DNA of 64,000 nucleotides from Salegentibacter sp. (GTDB lineage Bacteria > Bacteroidota > Bacteroidia > Flavobacteriales > Flavobacteriaceae). The DNA lies in NCBI GenBank assembly GCA_024635795.1, contig JAGXIH010000017.1, forward strand, positions 310,001 to 374,000, in the 5' to 3' direction. A model generated the notes under the pieces. It saw nothing but the letters and a program-made list of their open reading frames with translations. It did not search any database and was not told the DNA's origin. Below are positions 1 to 64,000 of this stretch, piece after piece (position 1 is the first letter of the stretch; each line of letters starts with the position of its first letter). The translations under genes and the position numbers were made by a program.

Positions 1-1
1 C

Positions 2-1828
2 TCCCGCAGAAGTATTGCCGACCTCCCTACGCGGGTGGAAGTTATTTCGGGAGAAGAATTAGCTGAAAAAGGGAATATGAAACCCGGTGATATTAGGATG
101 TTGCTCAATGAAACAACAGGGATCCAAACCCAACAGACATCAGCAACCTCATATAATTCCAGCATTCGTATCCAGGGATTGGATGGGAAATATACTCAAC
201 TGCTTAAAGACGGCTATCCCTTATATTCAGGGTTTTCCGGAGGCCTGAGTTTATTACAGATCGTACCCCTGGACCTTCAGCAGGTAGAGGTTATAAAGGG
301 ATCTTCCTCAACACTTTACGGAGGAGGTGCAATAGCCGGTTTGGTCAACCTTATTTCTAAGACTCCCGGTGAGGAAAGGGAACTGAATTTTATGCTCAAT
401 GCAACCTCAGCATTAGGATTAGATTTAAGCGGATTTTATTCAGATACATACGGAAAACTGGGGACCACAGTTTTTGCTTCCTATAATATAGGCACTCCTT
501 ATGATCCGGCAGATATAGGCCTAACGGCTATTCCTGAATTCAACCGGTATACCGTAAACCCCAGGATATTTTATGAATTCAATGAAAACACGAAACTTGA
601 TATTGGGGTAAATACTACCGTAGAAGAGCGTACCGGTGGAAATATTGATTACCTGGAAGGAGAGGATGTTAACGATCCTTATTTTGAAAGGAATAACACG
701 GCCAGAACCACGCTTCAATCTGGTTTTGAATATGCATGGCAAACCGGAAACCGTTTTAATCTTAAAAACAGTTTTAGTTTTTTTGACAGGGAAATAGAAA
801 CCGGAAATTATGCTTTTGCAGGAAAACAATTCGCCTCCTATAATGAAGCTTCTGTTGTTTTGGGTTCCGGCAATATGGAATGGATAGGTGGACTGAATTT
901 ATGGGTAGACCGATTTGAGCAGGATCTGATATCAGAAACCCCCGTGGTGGATTACGAACATTTGACCTATGGAGTCTTTTTTCAGAATAACTGGAGTGTC
1001 AGCGAATTATTTCAACTGGAAACAGGACTTAGAACCGACTACCAAAATGAATATGGTTGGTTTGTCTTACCCAGAATTTCAGCGATGTTTACCATCAATG
1101 ATGCGCTAACCACCAGAATCGGTGGTGGGATGGGATATAAAACCCCTTCGGTCTTTACCGAAGATGCTGAACGTATTCAATTTAGAAACGTTTTACCTAT
1201 TGATGTAGCGAACACTGAGGCAGAAAATTCCATCGGTGGAAATTTTGATATAAATTACCGCACCGAGCTTTTTGAGATTATAGATTTCACGAGCAATACA
1301 CTTTTCTTCTATACAAAAATTGATAAACCTATTATTTTGCAGAATACCCAGGCAGGACTTTTTGAATATGTACAACCCAACGGGTATATTGAAAGTAAAG
1401 GAATTGAAGCAAATTTGAAATTCGGGTATAAGGATTTTAAACTATTCACCGGCTATACTTTTGCCTATGTTACCAGAACTCAAAACGGAAACAGTTTTGA
1501 AATGCCTTTGGTTTCCAAACACCGGTTAAACAATGTTTTGATGTATGAGCTGGAAGAAAAGCTAAAAATCGGGTTAGAAGGCTATTATTTTAGTCCCCAA
1601 AAATTAAGCGACGGGGCTACCGGTCAATCCTATTGGATCTTTGGATTAATGATGGAAAAACTCTGGGAAGATTTCTCAATATTCCTGAATTTTGAAAATT
1701 TCACGGACACCCGGCAGACAAGATTTGATTCTATTTACACCGGCTCTGTTTCAGATCCCCAATTTAGAGATATTTATGCTCCAGTAGACGGCTTTGTTGT
1801 TAACGGGGGAGTAAAATTATTTTTTTAA
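2..1828 (+). CDS. TonB-dependent outer-membrane receptor, 5' end outside the window
   Basis: The reading frame is already open at base 2 and reads through a plug domain (SRRSIADLPTRVEVIS, then GDIRMLLNETTGI and VEVIKGSSSTLYGGGAIAG), followed by a long beta-barrel ending in the aromatic GVKLFF typical of outer-membrane proteins. The GTG at 35 lies inside the conserved plug and is not the true start, so the signal peptide, TonB box and perhaps a carboxypeptidase-like N-terminal domain lie upstream of the window. Such receptors import siderophores, vitamins, metals or glycans through the outer membrane using ExbBD-TonB energy. There is no SusD-like partner downstream, which argues weakly against a polysaccharide locus. 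The substrate cannot be named. The convergent nir operon makes a metal complex possible, but that is only inference. Confidence 0.93.
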   Translation, partial: SRRSIADLPTRVEVISGEELAEKGNMKPGDIRMLLNETTGIQTQQTSATSYNSSIRIQGLDGKYTQLLKDGYPLYSGFSGGLSLLQIVPLDLQQVEVIKGSSSTLYGGGAIAGLVNLISKTPGEERELNFMLNATSALGLDLSGFYSDTYGKLGTTVFASYNIGTPYDPADIGLTAIPEFNRYTVNPRIFYEFNENTKLDIGVNTTVEERTGGNIDYLEGEDVNDPYFERNNTARTTLQSGFEYAWQTGNRFNLKNSFSFFDREIETGNYAFAGKQFASYNEASVVLGSGNMEWIGGLNLWVDRFEQDLISETPVVDYEHLTYGVFFQNNWSVSELFQLETGLRTDYQNEYGWFVLPRISAMFTINDALTTRIGGGMGYKTPSVFTEDAERIQFRNVLPIDVANTEAENSIGGNFDINYRTELFEIIDFTSNTLFFYTKIDKPIILQNTQAGLFEYVQPNGYIESKGIEANLKFGYKDFKLFTGYTFAYVTRTQNGNSFEMPLVSKHRLNNVLMYELEEKLKIGLEGYYFSPQKLSDGATGQSYWIFGLMMEKLWEDFSIFLNFENFTDTRQTRFDSIYTGSVSDPQFRDIYAPVDGFVVNGGVKLFF

Positions 1829-1836
1829 ACACATAA

Positions 1837-1871
1837 AAAAAAGCGGAACCTTTAAAATGTTCCGCTTTTTG
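1837..1871. terminator. Intrinsic terminator, probably bidirectional
   Basis: Nine-base arms AAGCGGAAC (1841-1849) and GTTCCGCTT (1859-1867) enclose a short A/T loop and are flanked by A and T runs on both sides. It separates the TonB receptor from the convergent CDF gene, so it can stop transcription from either direction. Confidence 0.85.
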
Positions 1872-1890
1872 GTTTTGCTGGCAAGACAAA

Positions 1891-2685
1891 TTATTTCCCA
1901 AGTTTAAGTATCCTGATTGCGCCCTTGATTACCAGTATAAAAACAATAGTACCGATAATCAGGTCTGGTTTACTGGAGTTGAGCCAATTTACCAGAAGCC
2001 CGGCAGCAATCACTCCTAGATTTATAATCACATCATTTGAAGTGAAGATCATACTTGCTTTCATATGAGCTTCCTCTTTGCTCTTGGATCGCTGGAGTAA
2101 ATACAGAGAAAAAGCGTTCGCCAAAAGAGCAAGGATAGAAACGATGATCATAGTACTGAAATCGGGGAGTTTTTCCACCATAAAAAAGCGTCTCAAAACT
2201 TCGGCAAAGCCGATAACGGCCAGAATTATCTGGAAATAACCGGCGAGGTTCGCAATGCTCTTTTTTCTTGCCAGAGTTCCGCCTACGGCAAGAATACTTA
2301 TTCCGTAAACGAAGGAATCGGCCAGCATGTCCAGACTGTCGGCAACCAATCCCATGGACCCTGAAATCAGGCCCGTAGTCATTTCGATGATAAAAAAGGC
2401 AAAATTAATGGCGAGCACCGTCCAAAGCAATTTTTTCTGGGTTGAATTTTCTTCGAAATTCGTTTGGTCCGTTTGCCGGGAGGATAACTTTTGTGCGCCT
2501 AAATTCAATTCCTGAAGGGATTTTTCGATTTGATCAAGCTGACCAATATGGTAAACGCTTAATTTTCGGTTAGGGATATCAAATTCCAGGTTCTTAATCC
2601 CGGAAATTCCATCGAGCTTCATCCGGATGAGATTTTCCTCCGAAGGGCAGTCCATTTTAGAGATTTCGAAAATCGTTTTTTGCAT
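1891..2685 (-). CDS. Cation diffusion facilitator with N-terminal HMA-like domain
   Basis: About 264 residues from the ATG at 2685; an upstream in-frame ATG at 2727 would add 14 residues without obvious function. Residues 1-70 resemble a heavy-metal-associated (ferredoxin-like) domain, but the usual CxxC is reduced to one cysteine in KMDCPSEENL. The rest is a cation-efflux domain with five to six membrane segments and the family's acidic TM2 motif ADSLDMLADS; the TM5 equivalent reads SNDVIINLG. CDF proteins export divalent metals such as Zn, Fe, Co or Mn by proton antiport in the inner membrane. It is the last gene of the leftward nirK-nirV-SCO run, 145 bases beyond the SCO stop, so it may belong to the same metal-handling operon. 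The metal is not predictable. Confidence 0.85.
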   Translation of the reverse strand: MQKTIFEISKMDCPSEENLIRMKLDGISGIKNLEFDIPNRKLSVYHIGQLDQIEKSLQELNLGAQKLSSRQTDQTNFEENSTQKKLLWTVLAINFAFFIIEMTTGLISGSMGLVADSLDMLADSFVYGISILAVGGTLARKKSIANLAGYFQIILAVIGFAEVLRRFFMVEKLPDFSTMIIVSILALLANAFSLYLLQRSKSKEEAHMKASMIFTSNDVIINLGVIAAGLLVNWLNSSKPDLIIGTIVFILVIKGAIRILKLGK

Positions 2686-2830
2686 TTGTAATCTTGTCTT
2701 TCCGAATTGGCTATAAATGTAAGACAATATCTAAACGGGGCCAATGCCAAAGCTTTTCATTAGTATCCGGAATTAAAAATACTGAGGAATCTCAAAATTT
2801 TCACAGGGATGTTTGATTAAAGGTGTTTAA

Positions 2831-3442
2831 TTAATCGATAACATGCTGCTCAACAGCTTCAATAGTTTGAGTATCATCGGTGCCTAAGCCCTCTTTCTGA
2901 TGCACCAGCACCCCATCTTTGTCAAATACGCTGATAATATTGGAATGTGAAAAGTCCATTGGGGAAATGCGTTTATAATTAACAGCCAGGACTGCAGCAA
3001 ACTCCCGGGTATCCTCTAAATCTCCCCGAAGAAACAACCATTGATCATTATCCATTTCGTTCTCTTTGGCAAATGTCTTTAAGCGTTCGGGGGTATCTAC
3101 TTCAGGATCTATACTTACAAAAACATACTTTGTCTCTTTGTTAGCTTCTTCTGAAACTTTTTTCTGAATGTTTCTCATATCGGCCACAAGCCTTGGACAG
3201 GCAGCCTGGCAGGAAGTGTAAATCATCACCATAACCAGTACCTCACCACGTAATTCCTCTAACTGAATATCTTCCCCTTCCTGGGTAGTCCAGGAAGATG
3301 GTAGTTGAAAAACACTCATTTCCGGCAGGGGTTCGGCTTCAGCCTGGGCCACCGGCTCGCTTTTTTCGCTTTTGTTCTCGTTATTTTTGCAGGAAGTCCC
3401 TAATAGCAGAATGCTAAGGAACATCAATTTATAAAGCTTCAT
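2831..3442 (-). CDS. SCO1/SenC-type copper chaperone lipoprotein
   Basis: About 203 residues. The protein has a thioredoxin fold with the SCO copper site: YTSCQAACPRL supplies the CxxxC pair and FSHSNIISVFD the distal histidine. The N-terminus is a lipoprotein signal ending in LLLGTSC, so it is anchored on the periplasmic face. I chose the ATG at 3442 because it gives the shortest good lipoprotein signal; an ATG at 3478 is also possible. The start overlaps the end of the nirV-like gene by 14 bases, indicating translational coupling. SCO proteins deliver copper or reduce cysteines for cupro-enzymes, usually the CuA site of cytochrome oxidase. Here the immediate neighbour is the copper enzyme NirK, so maturation of NirK is the likely role. 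Confidence 0.92.
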   Translation of the reverse strand: MKLYKLMFLSILLLGTSCKNNENKSEKSEPVAQAEAEPLPEMSVFQLPSSWTTQEGEDIQLEELRGEVLVMVMIYTSCQAACPRLVADMRNIQKKVSEEANKETKYVFVSIDPEVDTPERLKTFAKENEMDNDQWLFLRGDLEDTREFAAVLAVNYKRISPMDFSHSNIISVFDKDGVLVHQKEGLGTDDTQTIEAVEQHVID

Positions 3443-4223
3443 TCGCTGAATTTTCTTCTTCATTAGTATCCTGTGCACACCTGAATCCCAGATTTCTTAT
3501 GGAATAATTTCCCTTTACACTGCTTCGGAAGGCATAGCGCATAAAGGCAGCATAATTCATAAGATCTGAAGAACCAATAGCTGCACTTCCGCAGAAAAGA
3601 TTGTTATCCTGGTTTTCATCGCGCCTGGTTTCTCCCGAAATAATCACCGAATTAAAATCGGCGGTCCATTCCCAAACCATCCCGTGCATATCATAAACTC
3701 CCCAGTAATTTTCATAGGTACTTCCTATCTCCTGGTGAAAGGATTTTGGCCTTTCATACCAGCTAAGGATAAATTCGTTGTATCCATCCTTTTTTCGGGC
3801 ATCGGCTGTTTCTTTATCGGCCATAGCGACATATTCCCACTCATCAAGAGTAGGCAGACGCTTGCCTTTCCATTTGCAATATGCCCTGGCTGCAAACCAG
3901 GAGACATTCGTCACCGGAGCATTCTCCAGTTCATCAGACTTCAGTTCAGTATCATTCTTCCAATGGTTTAAATACCGGCCATCGGCGAAAAGCGCCTTGA
4001 CTTCAGATTTTTTCCATTTGGGATTTTCCACCACAAATTTCAGGTATTCCTTATTTGTAACAGGGTATTTATCTATTTTAAAATTTTCAACACTTACAGG
4101 CAGAGAATCATTTCCGTAGAGGGGAATGTAAGTTCCGCCCTCTATTTCTGCCATTTCTGATGCCTGTGAAAAGCCTGAAGCCATTATCAAAAAACATACT
4201 CCTGAAAGGATAAGTTTATACAT
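3429..4223 (-). CDS. nirV: NirV-like formylglycine-generating-enzyme-fold protein
   Basis: 264 residues with a signal peptide (cleaved after about residue 20, SGFSQA) and an FGE-sulfatase/SUMF1 fold: IEGGTYIPL near the start, VTNVSWFAARAYCKWKGKRL and LPTLDEWEY in the middle, and the closing NLGFRCAQD. Despite the family name it is unlikely to make formylglycine, because no sulfatase is nearby. Genes of this fold directly downstream of nirK are called nirV in denitrifiers, and their biochemical role is unresolved. It starts 10 bases after nirK ends and overlaps the SCO gene, so the three are one operon. The symbol rests on synteny as much as on sequence. Confidence 0.85.
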   Translation of the reverse strand: MYKLILSGVCFLIMASGFSQASEMAEIEGGTYIPLYGNDSLPVSVENFKIDKYPVTNKEYLKFVVENPKWKKSEVKALFADGRYLNHWKNDTELKSDELENAPVTNVSWFAARAYCKWKGKRLPTLDEWEYVAMADKETADARKKDGYNEFILSWYERPKSFHQEIGSTYENYWGVYDMHGMVWEWTADFNSVIISGETRRDENQDNNLFCGSAAIGSSDLMNYAAFMRYAFRSSVKGNYSIRNLGFRCAQDTNEEENSANEAL

Positions 4224-4233
4224 CTAATTTATT

Positions 4234-5700
4234 TTAATTCCTTCGCTGAGCTTTTACCATTTCTTCGGTAACCTCAGTGCCATTATTACCCCAGTTATTA
4301 TAAATATAAGTCAGGACATTGGCAACTTCCTGGTCACTTATATTTTGGGCGGTCATCACACTATTGTAGGTATTTCCGTTTACCGTGATCTCCCCGGATT
4401 TTCCGTGAAGCACAATGTCTATAGCTCTTTTCACATCTTCATTCAGGTAATCGGCTCCGGCTAGAGGAGGAAATACCTGAGGTATCCCTTGTCCGTTAGC
4501 CTGATGGCAGGCCACACAAGTACGGCCATAAATATTTTTACCTAATTCCATTTTCTCTTCCAAACCTGGTTTTTCAGAAGGCCGGGAAGCGGCCAGTTCT
4601 TCTTCATCGACCGGCATTTCCTGAATTCCTCCACCTTCAGGCTGATAAATACCTTCCTCAATCTTTCCTGAAAACACCTTTTTATTTTCTTTCCCTTCGG
4701 CTTTCAATTGTGCAAGAGCGCCTTTATTAAATGCTCTGAAAATCGAATGGTCTACCAGAATATATTCTCCCGGGGTTTCAATTTTAAATTCTACAATAGC
4801 AGCACCACCGGCGGGAATTAAAGTGGTTTGAACATTTTCATTAACAAGATCTCCGCCTTCAACATAAACCTTATCGAATATTTCTCCAATCACGTGGAAA
4901 GAAGAAACAAGGTTAGGTCCTCCGTTTCCAACATACAGTCTAACGGTTTCACCCACTTCAGCAGTAAGCGCGTTATCACCGGTCATAGCACCTACTTTTC
5001 CGTTAAATACTACGTAATCGGCGTCTTCATCAATCGCTTTTTTCATATCAAAAGGCTGTAAACCGGGCTCTCCAAATTCTCCTTTGGTATAAAAATCACC
5101 CTGCATTATGTAATATTCCCTGTCCACTTCAGACAAGCCCTCTTCAGGTTCTACCAGAATCAAGCCGTACATTCCATTGGCTATATGCATCCCAACCGGT
5201 GCTGTGGCACAATGATATACATATAAACCGGGATTTAATACCTTAAAAGAGAATACAACTTCGTGTCCGGGAGCCACAAATGAAGATTCGGCACCTCCAC
5301 CTGGACCGTTAACGGCATGTAGATCTATATTGTGTGGTAATTTATTGTCGGGATGATTTTTTAGATGAAATTCTACCTCATCCCCAACTTTGGTTCGTAT
5401 GAAACTTCCGGGAACAGTGCCATCAAAAGTCCAGTAAACATATTTGACCCCATCGGTCATTTCGCTTTCTTCTTCAATAACCTCCATATCGACCACAAGC
5501 TTTTTAGCTTTACGTCTGCCTGTAGGTTTAGGAACCATTGGCGGGGCTGTTAATTCGGCATTCATGGTTTGACTTACTTTGACATCTTCAGGATCTTTAG
5601 TTTTTTCATCATCATTTTTACAGGATGTAAATACTATTATGAGTGAGCTAAGTAAAAAGGTGATAGTAGTAGATTTAAACTTTAAATTAAGTATTGCCAT
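4234..5700 (-). CDS. nirK: Copper nitrite reductase with C-terminal cytochrome c domain (lipoprotein)
   Basis: 488 residues. NirK reduces nitrite to nitric oxide in the cell envelope. Two cupredoxin domains are visible. Type-2 copper ligands are His123 and His128 ([10 protein letters not shown], with catalytic Asp126) and His318 (VDHSIFRAF). Type-1 copper ligands are His163-Cys164 ([10 protein letters not shown]), His172 and Met177. His269 (SSFHVIG) matches the second catalytic histidine. Residues about 385-475 form a fused c-type cytochrome with CVACH at 395-399 and a likely axial Met449, which would feed electrons directly to the type-1 copper. The N-terminus ends in VFTSC (Cys27), a lipoprotein signal, so the enzyme is probably membrane tethered. 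First gene of the nirK-nirV-SCO(-CDF) operon. Confidence 0.97.
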
Positions 5701-6087
5701 AATTATTTTGGTTAGTAGGTAAGTTGATTTAGAGCAAAAAATTAAGAGTTATTTATTGTTAAAACTATATAATTTTTAGCTTAACTCAAAAAGATGTTTA
5801 AAAATCAGGTTTTATAAAGTGAAAAATTTACTCTAATCTCAAAAGCCTTAAAGCAAAATCATAAGAACTCAATAAAATATTTGCATTAATGGTTTTATAT
5901 AATAGCTTTCATTTCCACTGAAAAAAATGGAGATCAGAAAAGATTATGTAGGAGCTTTTCCCATTTACAGTCCGACCTTTACATTTGCAATTTTCTTTCA
6001 AATTCGAAGTCTTACAAAATGATTTTTGTATATTTAAGTTCCCGACAGGCCTACTTTATGTTATAGAGAATTCTAAATCTTAACATA
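5701..6087. other. Intergenic control region upstream of nirK
   Basis: A 387-base AT-rich gap between the divergent nirK and the 31-codon gene at 6088. It must hold the nirK promoter, but I see no leftward TAnnTTTG element in it. A 14-base FNR/NnrR-like dyad, TTGATTTAGAGCAA (5724-5737, one mismatch to TTGAT-N4-ATCAA), lies close to the nirK start. On the plus strand TACATTTG at 5980-5987 fits a -7 element, and TTTG 6025-6028 with TACTTTAT 6052-6059 is a weaker one. No tRNA, repeat or riboswitch is evident. Confidence 0.5.
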
Positions 6088-6183
6088 ATGAGAGATGATC
6101 GATTAGCAAATTTGTTGAAATTTCTATTTCTCGTGGGCGGTGTTCTTCTAGCTGTTTTTATCGTGTCCAGGATGTCGGGTTAA
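6088..6183 (+). CDS. Putative 31-residue single-span membrane microprotein
   Basis: An ATG frame of 31 codons preceded by an A-rich leader. It starts with a charged segment (MRDDRLANLLK), then one hydrophobic helix of about 18 residues (FLFLVGGVLLAVFIV) and a basic end (SRMSG). This is the layout of a small type I or II inner-membrane peptide. Its stop codon overlaps the stop codon of the convergent Na/Pi cotransporter gene by four bases, in the shared TTAA. No family is recognised. It was judged likely real from its composition and leader, but without homologues this remains unproven. Confidence 0.45.
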   Translation: MRDDRLANLLKFLFLVGGVLLAVFIVSRMSG

Positions 6184-7892
6184 GAATTAACCTGATTTTC
6201 AACCTCCGGCCTTGCCTTCACTGTTTCAGAGTTGTCCAGGGTTGTACCCTTCTCTAACTTCCAGTAAATAATAGAACTGCATAGATTATCAAGCGCGGAA
6301 TGACTTTGCTTGATCACATTGGTTAAGGTGGATACTGGCACCGTATTTTTTCCACGGTGGGTTAAATGCTCATAAAGATAGCTTATTGTCTCATTATAAA
6401 AACTCTCGTTTTCCTTTAACCATTCGGTTGGAAGACTGGCTTGCAATTCAGGATCAACCTCCCCTGCAAATATAAATTCCCGAATTTCCTTTAATCGGAA
6501 ACTCATATGGTTGCTCAGTCTTTTTAGAATTTCTGTCCCCAGTTTATCATCACTATCCAGAATAAACCTGATGTTATGCATAACATCTTTTATATCCTTG
6601 GCGCCATAGATCATGGACCGTAAGCCCATCATACTTGCAGTGAGTTGCCGGGCCTCCTCAATGCTAAGATTTTTCTCCTGGAGTTGGGCATAATATAACG
6701 TGAGTTCATCTTCCAAACGTTTTATTTTTTCATATTTCCGGGTGAGATTTGTGGCGCTGCTAAATATTCTTTTCCATTGCGATTCCCTATTCTTATCCCT
6801 TACTCCCAGTTGAAAACAATCGAGAATAAACTCTTCGGTATAAAGAAATATTTGATTAAGTTCCTTATCAAGTGCATTTATAGCCACATCAGGAACTTCA
6901 GGAGGAATATTTTTAACGAATAAGGTTTCTCCCTGTGGAACGGCTTTGGAGAACAGGCTTTTCAGAAATTTAGTGAATGGCTTAAGAAAGGGATAAAACA
7001 TCAGAATACCGAAGAGGTTGAGAAGGGTATTCAGCAGAACCAATTCCATCAAGGGATCGCTTATTCCAAAGATGGAATAGGTGAAATTCACTAATTCTTC
7101 TATAAGGAAAAAGATAGATATGCCCGCAACCAGATTGAAGATCAGGTGGGCAAGTGCCAGTCTTTTCTTATCGGCGGTACCCCCCAGGGATCCGATGATC
7201 ATCGTCGCCGTTGTACCAATATTAGCGCCAATTACCATCGCAACAGCCTGGTAAATATCGATTAACTGAGCGTTTAATGCGCTTAAGATGATCACTATTA
7301 AAGCTGAGCTGGATTGTAATAACGCGGTAACAACGATTCCAACCAGGAGAAATGCCCAAAGGCCATAAGAAGCAATTTCGGTTAAATCCAGCTGAGCAGC
7401 GATACTTTCTATAGAGTCCTTCATATAATCAAGGCCAAGGAATAGCAAACCAAAGCCTACCAAAAAGCCTCCCAGGCTTTTAAGAAAGGGCCGGGAATTA
7501 AAGAAGAGGTAGCTTAAGATCCCCACAGCGAGGAAAGGAAAGGAGAAATCCGCAATATTCATTTTAAAGCCCAGGGCAGCCACCATCCAGGCAGTAAACG
7601 TGGTGCCAAGATTTGCACCCAACACCACCCCAAGGGAATTTTTCAAGCCTATCATTCCTCCTCCCAGGAATGCCAGGACCAAAAGCGTTACCATAGAACT
7701 GCTCTGCAAGATGGCAGTTACTACTGTTCCGGTTATGATACCTTTCCAGCTTTTATTTGTAAAACGCCGAAGTAACTTTCTGAATGCCTTGCCGGTTAAT
7801 CCTTTTAGTCCTTGCTCAAGATGATGCATCCCGAAAAGAAATATCCCCAGACCAGCTGCGAACATCCAGAAATCAAAACTGGTAGCTTCCAT
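6180..7892 (-). CDS. Na+/phosphate cotransporter family protein (NptA-like) with PhoU-like tail
   Basis: 570 residues. The first 320 or so contain eight to ten membrane segments with two inverted-repeat signatures, ILQSSSMVTLL and LLQSSSALIVI; the QSSS motif is diagnostic of the PNaS / SLC34-like family. GANLGTT and GANIGTT follow each repeat. The last 230 residues are cytosolic and helical and resemble a PhoU domain. These proteins move phosphate across the inner membrane with sodium, often outward to limit excess Pi. The gene stands alone leftward; its upstream gap of 186 bases faces the divergent hupE-like gene. No pho regulator is nearby. Confidence 0.93.
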   Translation of the reverse strand: MEATSFDFWMFAAGLGIFLFGMHHLEQGLKGLTGKAFRKLLRRFTNKSWKGIITGTVVTAILQSSSMVTLLVLAFLGGGMIGLKNSLGVVLGANLGTTFTAWMVAALGFKMNIADFSFPFLAVGILSYLFFNSRPFLKSLGGFLVGFGLLFLGLDYMKDSIESIAAQLDLTEIASYGLWAFLLVGIVVTALLQSSSALIVIILSALNAQLIDIYQAVAMVIGANIGTTATMIIGSLGGTADKKRLALAHLIFNLVAGISIFFLIEELVNFTYSIFGISDPLMELVLLNTLLNLFGILMFYPFLKPFTKFLKSLFSKAVPQGETLFVKNIPPEVPDVAINALDKELNQIFLYTEEFILDCFQLGVRDKNRESQWKRIFSSATNLTRKYEKIKRLEDELTLYYAQLQEKNLSIEEARQLTASMMGLRSMIYGAKDIKDVMHNIRFILDSDDKLGTEILKRLSNHMSFRLKEIREFIFAGEVDPELQASLPTEWLKENESFYNETISYLYEHLTHRGKNTVPVSTLTNVIKQSHSALDNLCSSIIYWKLEKGTTLDNSETVKARPEVENQVNS

Positions 7893-8025
7893 ATCTAATT
7901 TTGCCTATATTAAAGATACTTAAAGTAATAGATTTAAAAGCTCCACTTCCTCATTTTCGCGTGGGTAAGCCAGCAGGACTTGAAATAACTTCTCTTATTT
8001 TCAGAACATTATCATTCCGGCTCTT

Positions 8026-8056
8026 TTTGTCAATTTACCAATATATTGTACTTTCG
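8026..8056 (+). promoter_or_regulatory. Bacteroidota-type promoter of the hupE-like gene
   Basis: TTTG at 8026-8029, a 19-base spacer, then TACTTTCG at 8049-8056, which matches TAnnTTTG except for one base. The ATG at 8079 lies 23 bases downstream. This position also shows that the TTG at 8046 is within the promoter and is not the start. Confidence 0.6.
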
Positions 8057-8078
8057 GGCATTTCATAACCCTACTATT

Positions 8079-8666
8079 ATGTCCCAATTTTGGTTGTACT
8101 TCAGGCTTGGTCTGGAACACGTTCTGGACTGGCAAGCCTACGATCATATCCTTTTTCTAATAGTTCTGGTAGCTGCATATAGTTTTATCAGCTGGAAAAA
8201 GATCGTTTGGCTGGTTACCCTTTTTACCCTGGGTCACACCCTGGCACTTTTTCTTTCGGTCTATGAAATCGTAAAAGTAGACCCGGCCTGGGTAGAGCTT
8301 TTAATCCCTGTCACTATAATTGTCACAGCGCTCTATAACATACTCAATGCCGGCCGGAAAGAGCGCAATAAAAATGCAAACCTTTTATACTTCACCACGA
8401 TTTTTTTCGGATTGATACACGGGCTAGGCTTTTCCAGCTATTTTAAGATGGTAGCTTCCAATACCGACAATTATTTCCTTCCTCTTATAGAATTTGCTCT
8501 TGGAATAGAAACTGCACAAATTATTGTTGTGCTTGGTGTTATGATTCTTGCTTTTATTGCCCAGAATATATTCCAGGTTTCGAAGCGGGACTGGGTTCTG
8601 GTAGTATCTTCTATAGTTATAGGAATTATTTTGCCCATACTTCAGGAAAATTTTCTAGCTATTTAA
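8079..8666 (+). CDS. HupE/UreJ-family membrane protein
   Basis: 195 residues from the ATG at 8079. Six or so membrane helices carry the family's histidine motifs: GLEHVLDWQAYDHILF at the start, LGHTLALFL in the second pair and GLIHGLGF in the middle. HupE and UreJ proteins are linked to nickel or cobalt uptake for hydrogenase and urease. No hydrogenase or urease genes are in the window, so the substrate here is open. In this phylum orphan HupE-like proteins are common. The gene is preceded by its own promoter and followed by a 64-base gap before the dCMP deaminase. Confidence 0.88.
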   Translation: MSQFWLYFRLGLEHVLDWQAYDHILFLIVLVAAYSFISWKKIVWLVTLFTLGHTLALFLSVYEIVKVDPAWVELLIPVTIIVTALYNILNAGRKERNKNANLLYFTTIFFGLIHGLGFSSYFKMVASNTDNYFLPLIEFALGIETAQIIVVLGVMILAFIAQNIFQVSKRDWVLVVSSIVIGIILPILQENFLAI

Positions 8667-8730
8667 TAAATTAGCCAGTTAATTACATTCACAATATTTT
8701 ATAGCCCAATGGGTTATTATCCTATATACT

Positions 8731-9162
8731 ATGAATAAGAAAAAACAACTTAAGTTCGATAAAGCTTATTTAAGAATAGCCCGGGAATGGAGTAAACTTT
8801 CTCACTGCACTCGCAAACAGGTTGGCGCACTTATTGTTAAAGATAGGATGATAATCTCTGATGGCTATAACGGAACTCCCAGCGGTTTTGAAAACTATTG
8901 TGAAGATGACGAAGGATACACCAAATGGTATGTTTTACACGCTGAAGCCAATGCTATATTAAAAGTAGCAGGCTCTACCCAATCCTGCCAGGGTGCTACC
9001 TTGTATATTACAATGTCTCCGTGTAAAGAGTGCAGTAAGCTTATTCACCAGTCGGGAATTACCCGCCTTGTGTACCATATTGATTACAAAGACAACTCAG
9101 GACTTGAGTTTTTAAGCAAAGCAGGGGTTGAACTTGAACAAATAAACGATCTGGAAGATTGA
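8731..9162 (+). CDS. Deoxycytidylate (dCMP) deaminase family protein
   Basis: 143 residues, close to the usual length. It has the zinc site of cytidine/deoxycytidylate deaminases: HAEANAI (His70, catalytic Glu72) and SPCKEC (Cys98, Cys101). The extra YNGTPSGFENYC segment is typical of dCMP deaminase (ComEB type), which converts dCMP to dUMP for thymidylate synthesis. The stop codon overlaps the TTG start of the following S41 protease, so the two genes are probably translated together. The pairing with a protease has no obvious metabolic meaning. Confidence 0.92.
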   Translation: MNKKKQLKFDKAYLRIAREWSKLSHCTRKQVGALIVKDRMIISDGYNGTPSGFENYCEDDEGYTKWYVLHAEANAILKVAGSTQSCQGATLYITMSPCKECSKLIHQSGITRLVYHIDYKDNSGLEFLSKAGVELEQINDLED

Positions 9163-10751
9163 AAGAATATTACAAAATATATACGCCGATGTTACTGGCA
9201 ATGGCCTGTGCCCTGGGAATATTTCTCGGGACACAGCTTAACTTTTCATCTCCTTCAGAAGGTTTATTCTCTTCCAATCCCAAGAAAGAAAAGCTCAGCA
9301 AACTTATAGACTACATAGATTATGAATATGTAGACGATGTGAATACTGACAGCATTGTTGATATCACGGTAAACAAGATCCTGGAAAACCTCGATCCCCA
9401 TTCGGTTTATATTCCGCAAACCGAGTATGCCAATGTGACCGAAAATATGCAGGGAGATTTTGTTGGTATTGGCGTAAGTTTTTATAATGTGAATGATACT
9501 GTAGTGGTTATCCAGGCCCTGGAAGGCGGGCCCAGTGAAAAATTAGGCATCCGGGGTGGAGACCGCATTCTCTATGCAGATGACGCACAGTTATTCAACA
9601 AAAATTTCAGCAACGATTCCCTTACCCGATTTTTAAAAGGTGAAGAAGATTCCAAAGTGACTTTAAAAGTCCTTCGCCAGGGGATCGAAGATCTGCTCAC
9701 CTTTAAGATTCGTCGCGGGAGAGTGCCTATTAAGAGCGTAAATGCGGCCTATATGCTTACCGATAAGCTAGGCTACATCAAAATAAACCGTTTTGCAGAA
9801 ACCACCTTTAAAGAATTCAGAAAAAGCCTGGATAAGCTTAAAAAACAAGGTGCCACACAAATTGCCCTTGATCTCCGCGACAATCCCGGCGGCTATCTTT
9901 CAGAAGCTATCAATATCGCAGATGAATTTCTGGAAGACGACAAACTTATACTCTACACCAAAAATAAAAGTGGTGCTATTGAGGAAACCTACGCCCGTCG
10001 CAAAGGGGCTTTTGAGAATTCCCCCGTGTATGTTATTATAAATGAGAATTCTGCTTCTGCCAGTGAGGTGGTTGCTGGAGCGCTTCAGGATAATGATGTA
10101 GGTACCATTGTGGGAAGACGATCTTACGGGAAAGGACTTGTACAACGGGAAATGGAACTGGGAGATGGCAGCGCAGTTAGGCTTACAATTGCCCGATATT
10201 ATACCCCTACCGGACGCTCTATTCAGAAACCATATGATAATGGAAACGAATCTTATTTTAAAGACTATGTCCACCGGTATGAAAACGGCGAATTTAAAAG
10301 CATCGACAGCATAGATGTAGACGATTCACTTAGGTATGAAACGCCGGAAGGCAAAGTTGTATACGGCGGTGGTGGAATTATCCCGGATGTTTTTGTTGGG
10401 AGGGATACCAATGCCGAAATGGAAAATATTATCCTGATGCATAAAAGCGGTATGATGAGCCGTTTTATTTTTGATGAATTAGAAAAGAACCGGAAATTCT
10501 ATAACGCCCTTGCCAGAGAAGACTTTAATGAGGAGATAGTAATTAGCGACGAGATGATCCGGGATTTCCTTCAGTTTGGAAGAAGCGAAAATATCAATGT
10601 AAGGGTATACCGGTATAAAGATGTCCTCAAAAAATACCTTAAAGCCACTATGGCCGCACAACTTTACGGCACCGATGCCTTTGAGAAATTGATAAACAAT
10701 GGGGATAAAATAATTGAAAAAGTAATTGAGTTGTCTGAGAAAAAACAATAA
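9159..10751 (+). CDS. S41-family C-terminal processing protease (CtpA/Prc-like)
   Basis: 530 residues. The N-terminal membrane anchor (residues 11-25) is followed by a PDZ domain (about 95-185) and a tail-specific protease domain. The catalytic Ser300 lies in ENSASASEVV and the Lys325 in SYGKGLV, 25 residues apart as in E. coli Prc. It cleaves the C-termini of periplasmic proteins. The start is a TTG at 9159 that overlaps the preceding stop as TTGA; the next ATG at 9189 would cut into the membrane anchor, so TTG with translational coupling is preferred. A small membrane protein starts 10 bases after its stop. Confidence 0.93.
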   Translation: MKEYYKIYTPMLLAMACALGIFLGTQLNFSSPSEGLFSSNPKKEKLSKLIDYIDYEYVDDVNTDSIVDITVNKILENLDPHSVYIPQTEYANVTENMQGDFVGIGVSFYNVNDTVVVIQALEGGPSEKLGIRGGDRILYADDAQLFNKNFSNDSLTRFLKGEEDSKVTLKVLRQGIEDLLTFKIRRGRVPIKSVNAAYMLTDKLGYIKINRFAETTFKEFRKSLDKLKKQGATQIALDLRDNPGGYLSEAINIADEFLEDDKLILYTKNKSGAIEETYARRKGAFENSPVYVIINENSASASEVVAGALQDNDVGTIVGRRSYGKGLVQREMELGDGSAVRLTIARYYTPTGRSIQKPYDNGNESYFKDYVHRYENGEFKSIDSIDVDDSLRYETPEGKVVYGGGGIIPDVFVGRDTNAEMENIILMHKSGMMSRFIFDELEKNRKFYNALAREDFNEEIVISDEMIRDFLQFGRSENINVRVYRYKDVLKKYLKATMAAQLYGTDAFEKLINNGDKIIEKVIELSEKKQ

Positions 10752-10760
10752 ATTGCGTCA

Positions 10761-11066
10761 GTGAACGAACTCTATGAAAATTTCGTAATTTTTCTTATTG
10801 TATCCCCCCTGTTTTTCTTCATAATCGCTGTAAGTTTCAGGTTGTTGGATAACAGCGCTTTATTGTTTCTTCAGAAGGAAATTCTTGTCACCAGTTCCAA
10901 TGTTTCCGATAAATGTATCAAATACCAGATATCCAATCATCCCGATTTAGATTTTACCAAAAAGCTTAAAACCGCCCTGCTTTACAAAAAATTACACAAG
11001 ACGTTTATAGTCCTGATGTTTATTTCTGTACCTCTTATGTTAATGGGGTATTTTCTATTAAACTAA
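10761..11066 (+). CDS. Small two-span membrane protein, unknown function
   Basis: 101 residues starting with GTG, nine bases after the protease gene. Two hydrophobic helices (about residues 8-26 and 82-99) flank a soluble middle of 55 residues. I recognise no family. The close spacing behind the S41 protease suggests co-transcription. Its end overlaps the convergent flavoprotein gene by nine bases. Confidence 0.6.
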   Translation: MNELYENFVIFLIVSPLFFFIIAVSFRLLDNSALLFLQKEILVTSSNVSDKCIKYQISNHPDLDFTKKLKTALLYKKLHKTFIVLMFISVPLMLMGYFLLN

Positions 11067-11663
11067 CTTATCGTGAACCTTGGTATGTTCTCCATTCCAA
11101 TCCGTTAAGATATCGGTAGCTACACTTGCGCCGCTTCCACAGGCAATTGCAAACTGACTTCGGCAGCCGGAAAGTGTACCGGCAACATATAAGCCCGGTT
11201 TTACCAGGTGATCTTCATTTTTAAGCTGAATTCGATCTTTATCAGCCTTTGTTTTTTTATGCGGAATAATATATTCTTCCAGGCCTTTGATAGTAGGTGA
11301 ATTGGTATAGCCTATGGCAACTACCACATTTTTTGCGGAATAAGAACCCTTATTGGTTATTAGGCTGAAGCTTTCCCCTTCAGAAACAATTTCTTTTACT
11401 TTTTCCTTCTGGATCTGCACCACTCCTGGATAGTTTTCTGCTAAATGTTTTGGACCGTCTTTTAGGATCTTGGCTCCGGGAGTTCCTGCAGGAATACCCA
11501 ACACATTATTAAAAAGCGCTGTTTGCAGATGTGAGGTTTTTTGGTGCATAATGATGCCCACCTTTTTATCTCTTGCAAAATCTTTATCCAGGGCAGATCC
11601 CAGGATTAAAGCACAAGACATTCCTGCGGCCCCTCCACCGATTATTATCACGTCAAAATCCAT
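11058..11663 (-). CDS. NAD(P)/FAD-dependent oxidoreductase, thioredoxin-reductase-like
   Basis: 201 residues, short for the family. The Rossmann motif VIIIGGGAAGMSCAL (residues 5-19) binds FAD, and PGLYVAGTLSG followed by a GSGASVA helix near the end is the second FAD-binding signature. The NADPH domain and redox CxxC of true thioredoxin reductases are absent, as expected from the length, so it is a single-domain flavoprotein. Substrate unknown. It follows the 65-residue membrane protein and marC in a leftward run with a three-base gap. Confidence 0.8.
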   Translation of the reverse strand: MDFDVIIIGGGAAGMSCALILGSALDKDFARDKKVGIIMHQKTSHLQTALFNNVLGIPAGTPGAKILKDGPKHLAENYPGVVQIQKEKVKEIVSEGESFSLITNKGSYSAKNVVVAIGYTNSPTIKGLEEYIIPHKKTKADKDRIQLKNEDHLVKPGLYVAGTLSGCRSQFAIACGSGASVATDILTDWNGEHTKVHDKLV

Positions 11664-11666
11664 AAA

Positions 11667-11864
11667 TTATTTGTCTTGTTTCTTATAGATTTTACGAGAG
11701 ACCATGAGAATGATCATTAAAACTATAACGCTTAAACTTGCAATAATAGCCATCGCGGCTTTAGCACTATCACCCGCAAACAAGTTATTAAAATCAAGTA
11801 TAGTAGAACTATAGCCAATAAGGACTATAGCAAGTAAAATAATACTGTAAATTAAAATTTTCAT
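11667..11864 (-). CDS. Small two-span membrane protein
   Basis: 65 residues with two hydrophobic helices (1-20 and 36-55) and a basic tail (RKIYKKQDK). Its ATG overlaps the marC stop by four bases and the flavoprotein begins three bases after it ends, so it is sandwiched in an operon. No family is recognised. Confidence 0.6.
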   Translation of the reverse strand: MKILIYSIILLAIVLIGYSSTILDFNNLFAGDSAKAAMAIIASLSVIVLMIILMVSRKIYKKQDK

Positions 11865-12442
11865 ATAAATAAACTCTGAATATTAGTGGCGAACAATTTT
11901 ACGGCAATAGCCAGCAAGATAACGCCAAATACCTTTCTTATCACACTAATGCCCTGACTTCCTAAAACCCTTTCGATTCTGGCTGAAGCCTTCAACACTG
12001 CGTATACAACAATAAGGTTGAGTAAGATGGCCACAATGATATTTATGGTTTCATATTCTGCCTGAAGAGAAACCAATGTGGTCATCGTACCCGCTCCGGC
12101 AATTAATGGAAAAGCGAGGGGCACAATAGACGCCGTTTCAGGCTCATCATCTTTATATAGGCTAATTCCCAGAATCATTTCTAAAGCCAGGAAGAACAAT
12201 ATAAAGGCACCGGCAACAGCAAAGGAATTTACATCGATACCAATTAAATTAAGTATCTCTTTTCCCAGGAACAGAAATACGATCATTAAAATTCCGGCTA
12301 CAATGGAAGCTTTTTCGCTTTGAATATGACCAACTTTTTTCCGAAGATCTATGATAATCGGGATATTACCAATTATATCAATTACCGCAAAAAGGATCAT
12401 TCCCGCAGTAAAAATTTGCTTGGCATTCAATAATTCCAACAT
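11861..12442 (-). CDS. MarC-family integral membrane protein
   Basis: 193 residues, the normal length of MarC/NAAT proteins, with six membrane segments. The conserved IDIIGNIPI segment near the N-terminus and SIVPLAFPLIAGAGTM in the middle are family signatures. MarC was once linked to multiple antibiotic resistance, later withdrawn; function is unclear, and some archaeal members may carry amino acids. First gene of a three-gene leftward operon with its own promoter. Confidence 0.9.
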   Translation of the reverse strand: MLELLNAKQIFTAGMILFAVIDIIGNIPIIIDLRKKVGHIQSEKASIVAGILMIVFLFLGKEILNLIGIDVNSFAVAGAFILFFLALEMILGISLYKDDEPETASIVPLAFPLIAGAGTMTTLVSLQAEYETINIIVAILLNLIVVYAVLKASARIERVLGSQGISVIRKVFGVILLAIAVKLFATNIQSLFI

Positions 12443-12467
12443 GACAACTTTTTTAAAAAATTTTGTG

Positions 12468-12497
12468 CAAAAGTAATTTTTAAAAACAGAGTATCAA
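12468..12497 (-). promoter_or_regulatory. Promoter of the marC operon
   Basis: On the minus strand TTG (12497-12495), a 19-base spacer and a perfect TACTTTTG (12475-12468) form a Bacteroidota-type promoter, leaving a leader of about 25 bases before the marC ATG at 12442. Confidence 0.6.
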
Positions 12498-12573
12498 GTA
12501 ATTGGCAAGGGAAATTTTTAATTAAACGCAGCCTGTTTTTTTAGGAGCTTCAATACTAAAAATTAATAGAGAA

Positions 12574-12650
12574 GAATATCTATATATTCTCCATAATAGA
12601 ATATCCAAAAATACCCATTAAAGGGTATTGTACTAATATTTAAGACAATA
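12574..12650. promoter_or_regulatory. Cluster of three dyad symmetries
   Basis: Within the 339-base gap between marC and the next gene, three inverted repeats lie in tandem: GAATAT-CTAT-ATATTC (12574-12589), ATACCC-N6-GGGTAT (12611-12628) and TATTGT-N13-ACAATA (12626-12650), the last two overlapping. They sit 130-210 bases before the ATG at 12782 and may be operators for that gene. The remainder of the gap is AT-rich and holds the marC promoter but no gene that I can see. Confidence 0.4.
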
Positions 12651-12781
12651 TACCTTTACACTTCCCTACATAAATTAATTTTCCCTAATTCAACATTGCA
12701 TTTTTTTTGATTTAGGTTGCAGAAAGGAAAATCATTCCCCTGCTACAGCTGTGAAATTTTAAACCAAATAATATTAAAAGG

Positions 12782-13438
12782 ATGAAAACAAGATTAAAAA
12801 TTCTAATTGTGTTTGCAATTATGGGCTGCATGGGAAGTATCCAGGCTCAGGAAACTATGACTAAAGATGAAAATGTGCCACGGGAAAAAAAGTTAAGACC
12901 CTTTAGGATTGGCGCTAAAGTTGGGTTTCCAAACCTTATAGGTGGAAACCTGGAGTATGTTACGCCACTTCTAAATAATAAATTGGCCGTTAATCTGGAT
13001 TATTCCGCGATAAAGTCCGATTGGCTAATTGAAGGAGAAGGAGATGCCTCAGAAGAAAAGGATGAATTGAATTATACTTATATAGAAGGCGGGCTCAACT
13101 ACTATTTCTTTAAGCCGGGTAGAGGTTTGTATGGAGCCGTGAGTTATGGAAATATCAAAATTAAAGGAACAATTCATAACGAGGATTCCAGAGTCGTAAT
13201 CGATGCTTCCCACGGTTCAATGAATATAAAGTTAGGGGCAAAACTAGGCGGACTATTCTATTTCAGGCCGGAAGTAGGTTATTCATTCTCTCCTTTACCA
13301 GATAATATTGAAGCTACAAAGGTTTATAATGATGGAAGTAGAGAAACTATAAGGGAAGAATTTGATACTGACACCCAACCTTATAATTTATTATTCTCCG
13401 GGCTAATGGCGAACATAGGAATTGGCTTTGCTTTTTAA
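12782..13438 (+). CDS. Small outer-membrane beta-barrel-like secreted protein
   Basis: 218 residues with a clear signal peptide cleaved after SIQAQ. The mature part has alternating hydrophobic strands and glycines (IGAKVGFPNLIGGNLEY, YFRPEVGYSFS) and ends in the aromatic GIGFAF expected of an outer-membrane beta-barrel of about eight strands. A basic/acidic linker follows the signal peptide. I recognise no specific family. Followed after 116 bases by a large lipoprotein on the same strand. Confidence 0.7.
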   Translation: MKTRLKILIVFAIMGCMGSIQAQETMTKDENVPREKKLRPFRIGAKVGFPNLIGGNLEYVTPLLNNKLAVNLDYSAIKSDWLIEGEGDASEEKDELNYTYIEGGLNYYFFKPGRGLYGAVSYGNIKIKGTIHNEDSRVVIDASHGSMNIKLGAKLGGLFYFRPEVGYSFSPLPDNIEATKVYNDGSRETIREEFDTDTQPYNLLFSGLMANIGIGFAF

Positions 13439-13554
13439 AATCCAGCAATCAACTTTTTAAAATTAACACCGATAAATATAAAATCACTAACCACTTTTTA
13501 CCTCTGAATGAAGTTGCTATTCATTTTTCAGGAGATTAATTTAAAACTATAGAA

Positions 13555-15366
13555 ATGAAAAAAATTAGCCTAATTATTTTAAGTCTGTTTTTAATTATTA
13601 GTTGTGCAACCGATGATGACATTGTAGATAACAAGCAACCGGTAGATCCCACTGCTGTGACAGGAGTATTTATGGATTCAGAAGTTGAAGGGCTTACCTA
13701 TACAACCGACACCCAATCTGGCACCACCAATGCCGCGGGGGAATTTGAATATGTGGAAGGAGAGGAGATCATCTTTTCTGTCGGGAATATTGAAATAGGA
13801 AGTGCAGAGGCCTCCGACCTAATGACACCAGTAACGATTGCCAGTACGCCAGATGCCACCGTTTCCTCCCAGGAGGTGATGAACATTGCTTCTTTTTTAC
13901 AAACTCTGGACTCGGATAATGATCCATCAAACGGGATCACCATTGAAGCTGCGGTTGCTGATGCCATAAGCACTAGTAGCATAGATTTCACAGGTTCTAT
14001 TATCGAGATATTAGGGGAGATCACTGCCGAAGTGAATCTCGCAACCGGAAAAAACCTTGTCCCTGTATATCCACAGGATGCTGCCGTGCATTTAGCCGAA
14101 ACCCTGGAAGAAGAATTTGTAGCCGATGATTGGGTTTTTAAGTATTTTATTCCCGCCTTTGAAAGCTGGACTTCCCATCCCCGAACCAGTCTGCACTGGG
14201 TACATGAGACCGACTCAAACGGGAAACTAGTAAAATCATATATGTATGAGAAATATCCTAACAGGCTACTTTCAGAATACACTTATTTGACTTATAATGA
14301 ATTTGATCAACCTACCGGTTATGAGCAGGAATTCTTTTACAAAAATGGGAATGGCTCACAGGTTTCTAAGAGGGCCGTTTTTTATTCTGAAGATCACCGC
14401 ATCGATGGCCTCCAGTATTATAATGCGGATGGAACTAAGGGAACGCGAATAGATTTTGCTTCGTATAATGAATTTAACAGAGTTACAGAATCCCTTCATT
14501 ATGACAAGGATGAAAATTTTCTGAGAAGAGAAGTATACGAATCCAATGAAGACGGGAACAACCTCACTAAAACAATCTACACCAGCATAAGTGGAGATGA
14601 TGAACCCAATATCCTGGAAAGTAATTCCTATACCTACACCTCTTTTGGAGATTTGGACACCAGAACGGCAAATCACCAAACTTATGGACTCCAGGAATAT
14701 GAGTATACCTATCGCGAGGATAATACCCTTGAAGAAAGTATAAAAACATCTGTAGATCTTCATGACAGGCCAAGAACAGATCATCATTATTACGATGAAC
14801 AGGAATTAACCACTCGCCTGGTTATTACCGTGGGAGATTTTGTAAGCGATTATGTTGAATTTTATGATAATGGAGATCCAAAGAAGGCAGAAACTTACTA
14901 TAAAGGCTTTCTTTATGAGATCGTAGAATGGAATGAAGATGGTTCTTCGGTCTGGACCACTATTGATGAAGATGATGGCACCTATAAGATTGAATATAAA
15001 GATGCCGAAGAGACAATTACCTATACAGAATATTATACGGCAGAGGGAAATATGATTTCTGAAAGTACTTTGGCGGGGACCACCTGGGATTTCCACTTTT
15101 TACATTCCGATGATGTTACCTGGCATGCGGATGTCACTTTTTATGAAGATGGAACGGCATTTTACACTGAACCGGTTGCACCGGGGGTTTACGATATGTG
15201 GGGCACCTGGTCTATGGACGGGAATATTTTAACCTATAAACTGGATGCAGAAAATGAAAATCCTCAATCTTATGTGCTCACAGGAACAGTAGGTGAAAAT
15301 AACATGAGCGGCACATACACCTTTGGAGAAAGAAATCCAGAATGGGTTGCAGTAAAATATGAATAG
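13555..15366 (+). CDS. Large lipoprotein with YD-like repeats and lipocalin-like C-terminus
   Basis: 603 residues. The N-terminus is a lipoprotein signal ending in LIISC. Residues about 35-165 form a domain of the type GVF-DS-VEGLTY-T-SGTTNAAGEFEY-GE-I-FSVG, seen in various bacterial surface lipoproteins. Residues about 220-480 contain degenerate repeats beginning Y(N/T)(E/S)F(D/N/G), such as YNEFDQPTGY, YNEFNRVTES and YTSFGDLDTR, resembling the YD repeats of Rhs/teneurin shells. The last 100 residues (GTWSMDGNILTYKL) look like a lipocalin-like strand-rich domain. It is probably exposed on the cell surface. No function is assigned and no immunity or toxin partner is visible. Confidence 0.75.
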   Translation: MKKISLIILSLFLIISCATDDDIVDNKQPVDPTAVTGVFMDSEVEGLTYTTDTQSGTTNAAGEFEYVEGEEIIFSVGNIEIGSAEASDLMTPVTIASTPDATVSSQEVMNIASFLQTLDSDNDPSNGITIEAAVADAISTSSIDFTGSIIEILGEITAEVNLATGKNLVPVYPQDAAVHLAETLEEEFVADDWVFKYFIPAFESWTSHPRTSLHWVHETDSNGKLVKSYMYEKYPNRLLSEYTYLTYNEFDQPTGYEQEFFYKNGNGSQVSKRAVFYSEDHRIDGLQYYNADGTKGTRIDFASYNEFNRVTESLHYDKDENFLRREVYESNEDGNNLTKTIYTSISGDDEPNILESNSYTYTSFGDLDTRTANHQTYGLQEYEYTYREDNTLEESIKTSVDLHDRPRTDHHYYDEQELTTRLVITVGDFVSDYVEFYDNGDPKKAETYYKGFLYEIVEWNEDGSSVWTTIDEDDGTYKIEYKDAEETITYTEYYTAEGNMISESTLAGTTWDFHFLHSDDVTWHADVTFYEDGTAFYTEPVAPGVYDMWGTWSMDGNILTYKLDAENENPQSYVLTGTVGENNMSGTYTFGERNPEWVAVKYE

Positions 15367-15473
15367 AATTATTTGAATTAGTCCTAGGATTAAGCCTGTC
15401 CTGTATTAATGATGGCTAGTGCTTGTGGCTTAAATATCAACAAGGAGATTATCTCCAAAATTGTGTAATTTAT

Positions 15474-15503
15474 AAAACCCGGGGTTTGCAAACCCCGGGT
15501 TTT
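15474..15503. terminator. 30-bp perfect palindrome, strong bidirectional terminator
   Basis: The sequence AAAACCCGGGGTTTG and its exact complement form a perfect 30-base palindrome with T runs on either strand. As RNA it gives a 13-bp stem with a four-base TGCA loop. It lies 108 bases after the large lipoprotein gene. The rest of the 320-base gap (15367-15686) shows no gene. Confidence 0.8.
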
Positions 15504-15674
15504 ATTTTATTCCAAATAATTTTATCCATCTTAGTGTGGTAAGCTCGATCAAAAAGATTCCAGAATTTTACCAATCCTCGCGGCTATTCATCCTAACCAA
15601 TATAAAATTTTAGGCTTTTAGTTTTTATCACCTGAGATTTTGATTTGTAACTATTATTATTTTGGTTTATTGAA

Positions 15675-15682
15675 TACCTTTG
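15675..15682 (+). promoter_or_regulatory. TAnnTTTG element four bases before a start codon
   Basis: TACCTTTG at 15675-15682 matches the -7 consensus exactly, yet the ATG is at 15687. With a usual 5-7 base distance to the transcription start, the mRNA would begin at or next to the ATG, predicting a leaderless transcript. No well-spaced TTTG is present. Confidence 0.5.
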
Positions 15683-15686
15683 CCAA

Positions 15687-16262
15687 ATGTTTCAGATAAA
15701 GAAGACCATAGTTTCAGAAGAGATCCTCAATAAAGATTTTGTCTGTAATCTTTCAGCCTGTAAAGGGGCCTGTTGTGTAGACGGAGAGGCCGGCGCCCCG
15801 GTAGAACCGGAGGAACGGGAAATTATGGAAGAGATTTATCCAAAGGTGAAGCCTTTTCTTAGACCTGAAGGCGTAGCGGCTATCGAAGCTCAGGGAACCT
15901 ATATTACCACAGAAAACGGCGAACTCGAAACCCCACTTATCGATGGAGCCGACTGTGCTTATGTTACTTTCGACGATAAAGGCATTGCCCTTTGTGGCAT
16001 TGAGAAAGCCCATAACGAAAGACTTATTAATTTTAAAAAACCTGTTTCCTGCCATCTTTACCCGGTAAGAGTACAGGATTATTCCAGTTTTTCTGCTGTA
16101 AATTATCATCACTGGCATATTTGTGATGATGCCTGTAGTTTGGGAAAAGAGCTCCAGGTGCCGGTTTATAAATTCACAAAAGATGCCCTGATCAGGAAAT
16201 TTGGAGAAGACTGGTACAGGGAACTCGAAGAAACTGTGCAGCAAATTCAGAAGGAAAAATAG
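15687..16262 (+). CDS. DUF3109-family cysteine-rich protein
   Basis: 191 residues. Cysteines cluster in four groups: FVCNLSACKGACC near the N-terminus, DCAYVTFDDKGIALCGI in the middle, PVSCHLYPVRV and HICDDACSLG. This pattern defines the DUF3109 family and resembles the YkgJ/Fe-S cluster-binding proteins, so a metal or Fe-S centre is likely but the reaction is unknown. Cytosolic, no signal peptide. Single gene between a strong palindromic terminator and the next gene. The start is set by the first cysteines and the close -7 element. Confidence 0.85.
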   Translation: MFQIKKTIVSEEILNKDFVCNLSACKGACCVDGEAGAPVEPEEREIMEEIYPKVKPFLRPEGVAAIEAQGTYITTENGELETPLIDGADCAYVTFDDKGIALCGIEKAHNERLINFKKPVSCHLYPVRVQDYSSFSAVNYHHWHICDDACSLGKELQVPVYKFTKDALIRKFGEDWYRELEETVQQIQKEK

Positions 16263-16459
16263 CACCTAAAGCGCTATTTTTCAGCATTATATTTTATTAT
16301 TCTGAAGTATTTTCTTATCTTCAAACTTCAATTTACGCCCCAAAATAAACCGGATCTCCCTAATTCGGTACTTAAATAGCCTTACATTATTTTCCATTTT
16401 GCCCCTATCCGTAAGCTTAAAGGTTTACAATCTATTTTATAATCTAAAATTTAAAAATT

Positions 16460-17284
16460 ATGAAAAAACTAATCTTACTGGGGTTCTCACTTCTATTTTG
16501 TGTTTCCACTATGGAGGCCCAGTTTTTAAAAAAATTAAAGGAAAAAGTTGAAAAAAAGGTTGAACACGTGGTAACCGAAAACATTTCAGATAAGGCGGCG
16601 CAAGAAGCCGAAAAATCCCTTAATAAAATGTGGGAGACCGACTTAAAGAACAGTCCGATCCCAATGGGTGCCAATCGCGTAGATATCAGTGAAGTTCCGC
16701 AATCTTATGATTTTAACTGGGAATACCAGTTAAATATGGAAACTAAAGAGGGGAACGTTGATATGACCTATCTTTTAAAAGAAGATGCACCCTATTTTGG
16801 GATGCGTATGCCTCAAGCCGAAGGTATGTTTATGATCCTGGATATGGATAGAAAACTTAGTATAATGTATTTCGGTTCCGGCGAAAATAATTTTATAACC
16901 GCCAGCAAAATAGATGATCTTACCAATCCTGAAGACGAAACAAATCCTTATGAAAATGCAGAATTAAAGAAAATTGGCACGAAAAACATCCTGGGCTACG
17001 AATGCCAGGGCTATGAAACCGAAACCGAAGAACACAAGTTCACCTTCTATGTCACCCAGGAAGCACCTATTAGTTTTGCAAATATGTATAGTTATGAAAA
17101 AAGCAATATCCCAAAGGGCTGGAATGCTGACTGGCTGGAAGACGGTGATGCTTTAATGATGGAAATGCAAATGATAGACAAGAAAAACCCTAACCGAAAT
17201 GCGAATATGCGTTGTACCGGGTTGGAGAAAAAATCTTTTACAATAAATAAGGAAAACTATGCCGCCCTGGGTGCGGCCAAATAA
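16460..17284 (+). CDS. Secreted DUF4412-like protein
   Basis: 274 residues with a signal peptide (cleaved near TMEAQ), an N-terminal amphipathic helix rich in Lys and Glu (LKKLKEKVEKKVEHVV), then a strand-rich domain containing LGYECQGYETE, a motif of DUF4412-like proteins. Its function is unknown. It is the first of three rightward genes at 16460-18393 separated by 12 and 5 bases, so they probably form an operon. Confidence 0.65.
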   Translation: MKKLILLGFSLLFCVSTMEAQFLKKLKEKVEKKVEHVVTENISDKAAQEAEKSLNKMWETDLKNSPIPMGANRVDISEVPQSYDFNWEYQLNMETKEGNVDMTYLLKEDAPYFGMRMPQAEGMFMILDMDRKLSIMYFGSGENNFITASKIDDLTNPEDETNPYENAELKKIGTKNILGYECQGYETETEEHKFTFYVTQEAPISFANMYSYEKSNIPKGWNADWLEDGDALMMEMQMIDKKNPNRNANMRCTGLEKKSFTINKENYAALGAAK

Positions 17285-17296
17285 AGACCTGGAATC

Positions 17297-17650
17297 ATGG
17301 AAAATACAAACACACAAACCAACGAAGCTAAAGGCACTTTTGATCCTAAAACTATCGCCATTATTGCTTATTTAACCGTAATTGGACTAGTGGTAGCTTT
17401 TGTTTTGAATAACGATAAAAAAGATGAATTTGCCGCTTTTCATATTAAACAATCCCTGGGGCTTGTATTAATTAGCCTGGGACTTTTCATTATAGGAATG
17501 ATTCCTATTTTAGGTTGGATATTAAGTTTCCTCGGCTCAATTTTCCTATTGTATTTATGGATTATGGGACTCATTAATGCGATTAACCACAAAACTAAAC
17601 CGGTTCCCATTCTTGGGCAACAGTTTGAAAAGTGGTTTGCCAATATTTAG
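17297..17650 (+). CDS. DUF4870-like small membrane protein
   Basis: 117 residues. After a polar N-terminus there are three to four membrane helices with the family pattern IAIIAYLTVIGLVVAF, FAAFHIKQSLGL and LLYLWIMGLINAI. Members are widespread and lack a defined role; some are annotated as import components without strong evidence. Middle gene of the three-gene run. Confidence 0.8.
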   Translation: MENTNTQTNEAKGTFDPKTIAIIAYLTVIGLVVAFVLNNDKKDEFAAFHIKQSLGLVLISLGLFIIGMIPILGWILSFLGSIFLLYLWIMGLINAINHKTKPVPILGQQFEKWFANI

Positions 17651-17655
17651 GGATA

Positions 17656-18393
17656 ATGAAAACATTATATATTATTTTCACCAGCTGTTTTCTACTCAGC
17701 TTCAGTGCGCTGTCTCAAAATCTTATTGAAGCCAATATTGAAAACTGGGAATTCGGCAATGCAAAAATTGGAACACTCGATTTTATTACCGGAGAAACAC
17801 AGGAGTTTGGAAGCATCGACAAAAGCGGAAATATTACCATTAAACTTGAACCTGATTTTCTTCAGAAAATGAAGGAGCAAATGGAGAAAGAACAGGAAAA
17901 AGCGCCAGAAGGCTGGAAGGCGTCCCTAAAAACCGTTTCCAGAACTTTCTCCTGCCTATCTGATGATCTCTCTTTCGAAAACGGCGACACCAATCTAAGC
18001 AGTTTATCCAAACAACTTTTTGTATTTAAAGGTGATAAAGAAATTCTAGGCTTCCTTATGCCCGCTTCAAATGAGGCTATTGCCAATTATTTCTTTTCCT
18101 ATGGTGAGAAAAATACAGATATGGGAAAATATTTGGAGTGGACATACCTTGACGAACCGGCCGTTGTAAATGGTACTTGCAGCACTACTATTTTCGGCCA
18201 AACCGAAAATGAAAGTTATAAGGCTACAAAAAACTATTCCCTGGATTTACAAAAAGGATGGAATTTAATTGAGTATCATATTAAAGAAGTCTTTGAGGAA
18301 TCCACCGGGAAAATTCATCCTAAAACAACAGAGGTTCGACTTATTGAAAATATTCCTTCAGAAATAAACTGGTATTTCTCACCAGAGAAATAA
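17656..18393 (+). CDS. Secreted protein of unknown function
   Basis: 245 residues from the ATG at 17656, which begins a signal peptide ending FSALSQ. An upstream in-frame GTG at 17635 or earlier would add residues in front of the signal. The mature part is a mixed alpha/beta protein with an acidic/lysine helix (LQKMKEQMEKEQEKAPEGW) and two cysteines. No family recognised. It shares with the first gene of this run an exported state and a Lys/Glu helix, which suggests related roles. Confidence 0.65.
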   Translation: MKTLYIIFTSCFLLSFSALSQNLIEANIENWEFGNAKIGTLDFITGETQEFGSIDKSGNITIKLEPDFLQKMKEQMEKEQEKAPEGWKASLKTVSRTFSCLSDDLSFENGDTNLSSLSKQLFVFKGDKEILGFLMPASNEAIANYFFSYGEKNTDMGKYLEWTYLDEPAVVNGTCSTTIFGQTENESYKATKNYSLDLQKGWNLIEYHIKEVFEESTGKIHPKTTEVRLIENIPSEINWYFSPEK

Positions 18394-18562
18394 TACAACA
18401 TTTTTTATTAATCCCCGATAAGGGAAACTAGGGAAATTATTTGGGGTTTTAACATTTGTTTTATTACCCACTTTTCAACATTCTTAATTTAATTGCATCG
18501 ATACAACTGCTATAATGGGAGTTCCAATCTGCTTAAAATTAACTTTTTGTGTTGAAAACTTT

Positions 18563-18579
18563 GTTGACAACGTTTAAAC
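18563..18579. promoter_or_regulatory. Adjacent short palindromes upstream of the R2-like gene
   Basis: GTTG-A-CAAC (18563-18571) directly abuts GTTTAAAC (18572-18579). A related GTTCACAAC/GTTGTGAAC pair forms the arms of the larger inverted repeat at 18614-18652. The recurrence of a GTTnACAAC word within 90 bases before the start suggests an operator. Confidence 0.35.
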
Positions 18580-18613
18580 TTTACTTAGCTGATTTTCAAA
18601 ACATTTTATCATA

Positions 18614-18652
18614 TTTGTTGTGAACCTAAGAACCAAAAAGGTTCACAACAAA
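18614..18652 (+). promoter_or_regulatory. 14-bp perfect inverted repeat just before the R2-like start codon
   Basis: TTTGTTGTGAACCT (18614-18627) and AGGTTCACAACAAA (18639-18652) are exact complements separated by 11 bases, and the second arm ends four bases before the ATG at 18657. It can act as an operator or, if transcribed, fold into a hairpin that hides the translation start. There is no T run after it, so it is not an ordinary terminator. Confidence 0.6.
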
Positions 18653-18656
18653 AAAT

Positions 18657-19604
18657 ATGTCAAAACCCCTACAGGAAACCACATTGAAAGACGATAAAAA
18701 TCGTTTCATCATTTTCCCTGTTAAACATAACGATATTTGGGATTGGTATAAAAAAATGGAGTCCCGTTTCTGGACAACCCATACCGATATTGCCGACCAT
18801 AAACTGGAAATAAAAGACCAAAAGTTAAACACCAACGAGGTCCATTTCCTTAGAAATCTAATGGCCTTCCTGGCCGGTTCCCAAAACTTATCAACCCAGA
18901 ATATTACCCGAAAACTTAACGGAGATATACCGGAAGCAAACTTTTGTTTTGATTTCCAGACAGTTTCAGAAAATGTTCACCTGGCAAGCTTTTCAATGCT
19001 AACCCGCGCATTCCTAAACCGTCCAAAAACTGAAGAGCGGCTTTTTTCTGAAATTAATCCGCAGCTTAAAATTGTTGAAAATCGCATCAAAAAATGGACA
19101 AGTTCAGGTTCTCTGGCTGAAGCCCTGGTTGCTTCAGCTGCCTTGAATGCAATTTTCTTTCCGGCAGCACTTTCTTCTCTTTTATGGCTTAAAAAACGTA
19201 AAGATCTTTCAGGATTGAACTATTATTGTGAACTCATTTCACGTGATAAAGCCTATCACCGTGACCTTGCAATAAATTTCTATTCAGAAAAGATCAAAAA
19301 AAATATTTCTTCTGAAAAAATAAGGGAGATCATCCTGGAAACAGAAAAATTAATCGGGGATTTCCTCTTAGAAAGTTTACCGGTTAATCTAATAGGGATG
19401 CCCGTTGAACATATGGAGCAATACCTAAAATTGCTTAGCGATAATCTTTTTGAAAAATTAGATTGTACAAATAGTATAGAAGAAACTCCTGCTCAAACAA
19501 ACAAACGCCTAAGCCTGGCCGAACAACGTGTAGGCAAGTTCCAACAGGCAGGACGAAAAATAGATGACGATTCTGATAAAATCAGTTTTAGAACTGATTT
19601 GTAA
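18657..19604 (+). CDS. Ribonucleotide reductase R2-like protein lacking catalytic residues
   Basis: 315 residues, clearly homologous to class Ia NrdB (DIWDWYKKME, SENVH, LIGM, ELISRD). Aligned by motif and by spacing to E. coli R2: ligand Asp84 is Ile45 here, Glu115 is Glu105, His118 is His108, radical Tyr122 is Phe112, Glu204 is Asn164 (AALNAIFF), Glu238 is Lys198 (RDKAYH) and His241 is His201. The radical-transfer tyrosine near the C-terminus (EYQKAG in relatives) is Phe295 (KFQQAG). Yet the end KISFRTDL still resembles the flavobacterial R1-docking tail. It therefore should not form a di-iron tyrosyl radical; a regulatory or decoy role on R1 is inferred. No nrdA lies nearby. Confidence 0.85.
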   Translation: MSKPLQETTLKDDKNRFIIFPVKHNDIWDWYKKMESRFWTTHTDIADHKLEIKDQKLNTNEVHFLRNLMAFLAGSQNLSTQNITRKLNGDIPEANFCFDFQTVSENVHLASFSMLTRAFLNRPKTEERLFSEINPQLKIVENRIKKWTSSGSLAEALVASAALNAIFFPAALSSLLWLKKRKDLSGLNYYCELISRDKAYHRDLAINFYSEKIKKNISSEKIREIILETEKLIGDFLLESLPVNLIGMPVEHMEQYLKLLSDNLFEKLDCTNSIEETPAQTNKRLSLAEQRVGKFQQAGRKIDDDSDKISFRTDL

Positions 19605-19606
19605 AG

Positions 19607-19648
19607 CCTCAAAAACGCTACGACCCCCAACGTAGCGTTTTTTGAGCT
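19607..19648 (+). terminator. Strong intrinsic terminator
   Basis: Arms around AAAAACGCTACG and CGTAGCGTTTTT (19611-19622 and 19631-19642), extended by CTC/GAG, close an eight-base loop and are followed by T-rich sequence. It ends the R2-like transcript and separates it from dgt. Confidence 0.88.
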
Positions 19649-19809
19649 TTTATTAAAACACCCCCGGTTTTTATTTTAATCAGAGCATTTCCCTAACCTC
19701 ATACCTTTCAAAACAATCGAAAATAAGAACTAATTCCCGCTCCGGAAGTCTTTGGAATTATTATTTTTGACCTGACTGTGCAACCTACGCAACCCAAATA
19801 CCAACACAA

Positions 19810-21159
19810 ATGATGAACTGGGAACAACTTCTCTCCTTAAAACGTTTTGGAGACACCAATAAACGCCTTAGAAAAGAACAAAATGAAACCCGGCTGGGCT
19901 TCGAGGTAGATTATGATCGTATAATCTTCTCTTCTGCTTTTAGGAGCTTACAGGATAAAACCCAGGTTATCCCCCTTTCCAAAACCGATTTTGTTCATAC
20001 CCGACTTACTCACAGCCTGGAAGTTTCGGTGGTAGGTCGTTCCCTGGGGCGCCTGGCCGGACAGAAAATCCTGGAGAAGCACCCGCATCTGGAAACAATA
20101 CACGGGTATCGCATGAATGATTTTGGTGCTATCGTAGCGGCGGCGGCATTGGCGCATGATATCGGAAATCCGCCTTTTGGACATTCTGGAGAAAAAGCCA
20201 TTGGTGAATATTTTAGTCATGGTAAAGGGAAGCGCTTTAAAGCACAACTTTCAGAGAAAGAATATCGAGATTTGGTAAAATTTGAAGGGAATGCCAATGG
20301 TTTTAAAATTCTAACCGAAACCAGACCGGGAATTCCTGGCGGGCTCCGGCTTTCTTATGCAACTCTGGGAGCCTTCACCAAATATCCTAAAGAGTCCCTT
20401 CCGCATAAACCCACATCTAATATTGCCGATAAGAAGTTTGGTTTTTTCCAGTTGCAATGCGACAGCTTTCAGGAGGTGGTCAAGGAATTAGGTCTAATTC
20501 AAACAGGGAAAAATGGAAATTTGGGTTATGCGAGACATCCATTGGCATTTTTGGTAGAAGCGGCCGATGATATTTGCTATACCATCATCGATTTTGAGGA
20601 CGGCATCAATTTAGGGCTCATAGATGAAGACTATGCACTGGAGTACCTTATAAAATTAGTTAAGAACAATATTAACACCCAGAAATACAATACACTCCAA
20701 AATACATCAGACAGGCTTGCCTATTTACGGGCACTGGCAATAAACACTCTTATCTCTGAAGCTGTAGAGACCTTTTTGCAAAATGAAGAGGCTATCCTGG
20801 AAGGAAATTTCCACCATGCTTTATTTGATAAAAGCGGTTATGAAGCCCAGATCAAAGACATCATAAAAATAAGCATCGAGCGCATTTACCAGAGCGAAGA
20901 GGTGATCAACAAAGAAATCGCCGGCTATAAGATGCTCTCATATCTTCTGGACACATATACCAAAGCTTTATTACCGACACAGGAGGAAGAGAGTTCTAAT
21001 TTCAACAAACTCGTATTAAAATCGGTGCCTAAACTTCAGCATCTGCAGGATGAAACCTCGGTATATAAAGTCCTAATGGAAATATGTTCCTATACCGCAT
21101 CCCTTACCGACGGATTAACCGTGGCCTCTTTTGAAAGATATAAAGGTTTAAGTTTATAG
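19810..21159 (+). CDS. dgt: Deoxyguanosinetriphosphate triphosphohydrolase (dGTPase)
   Basis: 449 residues with the HD-domain signature of the family: HTRLTHSLEV (His63, His68), then AHDIGNPPFGHSGE (His116-Asp117) and a later LVEAADDICY. These coordinate the metal for hydrolysis of dNTP to deoxynucleoside plus triphosphate. The length fits type-1/2 dGTPases. Two ATGs in a row (19810 and 19813) are equally likely starts. TATTTTTG at 19762-19769 may be the -7 element. Its position after the R2-like gene places two dNTP-pool proteins side by side, although each seems to have its own transcript. Confidence 0.93.
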   Translation: MMNWEQLLSLKRFGDTNKRLRKEQNETRLGFEVDYDRIIFSSAFRSLQDKTQVIPLSKTDFVHTRLTHSLEVSVVGRSLGRLAGQKILEKHPHLETIHGYRMNDFGAIVAAAALAHDIGNPPFGHSGEKAIGEYFSHGKGKRFKAQLSEKEYRDLVKFEGNANGFKILTETRPGIPGGLRLSYATLGAFTKYPKESLPHKPTSNIADKKFGFFQLQCDSFQEVVKELGLIQTGKNGNLGYARHPLAFLVEAADDICYTIIDFEDGINLGLIDEDYALEYLIKLVKNNINTQKYNTLQNTSDRLAYLRALAINTLISEAVETFLQNEEAILEGNFHHALFDKSGYEAQIKDIIKISIERIYQSEEVINKEIAGYKMLSYLLDTYTKALLPTQEEESSNFNKLVLKSVPKLQHLQDETSVYKVLMEICSYTASLTDGLTVASFERYKGLSL

Positions 21160-21161
21160 CA

Positions 21162-22205
21162 TTAAAATTCATAGGTAAAACCAACCCCAAGCAACTGTTT
21201 GAACTGCACCCGGGGACCAAAGGTCTCCAGGTTACCATCGCCGTTGGTGTCTTCTTTATATTTCACATCGTCGTCATACCTCAATTGCGTTCCTATGCTG
21301 GCTCTTATAAAATGATTAACCTTTAGGTCTGCATTTATTTCCCAGTCTACATCGACATTCCCAAATTTATTGAGATAGTCTGAATAAAGACTTATCCGAT
21401 TATCTATTTTAACATTTGTAAAAATCTCTTTGGCGAAGTTACTCGTTACTAAAAAACCTATTTCTGTTCTAACGCTTTCCCCTTCCTCAATTAAATTTCC
21501 CAAGTCATCATATTGGGCTCTCTGGACTCCGAACATCCCTTCATTGGCAAGACGCTGGTCGAGTACGAAGGTAGATTTCTGGGTTAAGGGAGAAATATAA
21601 ACATCCAGGGATTCATCGTGGCTGGAATATTGGCTACCAACCCCCACAAAGAGATATCCCGGAGCCATAAATTTCGAAATAGGCCTATGGGTTTCAGGAT
21701 ATTTATACCCATTAGCAATTTGAGTATTAAAAGTGAACTTAGCCGAATAATACCAATTGGAGATGGAATCCTTTCGGTAACCAAAGGAAGAATTAAACCG
21801 AAATTCATCATCAGTCTTTCGCACCTCTCGGCCTTCCTGGGCGTTTAATCCATATTTAAAAGAAACGACGTTCTTCCAGGAAAGCAATTGTTTTTTGTAG
21901 TTTCGTTCAAAGTTTCCGTGAAGAAGTGCGGCTATGGAATTATTTCCCCCTGCGTTCCAGTTTATAAACGCGACTTCATTAAGGTTTAATCCAACTGCAT
22001 TCTTTTCGGTCCAGAAAACAATCAATGGAGGATCAAGCGCTATGGTATCCAAAACAACCGATAGCATATCCTGAACCGGGGCAGGTTTTACAACTTTTAT
22101 AGTATCAGATGGTTTTATGGTATCTGGAATTGTTTGATAAAACGAAAGGGCAGAAGCATTTAGCGCAAAAAGACACGCTAAAAAGCTCAGGAATAGGATT
22201 TTCAT
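21162..22205 (-). CDS. DUF3078-family secreted protein
   Basis: 347 residues with a signal peptide (ALNASALS). The body matches DUF3078: WTEKNAVGLNLNEVAFINWNAGGNNSI-type start, followed by many aromatic strands and a terminal GVGFTYEF typical of a beta-barrel. It contains a NDGNGDG-like acidic loop (EDTNGDGNLET) that could bind calcium. Such proteins are found throughout Bacteroidota and their function is unknown. The stop codon lies two bases from the convergent dgt stop. A five-copy 9-bp tandem repeat fills the space between its ATG and the dxs stop. Confidence 0.8.
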   Translation of the reverse strand: MKILFLSFLACLFALNASALSFYQTIPDTIKPSDTIKVVKPAPVQDMLSVVLDTIALDPPLIVFWTEKNAVGLNLNEVAFINWNAGGNNSIAALLHGNFERNYKKQLLSWKNVVSFKYGLNAQEGREVRKTDDEFRFNSSFGYRKDSISNWYYSAKFTFNTQIANGYKYPETHRPISKFMAPGYLFVGVGSQYSSHDESLDVYISPLTQKSTFVLDQRLANEGMFGVQRAQYDDLGNLIEEGESVRTEIGFLVTSNFAKEIFTNVKIDNRISLYSDYLNKFGNVDVDWEINADLKVNHFIRASIGTQLRYDDDVKYKEDTNGDGNLETFGPRVQFKQLLGVGFTYEF

Positions 22206-22250
22206 TGGATAATTTGGATTCTTCGGATTATTCGGATTATTCGGATTTGC
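22206..22250. repeat. Five tandem 9-bp repeats in the DUF3078 leader
   Basis: On the plus strand the units are TGGATAATT, TGGATTCTT, CGGATTATT, CGGATTATT and CGGATTTGC, starting immediately next to the start codon at 22205. The central two are identical and the outer ones are degenerate. On the minus strand they form nearly the whole 5' leader, since a -7 element lies just upstream. Confidence 0.75.
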
Positions 22251-22257
22251 AAAAATA
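22250..22257 (-). promoter_or_regulatory. Putative -7 element for the DUF3078 gene
   Basis: TATTTTTG on the minus strand (22257-22250) matches TAnnTTTG and abuts the 9-bp repeat array. No TTTG with good spacing is seen in the dxs 3' end, so the call is tentative. Confidence 0.35.
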
Positions 22258-22263
22258 AAAAAA

Positions 22264-24042
22264 TCAGAGCTGAGATAAAATCACCTCACGTATATTTTCA
22301 ACGTTAATTCCGCACATTTCTTGTAATTCATCTACACTTCCGTGTTCAATAAATTTATCCGGAACACCTAAACATTTGATCTTTAGATGATAATCATTTT
22401 CAGTAGCAAATTCCAGGACTGCACTTCCAAAGCCACCTTTAATAATTCCGTCTTCCACGGTAATAATACTTTTGTATTTCTGGCAAATCCTATGCAGTAG
22501 CGTCTCGTCCAAAGGTTTCACAAAAAGCATATCAAAATGCCCGATTTTATCTTTATGCTCAGCCTTTATATCTGCTATAGCCAGCTTTGAATTTTCGGTC
22601 ATATTCCCAATACTTAGAACTGCGACTTCACTGCCTTCTTTCAGGCACCTTCCTTTCCCGATCTCTACTTCTTCAAAAGGTTGCTGCCAGTCTGTTATCT
22701 GCCCCCTTCCGCGTGGATATCGAATAACGAGAGGAGAATCAAGTGCTAACTGGGCGGTATAAAGCAGGTTTCTAAGATCAATTTCATTGGCCGGTGCTGC
22801 AATACTCAGGTTGGGAATACTGCGAAGATAAGCGATATCAAATACCCCGTGGTGGGTCGCACCATCTTCGCCTACCAGTCCCGCACGATCAAGACAGAAA
22901 ATTACCGGGAGATTCTGTATTGCAACATCGTGGATAACCTGATCATAAGCTCTTTGAAGAAAAGTGGAATAGATCGCGCAGAAAACCCGGAATCCCCTGG
23001 TTGCCATTCCAGCGGCAAGGGTTACTGCATGTTGTTCAGCAATACCAACGTCAAAAGCCCGATCTGGAAAGGCCTGCATCATATATTTAAGGGAGCTACC
23101 CGTGGGCATTGCCGGGGTGATTCCTATGATTTTATCATTTTTTTCAGCAAGTTCTACCAAACTTAGTCCAAAGACATCCTGGTATTTTAAAGGTAAATTT
23201 TCGGTGGCCTTAGGGAGGAGCTCCCCGGTTTCAGGTTTAAATTTACCCGGAGCATGGTATTTCACCTGGTCTTCCTCAGCCTTTTTTAATCCTTTTCCTT
23301 TTGTGGTGACTACATGAAGGAATCTTGGGCCATCTATCTTCTGAAGCTTACTTAGAATTTTAATTAACCCAGTAATATCGTGACCATCCACCGGACCAAA
23401 ATATCTGAAATTAAGTGCTTCAATTATATTGTCTTGTTTGGGTTTATAACCTACTCTGGCTTTGGTAAGATATTGCTTTAAAGCTCCCACACTGGGATCG
23501 ATCCCTATCGCATTATCATTGAGGATAACCAGCAAATTAGCATCGGTCACACCAGCGTGATTAAGGCCTTCAAAGGCCATTCCACTTGCTATGGAAGCAT
23601 CTCCCACCACGGCAATATGTTGTTTTTCTTTTTTCCCCTCAAGGTTTGAGGCAATAGCCATTCCCAGTGCCGCTGAAATTGCGGTGGAAGAATGCCCCGT
23701 TCCAAAAGTATCGTAAATGCTTTCTGAGCGCTTAGGAAAACCACTGATACCGCCTAACTGGCGGTTGGTATGGAACTGCTCTCTACGCCCTGTAAGAATT
23801 TTATGGCCGTAAGCCTGATGACCTACATCCCATACCAGCAGGTCGTCCGGCGTATTAAATACATAATGCAGGACAATGGTGAGCTCCACAACGCCAAGGC
23901 TTGCACCTAGGTGACCTTCTTTAGTGGCAACAATATCTATAATGAATTTGCGAAGCTCTGCAGCCAAACTGGAAAGGTCTTCCTGGGGTAGCTTCCGAAG
24001 GTCTTCGGGGCTGTTTATTGTATTTAACAAGGGTGTTGCCAT
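22264..24042 (-). CDS. dxs: 1-deoxy-D-xylulose-5-phosphate synthase
   Basis: 592 residues, the usual length being about 620. It joins pyruvate and glyceraldehyde-3-phosphate to make DXP, the first step of the MEP isoprenoid pathway, using thiamine diphosphate. Visible motifs are GHLGASLGVVELT, VWDVGHQAYGHK, the ThDP site GDASIASGMAFEGLNHAG ... LNDN, and the transketolase C-terminal DRAGLVGEDGATHHG. The N-terminal MATPLLNTINSPEDLRKL is typical, supporting the ATG at 24042. A TAACTTTG element ends five bases before this ATG, so the mRNA may be leaderless. Confidence 0.97.
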   Translation of the reverse strand: MATPLLNTINSPEDLRKLPQEDLSSLAAELRKFIIDIVATKEGHLGASLGVVELTIVLHYVFNTPDDLLVWDVGHQAYGHKILTGRREQFHTNRQLGGISGFPKRSESIYDTFGTGHSSTAISAALGMAIASNLEGKKEKQHIAVVGDASIASGMAFEGLNHAGVTDANLLVILNDNAIGIDPSVGALKQYLTKARVGYKPKQDNIIEALNFRYFGPVDGHDITGLIKILSKLQKIDGPRFLHVVTTKGKGLKKAEEDQVKYHAPGKFKPETGELLPKATENLPLKYQDVFGLSLVELAEKNDKIIGITPAMPTGSSLKYMMQAFPDRAFDVGIAEQHAVTLAAGMATRGFRVFCAIYSTFLQRAYDQVIHDVAIQNLPVIFCLDRAGLVGEDGATHHGVFDIAYLRSIPNLSIAAPANEIDLRNLLYTAQLALDSPLVIRYPRGRGQITDWQQPFEEVEIGKGRCLKEGSEVAVLSIGNMTENSKLAIADIKAEHKDKIGHFDMLFVKPLDETLLHRICQKYKSIITVEDGIIKGGFGSAVLEFATENDYHLKIKCLGVPDKFIEHGSVDELQEMCGINVENIREVILSQL

Positions 24043-24047
24043 GCGTG

Positions 24048-24055
24048 CAAAGTTA
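24048..24055 (-). promoter_or_regulatory. TAnnTTTG element five bases before the dxs start
   Basis: TAACTTTG on the minus strand (24055-24048) is a perfect -7 match and leaves only five bases before ATG, which would put the transcription start at or beside the first codon. Confidence 0.5.
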
Positions 24056-24135
24056 ACTTATGAATTTGTAAATATGGTAAGCATTTTAAATACAAACGCT
24101 CTAATATTTCTATCTTTCGGAAAAATACAGGAATA

Positions 24136-24585
24136 ATGCTCACTCCTTTTGACGATGAATATTTTATGCGGAAAGCCTTAGAAGAGGCCGAAGCCGCTTA
24201 TACAAAAGGGGAAATACCTGTTGGGGTCGTGGTGGTGATCAACGACAGGATAATTGCCCGGGGACACAATCTCACCGAAACCTTAAACGATGTGACCGCC
24301 CATGCCGAAATGCAGGCCATCACTGCTGCAGCTAATTTCCTGGGCGGAAAATACCTAATTGATTGTACGATGTATGTCACCCTAGAGCCTTGCCAAATGT
24401 GTGCCGGGGCCCTCTATTGGAGTCAGTTATCGAAACTGGTTTTCGCCGCCGAAGACCAGCAACGTGGTTACCGTAAAAATGGGGTGAAACTTCATCCTAA
24501 AACTCAAGTACAGCACGGAATCCTTGAAGAGGAAGCTTCAGCCTTGTTAAAGCGTTTCTTTATAGAGAAAAGGAATCTAAACTAA
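24136..24585 (+). CDS. tadA: tRNA-specific adenosine-34 deaminase
   Basis: 149 residues. The zinc-deaminase motifs are HAEMQAI (His56, Glu58) and EPCQMCAGAL (Cys86, Cys89), and the N-terminal FMRKALEEAEAAY helix is characteristic of TadA. The enzyme converts A34 to inosine in tRNA-Arg(ACG), needed to decode CGN codons. Divergent from dxs with a 93-base gap. A TATCTTTC element at about 24110 is one base from the -7 consensus. Confidence 0.94.
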   Translation: MLTPFDDEYFMRKALEEAEAAYTKGEIPVGVVVVINDRIIARGHNLTETLNDVTAHAEMQAITAAANFLGGKYLIDCTMYVTLEPCQMCAGALYWSQLSKLVFAAEDQQRGYRKNGVKLHPKTQVQHGILEEEASALLKRFFIEKRNLN

Positions 24586-24614
24586 AAAGCACCGCCGGGA
24601 GTGGCAGTGCTTTT
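24585..24614. terminator. Terminator between tadA and the sugar transporter
   Basis: Arms AAAAGCAC-GCC and GGC-GTGCTTTT (24585-24614) with T and A runs on both sides; it overlaps the last base of the tadA stop codon and serves both convergent genes. Confidence 0.8.
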
Positions 24615-24631
24615 CAGTTTAAAATTAAAGA

Positions 24632-26035
24632 TTATTCAACTTTTTTCAGTTCATCTGGTATTTCCCACATATCTTCGAGTTCTTCCAACGATTTACCTTT
24701 AGTTTCGGGGATATATTTCATCGTAAAGAATATGATCGCCAGGATAAATACCGAAAAGATAAAGTAAGGTAAAGATCCACTCCAGAAATCGTTGTTGTTC
24801 ACTTCGCTTTCGGCAATGATGGGGAAGGATTGAGAAACCACATAATTAGCTGCCCACTGTGCTGCCACGGCAATAGACATCCCTATAGACCTGATCTTAT
24901 TGGGGAACATTTCTGAAAGCACCACCCATACTACCGGTCCCATAGACATTGCAAAAGCTGCAACAAACATTAGCACCCCAATAAGGGAAACAAGACCAAC
25001 ATTACCGGTCATTAGTGAAACCCCGAGTAGAAGAAATCCAACGATCATCCCTACAGAGCCTATATAAATTAGTGGTTTTCGACCAAAACGGTCTACCGTA
25101 GCCATCGCTACAAAGGTAAAGACGAGATTTACCCCGGCCAGCAAAATTTGCTGGGCCAGCACATCTTCTTTTCCGAAGCCAAGGGCTTTTTCAAAAATAT
25201 CGGCACCATAATAGAGCACTGCATTGATTCCTGTGAATTGTTGTAAAACAGAGAGCACTGTCCCTATAACTATAATAGAAAATATGCCCTTTGCAAAAAT
25301 GTTCACTTTCTTGCTGCCTTCTTCTTTATGCAGAGATTTCTCAATCTCCTGTATTTCAATATTTGCAATTTCTTTTCCGTGAATTTTTGTAAGTACTTCT
25401 AAAGCCTGTGATTTCAGACCTTTTAAGGCCAGCCACCGCGGACTCTTAGGCACAAAGAACAAAAGGATTAGAAATGACAGACTGGGTATAAGCTCAGACC
25501 AGAACATATAACGCCAACCGTTTTCAATATTTTCGGCTTCGGTAGCGGTGCTTCCAATAAAATAGGTTGCAAGAAAGACAACAAAAAAGCCAATTACAAT
25601 TGCCAGTTGATAATAACTAACCAGGGTCCCTCTTATTTTTGCCGGAGCGATCTCTGCGATATAAGTTGGCGCATTCATAGAGGCAAGTCCTATTCCCAAT
25701 CCACCAATAAGCCTGAATACCACCAGAAGCGATACCGACTCCGGAAGGAATTCGGGTAAACCCGAGCCCCAGGCCGACAAAGAAAAGAGGATACTGGAGA
25801 GGATAAGCGAATTCTTTCTACCCATTAAATTACTAATAGGCCCTGCGATAATTGCCCCTACAAAACATCCTAAAAGGGCACTACCAACAACCCAACCTTT
25901 CATGACTGCATCAAGATCGAAATATTGGCTGAAATAATATTGGGAACCATTTATTACTCCGGTATCATAACCGAATAATAATCCTCCCAAGGCTGAAACA
26001 ATCGTGATTAAAATCAGATAAGATTTACTATGCAT
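24632..26035 (-). CDS. Sugar-porter family MFS transporter
   Basis: 467 residues with twelve membrane segments. Signatures of the family are GYDTGVINGS in helix 1, GRKNSL and DRFGRKPL in the 2-3 and 8-9 loops, RLIGGLGIGLASMNAPTYIAE, PKSPRWLALKG after helix 6 and PETKGKSLEELE at the end. These proton symporters (XylE/GalP type) import monosaccharides such as xylose, galactose or glucose. No sugar-catabolic genes adjoin it, so the substrate is not predictable. Upstream of its start a 270-base AT-rich gap separates it from the divergent Omp85 fusion gene. Confidence 0.93.
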   Translation of the reverse strand: MHSKSYLILITIVSALGGLLFGYDTGVINGSQYYFSQYFDLDAVMKGWVVGSALLGCFVGAIIAGPISNLMGRKNSLILSSILFSLSAWGSGLPEFLPESVSLLVVFRLIGGLGIGLASMNAPTYIAEIAPAKIRGTLVSYYQLAIVIGFFVVFLATYFIGSTATEAENIENGWRYMFWSELIPSLSFLILLFFVPKSPRWLALKGLKSQALEVLTKIHGKEIANIEIQEIEKSLHKEEGSKKVNIFAKGIFSIIVIGTVLSVLQQFTGINAVLYYGADIFEKALGFGKEDVLAQQILLAGVNLVFTFVAMATVDRFGRKPLIYIGSVGMIVGFLLLGVSLMTGNVGLVSLIGVLMFVAAFAMSMGPVVWVVLSEMFPNKIRSIGMSIAVAAQWAANYVVSQSFPIIAESEVNNNDFWSGSLPYFIFSVFILAIIFFTMKYIPETKGKSLEELEDMWEIPDELKKVE

Positions 26036-26304
26036 GAGCTTTTTTGTTTAGGGTGGGTGAAGATAAGAATTATCAATTAATTCGCTAGTCTTTCCAGTAA
26101 GGCTTCTTTGTGTTAAGGAATTGTATTTCACTCATTTAAAAAGGTCTTGTTTTCCGAATTATATAAAGTTTCCTGCTTTAATTAAAATTTAAAGATCAAT
26201 ATCTCAAAATGTTATAATCAGTTAAAATTTATGGATTGCAGAAATTTTTTTCTGAAACTTGAAAAATGTTAAAATTGATTCAGATTAATCCGAGCTCCCA
26301 ATCT

Positions 26305-29300
26305 ATGAAATACAGATCTTTTAGCATAATCAAGACCCCAACTAAGGCCTTGTTATGCCTGATGATAGCTCTAATTCATATCAACACCTTTGCCCAGGAA
26401 AGTCAGAGCACTAAAGAAATTTCCCATTCGGTTTATTTTACTGCAAATACGGGGCTGGAGGATTCCTCATTTTCAGAATTAATTCTGAAGCAAATAAACG
26501 AGGAATCACAAAATGACCAGGAAGCTTCAGTAGTAGTTGTGGGGAACATTACCCCAAAAGGAGGCTATCCTCCAAAAAAGAAAGATCGGAAAGAAACAGA
26601 AGAATTTTTAAAGGAAAGACTTATGAAGCCCCTGGAAGGTTTCAACGGAAATATTATTTACAACCCCGGCGTAAATGAATGGAACGAAGAAGGTCACCAG
26701 AATATAGACGATATGGAGTCCTTTCTTCAGGATAACAGCGAAGCAGAATTCTGGCCTAATGATGGATGCCCCATTGAAGGGGAAGATCTTAACGATGATG
26801 TGCGGTTGGTGATGGTGGATTCCCAATGGTTTCTGGAAGTATGGGACAATCATCCATACATTAATGACAAATGCGAAATAAAAACCCGGGAGCAGTTTTT
26901 TATTGAATTTAAGGATGAATTAAAAGATGAGCAGGGGAAAACTATAATAGTGAGTATTCACCACCCAGTGATGTCTAACACCCGCCACGGATTAATAAAT
27001 AAAATTGCAGGTTTTACCGAACAATCTTACCAAAATCCACTAAGAAAAGAATTACGCGACAGGCTGGAAACCCTCTCCAGACAATTTGAAGATGTGATCT
27101 TTGTTTCCGGCAACGACAGGAACCTGCAATATATAGAAGACGATAACACTCCGCAGATCATAAGCGGGGCCATGGGTAAACTCCAAAGATCAAAACCGGA
27201 AGGAGATAAGGATTTCGCCGCAAAAAAAACCGGTTTCATTAAGCTGAATGTCTATAAAAATGGTAGGTCGGTAGTAGATTTTTACGAATCTACCGCTTCC
27301 GGGCCACAGCTTCTGCACAGCCAGGATATTAAACGTGAGAGAATTAGTGAAGACGAGGTTTCTTATCATTCAAAAGAAGACTTTGAATCCACTTATAAAG
27401 CCTCTGTTTATACCCAGGAAGAGGTTAATAAATCTTTTCCTTATAAAAAAATGTGGGGTGAACATTACCGCGAAATTTATGCTAAGCAAATAGAAGTGCC
27501 CGTATTGTTTTTAGATACCCTACCTGGAAACCCCATAGCTATTAGTGAAGGGGGCGGTAAACAATCGAGATCCCTTCGGTTACGTGATGATAATGAAAAC
27601 GAGTTTACGTTAAGGGAAGTAAGGAAAAGTGCCCTCAGGTTTATGCAGGCAAATATTCCAGGCCATTATATCTACGATTTTATGCAGAATACAGTAGCAG
27701 AACGAATCGTACAGGATTTTTACACCACGGCTCACCCATATGCGCCATTTGCCGTTAATGATATCATGGAAGACCTTGATCTCTATCACGCCAATCCTAA
27801 ACTTTATTATGTTCCGAAGCAAGAAAACCTAAGTATCTATAACGAAGATTATGGAGATAAGCTTTATATGCTGGAAGAACACGTTGGCGATCACAATAAG
27901 GAGTTTAAAGACTTTGGAAATGCTGATGATATAATTAGTACTTCCGACCTTTTGCTTGAGTTGAGAAAAACAAAAAACATCTACGTACACGAGCCTACAT
28001 ATATAAGAGCCCGTCTTACCGATATGCTAATTGGAGACTGGGACAGGCATGAAGACCAGTGGAGATGGGCAGAGTTTAAGGAAAACGACTCGGTTAAAAT
28101 GTATAAACCAATTCCACGGGATCGCGATCAGGCCTTCTCTAAATATGATGGTTTTATGGTGAGGCTTTTAAAATTTGGTTTACCTGAAATGAGAGCCTTT
28201 CAGAGTTTTAAGCCAGAGCTTACCGATATAAAATGGTTTAATAAAGCAGCCTATTCTTTGGATAAAGCTTTTATAAGAAACGCTACCTGGACCGAATGGA
28301 AAGAACAGGTGGAATATATTCAGAAAAACCTAAGTGATGAAAATATTGAAGCGGCCTTTGCTGCCCTTCCTGAAGACACGAGGGGTGAAAGCATAGAAAA
28401 TATAAAACAATCTCTTAAAGCCAGACGTGATAATCTGGAAGACATTGCGAATCGGTATTATGAATTCTTAGTCCGTTACGATATTGTCACAGGAACAGAA
28501 GAAGACGACTCCATTATAATTACCCGAAAACAGAATGGCGTAACCGAAATTAAGGTAGTTGGCGGTGATGGTTCAGAGTTTCAGCGCTCATATTCCTCTT
28601 CAGAAACCAAAGAGATCTGGGTCTATGGCCTGGAAGGAGAAGACGATTTCAGGGTTGAAGGAAAAGGAAATGACTTGATTAAACTTAAAATTGTGGGTGG
28701 CAAAAACAACGACACTTATAATTTTGATAATTCACGTCAAACCAAAATTTACGACTATAAAAGCAAAAAGAACCGTTTTGAGAAAATCGGTTCCAAAATG
28801 CTTACCGATAATTACGACATAAATAATTATGACCCCGAAAAACGCAAATATTCCACCAATGTGTTTTTCCCCAGCATAGGTTTCGATCCCGATGCAGGTT
28901 TTAAAATGGGAGTAAAAAACACCTACACCACCTATGGCCTTGCCAGAAACCCATTTACAGCACAACATAGTCTTTCGCTCAATTATTTCTTTGCTACCGA
29001 TGGATTTTCAGCGGAATATACCGGAGAATTTGCACATATCTTTCCCAACTGGAATCTTGGCCTTGAAGCAAAATACACCAGCCCTAATTATACTCTGAAT
29101 TACTTCGGAACAGGTAATGATAGTTTTTATGATGAAGACATGGTAGATATGGATTTCAACAGGGTAAGGATTCAGCAGATGAGTTTTGCCCCTTCTTTGA
29201 TAAGAGAAAATAATCGCGGCAGTAGTTTTTACCTGAAAGGAATACTGGAGTCCATGGAGGTGGCCTATAATGAAAATGAATTTGTAGGACAGTCTTTTGA

Positions 29301-29895
29301 TGAAAACAGCGAACTTTTTGAGCAACAAATTTACGGTGGAGCTGAATTGTTTTTCCGCTATTTTAATCAGGACAATCCCGCCTTCCCTAGTCGGGGCATG
29401 GATTTTAGTTTAACCACCGGATACAAGGCTAATATTGACGACCACAATAACAAATTCGGTTACCTTAAGCCCTCTATAGGCATTAATTACCCATTACATT
29501 CCAGCGGAATAGCTACTCTTGCGACCAAGGTGAGTGGGGAGATGATCTTTGGTGATAATTATGAATTCTATCACGGAGCTACCCTCGGCGGAAACCATAG
29601 TCTTAGAGCCTACCGCAACGAACGTTTTAACGGGAAAACTGTTTTTTACCATAGTACAGATATTCGGGTGGGGCTTTCCCAACTACGGACTAATTTTGTC
29701 CCGCTTAGATTCGGGGTAACTGCAGGTTATGACTACGGAAGGGTATGGAGTGATGAGCCCGAGTCTAATGACTGGCACGACAATTACGGAGGTTCAGTCT
29801 TTATAAACGGATTTAATGCCTTAACCGCAAATTTTGGCTATTACCTGGGGGACGATGGCAACAGATTTATGTTCAGCCTTGGATTTAATTTTTAA
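26305..29895 (+). CDS. Fusion of degenerate calcineurin-like phosphoesterase, kinase-like domain and Omp85 barrel
   Basis: 1196 residues from the ATG at 26305, which opens a signal peptide ending NTFAQ; an ATG at 26266 adds 13 residues. Numbering below is from 26266. Residues about 50-350 follow the calcineurin phosphoesterase fold, but each metal motif is altered: FTANTG (58), VVGNITPKGG (91), PGVNEW (134), SGNDRN (281), against GD, GDN, GNHD and GHDH; only the SIHHP..H segment is intact. Residues about 400-720 look kinase-like: a Gly-rich EGGGKQSRSLRLR, then GDWDRHEDQW (590-599) and IPRDRDQAF. Residues 860-1209 are an Omp85/BamA-type barrel with FPSRGMDFSL and GGNHSLRAYRNERF. Placement in the outer membrane is inferred. 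Confidence 0.8.
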   Translation: MKYRSFSIIKTPTKALLCLMIALIHINTFAQESQSTKEISHSVYFTANTGLEDSSFSELILKQINEESQNDQEASVVVVGNITPKGGYPPKKKDRKETEEFLKERLMKPLEGFNGNIIYNPGVNEWNEEGHQNIDDMESFLQDNSEAEFWPNDGCPIEGEDLNDDVRLVMVDSQWFLEVWDNHPYINDKCEIKTREQFFIEFKDELKDEQGKTIIVSIHHPVMSNTRHGLINKIAGFTEQSYQNPLRKELRDRLETLSRQFEDVIFVSGNDRNLQYIEDDNTPQIISGAMGKLQRSKPEGDKDFAAKKTGFIKLNVYKNGRSVVDFYESTASGPQLLHSQDIKRERISEDEVSYHSKEDFESTYKASVYTQEEVNKSFPYKKMWGEHYREIYAKQIEVPVLFLDTLPGNPIAISEGGGKQSRSLRLRDDNENEFTLREVRKSALRFMQANIPGHYIYDFMQNTVAERIVQDFYTTAHPYAPFAVNDIMEDLDLYHANPKLYYVPKQENLSIYNEDYGDKLYMLEEHVGDHNKEFKDFGNADDIISTSDLLLELRKTKNIYVHEPTYIRARLTDMLIGDWDRHEDQWRWAEFKENDSVKMYKPIPRDRDQAFSKYDGFMVRLLKFGLPEMRAFQSFKPELTDIKWFNKAAYSLDKAFIRNATWTEWKEQVEYIQKNLSDENIEAAFAALPEDTRGESIENIKQSLKARRDNLEDIANRYYEFLVRYDIVTGTEEDDSIIITRKQNGVTEIKVVGGDGSEFQRSYSSSETKEIWVYGLEGEDDFRVEGKGNDLIKLKIVGGKNNDTYNFDNSRQTKIYDYKSKKNRFEKIGSKMLTDNYDINNYDPEKRKYSTNVFFPSIGFDPDAGFKMGVKNTYTTYGLARNPFTAQHSLSLNYFFATDGFSAEYTGEFAHIFPNWNLGLEAKYTSPNYTLNYFGTGNDSFYDEDMVDMDFNRVRIQQMSFAPSLIRENNRGSSFYLKGILESMEVAYNENEFVGQSFDENSELFEQQIYGGAELFFRYFNQDNPAFPSRGMDFSLTTGYKANIDDHNNKFGYLKPSIGINYPLHSSGIATLATKVSGEMIFGDNYEFYHGATLGGNHSLRAYRNERFNGKTVFYHSTDIRVGLSQLRTNFVPLRFGVTAGYDYGRVWSDEPESNDWHDNYGGSVFINGFNALTANFGYYLGDDGNRFMFSLGFNF

Positions 29896-29921
29896 AATAA
29901 TTATACTCTGAAAAAATAAAA

Positions 29922-29952
29922 AAACCCTGTCATTGTTGATGTGACAGGTTTA
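29922..29952 (+). terminator. Intrinsic terminator
   Basis: AAACC-TGTCA and TGACAGGTTT arms (29922-29949, one bulged C) enclose a short loop, after an A-rich run and before T-rich sequence. It stops the Omp85 fusion transcript and may also serve the convergent SYLF gene. Confidence 0.75.
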
Positions 29953-29977
29953 AAATATAATTCAAAATATAAATATA

Positions 29978-30523
29978 TTATTCAGCACGATGAAAATCAA
30001 ATCTTTGTCCACCAACTGATATTCCCGCCATAGCTCCGGCTTTAGGCATAGTTACTACAGCAACTCCATCCTGAAAATCTATATCCCGGGAAATCCCTTC
30101 TTCCAGGATTACGGCTGAAGCATTTGCACTTAATTCATAAGACCCATCCTTAAAATCATCGAGAGCTTGCTTGTTATTAAAGAAGAGAACTTCAATAAAG
30201 GATTTTCCGCCAGCCTGGAGCCCCACATCCAGTTCCTTAAGATCAGCATATCCAATCATAATTCCATTTTCGTAAACCGTTCCATTTCCCGAAGCACCGC
30301 CAATTATATAGGCTCCTTTTCCAACATTCGGAAAAATTGCATATCCTACAGAGGTTTCAAATAAATCGGCAACTTGAGGATAATTCTGTTCAATAGAAGA
30401 TTTTGCCTCTCTGGAATCAGCAACAAGTTCTTCTCCCGTTTTTCCCATAGAACCACATCCAGCAAGCCCAATAATTAAAAAAGCTATTACAGGTAGGTAC
30501 CATTTTTTATTCATCAAATTCAT
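29978..30523 (-). CDS. SYLF/YSC84-domain lipoprotein, copy 1
   Basis: 181 residues with a lipoprotein signal (IIGLAGC). The SYLF (YSC84/DUF500) domain follows: VGYAIFPNVGKGAYIIGGASGNGTVY, then LDVGLQAGG and a closing ISVGGQRFDF. In eukaryotes this domain binds phosphoinositides; bacterial members are exported and bind lipids or membranes by inference only. It is followed leftward by nothing in operon and preceded by a close paralogue 213 bases upstream. Confidence 0.87.
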   Translation of the reverse strand: MNLMNKKWYLPVIAFLIIGLAGCGSMGKTGEELVADSREAKSSIEQNYPQVADLFETSVGYAIFPNVGKGAYIIGGASGNGTVYENGIMIGYADLKELDVGLQAGGKSFIEVLFFNNKQALDDFKDGSYELSANASAVILEEGISRDIDFQDGVAVVTMPKAGAMAGISVGGQRFDFHRAE

Positions 30524-30689
30524 AATTTTTTAATTTTAAAAGGGTAAGGCCTTAATTTGCCGCTTAATGCTCGTAAAATCTGTTAATCTATTGTTATTTC
30601 ACTTGCTATTAGAGCTTTAGATATTAATTTCCATTGATCTTGAATGTAATGCCTCACCTCCTATCTACTGTAAATCCAGGTTTAAAAAC

Positions 30690-30722
30690 AAAAAACCGAA
30701 ACGTGTTGCATTCCGGTTTTAG
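30690..30722 (-). terminator. Terminator of the second SYLF gene
   Basis: On the minus strand AAAACCGGAA pairs with TTCGGTTTT across a GC-poor loop, followed by a T run, 15 bases past the stop codon. Confidence 0.7.
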
Positions 30723-30736
30723 GTGAATCTAATTTC

Positions 30737-31282
30737 TTAATTAAGGTCTTTATAATCAAATTTCTGACCTCCCACTGAAACCTCTATCATGGCTCCTGCC
30801 TTTGGCATCGTTAATATTGCTCTTCCGTTTTCAAACTCTACACTTTTAGCTTTTCCCTCTTCAATAATTACTGCCGAAGCATTGCCGGCCAGCTTGTAAT
30901 TTCCTTCCTTAAATTTATCCAGTTCAGATTTGGTTTGAAAAAGAATAGCCTGCCTGAATGCCTGACCTCCTAATTGAAACCCAATATCCAACTGCCTCAA
31001 TTCAGCAAACCCAATAAGATTTCCATTTTGGTAAACCACACCATTCCCGGCAGCTCCACCCAAAATATAGGCCCCTTTCCCTACATTGGGAAAGATCACA
31101 TACCCCGCCGAGAGATCGAATAGTTCTTTTACCTCAGGATTATCGGTTATAAAGGCTGTTTTAGCCCTTTCTGCGTCATCTATCAAGCGTTCCTGATCTT
31201 CAGTTTGAGCAAATGTTGTGCTCATAAAAATCAAAGAGAACAGGAAACCGTAAACAAAATTTAATTTCAATTTTTCCATCAT
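30737..31282 (-). CDS. SYLF/YSC84-domain secreted protein, copy 2
   Basis: 181 residues, the same length as copy 1 and about half identical across the domain (AGYVIFPNVGKGAYILGGAAGNGVVY, LDIGFQLGG, VSVGGQKFDY). It differs in having an ordinary signal peptide (STTFAQ) rather than a lipobox, so the two paralogues would occupy different sites, one membrane anchored and one soluble in the periplasm. Two ATGs at 31282 and 31279 are possible starts. The pair is probably a local tandem duplication. Confidence 0.87.
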   Translation of the reverse strand: MMEKLKLNFVYGFLFSLIFMSTTFAQTEDQERLIDDAERAKTAFITDNPEVKELFDLSAGYVIFPNVGKGAYILGGAAGNGVVYQNGNLIGFAELRQLDIGFQLGGQAFRQAILFQTKSELDKFKEGNYKLAGNASAVIIEEGKAKSVEFENGRAILTMPKAGAMIEVSVGGQKFDYKDLN

Positions 31283-31560
31283 TAATCATTTTAATTTTAC
31301 TCTATTGAAATTAAGAATTTGCCGTCACAACTACTGTTAAGCAACTGTTATATTCAAGCCGCCAAAAAGTTCTACAAAAAACTGTGGAATTCCACACCAG
31401 TTTTCAGCATCTCAAAAAATAAACTTCCTTATCCCGGGCTTTTTAAACCAATGAAATTACACCCAAGTAACTACAATAAAGCGATTTAAGTGCTTTTTAT
31501 TTAAGAAAAACAAAAGATGGTAAGATAGTTGGTTTAAAGGCTTGAACCCAAATTGAATTG

Positions 31561-32793
31561 ATGTTGAACGATATAGATATAAACCTGCTTTTTGATATTG
31601 CACAAGTTATATTTCTGATTCCATTTTTATACCTGCTTAATCAGGAGATCTTTAAACGTCTTAAGAAAAGACATAGTTTTTTTTCTTTCAGGCTAATGAA
31701 CAGTCTATTCTTTTATCACCTCATCTTTGGTGCTATTTATTATACCTATGCTTCTTTTAACCCATCAGACTCACATAGGTATTTTCAGGTTCCGCAAAGA
31801 GTAGGAAAAGAATGGATGGATTTTGCAAAAACCGGAACCGGTTTCATAGATTTTATATCCTATCCATTTATAAACTATCTGGATTTCAGCTATGAAATGA
31901 TGATGTTGCTCTTCACCTGGATTGGGTACCTAGGCTTCGTATATGCGTATCTTATCTTTAGAGAGAATATGCCGCATAAGATCAAAGTTTTTAAAAAGAT
32001 CAACTTACTGCCACTACTGCTTTTCCTTCCCAATATGCACTTCTGGACGGCCTCATTGGGAAAAGGCGCGCCAATTTTTCTGGGACTTATGATGTTTGCC
32101 TATGCTGTAAAGAATTCTGAACAACGCTGGCAAGGACTATTTTTTGGTTCGCTCCTGGTCTTTTGTATCAGACCACACATTTTCCTGCTGGTAGCGGTTG
32201 TAGCAATATTGGGAATATTATTCGGTAATAAACGTATTGAATGGAAAAAGAAATTGGTTTATACCGGGCTAATAACCGGGGTCCTTTTGATCTTTAGAGA
32301 TCAGATCCTTGGCGTGGTAAACCTGGGGAATTCCCAGGACCTCATCAACGATTTTATTGCCTTTACCGATAAAAGGGCCGATAGTTTAGGGCAGGCAACC
32401 TCTGGAGTAACCATGAGCGATTACTCCCTTTTCGAGAAATTTTTCACGTTCTGGTTCAGACCATTGTTCTTTGACGCGCCTGGATTCTTTGGAGTTATCG
32501 TTTCTGTTGAAAATCTTATTTATCTGTTACTGGCAGTGAAGCTGTTTAAAAGAAATTTCTTCAGCTTTATCAAGATTGCACCAGTAAAGGTGAAGATGAG
32601 CCTCTTATTGTTCTTACTGAGTTCTTTTGCAATGACTTTTGTGATGTCTAATCTGGGAATAATCATCAGGCAAAAAACAATGGTAATGTATTTCCTGTTT
32701 TTTGTGATCTATTATTTCCTGGCTCATGAGCAGATGCTAAAGTCAAGCCCTAAAGTGCGAACATTGGAAATATATCCGCGAAAAGCGGCTTAA
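31561..32793 (+). CDS. Polytopic membrane protein, EpsG/polymerase-like
   Basis: 410 residues from the ATG at 31561 (a TTG at 31558 precedes it). About ten membrane helices are visible. Features such as SFNPSDSHRYF in the first outer loop, LPNMHFWTASLGKGAPIFLG and RPHIFLLV recall the EpsG/O-antigen polymerase-like membrane proteins that assemble polysaccharides. No glycosyltransferase or export genes lie around it, so it is an orphan and the function is open. A shared terminator follows. Confidence 0.65.
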   Translation: MLNDIDINLLFDIAQVIFLIPFLYLLNQEIFKRLKKRHSFFSFRLMNSLFFYHLIFGAIYYTYASFNPSDSHRYFQVPQRVGKEWMDFAKTGTGFIDFISYPFINYLDFSYEMMMLLFTWIGYLGFVYAYLIFRENMPHKIKVFKKINLLPLLLFLPNMHFWTASLGKGAPIFLGLMMFAYAVKNSEQRWQGLFFGSLLVFCIRPHIFLLVAVVAILGILFGNKRIEWKKKLVYTGLITGVLLIFRDQILGVVNLGNSQDLINDFIAFTDKRADSLGQATSGVTMSDYSLFEKFFTFWFRPLFFDAPGFFGVIVSVENLIYLLLAVKLFKRNFFSFIKIAPVKVKMSLLLFLLSSFAMTFVMSNLGIIIRQKTMVMYFLFFVIYYFLAHEQMLKSSPKVRTLEIYPRKAA

Positions 32794-32805
32794 ACTTATA
32801 TTAAA

Positions 32806-32846
32806 ACAAAAGCCCCGAGGCAGATTTGCTTTGGGGCTTTTTATTT
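32806..32846. terminator. Bidirectional terminator between the membrane protein and the tRNA genes
   Basis: AAAAGCCCC (32808-32816) and GGGGCTTTTT (32833-32842) form a stem around a 16-base loop with A and T runs on both sides. It closes the rightward protein gene and the leftward tRNA transcript. Confidence 0.85.
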
Positions 32847-32847
32847 T

Positions 32848-32901
32848 TGGTAGCCTCGCCAGGAATCGAACCTGGATCTAAAGTTTAGGAAACTTCTATT
32901 C
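32848..32901 (-). pseudogene. 3' part of a split tRNA-Arg(CCU) gene
   Basis: On the minus strand this segment holds the 3' strand of the D stem, the anticodon arm with loop TTCCTAA (anticodon CCT), a complete T arm (CCAGG-TTCGATT-CCTGG), acceptor strand CGAGGCT, discriminator A and an encoded CCA. It lacks its 5' part, which lies at 33013-33033 on the other side of a complete tRNA gene. Joined, the two pieces make a regular tRNA without a missing or extra base. It is called a pseudogene because bacteria are not known to rejoin such halves. Confidence 0.75.
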
Positions 32902-33012
32902 CCTGCCCGCCGTTGTGGTCTCACCAGGACTCGAACCTGGATCTAGAGTTTAGGAAACTCCTATTCTATCCCTTGAACTATGAGACCTTTAAATTGATAG
33001 TTGGCAGGCGGG
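32902..33012 (-). repeat. 111-bp insertion with imperfect terminal inverted repeats, carrying a tRNA
   Basis: This segment interrupts the outer tRNA exactly at the end of its D loop. On the minus strand it begins CCCGCCTGCCAAC and ends ACAACGGCGGGCAGG, so ten-base GC-rich ends match as inverted repeats at eight of ten positions and could pair in RNA with one G-U and one mismatch. Between them lies the complete tRNA-Arg. No target-site duplication is obvious. Confidence 0.7.
32916..32987 (-). tRNA. tRNA-Arg (anticodon CCU)
   Basis: Complete cloverleaf on the minus strand: acceptor stem GGTCTCA/TGAGACC, D arm GTTC-AAGGGATA-GAAT, anticodon stem GGAGT/ACTCT with loop TTCCTAA, T arm CCAGG-TTCGAGT-CCTGG and discriminator A. 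The anticodon CCT reads AGG codons. CCA is not encoded (CAA follows). It lies inside the D-loop interruption of a second, near-identical tRNA-Arg(CCU), from whose promoter it is probably transcribed. Confidence 0.93.
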
Positions 33013-33033
33013 TATCCATTGAACTACGAGGCC
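33013..33033 (-). pseudogene. 5' part of the split tRNA-Arg(CCU) gene
   Basis: The minus strand reads GGCCTCG (5' acceptor strand), TA, GTTC (D stem) and AATGGATA (D loop), then stops at the 111-bp insertion. GGCCTCG pairs with the CGAGGCT of the 3' part at 32848-32901, including one G-U at the top. The 21 bases are in phase with the inner tRNA, which has TAGTTCAAGGGATA at the same place. Confidence 0.75.
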
Positions 33034-33045
33034 GCGCAAGGGCCA

Positions 33046-33078
33046 CAAAAATAATAATGTTTTGAGAAAAAATTCAAA
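33046..33078 (-). promoter_or_regulatory. Promoter of the tRNA-Arg transcript
   Basis: On the minus strand TTTG (33078-33075), a 21-base spacer and TATTTTTG (33053-33046) form a near-ideal promoter 12 bases before the 5' end of the split outer tRNA. It implies that the outer halves and the inner tRNA are all in one transcript. Confidence 0.6.
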
Positions 33079-33146
33079 TTCCCTCTTAAAATTTCGCAAA
33101 GCATCCGGAAACTTTGTAATTTCAGTTTGATCTTAAATTTTGCATT

Positions 33147-33452
33147 ATGAAATTACTCGCAACTATAAGCAGTTTCATCTTTTTATTTGCCAACACCTGT
33201 AATTCTCCTGAAGGTCAGAATGATCACCTTCAGCTTACCGGAACCCTTGAAGCTACGGGGATTACCTCTTATCAATATGGAAGTCATACCCTTACTACAG
33301 AAGATACTTTTTACGCGCTTCGAAGTGAGAAGATAGACCTCAGTAAATTTGAAGGTAAAACCGTTAGCCTTGAAGGAGAAAAAATAGCAGGTTACCCCGT
33401 AGATGGAGGCCCCGATTATATTGAAGTAAACAAGATCAAAGAGAAGGAATAA
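33147..33452 (+). CDS. Small exported protein, unknown
   Basis: 101 residues with a hydrophobic N-terminus ending FLFANTC, perhaps a weak lipoprotein signal (Thr before Cys is unusual). The body is a small beta-rich domain resembling OB-like folds: LQLTGTLEATG, FYALRSEKIDLSKFEGKTVSLEG. No family can be assigned with confidence. It stands alone, 115 bases before the DUF1028 gene on the same strand. Confidence 0.6.
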   Translation: MKLLATISSFIFLFANTCNSPEGQNDHLQLTGTLEATGITSYQYGSHTLTTEDTFYALRSEKIDLSKFEGKTVSLEGEKIAGYPVDGGPDYIEVNKIKEKE

Positions 33453-33567
33453 GCGGTTTCTTTAATACATCTGCTTTTTCCGGAATGAAGTTTTTTCAAG
33501 GATACATACGAGTTGGAATTATACTCCTTAAAGAAGATTGCATACCTTTAATACCTATATAATTAAA

Positions 33568-34554
33568 ATGAAAACAATTTTACTTTCGGCTATGTCCATT
33601 TTATTATGCCTGCCGGTTTTTTCTCAAAATCCAGGAATTGAAAAAGAGGCATTTGCCCATACCTATTCTATTGTGGCCCGGGATTCTGTTACCGGCGAAA
33701 TGGCGGTTGGAGTACAGAGCCATTGGTTTTCTGTAGGACCATTGGTAGCCTGGGGAAAAAGTGGCGTTGGGGTGGTTGCCACCCAGTCTTTTGTGAACCC
33801 CGAATATGGACCGCGCGGACTTGAATTAATGGAAAAGGGGATTTCCGCTGTAGAAGCTTTGGAAGAAATCGCCAATTCAGATGGTGGACGGGAATACAGA
33901 CAGGTAGCATTTTTAGATAGCCATGGAAATACCGCCGCATTCACCGGCCAGAACTGTGTAGAGGCAGCCGGCCATATAACCGATGAAAATTTTTCGGTGC
34001 AGGCCAATATGATGCTGAACGAAGAAACTGTGCCGGCAATGGCAGAAAGTTTCAGCCGTAATTCTCATCTTCCCCTGGCGGAAAGGGTTCTCGAAGCCTT
34101 AAAAGCAGCCCAGGAAACAGGAGGTGATATTCGCGGAAAACAGTCGGCAGCCTTGATTGTAGTTGGAGCTGAAAAAGTTGAAGAAAGCTGGAAAGATAAA
34201 AAAATAGATCTCCGGGTGGATGATCACGCCGAACCTATCAAAGAACTGGAACGTCTCCTGAAAACTGCCCGTGCCTACGAACATATGAATGAAGGTGACC
34301 TCGCTATGGAAGATGGAGATGTAGATAAGGCTTTGGAGGAATATGGCTCCGCAGAAAAAATGTTCCCCGATAACCTGGAGATGCAATTCTGGAAGGCGGT
34401 AGCCCTGGCCAATGCAGGAGAGATTCAGGAAGCAAAACCTGTTTTCGATAAGATCTTCAAAAAAAATGAAAACTGGCGTGAAATGTTAAGGAGATTACCA
34501 AAAGCCGGACTTTTAGATGTTAGCGACGAGGAATTAAAGCAACTTACCGAATAG
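33568..34554 (+). CDS. DUF1028 protein (Ntn-hydrolase-like) with C-terminal helical repeat
   Basis: 328 residues from the ATG at 33568; the TTG at 33538 would put ten residues before a good signal peptide (PVFSQ). The mature protein starts with the DUF1028 domain: TYSIVARDSVTGEMAVGVQS, GVGVVATQSFVNPEYG and GKQSAALIVV. This family has an Ntn-hydrolase-like fold, and some members form part of larger peptidoglycan-binding proteins. Residues about 240-325 form TPR-like helices (LAMEDGDVDKALEEYGSAEKMF). Substrate unknown; periplasmic location inferred. Confidence 0.88.
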   Translation: MKTILLSAMSILLCLPVFSQNPGIEKEAFAHTYSIVARDSVTGEMAVGVQSHWFSVGPLVAWGKSGVGVVATQSFVNPEYGPRGLELMEKGISAVEALEEIANSDGGREYRQVAFLDSHGNTAAFTGQNCVEAAGHITDENFSVQANMMLNEETVPAMAESFSRNSHLPLAERVLEALKAAQETGGDIRGKQSAALIVVGAEKVEESWKDKKIDLRVDDHAEPIKELERLLKTARAYEHMNEGDLAMEDGDVDKALEEYGSAEKMFPDNLEMQFWKAVALANAGEIQEAKPVFDKIFKKNENWREMLRRLPKAGLLDVSDEELKQLTE

Positions 34555-34612
34555 ATTATTAATTAGCTGTCTTTCTTATTATCTTAGCAAATCAGGAAAA
34601 AATTACACCATT

Positions 34613-34987
34613 ATGAAAAATTCAGCAACAAAAATATTACTTTCTATCCTTGTGGTGAGCCTCGGGCTTTTTACCGCTTGTAAGGATGAAGAAAAAGCAA
34701 CAGAAACCAGCAAAGAGACACCGAGTGTAAATTCCACTACCCAGGAAAGCAACACCAGTACTTCTGAAGCACCCGAGTTAAATCCGAAACACGGAGAACC
34801 TTTTCACCGATGTGATATTCCGGTAGGAGCACCCTTAAGTCAGGCCGCCTCTACCCAGCAAAATACCAACACGCAAAGTACACAGTCTCCGGTGCGATTG
34901 AAGAGCTCAACCCCTAAGATCAATCCGCCTCACGGAGAACCTGGTCATTCCTGTTCAATTCCAGTTGGCGCACCTTTGGAAGGATAG
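34613..34987 (+). CDS. Lipoprotein with duplicated HGEPxHxC motif
   Basis: 124 residues. A lipoprotein signal (LGLFTAC) is followed by a Ser/Thr/Glu-rich linker and two copies of one motif, NPKHGEPFHRCDIPVGAPL (residues about 57-75) and NPPHGEPGHSCSIPVGAPL (about 103-121). The consensus NPxHGEPxHxCxIPVGAPL keeps two His and one Cys per copy, which could bind copper or zinc. The motif occurs in other Bacteroidota proteins of unknown role, to my recollection. A terminator follows directly. Confidence 0.75.
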   Translation: MKNSATKILLSILVVSLGLFTACKDEEKATETSKETPSVNSTTQESNTSTSEAPELNPKHGEPFHRCDIPVGAPLSQAASTQQNTNTQSTQSPVRLKSSTPKINPPHGEPGHSCSIPVGAPLEG

Positions 34988-35002
34988 AATAAATTTCAGC
35001 AT

Positions 35003-35040
35003 AAAAAAATCCGTAGCTCATCAGAACCACGGATTTTTTT
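35003..35040. terminator. Intrinsic terminator
   Basis: AAAATCCGT and ACGGATTTT arms around a 13-base loop with long A and T runs (35003-35040), between two convergent genes and usable in both directions. Confidence 0.85.
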
Positions 35041-35059
35041 ATAGAAAATTCCTGATAAT

Positions 35060-36601
35060 TTAATCCAGACCTCCTCTTCGGGTAGCATCTCTTGGTTCCG
35101 GCCAGGTCATCTGCTCTCCTGTTCTTCTGCTAACAGGTAGCACACTTTTCTCACGGGAAGACGTTTCGGGATCTTCACTCGCCATATAGGTGAGAATCGC
35201 GGTTAAGATCACATTGCTTCTCACATCGTCAAAAACGATCTTGTCGTAAGTATCTAAATTCGTATGCCAGGTATAGTTCCAGTAATTCCAGCTGAGCGAA
35301 CTCAGCATAAAGCCCGGAGCACCTGCTGCTACGAAAGAAGAATGATCTGAACCTCCACCGGAAGGAGTTCCGGGAAAAGTAGTTTCAATATCATACTTGA
35401 TCTCATCGGGCACCGGTTCCATCCATCTGCCAAGGTAATCGTAAGCGTGCAGGAATCCCTGACCGCTAATACTAGCTACTCTTCCCGTACCGTTGTCCTG
35501 ATTAAATAAGGCCTGAACATTCTCCACAATTTCAGGATTGTCTTTTACAAATGCACGGGATCCATTTAGGCCCTGCTCCTCACTGCCCCAATGTCCGGCT
35601 ATGATAGTCCGTTTTGGGTTAGGGTAAAGTTTCTTTAAAATTCTCATGGTTTCCATCATCACCATTGTTCCTGTACCATTATCGGTCGCACCGGTTCCGC
35701 CATCCCAGGAATCGAAATGAGCAGAAAGAATAATATATTCCTCAGGTTTTTCGCTGCCTTCAATTCTCGCGATGGTATTAAATGTTGGAACTTCACCAAG
35801 ATCTTCCGATTCAGCTACGATCTTGAGTTTCGGTTTATCCCCATATTCTGCAAGTCGGTAAACCAGGCCATAGTCCTCCAGATTCATATCAACAGTGGGG
35901 ATATTTTCAGTATACGCTCCAAAAATTTTGTTTGCACCAAAACCGTGGGACCAGTAAGAGGTTACAATGGCAGCAGCTCCTGCTTTTTCAAGAGCAAGGT
36001 GAAGACTCTTGTTATTGTGACCTGTTTTTTCCATTTTTTCCCTCCAGGCTTGTTCCTGCTTCTCACGTTGATCTTTCATTTTTTGAAAAGATTCCTCGGT
36101 GGCCCATTCTTCCCAGTTTTCATCGGGTCTCCCTGAAGGCTGATACATGGAAGCCAAAACAATCTTACCTTTTACTGCTGCCAGATTCTTTACGAAATCA
36201 AGAGAATCAGAAGCGTCAGGTAACAAAACTACCTCGGCGGTAACTCCCTTCTTTTTAGTCGAAGGACTCCAGGCCAGTTGGCGAGCTCGTAGGCTCTGAA
36301 CTCTTGGCTCAATAAGATCGACGTGGGTAACCCCGCGTTCCCAGCCTTTCCATGTTCCCCACTGTTGCTTTTCGGCGTCAATGCCCCAGCTTTCATATTT
36401 TTTGACTGCCCAATCGTGAGCATTCTTCATTTGTGGAGTTCCCACCAGGCGTGGACCAATCACATCCATTAACTCATGCCCAAGTTGCTCAAGCTGTGAA
36501 TTTTCATTGGCTTCCTTAATAATACTTTCAACAATCTGGTCCTGGGCGGTAACAGACATAGAAACCAGAAAAAAGCAGAATAATAGTAAGTTATACTTCA
36601 T
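35060..36601 (-). CDS. M28-family zinc aminopeptidase, secreted
   Basis: 513 residues with signal peptide (SMSVTAQ). A PA-like insert spans roughly residues 130-260. The M28 di-zinc site is visible: SAHFDSWDGGTGATDNGTG supplies a His and a bridging Asp, GHWGSEEQGL the catalytic Glu pair, and later FNQDNGTG and SGGGSDHSSF the remaining ligands. It should remove N-terminal residues from peptides in the periplasm or outside the cell. A promoter lies in the 192-base gap shared with the divergent S9 peptidase, a pairing that suggests peptide use. Confidence 0.93.
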   Translation of the reverse strand: MKYNLLLFCFFLVSMSVTAQDQIVESIIKEANENSQLEQLGHELMDVIGPRLVGTPQMKNAHDWAVKKYESWGIDAEKQQWGTWKGWERGVTHVDLIEPRVQSLRARQLAWSPSTKKKGVTAEVVLLPDASDSLDFVKNLAAVKGKIVLASMYQPSGRPDENWEEWATEESFQKMKDQREKQEQAWREKMEKTGHNNKSLHLALEKAGAAAIVTSYWSHGFGANKIFGAYTENIPTVDMNLEDYGLVYRLAEYGDKPKLKIVAESEDLGEVPTFNTIARIEGSEKPEEYIILSAHFDSWDGGTGATDNGTGTMVMMETMRILKKLYPNPKRTIIAGHWGSEEQGLNGSRAFVKDNPEIVENVQALFNQDNGTGRVASISGQGFLHAYDYLGRWMEPVPDEIKYDIETTFPGTPSGGGSDHSSFVAAGAPGFMLSSLSWNYWNYTWHTNLDTYDKIVFDDVRSNVILTAILTYMASEDPETSSREKSVLPVSRRTGEQMTWPEPRDATRRGGLD

Positions 36602-36633
36602 CGTAAAGTTTTAGATTGACATTATTTGATGCT

Positions 36634-36663
36634 CAAATATATCATATTTAGCCCAAAGCCAAA
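36634..36663 (-). promoter_or_regulatory. Promoter of the M28 peptidase gene
   Basis: On the minus strand TTTG (36663-36660), an 18-base spacer and TATATTTG (36641-36634), both perfect matches, leave a 32-base leader before the ATG at 36601. Confidence 0.65.
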
Positions 36664-36793
36664 GTGCGGTTTCTTTCCTAAAAAAAGCGAAATCAAAGCT
36701 TCAGGATTTTTTTCAGAAATTAAGTATCTTGCCTCTCAGCAAAACAACCCACCTCAGGTTTCATAAATCTTAACCTGAAACAAAATTTCACAT

Positions 36794-39160
36794 ATGAGAA
36801 AAACATTACTTCTTTTATTCATTTTCAGCCTCATCTCTACAAATGGGTTTACCCAGGAGAGCGAACTTTCAGTAGAACAAATAATGCAGGATCCCTCCTG
36901 GATGGGAACTTTTCCCGAAAATATTAAATGGGGTTACGATAGCCGGAATATTTATTTTGATTATAATCCCAATGCTAATCCGGGCGATTCCCTTTATAAG
37001 ATCAATGTTCAGAACAAATCTGAAATCCGGAAAGTAAGCCTGGAAGAACGCAGAGAAATGATTCCCGCCGCAGGCGATCTTAATAAAAAAAGAACGAAAA
37101 AGCTCATTATTGAAAACGACAATCTAGCCATCGCCGATCTGAAATCCGGCAAGATCACCGAGCTTGTTGATCTTTCAGAAAAAATTGAAGATCCACAATT
37201 CATGGCCGATGAGAATCTGTTGACTTTTACTTCTGGAAATAACGCCTATCTCTTCAACCTAAAAAATGCCCGGCTTGATCAGCTTACTAAAATCGAAAAA
37301 GGGGAAAAGAAAGAGGAAAAAACCGAGGATGCTTCTGAAAAGGAGAGCTGGCTCAAGGAAGAAAACCTGGAACTCCTGGAGGTTGTAAGTGAGAGAAAAA
37401 CCAAAAAAGAAGAAACAGAAGCACACCGCAAAGCAGTTGCTGAAAAAGAAGATTTCACTTTTTACCTGGAGGATCGTACGATCAGCAATCTGCAGGTAGC
37501 ACCTAATGCGAAATATGCCACTTTTAACCTAATTACCCGTAAACGCGGTAAAAGCACCGATGTGCCTAATTATGTAGATAAATCTGGTTATACCGTTAAT
37601 CTGCCCGCCAGGTCTAAAGTAGGAGAAGATGAGACCACGGTAGAACTTGCTATTTATAATTTTGAAAAGGATACCGTTTTTATGCTGAATACTGAATCCC
37701 TTCCCGGCCTGAAAGACCTTCCCGATTATACCGAAGATTATCCCGATCGCGACTGGGAAGAAATGGAGAGAGAAGTAATCCCATCAGGCACTTATTTTTC
37801 TAATAACGGAGCAAAAGCGGTGGTTAATATCCGTTCAAAGGACAACAAAGACCGCTGGATTGCTCAACTTAACCTGGAAAATGGCGAGTTAACCAATCTT
37901 GACCGCCAGCGTGATGAAGCCTGGATCGGTGGCCCCGGGCTGGGCTATACCTTTTACGGCGGAGGTACTTTTGGCTGGTTACCTGATAACAAGCATATTT
38001 ATTTCCAAAGTGAGGAAACAGGCTATTCCCACCTTTATTTACTCAATGTAGATACCGGGAATAAAAAAGCTCTCACCAATGGGGAATTTGAAGTTTTTGA
38101 TCCCGAATTATCCAATGATAATAAACACTGGTATTTGACTACTTCGGAAGTCGGACCAGGGGAACGCCATTTTTATAAGATGCCGGTTATGGGTGGTAAA
38201 AGGGAAAAATTAACCCAGATGCCGGGGAATAATGAGGTACATCTCTCTCCAGACGAGAAATATATGGCTATCAGGTATTCATACAGCAACCAGCCCTGGG
38301 AGTTATATCTTAAGAGAACCCGTGCCAATGCCGAACCTGAAAAATTAACCAACGGACAAACAGAAGAATTCGCATCCTACCAGTGGCGCGTCCCTGAAAT
38401 GATTGAATTCGAAGCTGAAGACGGCGTAATGGTTCCTGCAAGACTCTACACTCCTACTGCCGAAACAAAGAATAACGCTGCCGTAGTGTTTGTTCACGGT
38501 GCAGGTTATCTTCAGAATGTGCATAAATGGTGGAGTAGCTATTTTAGGGAATATATGTTTCATAATCTGTTAACCGATTTGGGTTACACCGTTATCGACA
38601 TCGATTACCGCGGAAGCGCAGGTTACGGCCGCGACTGGAGAACAGCGATCTATCGCCATATGGGCGGCAAAGATCTGAGTGACCAGGTAGACGGAGTTAA
38701 ATACCTCATCGAAAATCATGACATCAATCCTGAGAAAGTTGGAATTTACGGTGGTAGCTACGGTGGCTTTATTACTTTAATGGGAATGTTCAATGAACCT
38801 GAAACTTTTAAAGCAGGAGCCGCATTACGCTCAGTGACCGACTGGGCACACTACAATCATGGGTACACTTCAAATATTCTGAATGAACCTTCAAAAGATC
38901 CCATTGCCTACCGTAGATCTTCACCTATTTATTTTGCTGAAGGCCTGGAAGGCGATCTTTTAATCGCCCACGGAATGCTGGATGTAAACGTTCATTTTCA
39001 GGATGTGGTAAGGCTTGCTCAACGTCTTATCGAACTCGAAAAAGATAACTGGGAAATGGCGGTTTATCCGGTAGAAGATCACGGGTTTGTGGAACCGAGT
39101 AGCTGGACCGATGAATATAAGCGTATCTTAAAACTATTTAACGAAAGCCTTCTGGAATAA
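36794..39160 (+). CDS. S9-family prolyl oligopeptidase-like peptidase, secreted
   Basis: 788 residues with a signal peptide (STNGFTQ). An N-terminal beta-propeller of about 480 residues covers an alpha/beta-hydrolase domain. The catalytic triad is Ser655 in YGGSYGGF, an Asp in GMLDVNVHFQD and a His in VEDHGF. A highly charged Lys/Glu segment (about residues 165-215) loops from the propeller. Dipeptidyl- or acylaminoacyl-peptidase activity is likely. Its stop overlaps the ATG of the next gene by one base (TAATG). Confidence 0.94.
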   Translation: MRKTLLLLFIFSLISTNGFTQESELSVEQIMQDPSWMGTFPENIKWGYDSRNIYFDYNPNANPGDSLYKINVQNKSEIRKVSLEERREMIPAAGDLNKKRTKKLIIENDNLAIADLKSGKITELVDLSEKIEDPQFMADENLLTFTSGNNAYLFNLKNARLDQLTKIEKGEKKEEKTEDASEKESWLKEENLELLEVVSERKTKKEETEAHRKAVAEKEDFTFYLEDRTISNLQVAPNAKYATFNLITRKRGKSTDVPNYVDKSGYTVNLPARSKVGEDETTVELAIYNFEKDTVFMLNTESLPGLKDLPDYTEDYPDRDWEEMEREVIPSGTYFSNNGAKAVVNIRSKDNKDRWIAQLNLENGELTNLDRQRDEAWIGGPGLGYTFYGGGTFGWLPDNKHIYFQSEETGYSHLYLLNVDTGNKKALTNGEFEVFDPELSNDNKHWYLTTSEVGPGERHFYKMPVMGGKREKLTQMPGNNEVHLSPDEKYMAIRYSYSNQPWELYLKRTRANAEPEKLTNGQTEEFASYQWRVPEMIEFEAEDGVMVPARLYTPTAETKNNAAVVFVHGAGYLQNVHKWWSSYFREYMFHNLLTDLGYTVIDIDYRGSAGYGRDWRTAIYRHMGGKDLSDQVDGVKYLIENHDINPEKVGIYGGSYGGFITLMGMFNEPETFKAGAALRSVTDWAHYNHGYTSNILNEPSKDPIAYRRSSPIYFAEGLEGDLLIAHGMLDVNVHFQDVVRLAQRLIELEKDNWEMAVYPVEDHGFVEPSSWTDEYKRILKLFNESLLE

Positions 39161-40386
39161 TGGACATAAATTTTGTACGCCGGCAGTTTCCGGCACTGGA
39201 ACAGGACTTCACCTATATGGATAACGCCGGAGGGTCACAGACCCTCGCCAAGGTAGCCGAAAGAATAAGTGGTTACCTTTTACATCATAATGTCCAGCTG
39301 GGTGCTTCTTATAAAGTTTCCAGAGAAGCCGGTGAGAAATTGAGTTACGCAACCAATGAGGTGTCAAAGTTTATTAATGCCTCTCGTCCTGAAGAGGTGG
39401 TGATAGGACCGTCCTCGAGTATGCTTCTTCGTATCTTAAGCCTTAGTCTAAGCAAACAATGGCAGGAAGGAGATGAGGTAATAGTCACCAACACCGATCA
39501 TGAAGCTAATGTTTCCCCCTGGACCGATCTGGAAAAAAATGGTATAAAGGTAAAGGTCTGGAAAGTAAACCCCGACACCCTGGAACTGGAGCTTTCCGAA
39601 CTTGAAAAATTGATTTCTAAGCATACGAAGCTGGTTGCAGTTAACCATGCTTCAAATGTACTTGGGACAATTAATCCTATAAAAAAGATCACGGAAATAG
39701 TACACAGAGCCGGGGCATTGATTTGCGTTGATGGCGTAGCTTATGCGCCCCACAGGCAGGTAAATGTGAAAGAACTGGATGTAGATTTTTATGTTTTTAG
39801 CTGGTATAAAACCTACGGTCCCCATCTTGCTGTTATGTACGGGAAATACGATTTACTGTACGAAATGGACGGGATAAACCATTATTTTTTCGGCAAGAAG
39901 GATGTCCCATATAAGTTTCAGCCCGGCAATTTCAATTTTGAGCTCACTTATAGTCTCCTGGGGATTACCGAATATTTTGAAGAATTTTACCGGGAGCATT
40001 TCCGCAGTACCAAAAAATTAGAAACTTCCGAAAAACTGGCTAAAAGCTTCGATATTATCGCCAGATATGAAGAAAGAATTAGCCTTCCCTTATTGACATT
40101 TCTGAGAGAAAATCCATATATCAGGATAATAGGTTATCCTGAAGCCGATAGAAATAAGAGAGTTCCTACCATTTCCTTTGTCCATTCCAGGATGAAAAGC
40201 GATGAAATCGTGAAACAGGTAGATGAGCATCGCATCGGAATCAGGTTTGGAGACTTTTATGCTAAAAAGCTCATCAAAGATCTCGGCCTGAAGGAAAAAA
40301 ACGGCGTGGTTAGGATAAGCCTGGTACATTACAATACCGCCGATGAAGTAAAACGACTGATTGGAGTATTGAGGAAAATCCTTTAA
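39160..40386 (+). CDS. Class V PLP-dependent aminotransferase, cysteine-desulfurase-like without Cys
   Basis: 408 residues. It shares the fold of IscS/CsdA: FTYMDNAGGSQT, NTDHEANVSPW, NHASNVLGTINP, DGVAYAPHRQV, and the PLP lysine Lys217 in FSWYKTYGPH. The active-site cysteine loop of true desulfurases is replaced by GIRFGDFYAKK without a cysteine, so it is more likely a lyase, epimerase or transaminase of class V. Translationally coupled to the S9 peptidase by a TAATG overlap, which hints at action on a product of peptide breakdown. Confidence 0.85.
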   Translation: MDINFVRRQFPALEQDFTYMDNAGGSQTLAKVAERISGYLLHHNVQLGASYKVSREAGEKLSYATNEVSKFINASRPEEVVIGPSSSMLLRILSLSLSKQWQEGDEVIVTNTDHEANVSPWTDLEKNGIKVKVWKVNPDTLELELSELEKLISKHTKLVAVNHASNVLGTINPIKKITEIVHRAGALICVDGVAYAPHRQVNVKELDVDFYVFSWYKTYGPHLAVMYGKYDLLYEMDGINHYFFGKKDVPYKFQPGNFNFELTYSLLGITEYFEEFYREHFRSTKKLETSEKLAKSFDIIARYEERISLPLLTFLRENPYIRIIGYPEADRNKRVPTISFVHSRMKSDEIVKQVDEHRIGIRFGDFYAKKLIKDLGLKEKNGVVRISLVHYNTADEVKRLIGVLRKIL

Positions 40387-40390
40387 AAAT

Positions 40391-40433
40391 AAAAAGCCAC
40401 GAATTCAGAAAGAGAATTCGTGGCTAATATTTT
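40391..40433. terminator. Bidirectional terminator
   Basis: AGCCACGAATTC (40395-40406) and GAATTCGTGGCT (40413-40424) are perfect 12-base arms with a six-base loop and A/T flanks, between convergent genes. Confidence 0.88.
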
Positions 40434-40448
40434 AAAGAGAACTGAAAT

Positions 40449-41591
40449 TTATCCCAAAGCCTGTTTTAGATCTTCAATAAGATCTTCCTCATCTTCAACG
40501 CCTACACTAAGACGAATAAGGGAGTCTACAACTCCGGTCTTTGTTCTTTCTTCCTGTGGAATTGAAGCGTGCGTCATACTTGCAGGGTGTCCAGCAAGAG
40601 ATTCCACTCCGCCAAGAGATTCTGCGAGAGTAAAAACCTTAAGGTTTTCTACAATATTTGTAGCACTTTTTAAAGTATTTTCCTTGGTGGTAAAAGAGAT
40701 CATACCGCCAAAACCTGTCATCTGCTTTTTAGCGATATCACGGTTAGGGTGATCTTCAAAACCAGGCCAATAAACCTTGTCAACTTTAGGATGGGTCTTC
40801 AGGAATTTTGCAACTGCTTCCCCGTTTTCACAATGTCTCTGCATACGCAGGTGTAAAGTTTTAATTCCACGAAGCACGAGGAAACTATCCTGAGGGCCGC
40901 AAACCGCACCACTGGCATTTTGAATAAAATATAATCTATCGGCCAGCTTTTCATCATTTACAACTAGTGCGCCCATCACCACATCGCTGTGCCCGCCAAG
41001 GTATTTTGTGGCGCTGTGCATCACGATATCTGCACCCAGATCCATTGGCTGCTGCAAATAGGGAGTGGCAAAAGTATTGTCTACCGCAAGTATCAAGTTA
41101 TGTTTTTTGGCGATTTCAGAAACCGCTTCGATATCGATGATATTCATCATTGGGTTGGTTGGTGTTTCCACCCAGATGAGTTTGGTATTTTCATTAATAT
41201 ACTCCTCAATTTTTGAAGCATCCTGCATCCCGATAAAATGAAATTTTATCCCAAAATTCTCGAAAATAGTAGTAAAAAGTCGGTATGAACCTCCGTAAAG
41301 GTCGTTGGTAGTAATAATTTCATCGCCCGGTTTGAACAATTTCATAACCGCATCAATCGCAGCTAGACCAGAGCCAAACGCCAATCCAAACTTTGCATTC
41401 TCAATACTGGCGAGTGACTTCTCCAAAGCCGTTCTTGTAGGATTACCACTTCGGGAATATTCAAATCCCTTGTGCCCGCCGGGGGTGGTTTGTGAATACG
41501 TACTGGTTTGATAAATTGGCGGCATTACCGAGCCGTATGCGGGGTCTGTATTTTCCTGTCCACCGTGTATAGTTTTGGTGTTGAATTTCAT
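40449..41591 (-). CDS. metB: Cystathionine gamma-synthase/lyase family protein
   Basis: 380 residues from the ATG at 41591, the usual length. It is a Cys/Met metabolism PLP enzyme: YSRSGNPTRTALEKSLA, SGLAAIDAVMKL, NDLYGGSYRL, DNTFATPYLQQP, PLP-Lys196 in HSATKYLGGHSDV, and SLGGVESLAGHPASMTHAS near the end. It catalyses gamma-replacement to cystathionine or gamma-elimination of it; the two cannot be separated by eye, so metB is provisional. The longer frame from 41639 is excluded because it would run through the promoter. Confidence 0.9.
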   Translation of the reverse strand: MKFNTKTIHGGQENTDPAYGSVMPPIYQTSTYSQTTPGGHKGFEYSRSGNPTRTALEKSLASIENAKFGLAFGSGLAAIDAVMKLFKPGDEIITTNDLYGGSYRLFTTIFENFGIKFHFIGMQDASKIEEYINENTKLIWVETPTNPMMNIIDIEAVSEIAKKHNLILAVDNTFATPYLQQPMDLGADIVMHSATKYLGGHSDVVMGALVVNDEKLADRLYFIQNASGAVCGPQDSFLVLRGIKTLHLRMQRHCENGEAVAKFLKTHPKVDKVYWPGFEDHPNRDIAKKQMTGFGGMISFTTKENTLKSATNIVENLKVFTLAESLGGVESLAGHPASMTHASIPQEERTKTGVVDSLIRLSVGVEDEEDLIEDLKQALG

Positions 41592-41608
41592 ATCCACTGA
41601 GTTTAAAC

Positions 41609-41640
41609 CAAATGTAGCATACCTGTTGGGCAATAGCAAA
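41609..41640 (-). promoter_or_regulatory. Promoter of metB
   Basis: On the minus strand TTTG (41640-41637), a 20-base spacer and TACATTTG (41616-41609) leave a 17-base leader to the ATG at 41591. It fixes that start codon. Confidence 0.65.
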
Positions 41641-41680
41641 ATTGGCTGTACCTTTATCTTTCAATTTAACAGCCATAAAA

Positions 41681-42433
41681 TTGAAAAAACTACTATCTAT
41701 TTTCAGCCTTATCTTTCTTTTTTCTGCCTGCGAGCAGGAAGCTGAAAGTCTCGAATTTTTAAATTATTCAGTAGAAAGAAGTGCCGATAACTGTGATCCT
41801 GAAACCGAAAAATGTAGCTTTATAGACCTGAATTTCCCTGTAGCTTCTGGCACTGGAACCCGGGAGAAGCAAATCAATAAAGAGATTGAAAATCACCTGA
41901 GCTATATTTTAGGCTATGAGGACGAACCCAATATTGCATCGGTAGAAGATATAGCAAAGGTCTTCATTAAGAATTATGAAAAGACCAAAAGAGATTTTCC
42001 CGGCTACAATACTGCCTGGGAGGCAACAATCTATAGTGATATTAGCTATATATCTGACAAGCTAGTCTCAATTCAGTTTAATTCTGAAGTTTTTGAAGGG
42101 GGAGCCCACGGCTACAGCAGTATTACCTGGCTGAATTTTAACCCTGAGACCGGTGAAATTTATTCCCAGGATGAACTTTTCACCGAAGATTTCAAAAATT
42201 TCGTGGAAGATAAGTTTAGAAAAGACCAGGGAATCCCGGAAGGGGAAGCCATCAACAGTACAGGTTTATTTTTCGAAAATGATGAATTTCACCTTCCGCA
42301 GAATATAGGTTTCAGCAACACCAAAGTTATTCTTTATTACAATGCCTACGAGATCGCAGCTTACGCCGATGGTCCATACCGGATGGAATTCCCTCAAACT
42401 GAAATTTCAGAATATATAAAGATTGAATTATAA
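41681..42433 (+). CDS. DUF3298/DUF4163 lipoprotein (RsiV-like fold)
   Basis: 250 residues if translation starts at the TTG at 41681, which yields LKKLLSIFSLIFLFSAC, a well-formed lipoprotein signal; the longer frame from 41642 would put 13 odd residues in front. The body fits DUF4163 plus DUF3298: SIQFNSEVFEGGAHGYSSITW is a hallmark, followed by NFNPETGEIYSQDELF. The fold is shared by the lysozyme-sensing anti-sigma factor RsiV and many periplasmic proteins. Role unknown. It begins a short run with the ArsC-like protein and the DMT transporter. Confidence 0.82.
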   Translation: MKKLLSIFSLIFLFSACEQEAESLEFLNYSVERSADNCDPETEKCSFIDLNFPVASGTGTREKQINKEIENHLSYILGYEDEPNIASVEDIAKVFIKNYEKTKRDFPGYNTAWEATIYSDISYISDKLVSIQFNSEVFEGGAHGYSSITWLNFNPETGEIYSQDELFTEDFKNFVEDKFRKDQGIPEGEAINSTGLFFENDEFHLPQNIGFSNTKVILYYNAYEIAAYADGPYRMEFPQTEISEYIKIEL

Positions 42434-42444
42434 GGTATTTCAAA

Positions 42445-42798
42445 ATGAAAAAGATCTATCACCTCTCTACCTGCGATACCAATAAAAGAATCCTTAAAGA
42501 ACTGGATCCCCCTGCGGCTTTTAAACTTCAGGATATAAAAACCGAAGGGATCACCGAAGAGCAGATCGATGAGATGAAGGAGCTTGCCGGAAGTTATGAA
42601 TCGCTTTTCAGCAAACGGGCAAGGCTCTACAGGGAGAAGGAACTTCACCTGGAAGAACTCACCGAAGACCGCTATAGAAATCTTATTCTGGAACACTACA
42701 CTTTTCTGAAACGCCCTGTGATTATTAACAACGATCATATCTTTATAGGGAACTCCAAAAAAACGGTGGAGGCTGCGAAAAAGTCAATAAATGAGTAA
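42445..42798 (+). CDS. ArsC/Spx-like thioredoxin-fold protein
   Basis: 117 residues. The N-terminus YHLSTCDTNKRIL has the single Cys10 of the ArsC/YffB/Spx family and the C-terminal KRPVIINNDHIFIG is its conserved cis-Pro region. Arsenate reductases need a second acidic partner and ars genes nearby; none exist here, so a glutathione-independent thiol role like YffB is possible. Ends eight bases inside the following transporter gene. Confidence 0.82.
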   Translation: MKKIYHLSTCDTNKRILKELDPPAAFKLQDIKTEGITEEQIDEMKELAGSYESLFSKRARLYREKELHLEELTEDRYRNLILEHYTFLKRPVIINNDHIFIGNSKKTVEAAKKSINE

Positions 42799-43687
42799 CA
42801 GAGGCCTGGCAATTATTGCAGCAACTATTGCCAGTGCGATTTATGGTGTCAACCATACGGTGGCCAAAGGGGTAATGCCCTTTCACATTGAGCCTTTCGG
42901 GTTTATATTCCTTAGGGTTTTTGGCGCGGCAATTCTTTTTTGGGCAATTAGTTTCCTCGGGCCACGAGAGAAAATAGCGACTTCAGACTGGCCAAGAATA
43001 TTGGGTTGCGCCGTTTTTGGGATGGTGATAAATATGCTGTTCTTTTTTAAAGGTCTAAGTTTATCCACCCCCATTAACAGTTCAGTGATTGTAACGCTCT
43101 CTCCTGTTATGGTGCTAATCCTTGCTTCAATTTTAATTAGAGAACGCATCACCCTTTTAAAGAGTATCGGGATAATTGTGGGGCTTGCGGGAGCGCTAAT
43201 TTTGGTTCTTTTTAGTGCAGATACCGGCAGTAATGCGCCAAATATCCCTATGGGAAATGTACTTTTTATCGTAAACGCATTTTCCTACGGACTTTATCTG
43301 ATTCTTGTAAAACCCTTAACTGCAAAATACCACCCTCTTACCCTTATGAAATGGCTTTTCTTCATTGCCGTTTTTATAAATTTCCCCATCACTATTGGCG
43401 AATTTACCGATGTTCAATGGAGCAGTTTGCCGTTTGATGCGATCTGGAAAATGGCTTTTGTGGTGGTGGGTACAACTTTTTCAACCTATTTGCTGAATAT
43501 TTATGCGCTAAAACAACTTTCGGCTTCCACCATAAGTGCATTTATTTACCTGCAACCCCTTATCGCAATCGTCTATGCTATAAGTACAGGCGCCGATTCG
43601 CTGAATCTCACCAAGGTAGTTGCCGCCTTGCTGGTGTTTGCCGGGGTTTATATGGTTACCAAAAAGAAAACTGAATTAAGGCCTTAA
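42791..43687 (+). CDS. DMT-superfamily (EamA) transporter
   Basis: 298 residues with ten membrane helices in two EamA repeats, each with a conserved Pro/Gly pattern: KGLSLSTPINSSVIVTLSP in the first and LKQLSASTISAFIYLQP in the second. Such proteins export metabolites or amino acids across the inner membrane. It overlaps the ArsC-like gene by eight bases, so they are cotranscribed. Substrate unknown. Confidence 0.9.
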   Translation: MSNRGLAIIAATIASAIYGVNHTVAKGVMPFHIEPFGFIFLRVFGAAILFWAISFLGPREKIATSDWPRILGCAVFGMVINMLFFFKGLSLSTPINSSVIVTLSPVMVLILASILIRERITLLKSIGIIVGLAGALILVLFSADTGSNAPNIPMGNVLFIVNAFSYGLYLILVKPLTAKYHPLTLMKWLFFIAVFINFPITIGEFTDVQWSSLPFDAIWKMAFVVVGTTFSTYLLNIYALKQLSASTISAFIYLQPLIAIVYAISTGADSLNLTKVVAALLVFAGVYMVTKKKTELRP

Positions 43688-43737
43688 TCAAGGACCTCGG
43701 GAAAAACCCAAAATTATGAATCGGAAAAAATATATAA

Positions 43738-43755
43738 CTCGAGGCAAGCCTCGAG
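43738..43755. repeat. 18-bp near-palindrome, REP-like
   Basis: CTCGAGGC-AA-GCCTCGAG sits in the 90-base gap between two convergent genes. It has no T run, so it is either a weak terminator hairpin or a small repetitive extragenic palindrome. Confidence 0.5.
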
Positions 43756-43777
43756 GAATTAAACCCCCAATGAGGGA

Positions 43778-44266
43778 TTAAAGTTGATGCGGCTCAACAT
43801 GCTGTGGCCGTTTCCCGTATTTGCGGGTGTCTTCTTTGGTCAATATCCTGAAATCTTCGGTGTGGGAAAGGCTGTTCAGGTTTTCATACAATTCCGGGGG
43901 AAGCTTGGTGAGTTTGCGTTCTTTCAGATCAATCCAGCTCCCCATCATCTCGCAACTGGCGAAATTTCGGCCCTTATAATCGTAAAAGTTGTGGAGGAAT
44001 TCAAAATACATTCCGTCTTTGGACAGGCCTTTTAATTCCAGAGTCACTTTAACCGGATGGCCGGCAAAAACTTCTTTAAAATAATAAACGTGCTCATAAA
44101 ATACCACGGGACCCAGATTATATTTGACCAATTCTTCCTGGCCAAAACCGTTCTCCATTAAAAAGCTCATTCGGGTATGGCTCATAAAATTTATATAGGC
44201 AGTGTTAGCCAGATGACGGTTGGCGTCTGTATCGCTCCAGCGTATATCGAATTCTTTAATGTACAT
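43778..44266 (-). CDS. Acyl-CoA thioesterase, hotdog fold
   Basis: 162 residues. DIRWSDTDANRHLANTAYINF is the 4HBT (4-hydroxybenzoyl-CoA thioesterase) signature with the catalytic Asp, and VVFYEHVYYFKEV follows in the usual place. It probably hydrolyses short acyl-CoA or acyl-ACP. Single leftward gene; the divergent YheT-like gene starts 86 bases away. Confidence 0.87.
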   Translation of the reverse strand: MYIKEFDIRWSDTDANRHLANTAYINFMSHTRMSFLMENGFGQEELVKYNLGPVVFYEHVYYFKEVFAGHPVKVTLELKGLSKDGMYFEFLHNFYDYKGRNFASCEMMGSWIDLKERKLTKLPPELYENLNSLSHTEDFRILTKEDTRKYGKRPQHVEPHQL

Positions 44267-44351
44267 CGCTTATTTTTTAATAAAACTAACAAATATTATT
44301 ATGCATGCATAATTATTGCAATTAAAATTAATTTACTGAAATTAGCAGCGA

Positions 44352-45320
44352 ATGCCATTGATAAAAAGCACATATACCGCTCCGCGAATATTCCGAAACG
44401 CTCATTTTTCGACCATTTATGCTTCCAGCATCAGAAAGGTGGCCTTTAGCACTACGCAACGCTACCGAATTGAACTGGAAGACGAAGACTTTCTTGATCT
44501 GGATCGAAGTTTCTCTTCTGAAGGAAACAGCGGGAAGCTGGTAATCCTTCTTCACGGTCTTGCAGGCAATGCTCAACGCGCTTATATGAAAGCCATGGCA
44601 CGAATTTTTGCTGAAGCCGGCTGGGACACAGCCGCGATGAATTTAAGGGGTTGCAGCGAAGAGATGAACAGGCTTTATCGCAGTTACAATGCCGGAGCCA
44701 CCGAAGATCTGGATGCAGTGATCAAGCATATTTTGGCTGAAAAAAGATATACTGAGATCACTTTAGTTGGTTTCAGTCTAGGCGGGAATTTAATGCTGAA
44801 ATATCTGGGCGAAAATTCTGATATTCCTTCAGAAATAAAATCGGCCGTGGCGGTGTCTACTCCTTGCGACCTGGAAACTTCACTGGAAGAAATCAGTAAA
44901 CCGGGAAATTTTATTTATTCAAAACGCTTTATAAGAAACCTGAAAAAGGAATTATTCAGGAGGCACCTGGCTTTTCCAGAGAAAATTTCAAAAGAGGAAA
45001 TCGCCGGTTGTAAAACGCTTAGGGATATTGATGAGCTCTACACAAGCCGGGCTCACGGATATAAAAATGCGGCTGATTATTATGCAAAATGCAGCTCTCT
45101 TCAATTTTTACCGAATATCAAAATCCCCACTTTACTCATTAACGCTGAAAATGATTCGTTTTTATCAGAAACTTCATATCCCGTAGAAATTGCAAAAAAA
45201 TCTAAAGCAATTCATCTGGAGATCCCGGACAACGGCGGGCACGTAGGATTTATTCAGAATAAAAAAACCTATTATCACGAGGAACGGGCCCTGGAATTTG
45301 TAAAGAACCTTTCAGAATAA
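44352..45320 (+). CDS. YheT-family alpha/beta hydrolase
   Basis: 322 residues. YheT-type opening FRNAHFSTIYAS, then LVILLHGLAGNAQRAYMK, the family's AMNLRGCSEE and the nucleophile elbow GFSLGGNL. The catalytic Asp is in NAENDSFL and the His in NGGHVGF. Substrate unknown; relatives act on lipids. It stands alone before the yicC operon promoter. Confidence 0.9.
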   Translation: MPLIKSTYTAPRIFRNAHFSTIYASSIRKVAFSTTQRYRIELEDEDFLDLDRSFSSEGNSGKLVILLHGLAGNAQRAYMKAMARIFAEAGWDTAAMNLRGCSEEMNRLYRSYNAGATEDLDAVIKHILAEKRYTEITLVGFSLGGNLMLKYLGENSDIPSEIKSAVAVSTPCDLETSLEEISKPGNFIYSKRFIRNLKKELFRRHLAFPEKISKEEIAGCKTLRDIDELYTSRAHGYKNAADYYAKCSSLQFLPNIKIPTLLINAENDSFLSETSYPVEIAKKSKAIHLEIPDNGGHVGFIQNKKTYYHEERALEFVKNLSE

Positions 45321-45381
45321 ATTTTGCGATAAAATTGAAAATCTTCAGAAACGGAGAATTTTAAAATAGCCTTTAGCTCGC

Positions 45382-45411
45382 TTTGCACTGCTTTAGAATT
45401 GATTATCTTTG
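45382..45411 (+). promoter_or_regulatory. Promoter of the yicC-gmk-nadD operon
   Basis: TTTG (45382-45385), 18 bases, then TATCTTTG (45404-45411), both perfect, followed after 20 bases by the yicC ATG. It is the clearest Bacteroidota promoter in the window. Confidence 0.75.
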
Positions 45412-45431
45412 CGCAAGCTTAAAAATCACCT

Positions 45432-46289
45432 ATGATTCAGTCAATGACAGGTTTTGGAAAAAGCGTTACGCAGCTTCCGGCCAAAAAGATTACCGTAGAG
45501 ATCAAGTCTCTTAACAGTAAAAATCTTGATGTAAACGCCCGCATCCCTTCGCAATATCGTGAGAAGGAACTTCAGCTTAGAAATACCATTGCGAAATCCC
45601 TCACCCGGGGAAAAATAGATTTTTCTCTTTTTGTAGAGATCACCGGCGAGGAGACTACCGCAGCCGTTAATCCGGGAGTGGTGCGTAAATACATCGAACA
45701 ATTGAAACAAATTGTTGACGGCGATGAAACTGAATTGCTAAAAATGGCAGTGAGAATGCCGGATGCTTTAAGTACTGCCCGTGAAGAAATTGACCAAAGC
45801 GAATTTAAGGCTATCGAAGAAGCCGTAATAGAAGCCCTGGAAGAAATCAACGATTTCAGAAATGCAGAAGGCAAAGCCCTGGAAAAAGATCTCAAGCTTA
45901 GGGTTGAAAATATTGACCGTTTGCTTCAGGAGGTGATTAAAATTGATCCTGAACGAGTGGAAGCAGTAAGGGAGCGCTTGAAAAAAGGCGTAGCCGATCT
46001 CAGGGAAAATGTTGATGAAAACCGCTTTGAACAGGAACTAGTTTATTATATCGAGAAATTCGATATCACCGAAGAGAAAGTCAGACTGGAAAATCATCTC
46101 GATTACTTTAAAGAAAGCATCGATTCTGAAGATTCCAACGGAAGAAAACTGGGCTTCATCTCCCAGGAAATGGGCCGCGAGATCAATACTATTGGTAGCA
46201 AATCCAACTTTGCTCCAATGCAACAATTGGTGGTGCAGATGAAGGATGAGTTGGAAAAGATAAAAGAACAACTCTTAAACGTACTTTAA
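45432..46289 (+). CDS. yicC: YicC-family endoribonuclease
   Basis: 285 residues, normal length. It starts MIQSMTGFGKS, the family hallmark, and ends with GRKLGFISQEMGREINTIGSKS. YicC proteins are conserved single-strand-specific endoribonucleases; in E. coli YicC affects the turnover of small RNAs. First gene of an operon, with gmk starting on the base directly after its stop. Confidence 0.94.
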   Translation: MIQSMTGFGKSVTQLPAKKITVEIKSLNSKNLDVNARIPSQYREKELQLRNTIAKSLTRGKIDFSLFVEITGEETTAAVNPGVVRKYIEQLKQIVDGDETELLKMAVRMPDALSTAREEIDQSEFKAIEEAVIEALEEINDFRNAEGKALEKDLKLRVENIDRLLQEVIKIDPERVEAVRERLKKGVADLRENVDENRFEQELVYYIEKFDITEEKVRLENHLDYFKESIDSEDSNGRKLGFISQEMGREINTIGSKSNFAPMQQLVVQMKDELEKIKEQLLNVL

Positions 46290-46883
46290 ATGAGCGATGG
46301 TAAACTTATCGTGTTTTCAGCGCCTTCCGGCTCGGGAAAGACTACGATAGTCCAACATTTATTAAAGCAGAAGGAACTTAACCTGGAATTCTCCATATCG
46401 GCGACATCCCGTGAGCCCCGGGAAGGTGAGGTAAATGGCCAGCATTATTATTTCCTTTCTACCGAAGACTTCAAGAAAAAGATAAAAAACGATGAATTCC
46501 TGGAATGGGAAGAAGTTTACCGCGATAACTTCTACGGTACTTTAAAAGCCGAGGTAGAAAGAATCTGGGCAAAGGGAAAGAATGTGATCTTTGATATAGA
46601 CGTGGTTGGAGGCTTGGATATAAAAAATATATACCCGGATAATACCCTTGCTGTTTTTGTAAAACCGCCAAGCATCGAGGAGTTAAAGATCCGCCTAAAG
46701 AAACGCAAAACTGAGAGTGATGATAAGATTAATATGCGGGTTGCAAAAGCCTCGATAGAACTGGCTACAGCACCTCAATTCGATTTTATTATTGAGAATC
46801 ATCATTTGGGGACGGCGCTTAAAGAAGCCTATGATCTGGTAGCCACTTATGTGAACGCGAAAAAGCCCGGGGGAAATGAATAG
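46290..46883 (+). CDS. gmk: Guanylate kinase
   Basis: 197 residues. The P-loop SAPSGSGKTT (10-19), SATSREPREGEVNGQHY and EFLEWEEVY identify guanylate kinase, which phosphorylates GMP to GDP. Adjacent to yicC without a gap and overlapping nadD by eight bases. The yicC-gmk order is conserved widely. Confidence 0.96.
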   Translation: MSDGKLIVFSAPSGSGKTTIVQHLLKQKELNLEFSISATSREPREGEVNGQHYYFLSTEDFKKKIKNDEFLEWEEVYRDNFYGTLKAEVERIWAKGKNVIFDIDVVGGLDIKNIYPDNTLAVFVKPPSIEELKIRLKKRKTESDDKINMRVAKASIELATAPQFDFIIENHHLGTALKEAYDLVATYVNAKKPGGNE

Positions 46884-47460
46884 AAAGGTAGGCCTGTTCT
46901 TTGGCACTTTTAATCCTGTACATATTGGCCATTTGATAATCGCTAACCATATGGCCGAATTTTCTGATCTGGATGAAGTCTGGATGGTGGTTACCCCTCA
47001 CAACCCTTTTAAGAAGAAGAGCAGCTTACTGGAAAATCATCATCGCCTGGAAATGGTCTATAAGGCCTGTGAAGGCTACGAGAATTTGAAGCCCAGCGAT
47101 ATCGAATTTGGCTTATCTCAACCTAATTATACCGTAACCACCCTGGCACATCTTCAGGAGAAATATCCTTCCAACGAATTCTGTCCGATCATGGGGGAAG
47201 ACAACCTGAAAAGTTTCCATAAGTGGAAGAATTACGAGGTAATCCTGGAGAATCACCAGATATATGTTTATCCAAGAATGGCCGTCGGGAATCAGGAGGA
47301 TCAGTTTAAAGATCATCCCAAAATCACCAGGGTTGCCGCCCCGGTTATGGAAATATCTTCAACTTTTATAAGACAGGCGATACAGGAAGGAAAAAACATC
47401 AAGCCTATGCTTCCTGCAGCAGTTTGGGATTATATTAAATTGATGAATTTTTACAGGTAA
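46876..47460 (+). CDS. nadD: Nicotinate-nucleotide adenylyltransferase
   Basis: 194 residues. The nucleotidyltransferase motif GTFNPVHIGHL (10-20) and the ISSTFIRQAI motif (SxTxxR) near the end identify NadD, which makes deamido-NAD from nicotinate mononucleotide and ATP. Last gene of the operon; its ATG lies eight bases inside gmk. Confidence 0.95.
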   Translation: MNRKVGLFFGTFNPVHIGHLIIANHMAEFSDLDEVWMVVTPHNPFKKKSSLLENHHRLEMVYKACEGYENLKPSDIEFGLSQPNYTVTTLAHLQEKYPSNEFCPIMGEDNLKSFHKWKNYEVILENHQIYVYPRMAVGNQEDQFKDHPKITRVAAPVMEISSTFIRQAIQEGKNIKPMLPAAVWDYIKLMNFYR

Positions 47461-47509
47461 AACCATGACTTCTGAAGACTTTTCCGTCGCAGCAATGATT
47501 ATAAAAACA

Positions 47510-47538
47510 AAAAATCCCTCCATAGTGAAGGGATTATT
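47510..47538 (+). terminator. Terminator of the yicC operon
   Basis: AATCCCT (47513-47519) and AGGGATT (47529-47535) arms, A run before and T-rich sequence after, 50 bases past nadD. Confidence 0.7.
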
Positions 47539-47548
47539 TATTAAGATA

Positions 47549-47678
47549 AAGACTGTTTAAAAACCTTTTTTGGCCGTTCAGTTTAGCTGATTGAACCTAC
47601 TTTTTTCATCGTGGAACTACAAGCTGTAGGACGTCGTCTGCCCTCAATGTAACTTCCTCAAAATTTTTAAACAGTCTT
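47549..47678. repeat. 130-bp MITE-like element with 15-bp perfect terminal inverted repeats
   Basis: Both ends are exact inverted copies: AAGACTGTTTAAAAA (47549-47563) and TTTTTAAACAGTCTT (47664-47678). Inside are small hairpins (TCAG-TTTAG-CTGA, CTACA-AGC-TGTAG) and no reading frame. It sits six bases past the stop codon of the LysM gene. No target duplication is clear. It could be a non-autonomous transposable element or a large structured 3' UTR. Confidence 0.6.
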
Positions 47679-47683
47679 AACTT

Positions 47684-48187
47684 TTATTTCTTTTCCAAGT
47701 GTGGCACCCTAAGTACCTGCCCGGGATATATCTTGTCAGGATCTTTAAGCATTGGCTTATTAGCTTCAAAGATCACTGGGTATTTCATAGCATCGCCGTA
47801 ATGTTCCTTGGCGATCTTGCTTAAAGTATCTCCTCGCTCAACGGTGTGAAATTTGGCTTCCGGTTCGGTCTTATCAACCGTCATCCTGTCATCAACTTTC
47901 GCGATACCTTCAGAATTTCCTACCACCAGCACTACTTTTTCTTTGGTGCTCTGGTCCTCGGCTTTTCCGGTAATGGTGGCGACATCATCATCGATCTTAA
48001 TATTTAGATCTTCCACCTGTAATTTAAGGTCCCGCAGGGTAGTCTCCAATTTTGAGGCCGCTTTGGCATTTTCACGTTCCGCTTTCTCGCGGGTATTTTC
48101 TGTTTTTTCGGTTGGCTTTTCAGTCTCTTTTTTATCCTGGCCAAATATCTTTTCTCCGGCGTCTTTAATAAATGAAAATATACCCAT
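47684..48187 (-). CDS. BON-LysM protein (Kbp/YgaU-like)
   Basis: 167 residues. After an N-terminal charged helix (about residues 20-50, rich in Lys, Glu and Thr) comes a BON domain (LKLQVEDLNIKIDDDVATITGKAED) and a C-terminal LysM domain starting FHTVERGDTLSKIAKEHYG. This is the architecture of E. coli Kbp (YgaU), a cytoplasmic potassium sensor. There is no signal peptide here either, so peptidoglycan binding is less likely. Followed by the MITE-like element. Confidence 0.88.
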   Translation of the reverse strand: MGIFSFIKDAGEKIFGQDKKETEKPTEKTENTREKAERENAKAASKLETTLRDLKLQVEDLNIKIDDDVATITGKAEDQSTKEKVVLVVGNSEGIAKVDDRMTVDKTEPEAKFHTVERGDTLSKIAKEHYGDAMKYPVIFEANKPMLKDPDKIYPGQVLRVPHLEKK

Positions 48188-48282
48188 TTTACTTGATTTT
48201 ATTAGTTTACAGTAAATTACGAAAGCAAAACCATACTAATTCCAAAAGGCATCCTAAAATTTTGTTAGATTTCTAAGCAAAA

Positions 48283-48319
48283 AAAACGCCGGAAGATCAT
48301 CAGATCCAACGGCGTTTTT
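48283..48319. terminator. Hairpin terminator-like element
   Basis: AAAACGCCG (48283-48291) and CGGCGTTTTT (48310-48319) with A and T runs. It lies about 95 bases upstream of the LysM gene start and 220 bases before gpsA, in a 351-base gap; which transcript it ends is unclear. Confidence 0.6.
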
Positions 48320-48429
48320 CAAACTAAATAACCAACCAAAAAAACTAAGAAAATCCATTCTTCTCCTTTTCGGAATAAAGAACAGGTAAATAACGGGCTG
48401 CATTTCAGAAGATTGCTTCCTAAGTTTAT

Positions 48430-48450
48430 TTTAACATGTTAAAGTTTAAC
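48430..48450. promoter_or_regulatory. Two overlapping palindromes upstream of gpsA
   Basis: TTTAACATGTTAAA (48430-48443) is a perfect 14-bp palindrome that overlaps GTTAAA-G-TTTAAC (48438-48450). Placed about 65-85 bases before a TATTTTTG element (48513-48520) and 90-110 bases before the gpsA start, they resemble operator sites for a dimeric regulator. The rest of the gap holds one terminator and nothing else recognisable. Confidence 0.4.
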
Positions 48451-48538
48451 CCAATACTCATTATCCCTTATTACATCTAATTCACAAGGTTTCTTTATCC
48501 TTTAATTTTGTTTATTTTTGGCAATAGAAAATCGAATT

Positions 48539-49534
48539 ATGGAAAAATCTCCTTCTTTTGCCGTTATCGGCGGAGGCAGCTGGGCGACTGCAATTGTAAA
48601 AATGCTTAGTGAAAACGTAGACACCATTCATTGGTATATGCGAAGCACTTATGCCATTGAGCACCTAAAGAAACAGGAACACAATCCTAATTATCTTAGC
48701 TCGGTAGAATTTGATATTAATCAGCTCGATCTTAGTTCTGATATCAACAAAACCGTAGAAGCGGCAGATTATCTCATCTTTGCCATTCCTTCGGTTTTTC
48801 TGAAAAGAGAGCTCGACAATCTTAAAGTTTCCCTGGAAGGGAAGGTGATATTTTCCGCAATTAAAGGGATTGTTCCCGAAACCAGCCTCATTGTGGGAGA
48901 ACATTTTGAAGAATACCATTATGTCCCGGCAGACAATATAGGAGTGATTACCGGCCCATGTCATGCCGAAGAAGTTGCCCTGGAGCGGCTCTCTTATCTC
49001 ACCATCGCCTGCACCGATGAAGAGAAAGCAAAGTTGGTTGCCAAGCACCTAAGCAGTGAATACATAAAATGTAAGATAAGTGATGATGTGACCGGCACCG
49101 AATATGCTGCGATGCTAAAAAATATTTACGCCATTGCTGCCGGTATAGCGCACGGACTAGGTTATGGAGATAACTTCCAAAGCGTGCTGATGAGCAATGC
49201 TATCAGGGAGATGAAGAAATTCATCAAGAAAGTACATAAAATGAAGCGCAACATCAATGACTCTGCCTATCTTGGAGATCTTCTGGTTACAGGATATTCA
49301 GTGTTTAGCCGCAACCGTATGTTTGGAAATATGATAGGGAAAGGCTATACTGTGAAAAGCGCCCAGATGGAAATGAGTATGATCGCAGAGGGTTATTATG
49401 CTACCGAAAGCGCTTACAAGATCAACCAGAAAAAAGGAGCGAAAACTCCAATTATTGATGCCGTTTACAGCATACTCTATGAAGGGAAAAACCCTAAAAA
49501 AGTGTTTATTAAGCTCGCAGAAAAGCTAAATTAG
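48539..49534 (+). CDS. gpsA: NAD(P)H-dependent glycerol-3-phosphate dehydrogenase
   Basis: 331 residues from the ATG at 48539; the TTG at 48518 lies within the putative -7 element. The Rossmann motif FAVIGGGSWATAI, the GPCHAEE substrate loop and EYAAMLKNIYAIAAGI with the catalytic Lys identify GpsA, which makes sn-glycerol-3-phosphate from DHAP for phospholipids. Stands alone on the plus strand. Confidence 0.95.
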   Translation: MEKSPSFAVIGGGSWATAIVKMLSENVDTIHWYMRSTYAIEHLKKQEHNPNYLSSVEFDINQLDLSSDINKTVEAADYLIFAIPSVFLKRELDNLKVSLEGKVIFSAIKGIVPETSLIVGEHFEEYHYVPADNIGVITGPCHAEEVALERLSYLTIACTDEEKAKLVAKHLSSEYIKCKISDDVTGTEYAAMLKNIYAIAAGIAHGLGYGDNFQSVLMSNAIREMKKFIKKVHKMKRNINDSAYLGDLLVTGYSVFSRNRMFGNMIGKGYTVKSAQMEMSMIAEGYYATESAYKINQKKGAKTPIIDAVYSILYEGKNPKKVFIKLAEKLN

Positions 49535-49587
49535 GTTTTGATTTACTTCTGAAGTCCTTGCAGAAAGACCAAAAATATTCTGAAAAA

Positions 49588-49983
49588 TTATTTAAGCAAG
49601 ATCCCTTTTTCAGGAATTAAAGGAAGTTCTCGTAGTGCCTTTTCGTTGATGGTGTTTTTTCTGAAGAGAAATTTCTTTTCAAACATTTTATTTTCAGCAA
49701 AAAAAGTTACTTGAAATTCATTATTCAAGGCCAGTACTTCTTCCTGAAGGAATTCAACCTTGGCAAAAGATTTTGACGGAAGCTTTTCAATTTTATGCCG
49801 CATCACCGAGGTCTGATCCTTATCTGAATAACCCCGACTAACGATAAGTACTATTTCCAGAGGATCATCGCGGTCGTTAATGAGGTAAGCATTCCATTCT
49901 TCAGCCCGGAAGTCTTTGTTGAATTGTTTGACAGCTGCCAGATAAACTCCTTTAACTTCAGGTATATTGATATCTCTTTTCAC
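49588..49983 (-). CDS. Conserved hypothetical protein next to pheS
   Basis: 131 residues, starting at a GTG that overlaps the stop of the preceding 55-codon gene by one base (TAGTG). The sequence is soluble and basic (RHKIEKLPSKSF, AENKMFEKKFLF). No domain is recognised. The coupling suggests that it works with the two-span membrane peptide before it. Confidence 0.65.
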   Translation of the reverse strand: MKRDINIPEVKGVYLAAVKQFNKDFRAEEWNAYLINDRDDPLEIVLIVSRGYSDKDQTSVMRHKIEKLPSKSFAKVEFLQEEVLALNNEFQVTFFAENKMFEKKFLFRKNTINEKALRELPLIPEKGILLK

Positions 49984-50150
49984 TAATCCTGAATCTTATT
50001 CTTTGTCCAGGCATAGAGCCCCCACAATATTAGTGCGGCAACTCCCAGGAGAATAGCACCTATTGCAAATTCTATAATTTCCACAACCACCAAAATAATA
50101 ATAACCGCTAGGGCGATAATTCCGAGGATAACTAAACCAGCTGTTTTCAT
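49983..50150 (-). CDS. 55-residue two-span membrane protein
   Basis: Starts ATG at 50150 and ends TAG at 49983-49985. Two helices, VILGIIALAVIIILVVVEII and FAIGAILLGVAALILWGLYA, are followed by a basic tail WTKNKIQD. It is coupled to the 131-residue protein by a one-base overlap. No family is known to me, but its composition and coupling support a real gene. Confidence 0.65.
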   Translation of the reverse strand: MKTAGLVILGIIALAVIIILVVVEIIEFAIGAILLGVAALILWGLYAWTKNKIQD

Positions 50151-50205
50151 GAGTTTTTATTTCTTTACAAGTTAATGATCCCGGGAGAATTAACGAAGAA
50201 ATACT

Positions 50206-51225
50206 TTAAATCGAGGATTTAAACTGCTCCAGGAATCGCACATCGTTCTCGTAGAACATCCTGATGTCACCAATTTGATATAGCAGCATCGCGATTCTTT
50301 CTATCCCCATTCCAAAGGCAAATCCTGAATATTCGGTAGGATCAATATTACAGTTTCTAAGCACATTTGGATCTACCATCCCGCAGCCCATAATTTCCAG
50401 CCAGCCGGTACCCTTGGTGATACGGTAATCGGTTTCGGTTTCAAGGCCCCAATAAATGTCTACCTCCGCACTGGGTTCGGTGAAAGGAAAATATGAAGGT
50501 CTGAGTCTTATTTTGGATTTTCCGAACAGCTGCTTTGTGAAATACAATAAAGTCTGCTTAAGATCGGCGAAACTCACGTCTTTATCAATGTAAAGGCCTT
50601 CCACCTGGTGGAAAATACAATGTGAACGTGCCGAAATCGCTTCATTTCTGAAAACCCGCCCGGGTGAAATAGTCCTTATTGGCGGTTTGTTCTCTTCCAT
50701 ATACCTAACCTGCACCGATGAGGTGTGGGTACGCAAAAGGATATCGGGATCTGTTTGAATAAAGAAAGTATCCTGCATATCACGAGCCGGGTGATATTCC
50801 GGCAGGTTCAATGCGGTAAAGTTATGCCAGTCGTCTTCGATCTCAGGTCCTTCAGAAACATTAAAACCAACATTGGAAAAGATCTCGATAATCTGGTTTT
50901 TCACGATAGATATCGGGTGACGGGCACCAATTTCTATAGGTTCAGCAGGGCGGGAAAGATCGCCATAGACGCCTTTTTCTTCCTGCTTGCTCTCCAAAAC
51001 CTCTTTTAGGGACGTCACTTTGGCTTCAGCGGCCTGCTTCAAAGCATTTACCGCCTGGCCGAAATCCTTTTTCTGCTCATTAGGCACCGATTTGAATTCG
51101 GCGAAAAATCCGTTTAAGATTCCTTTTTTTCCAAGGTATTTTATTCGGAAAGCTTCGATCTGGTCGGCAGTTTCAGCATTGAAAGCTTCAACTTCAGCAA
51201 TATGTTCCTTTATCTTATCTATCAT
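50206..51225 (-). CDS. pheS: Phenylalanine--tRNA ligase alpha subunit
   Basis: 339 residues, standard length. The class II motifs are visible: [23 protein letters not shown] (motif 1 region), [25 protein letters not shown], and [25 protein letters not shown] (motif 2); [17 protein letters not shown] is motif 3. Charges tRNA-Phe together with PheT, which is not in the window. A TAAATTTG -7 element lies 24 bases before the start. Confidence 0.97.
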
Positions 51226-51249
51226 GGATGCTTTTCTTTTTCAGAAGGG

Positions 51250-51257
51250 CAAATTTA
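51250..51257 (-). promoter_or_regulatory. Putative -7 element of pheS
   Basis: TAAATTTG on the minus strand (51257-51250) matches the consensus and leaves a 24-base leader; no clear TTTG at the expected distance. Confidence 0.45.
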
Positions 51258-51283
51258 GTAAAAATGAATTTTTTAGCAGGGAT

Positions 51284-51640
51284 TTAATGTATATAACCAT
51301 TCTGAATAAAATATTGCACAATGGCTTCTTTCATCAACACGCTTTGTTCCCCGGCTTTAAGCACAGGTAATTGCTCCAGAGTTTTATAGTGTGGCCAGCC
51401 TTCTTCATCATAAAAATCAAATTCATAATAACCATAAGGTTCCAATAGCCTGCAAATGGCAATATGCATAAGATCAATTTTATGGTCTTTTTTGAACTTG
51501 CGGTGTACCTGCCCGAGTTCCTGTACCCCAATCACGTAAATAATTGCGTCAATATCCATTAATTCTCCATCTGCAAACTGCGCTGAAAGCTTATGCTGCA
51601 ATCCTTCCCAGCGTTCTTTTAATTGTTCGTCTCTTGCCAT
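51284..51640 (-). CDS. Conserved Bacteroidota protein of unknown function
   Basis: 118 residues, soluble, no signal. It is rich in charged and aromatic residues (LMHIAICRLLEPYGYYEFDFYDEEGWPHY) and looks like a small helical cytosolic protein. I know it as a conserved family without function. It starts four bases after a perfect TATCTTTG element, so it may be leaderless, and is divergent from cvpA. Confidence 0.7.
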   Translation of the reverse strand: MARDEQLKERWEGLQHKLSAQFADGELMDIDAIIYVIGVQELGQVHRKFKKDHKIDLMHIAICRLLEPYGYYEFDFYDEEGWPHYKTLEQLPVLKAGEQSVLMKEAIVQYFIQNGYIH

Positions 51641-51644
51641 AGCG

Positions 51645-51652
51645 CAAAGATA
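51645..51652 (-). promoter_or_regulatory. TAnnTTTG element four bases before the 118-residue protein
   Basis: TATCTTTG on the minus strand (51652-51645), four bases from the ATG at 51640. Confidence 0.5.
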
Positions 51653-51674
51653 ATATCTTACTTATTGAAATTAC

Positions 51675-51682
51675 TATATTTG
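51675..51682 (+). promoter_or_regulatory. TAnnTTTG element four bases before cvpA
   Basis: TATATTTG at 51675-51682, four bases before the ATG at 51687. With the element for the divergent 118-residue protein it forms a back-to-back promoter pair, 22 bases apart, in a 46-base gap. Confidence 0.5.
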
Positions 51683-51686
51683 AAGA

Positions 51687-52232
51687 ATGAATACAATAGA
51701 TATTGTTCTTGCACTTATCCTGCTCTACGGGTTGGTTAGGGGATTTTTCAGGGGCTTGCTGGCAGAGGTGGCATCGCTGGTAGGTATTGTGTTAGGAATT
51801 TACGGAGCAATCCATTTCTCCTACCTTCTTGCCGGTTTCTTCTCAGAAAATATGGGCTGGGATACTCAATATGTAAATCTTATTGCTTTTGCCATCACCT
51901 TCGTTTTAATTGTATTTCTAATTTCCCTCGCCGGGAGAGTACTTACTAAAATTGCTGTATTTGCTGCTTTAGGTCTGGTCAATAAATTCCTGGGAGGCGC
52001 TTTTGGTTTAATTAAAGTTGCTTTTCTGGCCAGTGTGGTAATTATGTTCTTTAAAGCTACTAATGAAGAAATTGATATAATTTCTGAAGAAAGCCTGGAA
52101 CGTTCTGCTCTTTATGAACCTATTGAGAGTATTGCGCCCATTCTTTTGCCTTCTATCTTAAGGGAGGCCGAAAAACGAGACATTCTGGAGGATTTTGACG
52201 AAATCACTGAAAAAACAGAGGCCCGGGATTAA
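51687..52232 (+). CDS. CvpA-family membrane protein
   Basis: 181 residues with four membrane segments in the first 125 residues, starting with IVLALILLYGLVRGFFRGLLAEVASLVG, the CvpA signature. CvpA was first described for colicin V secretion and is needed for envelope stress tolerance in enterobacteria; its mechanism is unknown. The C-terminus is acidic and cytosolic. The stop codon lies in the loop of a GC-rich hairpin (52217-52242, AGAGGCCCGG/CCGGGTCTCT) that has no T run. Confidence 0.88.
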   Translation: MNTIDIVLALILLYGLVRGFFRGLLAEVASLVGIVLGIYGAIHFSYLLAGFFSENMGWDTQYVNLIAFAITFVLIVFLISLAGRVLTKIAVFAALGLVNKFLGGAFGLIKVAFLASVVIMFFKATNEEIDIISEESLERSALYEPIESIAPILLPSILREAEKRDILEDFDEITEKTEARD

Positions 52233-52262
52233 CCGGGTCTCTAACAGAATATTTAAGTCTAA

Positions 52263-52898
52263 TTATATATTCAACTGGTATATGCTTGCCAATTGACTGT
52301 TGTTCTCTACTGTCACTTCCAGGTCCTTAATAATCCCGGAACCTACACCGTACACCCAACCGTGTAACTGTAGACCCTGACCTTTTTGCCAGGCACTCTG
52401 TACAATTGATGTCTTGGAAAGATCGTAAACCTGTTCCTTAACATTCAGCTCAACATATCTGTCCTGACGTTCTTTTTCATCTTCAATGGCATCAAGCTCA
52501 TCCTTATGGAGCCTGTACACATCTTTAATATGTCTTAGCCAGTTATCGATAAGTCCAATGCTTTCGTTACCCATAGCAGCAGCTACACCACCACAACCGT
52601 AATGTCCACAAACAATCACGTGTTTTACCTTGAGGGCATTTACGGCGTAATCAAGTACGCTAAGCATATTCATATCGCTGTGCACCACCATATTGGCAAT
52701 GTTCCGGTGTACAAAGACCTCACCCGGTTGTGCTCCTATAATCTGATTTGCAGGAACGCGGCTATCTGCACAGCCTATCCAAAGTACCGGAGGTTGTTGT
52801 CCCTCGGCCAGTTTTTTGAAATAATCGGGGTCTTCGCTTAATTGGCTCTCTACCCACTTTTTATTGTTTTCTTTTAGTTTTTTATAAAATGCGTCCAT
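52263..52898 (-). CDS. Beta-class carbonic anhydrase
   Basis: 211 residues. The zinc site of beta-carbonic anhydrases is complete: Cys43 with Asp45 and Arg47 in GCADSRVP, and His99 and Cys102 in [10 protein letters not shown]. It interconverts CO2 and bicarbonate in the cytosol. It lies 41 bases after the SulP transporter, in one leftward operon, so it probably works with bicarbonate transport. Confidence 0.95.
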
Positions 52899-52939
52899 AG
52901 CTAAAAATATTATTAAGTTTTTAAATTAGTGTAATTAGT

Positions 52940-54502
52940 TTAAACCGGCATATCCAGACCGAAGAATTTTCTATAACTATCGGGGTTCTCCACAGTGCCC
53001 CGGTCTGAGATTAGTTTAATGGTAATATTTTTTCTTTTTGCTTTAATAGCAAATTCATCCAGAATCTCAAGGATATCATAATCCAGGACCCGGGTCTTTG
53101 AAACATCCAGTCTTACTGTCGCTCCTTCAGGCAGCGCATTAAGCTCCCTGATTATAGCTCCCTTGTTCAGGAAAGTAACTTCCTCGGCCAGGGTAATCTG
53201 AAATTGCCCATCGGGTATATCATAACCTTCTTTGTGAAGAAAGTGAGAGTTTTTATAACTGTTGATTAGAATAACAGAGATCCCTACTAATAATCCCAGC
53301 CCAATTCCCATCAAAAGATCGGTGAACACTACTCCTGCAACTGTAATTACGAAAGGTAAAAATTGAGATTTTCCCAAACTATACATTTGTTTGAATAAAG
53401 CAGGTTTGGCAAGTTTGTAACCTACAATTAAAAGCACGGCCGCAAGTACTGCCAAAGGGATCATATTAAGCAGGGTAGGAATGGCAATAATAGAACCAAG
53501 GATTAGAAAACCGTGCATTATAGTTGAAAGTTTGGTTTTACCTCCGGATTGGGTATTCGCCGAACTTCTAACAATTACCTGGGTAACCGGAAGTCCTCCA
53601 ATCAAACCTGAAACCATATTTCCCGTCCCCTGGGCAAAAAGCTCCCGGTTAGTTGGAGTAGTTCTTTTTTCAGGGTCGATCTTGTCAATGGCCTCAACAC
53701 TTAAAAGTGTTTCCAGACTGGCAACAATAGCGATGGTAATAGCTACAATCCAGATTTCAGAATTTCCTATTTGAGTAAAATCGGGTAGGGTGAATTGTGC
53801 TAAGAATGAAGAAACGTCATCTGGCACAGGAACGGCTACCAGCTGGCTGTCACCTATTCCAAATGTTCCGGTAGGGACGAGTAGATAATACAATACTCCA
53901 AACGCAACAGCTACCAGAGATCCCGGCACCAGTTTAAATATCTTATGTTTATGTACCAGGATGTTTTCCCAGGAAAGTAGAATTGTTAAAGCCACAAGAG
54001 TTAAAATAACCGCTCCGGGAGAAATCATTTGTGCAAACTGCCCAAAAGCGGCTAAAATTCCGTCGCCGTAGTTGAAAAATTCAAGGTTTTCACCATTCAG
54101 GCCAAATACATTGGGGATTTGAGAGAGAGCAATTGTAATTCCAATTCCGGCCAACATACCTTTGATCACGGAAGAAGGGAAGTAATAACCGATTATCCCG
54201 GCTTTTAAAAACCCAAGAATAATTTGGAAAGCTCCGGCAATTACTACAGCAAGTAGAAAACTTTCGAATGCTCCCAGGCTTTCAATAGCACTAAGTACAA
54301 TTACCGCCAGACCAGCTGCCGGACCACTTACTCCAAGCTGTGCCCCCGAGAGAGCACCAACTACTATCCCGCCGACCATACCAGCAATCAAACCGGAAAA
54401 CAGCGGCGCACCACTCGCCAGAGCAATACCCAAACATAAAGGAAGGGCAACAAAAAATACAACTATACTGGCAGGAAAATCTTTATTAAAATGTTTAAAC
54501 AT
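52940..54502 (-). CDS. SulP-family anion transporter, probable bicarbonate or sulfate carrier
   Basis: 520 residues. About twelve to fourteen membrane helices start with FPASIVVFFVALPLCLGIALASGAP and include VSGPAAGLAVIV and GLIGGLPVTQVIVRSSANTQSGG, all SulP features; a STAS domain ends the protein (RLDVSKTRVLDYDILEIL). SulP proteins carry sulfate, bicarbonate or other anions with sodium or protons. Pairing with a carbonic anhydrase favours bicarbonate (BicA-like), by inference. The leader holds a stem at 54518-54538. Confidence 0.9.
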   Translation of the reverse strand: MFKHFNKDFPASIVVFFVALPLCLGIALASGAPLFSGLIAGMVGGIVVGALSGAQLGVSGPAAGLAVIVLSAIESLGAFESFLLAVVIAGAFQIILGFLKAGIIGYYFPSSVIKGMLAGIGITIALSQIPNVFGLNGENLEFFNYGDGILAAFGQFAQMISPGAVILTLVALTILLSWENILVHKHKIFKLVPGSLVAVAFGVLYYLLVPTGTFGIGDSQLVAVPVPDDVSSFLAQFTLPDFTQIGNSEIWIVAITIAIVASLETLLSVEAIDKIDPEKRTTPTNRELFAQGTGNMVSGLIGGLPVTQVIVRSSANTQSGGKTKLSTIMHGFLILGSIIAIPTLLNMIPLAVLAAVLLIVGYKLAKPALFKQMYSLGKSQFLPFVITVAGVVFTDLLMGIGLGLLVGISVILINSYKNSHFLHKEGYDIPDGQFQITLAEEVTFLNKGAIIRELNALPEGATVRLDVSKTRVLDYDILEILDEFAIKAKRKNITIKLISDRGTVENPDSYRKFFGLDMPV

Positions 54503-54517
54503 ATATACAGGTTTTGT

Positions 54518-54538
54518 AAGGAGAAAAAAGATCTCCTT
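54518..54538 (-). promoter_or_regulatory. Hairpin in the sulP leader
   Basis: AAGGAGA and TCTCCTT (7-base arms, 54518-54524 and 54532-54538) close a seven-base loop, about 16 bases from the sulP ATG on the minus strand. As RNA it could mask translation or act as a weak attenuator. The AAGGAGA arm looks like a Shine-Dalgarno word, unusual in this genome. Confidence 0.35.
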
Positions 54539-54662
54539 AAAGCTTACTTTAAAATTGAAAAATGAAAATTAGAGGGGCTATACGATCTGAAAAGATTGCA
54601 TCAAAATCCTTTATCCCCAATGAAACCGGGAATACAATGGAATCCTCAAAAAAATAGTAAGA

Positions 54663-54950
54663 TTAAACCTGTTTAGGTGGTGGCGATATTACATCGAGAA
54701 AAACCACCGGATAAGCCTCGGTATAGAAGTGCCCGGGGTTCTTTTGTTCCTGTAAAAAGTGAATACTTAGGTAATTTGAATGAGTTTCCTCCAGATTAAA
54801 TTCAAGATTTATCTGGGTTTTAGAACTTTCCTCTTCGTTTACACTAAAAGCCATAGAAACATCTGCCGATTTATCTATCAAGACAACAAAGCTTGGAGTA
54901 GCCAGAAAGGCCACGAATAAAAAGGCAAGTATGTAAGCTGTTTTTTTCAC
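54663..54950 (-). CDS. Small exported protein of unknown function
   Basis: 95 residues from the GTG at 54950, giving MKKTAYILAFLFVAFLATP, a signal anchor. A TTG at 54959 would add three residues. The mature part is acidic with a SVNEEESSKTQINLEF segment and ends ISPPPKQV. Similar small proteins occur in flavobacteria with no assigned role. It lies between the Bat operon and the sulP operon and belongs to neither by spacing. Confidence 0.6.
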   Translation of the reverse strand: MKKTAYILAFLFVAFLATPSFVVLIDKSADVSMAFSVNEEESSKTQINLEFNLEETHSNYLSIHFLQEQKNPGHFYTEAYPVVFLDVISPPPKQV

Positions 54951-55028
54951 TCCGGGCAAAAATAGGAATCTTATTATAAAACCAATGGGCCTAACGATAA
55001 TTTATTATTAAGCGAATATCAGGTTTCC

Positions 55029-55775
55029 TTATAGCTTCCTCAGGTTATCATTAAGAGTCCAACCCTGAGTCCCATTAGCCAGTTCCAGTTTAACCCAGCC
55101 CTGATAATCTTCGAGAACTCTGGCCTTGGTACCTTCGTGAAGAGTAAAAGCATTCCCGGCGCGTTGACTTGGCTCATTTCTCACTTCAGCTTCTTCCACA
55201 TAAATGATAGCAAATTTATTGTTTAGCTGAATTTCCTGTTGTTTAAAGGCGAAAAATACAGATGCGGTCATCATAATGAACATAAAAACAGCTCCGGCAA
55301 AAAAGATTCGTTTGACCAGAGGCCGGGTATTGAAATAATATATCACGAAAAAGAGTGCAAGCAGCACCGAACAAATGATAGCCAAAACACCCCAGGTATT
55401 ATATGAAAATAGTGAAATTAGTTCATTGACAGATTTAGTAAAACCTGAGTTTTCGACCTCCGGAATAGCATCGAGGGTCATGTTCCGGGCAAAAGCAAGA
55501 TTGTTCTGTACATCCTCATCCTTAGGATCAAGCTGAAGGGCTTTTTCATAGTAATAAATACTGGGCCCAACATTATTAAGCTTATAATGTGAATTCCCTA
55601 AATTATAATAAACCGGGACCGATGTCTCACCATTTTCGATGATTTGTTCGTAAAGAGAAATTGCTTCTTCATAATTTCCCTCAGCGTATTGGGAATTGGC
55701 CTTTTCAAAAAGCGCTTCGTTCTGGGCCGGCATTACCCAGGAAATAAAAAATATGAGGTATATTAAATTTTTCAT
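55029..55775 (-). CDS. batE: BatE: TPR and SH3-domain membrane protein
   Basis: 248 residues. A signal peptide (VMPAQ) is followed by two to three TPR helices (YAEGNYEEAISLYEQII, YYNLGNSHYKLNNVGPSIYYYEKAL), two membrane helices at about 120-185 and a C-terminal SH3-like domain (EEAEVRNEPSQRAG, GWVKLELANGTQGW). This is the BatE architecture. Last gene of the Bat operon, one base after batD. The Bat complex supports aerotolerance or envelope function in Bacteroidota; its molecular role is uncertain. Confidence 0.88.
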   Translation of the reverse strand: MKNLIYLIFFISWVMPAQNEALFEKANSQYAEGNYEEAISLYEQIIENGETSVPVYYNLGNSHYKLNNVGPSIYYYEKALQLDPKDEDVQNNLAFARNMTLDAIPEVENSGFTKSVNELISLFSYNTWGVLAIICSVLLALFFVIYYFNTRPLVKRIFFAGAVFMFIMMTASVFFAFKQQEIQLNNKFAIIYVEEAEVRNEPSQRAGNAFTLHEGTKARVLEDYQGWVKLELANGTQGWTLNDNLRKL

Positions 55776-55776
55776 A

Positions 55777-57531
55777 TTACAGCTGTTTATCCAGGGTTGA
55801 AATTACCGTAACGGCCTTATCGTAATCCTGCTCCATACTTACCTGCGATGCCGGTGTATATCTCGCGAATTCACAGCTTTTTAATAAATTGGTGAATGCC
55901 ATAATATCTTCATCATTTATAGCCTTTTCCTTTAAGATGGTGCTAATTTTCTCCTTGCTCATTTCTGAGGTTTGTATATGGAGTTTAGCCTTCAGGTAAT
56001 TATGTAGCGAACGCTCCAGCGCTTCATAGAATTCCTTCTGATCGCCTAATTTTTTCTTTGCATCTGAAAGGTATTTCCGAGCGAGCCTGTCAGCTTTTTT
56101 TATACGCTGACTTTTCTCATCTCCCGCTATCTCTTGTCTTTTTCTTCCGAAGAGAATCAACAAAGGAATAGCAAAAATCGGAAGTGCCAGGCCACCCCAG
56201 AAAACGGGGGAATTAAAAAATGAAGACTGCCCTATAGGATGTAAATCTGGTTTTAATTTTATATACCTGAATTGACCTGAAGGCAAGCTCACCCCGCTAC
56301 TGCCTCCCTGTCTTCCTGCAATTGAAGAAGCTGCAGGGCCACGTTCCACATCTATCAGGATCTCTTGAGAAGAAAGCCTGTGATAGGATTCGGTTTCAGG
56401 GTCAAAATATGAAAAACTCACAGGTTTGATAGGGTATTTTCCCTTCTGAGTAGGAACTATAGTGTAATTTTCTGTAATGGTTCCTTCCTGGCCTCTTAAA
56501 CTAACGTTTACATTTTCGCTGCGTTCAGGCTCATACACCTCCAGAGAAGAAGGTAATTCCAGAACCGGAAGTTCAAAGAGATTTAAATTTCCATTCCCCT
56601 TTACCTCAACAGTAGCCCGTAGGGATTCTGAAGCATCCAATTCGGTTTTGCTGGCCTTAACATCAAAACTGAATTTACCCACCGCCCCGGTAAAATCCAG
56701 GGGTCTTCCCTCATTAGGAAGGGGTTTAACATTCAGTTTTTTGGTATTGGAACTCACGGTTTTATTGATCGTTTTATACAAGCGCCGTCCGAAGAGATCC
56801 CTGCGTTCTCCGGGAACATCTACCGAGATGGAAAGGGTAAGCGGCTCAATTTCCAGCTCCCCGGTTTTCTGCGGATATAGGATACTTTTTCGAAGCTCCA
56901 CATAGCGATAAGGTTCCCCTTGGTACTCTCCATTTTCCACCCGTAATTCTCTAATGTCTATATTCTGGCTCCAGAAATCGGTGAAATTAGGACTGTCTAC
57001 CTCGCGCCAGTCACTAACACTAATGTTGGGGCTCACATATAACTTATAAACCACCGTAACCGCTTCATTAAGATAAGGATCTCCTTTTGAAACTTCAGCG
57101 ACCAGATGAAGGTTTTCGGCGGCCACAATTTCAGCATCATTACCATCAGTAGGAGTATCTACAGCTGCTGTCACCTCAATATCTACAGGTGAAGTTTTAT
57201 AGGTGGTTTCATCTATTATGATCTCTGCCTGGCCAATGGTTTTATTTCCTCTGGATTTGGGTTGAAGAAAAAATGAATAGGTCTTGGAATACGAGCGTTT
57301 ACCATTAACAAAGCTCTGACTCACCGATTGATTTGGACCACCCACCACAGTAAACCCCTCAAATGACGGCGGTCTGAAGTTATCGCCATCTTTATTCATT
57401 TCAAAATCAACCCTCAAACGCTCATTAACTCCAAGCTTGTTTTTGCTAACCTTAGCTTCAAACTTCACCTGGGCCTGCACGCCTGCAGCCATCAGAAATA
57501 ATATGCTTATTAATAGATATTTTATTTTCAT
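55777..57531 (-). CDS. batD: BatD: membrane-anchored periplasmic beta-sandwich protein
   Basis: 584 residues with signal peptide (MAAGVQAQ). The bulk is Ig-like strand domains typical of BatD (FEAKVSKNKLGVNERLRVDF at the start, a second set around FDVKASKTELDASESLRATV), then one membrane helix near residue 440 and a basic cytosolic tail. It probably binds other Bat components at the periplasmic face. Fits between batC and batE with normal order. Confidence 0.9.
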   Translation of the reverse strand: MKIKYLLISILFLMAAGVQAQVKFEAKVSKNKLGVNERLRVDFEMNKDGDNFRPPSFEGFTVVGGPNQSVSQSFVNGKRSYSKTYSFFLQPKSRGNKTIGQAEIIIDETTYKTSPVDIEVTAAVDTPTDGNDAEIVAAENLHLVAEVSKGDPYLNEAVTVVYKLYVSPNISVSDWREVDSPNFTDFWSQNIDIRELRVENGEYQGEPYRYVELRKSILYPQKTGELEIEPLTLSISVDVPGERRDLFGRRLYKTINKTVSSNTKKLNVKPLPNEGRPLDFTGAVGKFSFDVKASKTELDASESLRATVEVKGNGNLNLFELPVLELPSSLEVYEPERSENVNVSLRGQEGTITENYTIVPTQKGKYPIKPVSFSYFDPETESYHRLSSQEILIDVERGPAASSIAGRQGGSSGVSLPSGQFRYIKLKPDLHPIGQSSFFNSPVFWGGLALPIFAIPLLILFGRKRQEIAGDEKSQRIKKADRLARKYLSDAKKKLGDQKEFYEALERSLHNYLKAKLHIQTSEMSKEKISTILKEKAINDEDIMAFTNLLKSCEFARYTPASQVSMEQDYDKAVTVISTLDKQL

Positions 57532-57576
57532 ATAGATGTAAAACCCTTCTTTTTCGGCTTTCTTCCTGCAAAAATT

Positions 57577-58437
57577 TTACCAATCTTTATCAGTCTTCAC
57601 TTTGGCACCTTTTGCCTTTTCAGCATTTATCTTATCCTGAACTTTGCGTTCTTCATTATTCATCGCTTCAAGCAAGCTTTTTATTTGTTCAGGAGACAAT
57701 TGTCCCTGCTGAGGTTGAGGTTGAGGCTGTGGTTGTTCCTTCTGATCACCTTCTTCGTCCTGCTTCTGTTCCTGGTCTCCTTCCCCTTTATTTTCATCTT
57801 CCTGCTTTTCACCCTCATCTTTCTTTTCTTCCTGTTCGCCTTCATCATCAGATTCCTGCTCATTCTCACCATCGCCACCCTGGTTCTCCTGGTCTTCCTG
57901 CTGCTCCTGGTTTTCTTCCTGTTCCTGTTCCTGGTTATCACCTCCCTCGCCATCATCCTGGTCTTCCTGTTGCTGTTGTTCTTCCTCCAGCATCTTCTTA
58001 GCTAACGCCAGATTATAACGAGTCTCCTCATCATTGGGATTATTTCTAAGTGCGTCTTTATAGGCTTCTACGGCCTCCTTATATTTTTCCTGCCTCATAA
58101 AAGAATTCCCTAAATTATGGAAAGCTTTATGTTTCGTTTCTTTTGAATCGGCGATTTCCCCGGCCTGATTTAGTCGTTCCCCGGCTTCAGAGGGCTTTTC
58201 TTTGTTATAATAGAGATTCCCCAAATTATATTTGGCTGTTGGGTTGTCTGGATCTTTGGCAATAGCTTTACGATATGCGGCTTCCGCAGCTGCAAAATCA
58301 TTTTCTGAAAGAGCATCTTCGGCCTCCTGTAAATACATTTTGGCTTCACGCTGGTCTTTTTTGTTGTTTTCCTGGGCCCCTGCCTGAAACCCGAAAAATA
58401 TTATCAGCAACAACAAAACAGATTTTATTATGTTCAT
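57577..58437 (-). CDS. batC: BatC: TPR protein with long acidic Gln/Glu-rich tail
   Basis: About 286 residues from the ATG at 58437, the first codon of a signal peptide (FFGFQAGAQ); the ATG at 58449 overlaps batB. Two to three TPR repeats (LSENDFAAAEAAYRKAIAKDPDNPTAKYN split in two, and YKEAVEAYKDALRNNPNDEE) precede about 95 low-complexity residues rich in Gln, Glu, Asp and Gly with a PQPQ stretch. This linker is typical of flavobacterial BatC and should be disordered. The low complexity makes long spurious frames in other phases. Confidence 0.87.
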   Translation of the reverse strand: MNIIKSVLLLLIIFFGFQAGAQENNKKDQREAKMYLQEAEDALSENDFAAAEAAYRKAIAKDPDNPTAKYNLGNLYYNKEKPSEAGERLNQAGEIADSKETKHKAFHNLGNSFMRQEKYKEAVEAYKDALRNNPNDEETRYNLALAKKMLEEEQQQQEDQDDGEGGDNQEQEQEENQEQQEDQENQGGDGENEQESDDEGEQEEKKDEGEKQEDENKGEGDQEQKQDEEGDQKEQPQPQPQPQQGQLSPEQIKSLLEAMNNEERKVQDKINAEKAKGAKVKTDKDW

Positions 58438-58450
58438 TTGATAGCTCATA

Positions 58451-59506
58451 CTATTTCTCCTCCTTTTTCTTTCGCTCATTAAACAAATTGAGCCTCCTCA
58501 CCCAGGCAGTTTTCCGCTCCAGGAGGAAGATATCCAATAATAGCAAAATTACGGCCAAACCTAAAAACCACTGAAACTGCGATTTATATTCGGCAAATTG
58601 CCGCGCCTCGAATTCGGTTTTCTCAATATCCTGAAGGGCATCCATCACCTGGTTTATCACCTCTGATGTCACCCTGCCATCTATATATTTTCCATTAGTC
58701 GCTGAGACAATATTTCTTAAGGTCTCAGGATCCAATTTGGTAATCACCGTTTCTCCCTGAGCATTCTTTTTGTAATTCTGAATTACATTATTCCGTTTAA
58801 TGGGAATAGGACCCCCCTTCTCTGTACCTACTCCTATGGTAAAAACCCGAATTCCAGCATTGGCAGCCTCTTCAGCAATATTTTCAGTATTTCCTTCGTG
58901 ATCCTCCCCATCGCTGATGATAAAGAGCACCCTGTTGGTTTGTCCTTCTTCATCATAAAAAGTAGTAGCCAGTTTGATCGCCTCGCTTATTGCGGTTCCC
59001 TGAGACGAGATCATATCGGTATTTAATGCCTGCAGAAACATTTTTGCCGAAGCATAATCGGTAGTGATCGGTAGCTGCGGAAATGCGCTTCCGGCATAGG
59101 CTATAAGACCTACCCGGTCACTTCCCAGATTATCCAGGATCTGACGCACCAACTGCTTGGATTTATCCAGTCGGTTAGGCGCTATATCTTCAGCTTCCAT
59201 ACTCTTGGAGACATCTATGGCAAAAACAATATCTACCCCTTCCCGCTTCACAGTTTCCATTTGAGAACCGATCTTTGGATTGACCAGTGCTATTACCAGG
59301 CTTCCTAAAGCAAAAAGAATAAGCAGCATTTTCAGCCAGGGCTTAAAAACGGAGCGGTTTGGGCTAAGCTGAGAAAACATAGAAGGATTGGCAAAATTTC
59401 GACGGGTGCGTTGCTGCCAGATCCTGTAAGCCAGGAAAACGAGCAATACCACCGGAAGTGCCAGCAATAACCAAAAATATATTTTCTCTTCTAATAACAT
59501 ATTCAT
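58451..59506 (-). CDS. batB: BatB: VWA-domain membrane protein
   Basis: 351 residues. Two N-terminal membrane helices, a von Willebrand factor A domain with the MIDAS motif DVSKSMEAED, later TDMISSQGTAISEA and ISDGEDHEG, and a C-terminal helix (FLGLAVILLLLDIFLLER). It probably binds a divalent metal and partners BatA. The start overlaps the batA stop by one base (TAATG). Confidence 0.9.
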   Translation of the reverse strand: MNMLLEEKIYFWLLLALPVVLLVFLAYRIWQQRTRRNFANPSMFSQLSPNRSVFKPWLKMLLILFALGSLVIALVNPKIGSQMETVKREGVDIVFAIDVSKSMEAEDIAPNRLDKSKQLVRQILDNLGSDRVGLIAYAGSAFPQLPITTDYASAKMFLQALNTDMISSQGTAISEAIKLATTFYDEEGQTNRVLFIISDGEDHEGNTENIAEEAANAGIRVFTIGVGTEKGGPIPIKRNNVIQNYKKNAQGETVITKLDPETLRNIVSATNGKYIDGRVTSEVINQVMDALQDIEKTEFEARQFAEYKSQFQWFLGLAVILLLLDIFLLERKTAWVRRLNLFNERKKKEEK

Positions 59507-60510
59507 TAAATAAAACTCCTGAACAGCGTATACCTCAGCAATATTTCGAACAACAGTAAAGCTCCTGCCAGCAATATTAAAGGGCGAAATTTTTCATCAT
59601 AATTATAATACCTGAATTCCTCAATTTCAGTTTTTTCCAGGCTATCTATTTCATCATAGATCTCTTCCAGCTTCTCATTATTTGTAGCCCGGAAATATTT
59701 ACCACCTGTATCTGCGGCAATTTGTTTGAGCAGCTCTTCATCAATCTCTACCTGCACATTTCCATATTGAAACCTCCCATTAGGCAAAACACCAATGGGT
59801 GATAAAGCGGTACCATTGCTACCTACACCAATGGTATAGGTCTTTATTCCATATTCCACCGCGAGTTCACTGGCCACTTTGGGATCTATAAAACCTGAAT
59901 TATTAACCCCGTCGGTTAATAGAATTATCACCTTGCTTTTTGCCTCACTGTCTTTTAAGCGATTAACCGAAGTTGCTAAGCCTGAACCAATGGCAGTTCC
60001 GTTTTCTAAAATATTGTTGTATTCTATCTCTTCCAGGGCTCGCATCACGATACCTTTATCGCTGGTAACCGGAGTTTTAGTATAACTCTCTCCTGCATAC
60101 AAAACCAGACCTAATCTGTCGGCTGGTCTCCCTTTTACAAATTCTATGGCAACCTCCTTGGTAGCTTCCAGCCGGTTTGGCTGAAGATCCCGGGCAAGCA
60201 TACTCGCTGATACGTCTACCGCAATTATAATGTCAATTCCCTGAGTACTGCTGGATCTTGTTGATACGTCTACCGTTCGGGGGCGTGCCATTCCAACAAT
60301 AATTAGTGCCAGGGCAAGAACCCGTAAGACCAGAAGGATTGGTCTTAATTTTGCCAGCACCGAACTTTTAGCCTTAAATCCCCCCAGGCTGGAGATCTTC
60401 AATTCGGCGGTTTGGCGGTGTCTCTTCCAAAAATACCAGGCCATGGCCGGCAGCAGAAGGAGTAGCAGCCAGAAAAACTCCGGGTTTTCGAAAGTGATAT
60501 TATTGAACAT
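59506..60510 (-). CDS. batA: BatA: VWA-domain membrane protein
   Basis: 334 residues. Membrane helices at residues 12-28 and 57-78, then a VWA domain with MIDAS DVSASMLARD, GTAIGSGLATSVNRL and LTDGVNNSGF, and a C-terminal membrane helix. It is paralogous to BatB. It overlaps the genes on either side by one base (TAATG each), so the operon is tightly coupled. Confidence 0.9.
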   Translation of the reverse strand: MFNNITFENPEFFWLLLLLLPAMAWYFWKRHRQTAELKISSLGGFKAKSSVLAKLRPILLVLRVLALALIIVGMARPRTVDVSTRSSSTQGIDIIIAVDVSASMLARDLQPNRLEATKEVAIEFVKGRPADRLGLVLYAGESYTKTPVTSDKGIVMRALEEIEYNNILENGTAIGSGLATSVNRLKDSEAKSKVIILLTDGVNNSGFIDPKVASELAVEYGIKTYTIGVGSNGTALSPIGVLPNGRFQYGNVQVEIDEELLKQIAADTGGKYFRATNNEKLEEIYDEIDSLEKTEIEEFRYYNYDEKFRPLILLAGALLLFEILLRYTLFRSFI

Positions 60511-62159
60511 TAATTACCTTCTTTATTAAATTCAACCGAATCGATTATACGTTGCGTAATTTCTTCAGCATATGTATCACCTTCATTATGGATCACCACA
60601 ATTTGCTCGAAGCCGCTATTTTCTATGAAATTCAGAATTTCATAGGCATTGGTGACGGCTCTGCCGGTTACCGGATCCTCAATTTCCAGTGTTCCGAAGA
60701 TCCTAATTCCCTTAACTCCACTTAAAGTACTGAATTCCTCTTCCTTCATGATGATGTTTCGGGCACCCTGTTGCTCCAGCATCGTATAAATTCCATCTAC
60801 AGATTTTTCCAGATCAAAATCTGTCTCTCCACTGAATTTCACCGTAGTGAGCGATGTGAAGAAATTACTTACCGGACTTCCATAAACAAAGGTTTCACTG
60901 CCGAGCATCATTTGCTTCGTCTCCTCCGGAAGATCCAATTCTTTACGAATTAAAACCTCCGGAGTGGTTATCATCACCGATGGATCTCCATATTCACTGC
61001 GTATCCAATCCCCTTCCAGCAATTCTTTAGTAGGATGCCCGAGCAGGCTATCTCTAACCTCATCGAAACCTTTAGAGATGATAAATGCTGTAACCGCTCC
61101 AATAATTAAAAGTGAAGCCAGAACGGCAGCGATCACCACCCTTTTTTGTTTTTTCTTTCTTTCCCGTGTTTCCCGGTAAGCTTCATCTTCTCTGATTTCT
61201 TCTTCGGAAGGCTCCGGCTTGGAAGTCTTCACTTCTTCTATGATGTCACCTATCCGGGACCTATCAGATTTAGCGGTAATTACATCGGGTCTGGAATTCG
61301 CGAATTTTGCCAGGTCGGCGCGACTAAGGATGACCTTAAGATCCTTAATGGTCTTTTCGTCCAAATCAAGTTTACCCGCATTTTTATTTAGTTCGAGATA
61401 AGCTATTAACTCTGAGGTAGTACTTTCCAGGGCACGATCATAGACTTCCCGGTCCAGATATTTTCTGGCAGAAAATGTAAGCTGAGAATAGTATTCCTTT
61501 ACTTCTCTCTGCTCCAGAAGACTCGAATTATCCAACTGTTGCAATTCAAGAATTACCTGTTCATAAGGCGGAAGCTCTTTCTCTGCCTCCTTCTTTTGTC
61601 TTCTTCTGTAGAGATAAAAAACAAGCCCGGCCAAGATAAGAATAACCAAAAGCCACCAGACCCAGGAAGGTATTTTGAAACTCCCGGGTATTTCTACCGA
61701 AGGTTTAATAGGGTACATCTTCTGGCGGGCGGTATCTACCTCCACATTTGCCACCTCAATAAGCATAGAATCAGTAAGGAATTCCCGATTGTTAATGAGC
61801 ACTTTTTGCTGCGGGATTACATAGCCTCCCGAATCGAATTGAGTGAGACTGTATTCCTTTAGCAGCCTGAAGCGATCCTCCAACCTTGTGGTGTCAGGCT
61901 TAAAACTCTCAACCACTTCCAGAGGGGAAAAACTTTCTCCTTCAGGAAATACAACCAGGTTTGAGGAATCTGTTTCAACCTGGATACTATAAATGATCTG
62001 TTCCCCAATCTTTATCGCTGAAGTATCAATTTCAGCATTTACCTGGGTTTGTTGAGCATAGGAAAATACAGGAATGAGCATCAATAAAAAAAGAACAACC
62101 CCTGACAAGGGCTTGCTTCTTTTCTCATTTTTATATTTCCTTTCTATCAAATCCATCAT
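60510..62159 (-). CDS. BatX: BatD-like N-terminal domain with two membrane helices
   Basis: 549 residues. Signal peptide (PVFSYAQ), then a BatD-like beta-sandwich (EIDTSAIKIGEQIIYSIQVE), membrane helix near 165-185, a cytosolic helical domain, a second helix near 345-365 and a C-terminal alpha/beta domain of about 180 residues. Proteins of this position are in many flavobacterial Bat operons, but I know no gene symbol in common use. The second C-terminal domain (residues about 370-549) is of unknown fold. Confidence 0.8.
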   Translation of the reverse strand: MMDLIERKYKNEKRSKPLSGVVLFLLMLIPVFSYAQQTQVNAEIDTSAIKIGEQIIYSIQVETDSSNLVVFPEGESFSPLEVVESFKPDTTRLEDRFRLLKEYSLTQFDSGGYVIPQQKVLINNREFLTDSMLIEVANVEVDTARQKMYPIKPSVEIPGSFKIPSWVWWLLVILILAGLVFYLYRRRQKKEAEKELPPYEQVILELQQLDNSSLLEQREVKEYYSQLTFSARKYLDREVYDRALESTTSELIAYLELNKNAGKLDLDEKTIKDLKVILSRADLAKFANSRPDVITAKSDRSRIGDIIEEVKTSKPEPSEEEIREDEAYRETRERKKKQKRVVIAAVLASLLIIGAVTAFIISKGFDEVRDSLLGHPTKELLEGDWIRSEYGDPSVMITTPEVLIRKELDLPEETKQMMLGSETFVYGSPVSNFFTSLTTVKFSGETDFDLEKSVDGIYTMLEQQGARNIIMKEEEFSTLSGVKGIRIFGTLEIEDPVTGRAVTNAYEILNFIENSGFEQIVVIHNEGDTYAEEITQRIIDSVEFNKEGN

Positions 62160-62165
62160 TGTTTT

Positions 62166-63032
62166 TTATCCCCTGCGTTTAAAATAACCCAGTAATTTGG
62201 TGACGTAGCTTTCATCTACTCTTGTGTCTATAGTACCCGCGCCACTTAATCTGAAACTCTCTGTAAAATAATTCTTTCGCTTCCTGTAGAATTCAGCATA
62301 ATTATTTCTAACCGATTTTGCGCCTGTATTCACTGTGAGATATTCTCCTGTTTCTTCATCCTGCATCTGGACAATCCCCAGGTTTGGAATTTCCTCTTCT
62401 CTGCGATCGTACACCCTTATCCCGGTAAGGTCGTGCTTGTTCGCCGCGATCTTTAAAGTATGTTGATATTCGTCGGCTATAAAATCTGACAGGAGAAAAA
62501 CAATAGCTTTTTTCTTCTGTACATTGGAAAGGTATTTTAAAGCCCCTGCGATATCGGTTTTCTTGCCTTCAGGCTTGAATTCTATCAACTCTCTGATAAT
62601 CCTCAGCACGTGAGAGCGACCCTTTTTAGGCGGAATATATAACTCGATCTTATCGGTGAAAAGCATCAGACCAATCTTATCGTTGTTCTGAGTTGCAGAA
62701 AAGGCCAGGGTTGCAGCAATTTCGGTGATCACCTCTTTTTTGAACTGGGATTGCGTCCCGAACATTTCGGAGCCTGAAACATCTACCATAAGCATTAAGG
62801 TGAGTTCGCGCTCTTCTTCAAAAACCTTTACAAAAGGTTCGTTATATCGGGCGGTAACATTCCAGTCTATACTTCGCACATCATCGCCAAACTGGTATTG
62901 CCTTACCTCGCTAAAGGTCATTCCCCTACCCTTAAAAGCCGAGTGATATTCCCCACCAAACACGTGGTCACTCAACCGGCGGGTTTTTATCTCTATTTTT
63001 CGTACTTTTTTTAGTAGTTCTTTGGTATCCAT
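62166..63032 (-). CDS. DUF58-domain protein
   Basis: 288 residues from the ATG at 63032 (MDTKELLKKVRKIEI); a longer frame from 63059 adds nine residues. The DUF58 signature is GEYHSAFKGRGMTFSEVRQYQFGDDVRSIDWNV in two parts, followed by a VWA-like core with DVSGSEMFGT. DUF58 proteins work with MoxR ATPases as adaptors. It begins seven bases before batX and follows moxR. Confidence 0.93.
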   Translation of the reverse strand: MDTKELLKKVRKIEIKTRRLSDHVFGGEYHSAFKGRGMTFSEVRQYQFGDDVRSIDWNVTARYNEPFVKVFEEERELTLMLMVDVSGSEMFGTQSQFKKEVITEIAATLAFSATQNNDKIGLMLFTDKIELYIPPKKGRSHVLRIIRELIEFKPEGKKTDIAGALKYLSNVQKKKAIVFLLSDFIADEYQHTLKIAANKHDLTGIRVYDRREEEIPNLGIVQMQDEETGEYLTVNTGAKSVRNNYAEFYRKRKNYFTESFRLSGAGTIDTRVDESYVTKLLGYFKRRG

Positions 63033-63125
63033 TTTAGTCCTTTCCCGGGCCCGCTTCAAGGAAAGCAGAAATTTGAAAGTTTGTAATTAAGTGAATCAGA
63101 AAAAGTCCCAAACGGGAATGAAGGT

Positions 63126-64000
63126 CTAAGGCACTTCTATTTCGTTCACAATTTTATTGATAATATCTTCTGAAGTGATATTTTCAGCCTCGGCCTCGTA
63201 GGTAATTCCAATTCTGTGGCGCAACACATCGTATACTACGGCACGAACGTCTTCAGGAATTACATAGCCGCGCCTTTTGATAAAGGCATAACATTTCGCG
63301 GCAATTGCTAAATTTATACTTCCCCGCGGAGAGGCTCCAAAATTAATTAGTGGTTTTATCTCTTCCAGTTTATATTTTTCAGGAGTACGCGTTGCAAAAA
63401 TGATATCGAGAATATATTTTTCAATCTTTTCATCCATATAAACTTCCCGAACAGCCTCCTGGGCACGCAAAATTTGCTCCAGACTAACAACAGGGTTAAC
63501 CTTTGGGAAAGCTCCTTTTAAATTTGATCTTATAATAAGCTGCTCCTCGGCCATCTGAGGATATTTAATAACCGTTTTAAGCATAAAACGGTCTACCTGT
63601 GCTTCAGGCAGAGGATAAGTTCCTTCTTGTTCGATCGGGTTTTGGGTAGCCATTACCAGGAATGGTTTATCCAGTATAAAAGTTTCATCTCCAATAGTCA
63701 CCTGTTTTTCCTGCATGGCTTCCAATAATGCCGACTGCACTTTGGCAGGAGCTCTGTTAATCTCATCGGCAAGCACAAAGTTTGCGAAAATAGGTCCCTT
63801 TTTTATGCTGAAATCATTCAGTTTCATATTATAGATCATAGTACCTATAACATCTGCAGGTAAAAGATCGGGAGTAAATTGAATACGACTGAAGTTCCCA
63901 TGAACAGCCTGAGAAAGAGTATTTATGGCCAGGGTTTTTGCAAGTCCGGGAACTCCTTCCAGCAAGATATGACCCTGTCCTAAAAGTCCGATAAGCAAGC
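63126..64000 (-). CDS. MoxR-family AAA+ ATPase, 5' end outside the window
   Basis: At least 291 residues. The Walker A reads GVPGLAKTL, Walker B VLADEINRAP, sensor 1 MATQNPIEQEG with the following TYPLPEAQVDRF, and the C-terminal lid ASPRGSINL. The family is a chaperone-like ATPase that activates partner VWA/DUF58 proteins. It is the first gene of the Bat operon. The N-terminus, about 40 residues, lies beyond 64000; the ATG-like codon at 63998 is inside the conserved domain and not the start. Confidence 0.95.
   Translation of the reverse strand, partial: LLIGLLGQGHILLEGVPGLAKTLAINTLSQAVHGNFSRIQFTPDLLPADVIGTMIYNMKLNDFSIKKGPIFANFVLADEINRAPAKVQSALLEAMQEKQVTIGDETFILDKPFLVMATQNPIEQEGTYPLPEAQVDRFMLKTVIKYPQMAEEQLIIRSNLKGAFPKVNPVVSLEQILRAQEAVREVYMDEKIEKYILDIIFATRTPEKYKLEEIKPLINFGASPRGSINLAIAAKCYAFIKRRGYVIPEDVRAVVYDVLRHRIGITYEAEAENITSEDIINKIVNEIEVP

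Follow-up and report, generated by a model that had tools for sequence, protein, structure and literature searches.

An nrdB gene without nrdA

The window, a 64 kb stretch of DNA, comes from a 1.98 Mb assembly (G000, 61.6% complete) of the marine genus Salegentibacter, its nearest named records being Salegentibacter flavus (90%) and S. sediminis (87%). At 18657–19604 on the forward strand it holds an intact open frame encoding a full-length, 315-residue homologue of the ribonucleotide reductase subunit R2, which lies among the following features:

15687–17650, + strand: genes for DUF3109, DUF4412 and a small membrane protein (weak TctB/DUF4870 matches, below cut-off), the upstream anchors of synteny (Pfam, synteny)
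18550–18571, + strand: tandem element TGTTGAAAAC-NN-TGTTGAAAAC (1 mismatch), located 107 bp ahead of the start codon and in the same place as upstream of canonical nrdB in near genera
18657–19604, + strand: orphan R2-like gene (nrdB without nrdA), 315 aa (open reading frame, Pfam, relatives of solved structure, synteny)
19605–19809, no strand: intergenic gap in place of the nrdA of relatives (about 820 aa), without a trace of nrdA by tblastn (synteny, tblastn)
19810–21159, + strand: dGTPase gene, ancestral downstream neighbour of nrdA (synteny)

The orphan belongs to the R2 family, PF00268 matching at 151.7 bits against a Pfam cut-off of 33.6, and among solved structures it matches R2 proteins of the eukaryote type, human RRM2 best (E 1.7e-48); read in the opposite direction, the same stretch contains many stops. 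Structure prediction against R2, a check proposed in the original prediction, gave an AlphaFold model from 26 alignment rows with a mean pLDDT of 59 (below 50 in residues 1–54 and most of 275–315), for which the 50 Foldseek matches listed are all R2 proteins, the first again human RRM2 (TM 0.64, rmsd 7.9). The R2 fold is supported by this model, in which core geometry is not visible at such a mean pLDDT. A search for viral relatives returned none, and no RNA family reached its gathering score between window positions 9000 and 30000.

The gene order DUF3109, nrdB, nrdA, dGTPase is found in Christiangramia, Salinimicrobium and Gillisia, and in Gillisia limnaea (L014) the DUF4412 and small membrane-protein genes also lie in between, an arrangement that the window resembles with nrdA taken away. 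Across 78 canonical NrdB loci an NrdA-like frame is present in 77 and a dGTPase gene in 64, counted within the flanks fetched, some of which are short; one record titled Candidatus Nitrotoga (L021), which carries a flavobacterial-type nrdB, is probably a misbinned contig. Our survey of 15 Salegentibacter genomes (S. flavus being G001 and S. sediminis G003) found the orphan in 13, the frame open at every one of these loci, with DUF3109 upstream and dGTPase downstream in all 13 (the window and 12 further loci); 12 orphan loci also have DUF4412, and 11 the gene for the small membrane protein. Canonical NrdA left no trace by tblastn at the orphan loci, the one strong match (L163) being a short NrdA elsewhere in genome G010. 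The orphan is the ancestral class I nrdB that remained after nrdA was deleted from between nrdB and the dGTPase gene, an event that would most simply be placed in the ancestor of Salegentibacter. Gene order also makes it an orphaned orthologue of canonical nrdB and not, as had been proposed, a paralogue beside a working NrdB.

Phylogeny recovers the orphans as one clade, with SH-aLRT support of 99 when outgroups are included and 88 (not starred) when they are left out. In the free tree they lie among canonical NrdB, yet not beside the near genera, a distance we blame on long branches; a grouping of orphans with near genera is not rejected (p-AU 0.663) and is 6 log units better than the free tree.

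At up to 3 mismatches the tandem element matches once in the 64 kb (0.02 expected by shuffles), and the same stringency gives 29 matches in the 966,204 bp of the 78 canonical loci, these lying one per locus, upstream of nrdB, in 29 loci (28 from Christiangramia/Gramella, Salinimicrobium and Gillisia, plus L018). Its first half is kept in all 13 orphans. These fall into two forms, and in form B (the window, S. flavus and S. sediminis) the whole element is present within 1 mismatch in 3/3; among the ten genomes of form A, all of which retain the first half, it is found with 3 mismatches or fewer in four, with 4 mismatches in four and not at all in two, the second half being mostly eroded. The element was not found at L127–L129, L201, L202, L204, L205 and L212, and 14 of 15 NrdJ loci lack it, the remaining one (L121) giving a single match at the mismatch limit. 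Each half-site may resemble a DnaA box, and the shared position points to the element being a putative ancestral control linked to nrd that the orphan has retained.

Metal ligands, radical path and docking tail

Residues were compared with those of 91 canonical flavobacterial NrdB rows, none of which varies at the metal ligands or at Tyr122, using the E. coli R2 numbering (Asp84, Glu115, Tyr122, Glu238 and so forth). The alignment, together with a comparison to class Ie for the lysine, places these sites in the window:

18882–18884, + strand: Gln76 codon (CAA) at the Asp84 ligand site
18969–18980, + strand: Glu105 and His108, the kept Glu115 and His118 ligand sites
18990–18992, + strand: Phe112 at the radical Tyr122 site
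19146–19148, + strand: Asn164 at the Glu204 ligand site
19248–19250, + strand: Lys198 at the Glu238 ligand site, the position of the class Ie lysine
19257–19259, + strand: His201, the kept His241 ligand site
19539–19541, + strand: Phe295 at the radical-transfer Tyr356 site
19578–19601, + strand: tail KISFRTDL, homologous to the docking tail KISFDADF of relatives but altered

The six ligand sites of the window protein read Q, E, H, N, K, H, where all 91 canonical rows have D, E, H, E, E, H; Glu115, His118 and His241 are kept, as are Trp48, Arg236 and Asp237. Much of what had been read from the window sequence at the outset agrees with this comparison. The ligand spacing had been quoted as exact, and it is (+3 and +7 for E105/H108/F112, +34 and +37 for N164/K198/H201), the changes of Glu204 to Asn, Glu238 to Lys and Tyr122 to Phe stand against the invariant rows, and that of the C-terminal radical-transfer Tyr to Phe stands against three canonical loci. 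The proposed change of Asp84 to Ile was a misreading, the site being Gln76, and the tail said to be still recognisable is indeed homologous to KISFDADF, but its DADF end has gone.

The two forms differ at several of these sites. Form B has Q, E, H or Y, F122, N, K, H, the His118 site being Tyr in S. flavus and S. sediminis, and form A has E, E, H, Y122, K, K, H. A phylogeny had been suggested as a means of finding whether a clade conserves the same substitutions: Lys occupies the Glu238 site in 13/13 orphans of both forms, and Phe122 and Asn204 are restricted to form B, Tyr122 being kept in 10/10 form A rows and lost in 3/3 of form B. Tyr356 has been lost in 12 of the 13 orphans (G004 keeps it) and the DADF end is changed in all of them. 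Following a variable linker, the tail KISFDADF of canonical NrdB is mostly KISK[KN]TD(L) in form A and KISF[RK]TDL in form B; since the tails are alike among the orphans after this linker, they fit a short motif that now binds a different target.

Protein identity is 86–91% within form B and 64–89% within form A, and that to five canonical rows is 35–41% (35–38% for form B alone). Between the forms it falls to 32–38%, as against 83–86% for the dGTPase next door. Canonical NrdB has 218 columns in which at least 95% of rows share one residue, and 66 of these are kept in all form A rows, 84 in all form B rows and 45 in both, the best-kept stretch being residues 1–42 (13/25 columns) and the poorly kept ones 64–84 (0/19) and 274–315 (2/25). 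Of the canonical-invariant columns, 25 are changed and fixed in both forms, only 8 of them to the same residue, so that shared derived residues are modest in number.

Summed over the six sites, with one row each, acidic and basic residues give −4 for canonical NrdB, 0 for forms A and B, −1 for a separate Salinimicrobium orphan (G269) and, from quoted residues, 0 for class Ie. Class Ie R2 proteins (the QSK and VPK NrdF, metal-free with a DOPA radical) share with the orphan the Lys at Glu238, the neutral core and a non-acidic residue in place of Glu204. Excerpts of PMC11846895 give the residues of the QSK R2 of B. vaginale as D112, Q143, H146, S203, K237 and H240, with the ammonium of K237 at the Mn1 place. 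Class Ie, however, keeps Asp84 and replaces Glu115, whereas the orphan has lost Asp84 and kept Glu115, and the Tyr that class Ie converts to DOPA is Phe112 in the window protein and remains Tyr in form A. In further contrast to class Ie, the orphan is not of NrdF type and has no cognate R1, and NrdI was found in none of the 15 Salegentibacter genomes by a search that did detect it in the genomes used as controls (E. coli, B. subtilis and L. lactis). Class Ic R2, described in excerpts of PMC3824934 as having a Mn/Fe site and a C-terminal Tyr, shares the Phe at the radical site but has intact ligands, three of which the orphan has lost. With the canonical NrdB of Christiangramia, Salinimicrobium and Gillisia the orphan has in common its locus, fold family, Trp48, Asp237 and upstream element, and it differs from them in lacking an adjoining nrdA, in the loss of three ligands and both tyrosines and in its changed tail end.

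Ribonucleotide reductases of the genus

The best PF02867 scores in the 15 Salegentibacter genomes, 313–323 bits, belong to NrdJ, as measured against canonical NrdA at 737 bits in G021 and 728 in G420; by these scores a cognate canonical NrdA was found in 0/15 genomes, the window assembly among them being 61.6% complete. Class II NrdJ, which needs no R2, is present in 15/15, both by PF02867 score and in a search with the protein of the window genome, whose 851 residues NCBIfam names as NrdJ (TIGR02504, 571 bits, cut-off 400). NrdD (class III) was found in none of the 15. A short NrdA is present in 13 (not found in G000 and G003), the 562-residue protein of G005 being named NrdE-prime by NCBIfam (739 bits, cut-off 602), and the same 13 genomes carry a second type of R2, the NrdB of this short pair (frames of 328–361 codons), which ends in TADDLF or TANDLF and sits on a far branch of R2. 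The genome search for canonical nrdA and nrdB proposed with the original prediction has therefore yielded no cognate NrdA and, in most genomes, a separate short pair. From its length, which lacks that of an ATP-cone, we would guess that the pair belongs to the NrdAi/NrdBi subclass; these names are from PMC5794259, excerpts of which report that one flavobacterium combines a class II enzyme with an NrdAi/NrdBi pair, a set-up that most Salegentibacter resemble. In G010 a second short-type NrdB (G010:C1:11430-12098, L163) lies beside a second short NrdA and contains two in-frame stops, and is a broken duplicate.

S. sediminis, listed as 100% complete in about 20 contigs, yielded neither a class I NrdA nor any R2 besides the orphan, and the only reductase found in it is NrdJ. 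The original prediction had held that a genome with no other nrdB, where this protein must be the working R2, would count against it; such a genome does arise here, but the only reductase found in it is of class II. If NrdJ is indeed its sole reductase, S. sediminis would be expected to rely entirely on vitamin B12 to make DNA.

These surveys bear on how the orphan could act. Regulation of R1 through competition by a protein that still docks, as had been proposed, is unlikely because the cognate R1 has gone, being found in none of the 15 genomes; the docking end is moreover changed in every orphan, and S. sediminis keeps the gene with no class I NrdA found. Docking could instead be on the surviving short NrdA, or the orphan could serve as a beta-prime to the short-pair NrdB, tuning that enzyme, and the presence of both short subunits in 13 genomes would provide the opportunity. 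There are precedents in yeast Rnr4 and apicomplexan R2_e2 (PfR4), R2 folds that, like the orphan, have lost diiron or radical residues, and that act with R1 and an active R2 according to excerpts of PMC3824934. Nevertheless, in S. sediminis, whose orphan lineage is still constrained by our hand arithmetic, neither short subunit and no other R2 was found, the short-pair NrdB sits far away in the R2 tree and none of the 13 orphans has an unaltered docking end, and we regard this reading as very unlikely. Most improbable of all, in our view, is a metal-free radical subunit like that of class Ie which drives the short NrdA, a reading that would apply best to form A, where Tyr122 stands beside Glu84 and Lys238. 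The lysine position, the neutral core and the Tyr122 kept in all form A rows are what such a subunit would show, yet NrdI was found in none of the 15 genomes, Tyr122 is missing from all of form B and Tyr356 from all orphans but that of G004, no class I NrdA was found in S. sediminis, and the short NrdA has an NrdB of its own with another tail ending.

Selection, a second orphan and a putative metal-free scaffold

Pairwise Nei-Gojobori dN/dS values of the orphan are 0.122, 0.136 and 0.173 for the three form B pairs and average 0.137 over 45 form A pairs, rising to 0.31 between the forms (18 of 30 pairs unsaturated); for the S. sediminis lineage alone we obtain about 0.15, worked by hand from the three form B pairs. 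The neighbours give 0.034–0.039 (dGTPase), 0.064–0.066 (dxs), 0.048–0.087 (DUF3109) and, for DUF4412, 0.061 in A and 0.115 in B, the latter near the value of the orphan, while canonical nrdB gives 0.019 from the 13 of 45 pairs that are unsaturated. Constraint on the orphan is about 4 times weaker than on dGTPase and 7 times weaker than on canonical nrdB as measured by those 13 pairs. Among form B genomes dS is 0.30–0.54, roughly 0.15–0.27 per lineage, and when neutral evolution was simulated, indels not included, an open frame survived in 12, 5 and 0 of 1000 sequences at 0.15, 0.2 and 0.3 substitutions per site. Together the dN/dS values and the simulation place the orphan under purifying selection, weaker than that on most of its neighbours. 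The loss of a metal and radical site in a gene that is retained, as originally described, is thus borne out, with the residues changed, dN/dS at 0.12–0.17 in the clade of the window and the frame open in 13/13.

In two genomes, G006 and G010, the orphan has gone from between the same neighbours, and it is therefore dispensable. In the species tree G006 is sister to the ten genomes of form A (support 100/99) and G010, weakly, to the clade of the window (80/60), positions from which it was probably lost twice. Such losses, and the divergence of the two forms next to a well-conserved dGTPase, are what one would expect of a slowly decaying relic without function, an nrdB that drifts after the loss of nrdA and will disappear. 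We consider this rather unlikely, given a dN/dS of 0.12–0.17 and no stop at any of the 13 loci, when drift leaves few or no frames open, and a Lys238 that is fixed in all 13.

A second case is found in G269, a congener of Salinimicrobium catena (G021) with a one-contig, 100% complete genome, in which nrdB lies directly before dGTPase and nrdA has gone (L212). NrdJ and short NrdA are present there and canonical NrdA was not found. The sites read H, E, H, Y122, E, K, Q, with Tyr356 changed to Phe and both His241 and the tail end lost, and dN to nine canonical congeners is 0.24–0.28, compared with 0.025 among those nine; the 12 genomes of its genus comprise these 9 with canonical-score NrdB, this 1 orphan and 2 without a match (74 and 75% complete). 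G269 has lost nrdA independently and has undergone the same change of Glu238 to Lys. Because GAA to AAA is a single transition, this recurrence is weak evidence of selection, and the G269 copy, which has also lost the upstream element along with its tail end, looks more like decay, as the relic reading would have it.

For the Salegentibacter gene we consider it on balance probable, from sequence comparison, that an ancestral nrdB was orphaned and now encodes an R2 pseudoenzyme without metal, retained as a scaffold whose tail has been re-targeted. Once nrdA was deleted from between nrdB and dGTPase, nrdB would have stayed. With three of six ligands, Tyr122 and Tyr356 gone from the sequence of the window protein, its product would be no radical source by the known route, and radical delivery along the known path would not be possible without Tyr122, Tyr356, the DADF end and a cognate R1. 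Its core is charge-neutral (Gln, Glu, His, Asn, Lys, His) and has Lys198 where the class Ie lysine replaces Mn1; most likely this allows a metal-free helix bundle to fold, the lysine replacing a metal cation in holding the bundle together. As the gene is under purifying selection and retains the ancestral upstream element, its product is most likely such a scaffold, one that would act in dNTP metabolism by binding a partner protein with the altered tail. NrdJ is a tentative candidate for this partner, guessed from its presence in all 15 genomes. A bolder version, that the R2 fold has left class I altogether as a lysine-for-metal scaffold, its tail re-aimed from NrdA to another partner, perhaps to NrdJ as a second class II subunit, seems unlikely; we know of no precedent for a second protein subunit of a class II reductase.

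Rnr4 and other pseudoenzymes of the R2 family have been interpreted as assisting an active R2 and R1. In S. sediminis, by contrast, an R2 relative under selection persists although neither was found in the genome, and help of that kind cannot explain its function. The lysine swap at Glu238, seen in two separate orphanings and in class Ie, suggests a testable route to metal-free R2 folds in which metal loss comes first and any chemistry follows. Salegentibacter forms a natural series, from nrdA lost through nrdB kept in two forms to nrdB lost, with an independent repeat in a neighbouring genus. Among open-licence PMC papers, judged by titles and opening lines, we found no orphan R2 kept without R1 and no study of a Salegentibacter reductase.

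Outside the genus, an orphan profile run on 397 genomes of the family matched 297, scoring 496–502 bits for the 3 Salegentibacter in that draw and 348 bits at best for another genus, a screen that altered-ligand orphans with ordinary scores would escape. The six weakest matches beyond Salegentibacter, with residues read in L206–L209, comprise the second orphan of G269, canonical ligands in G280 and G341, a piece with canonical ligands but without the N-terminal part in G189, and short pieces in G109 and G085. S. catena carries adjacent short fragments of a second R1 and a second R2 (G021:C5:112079-112560).
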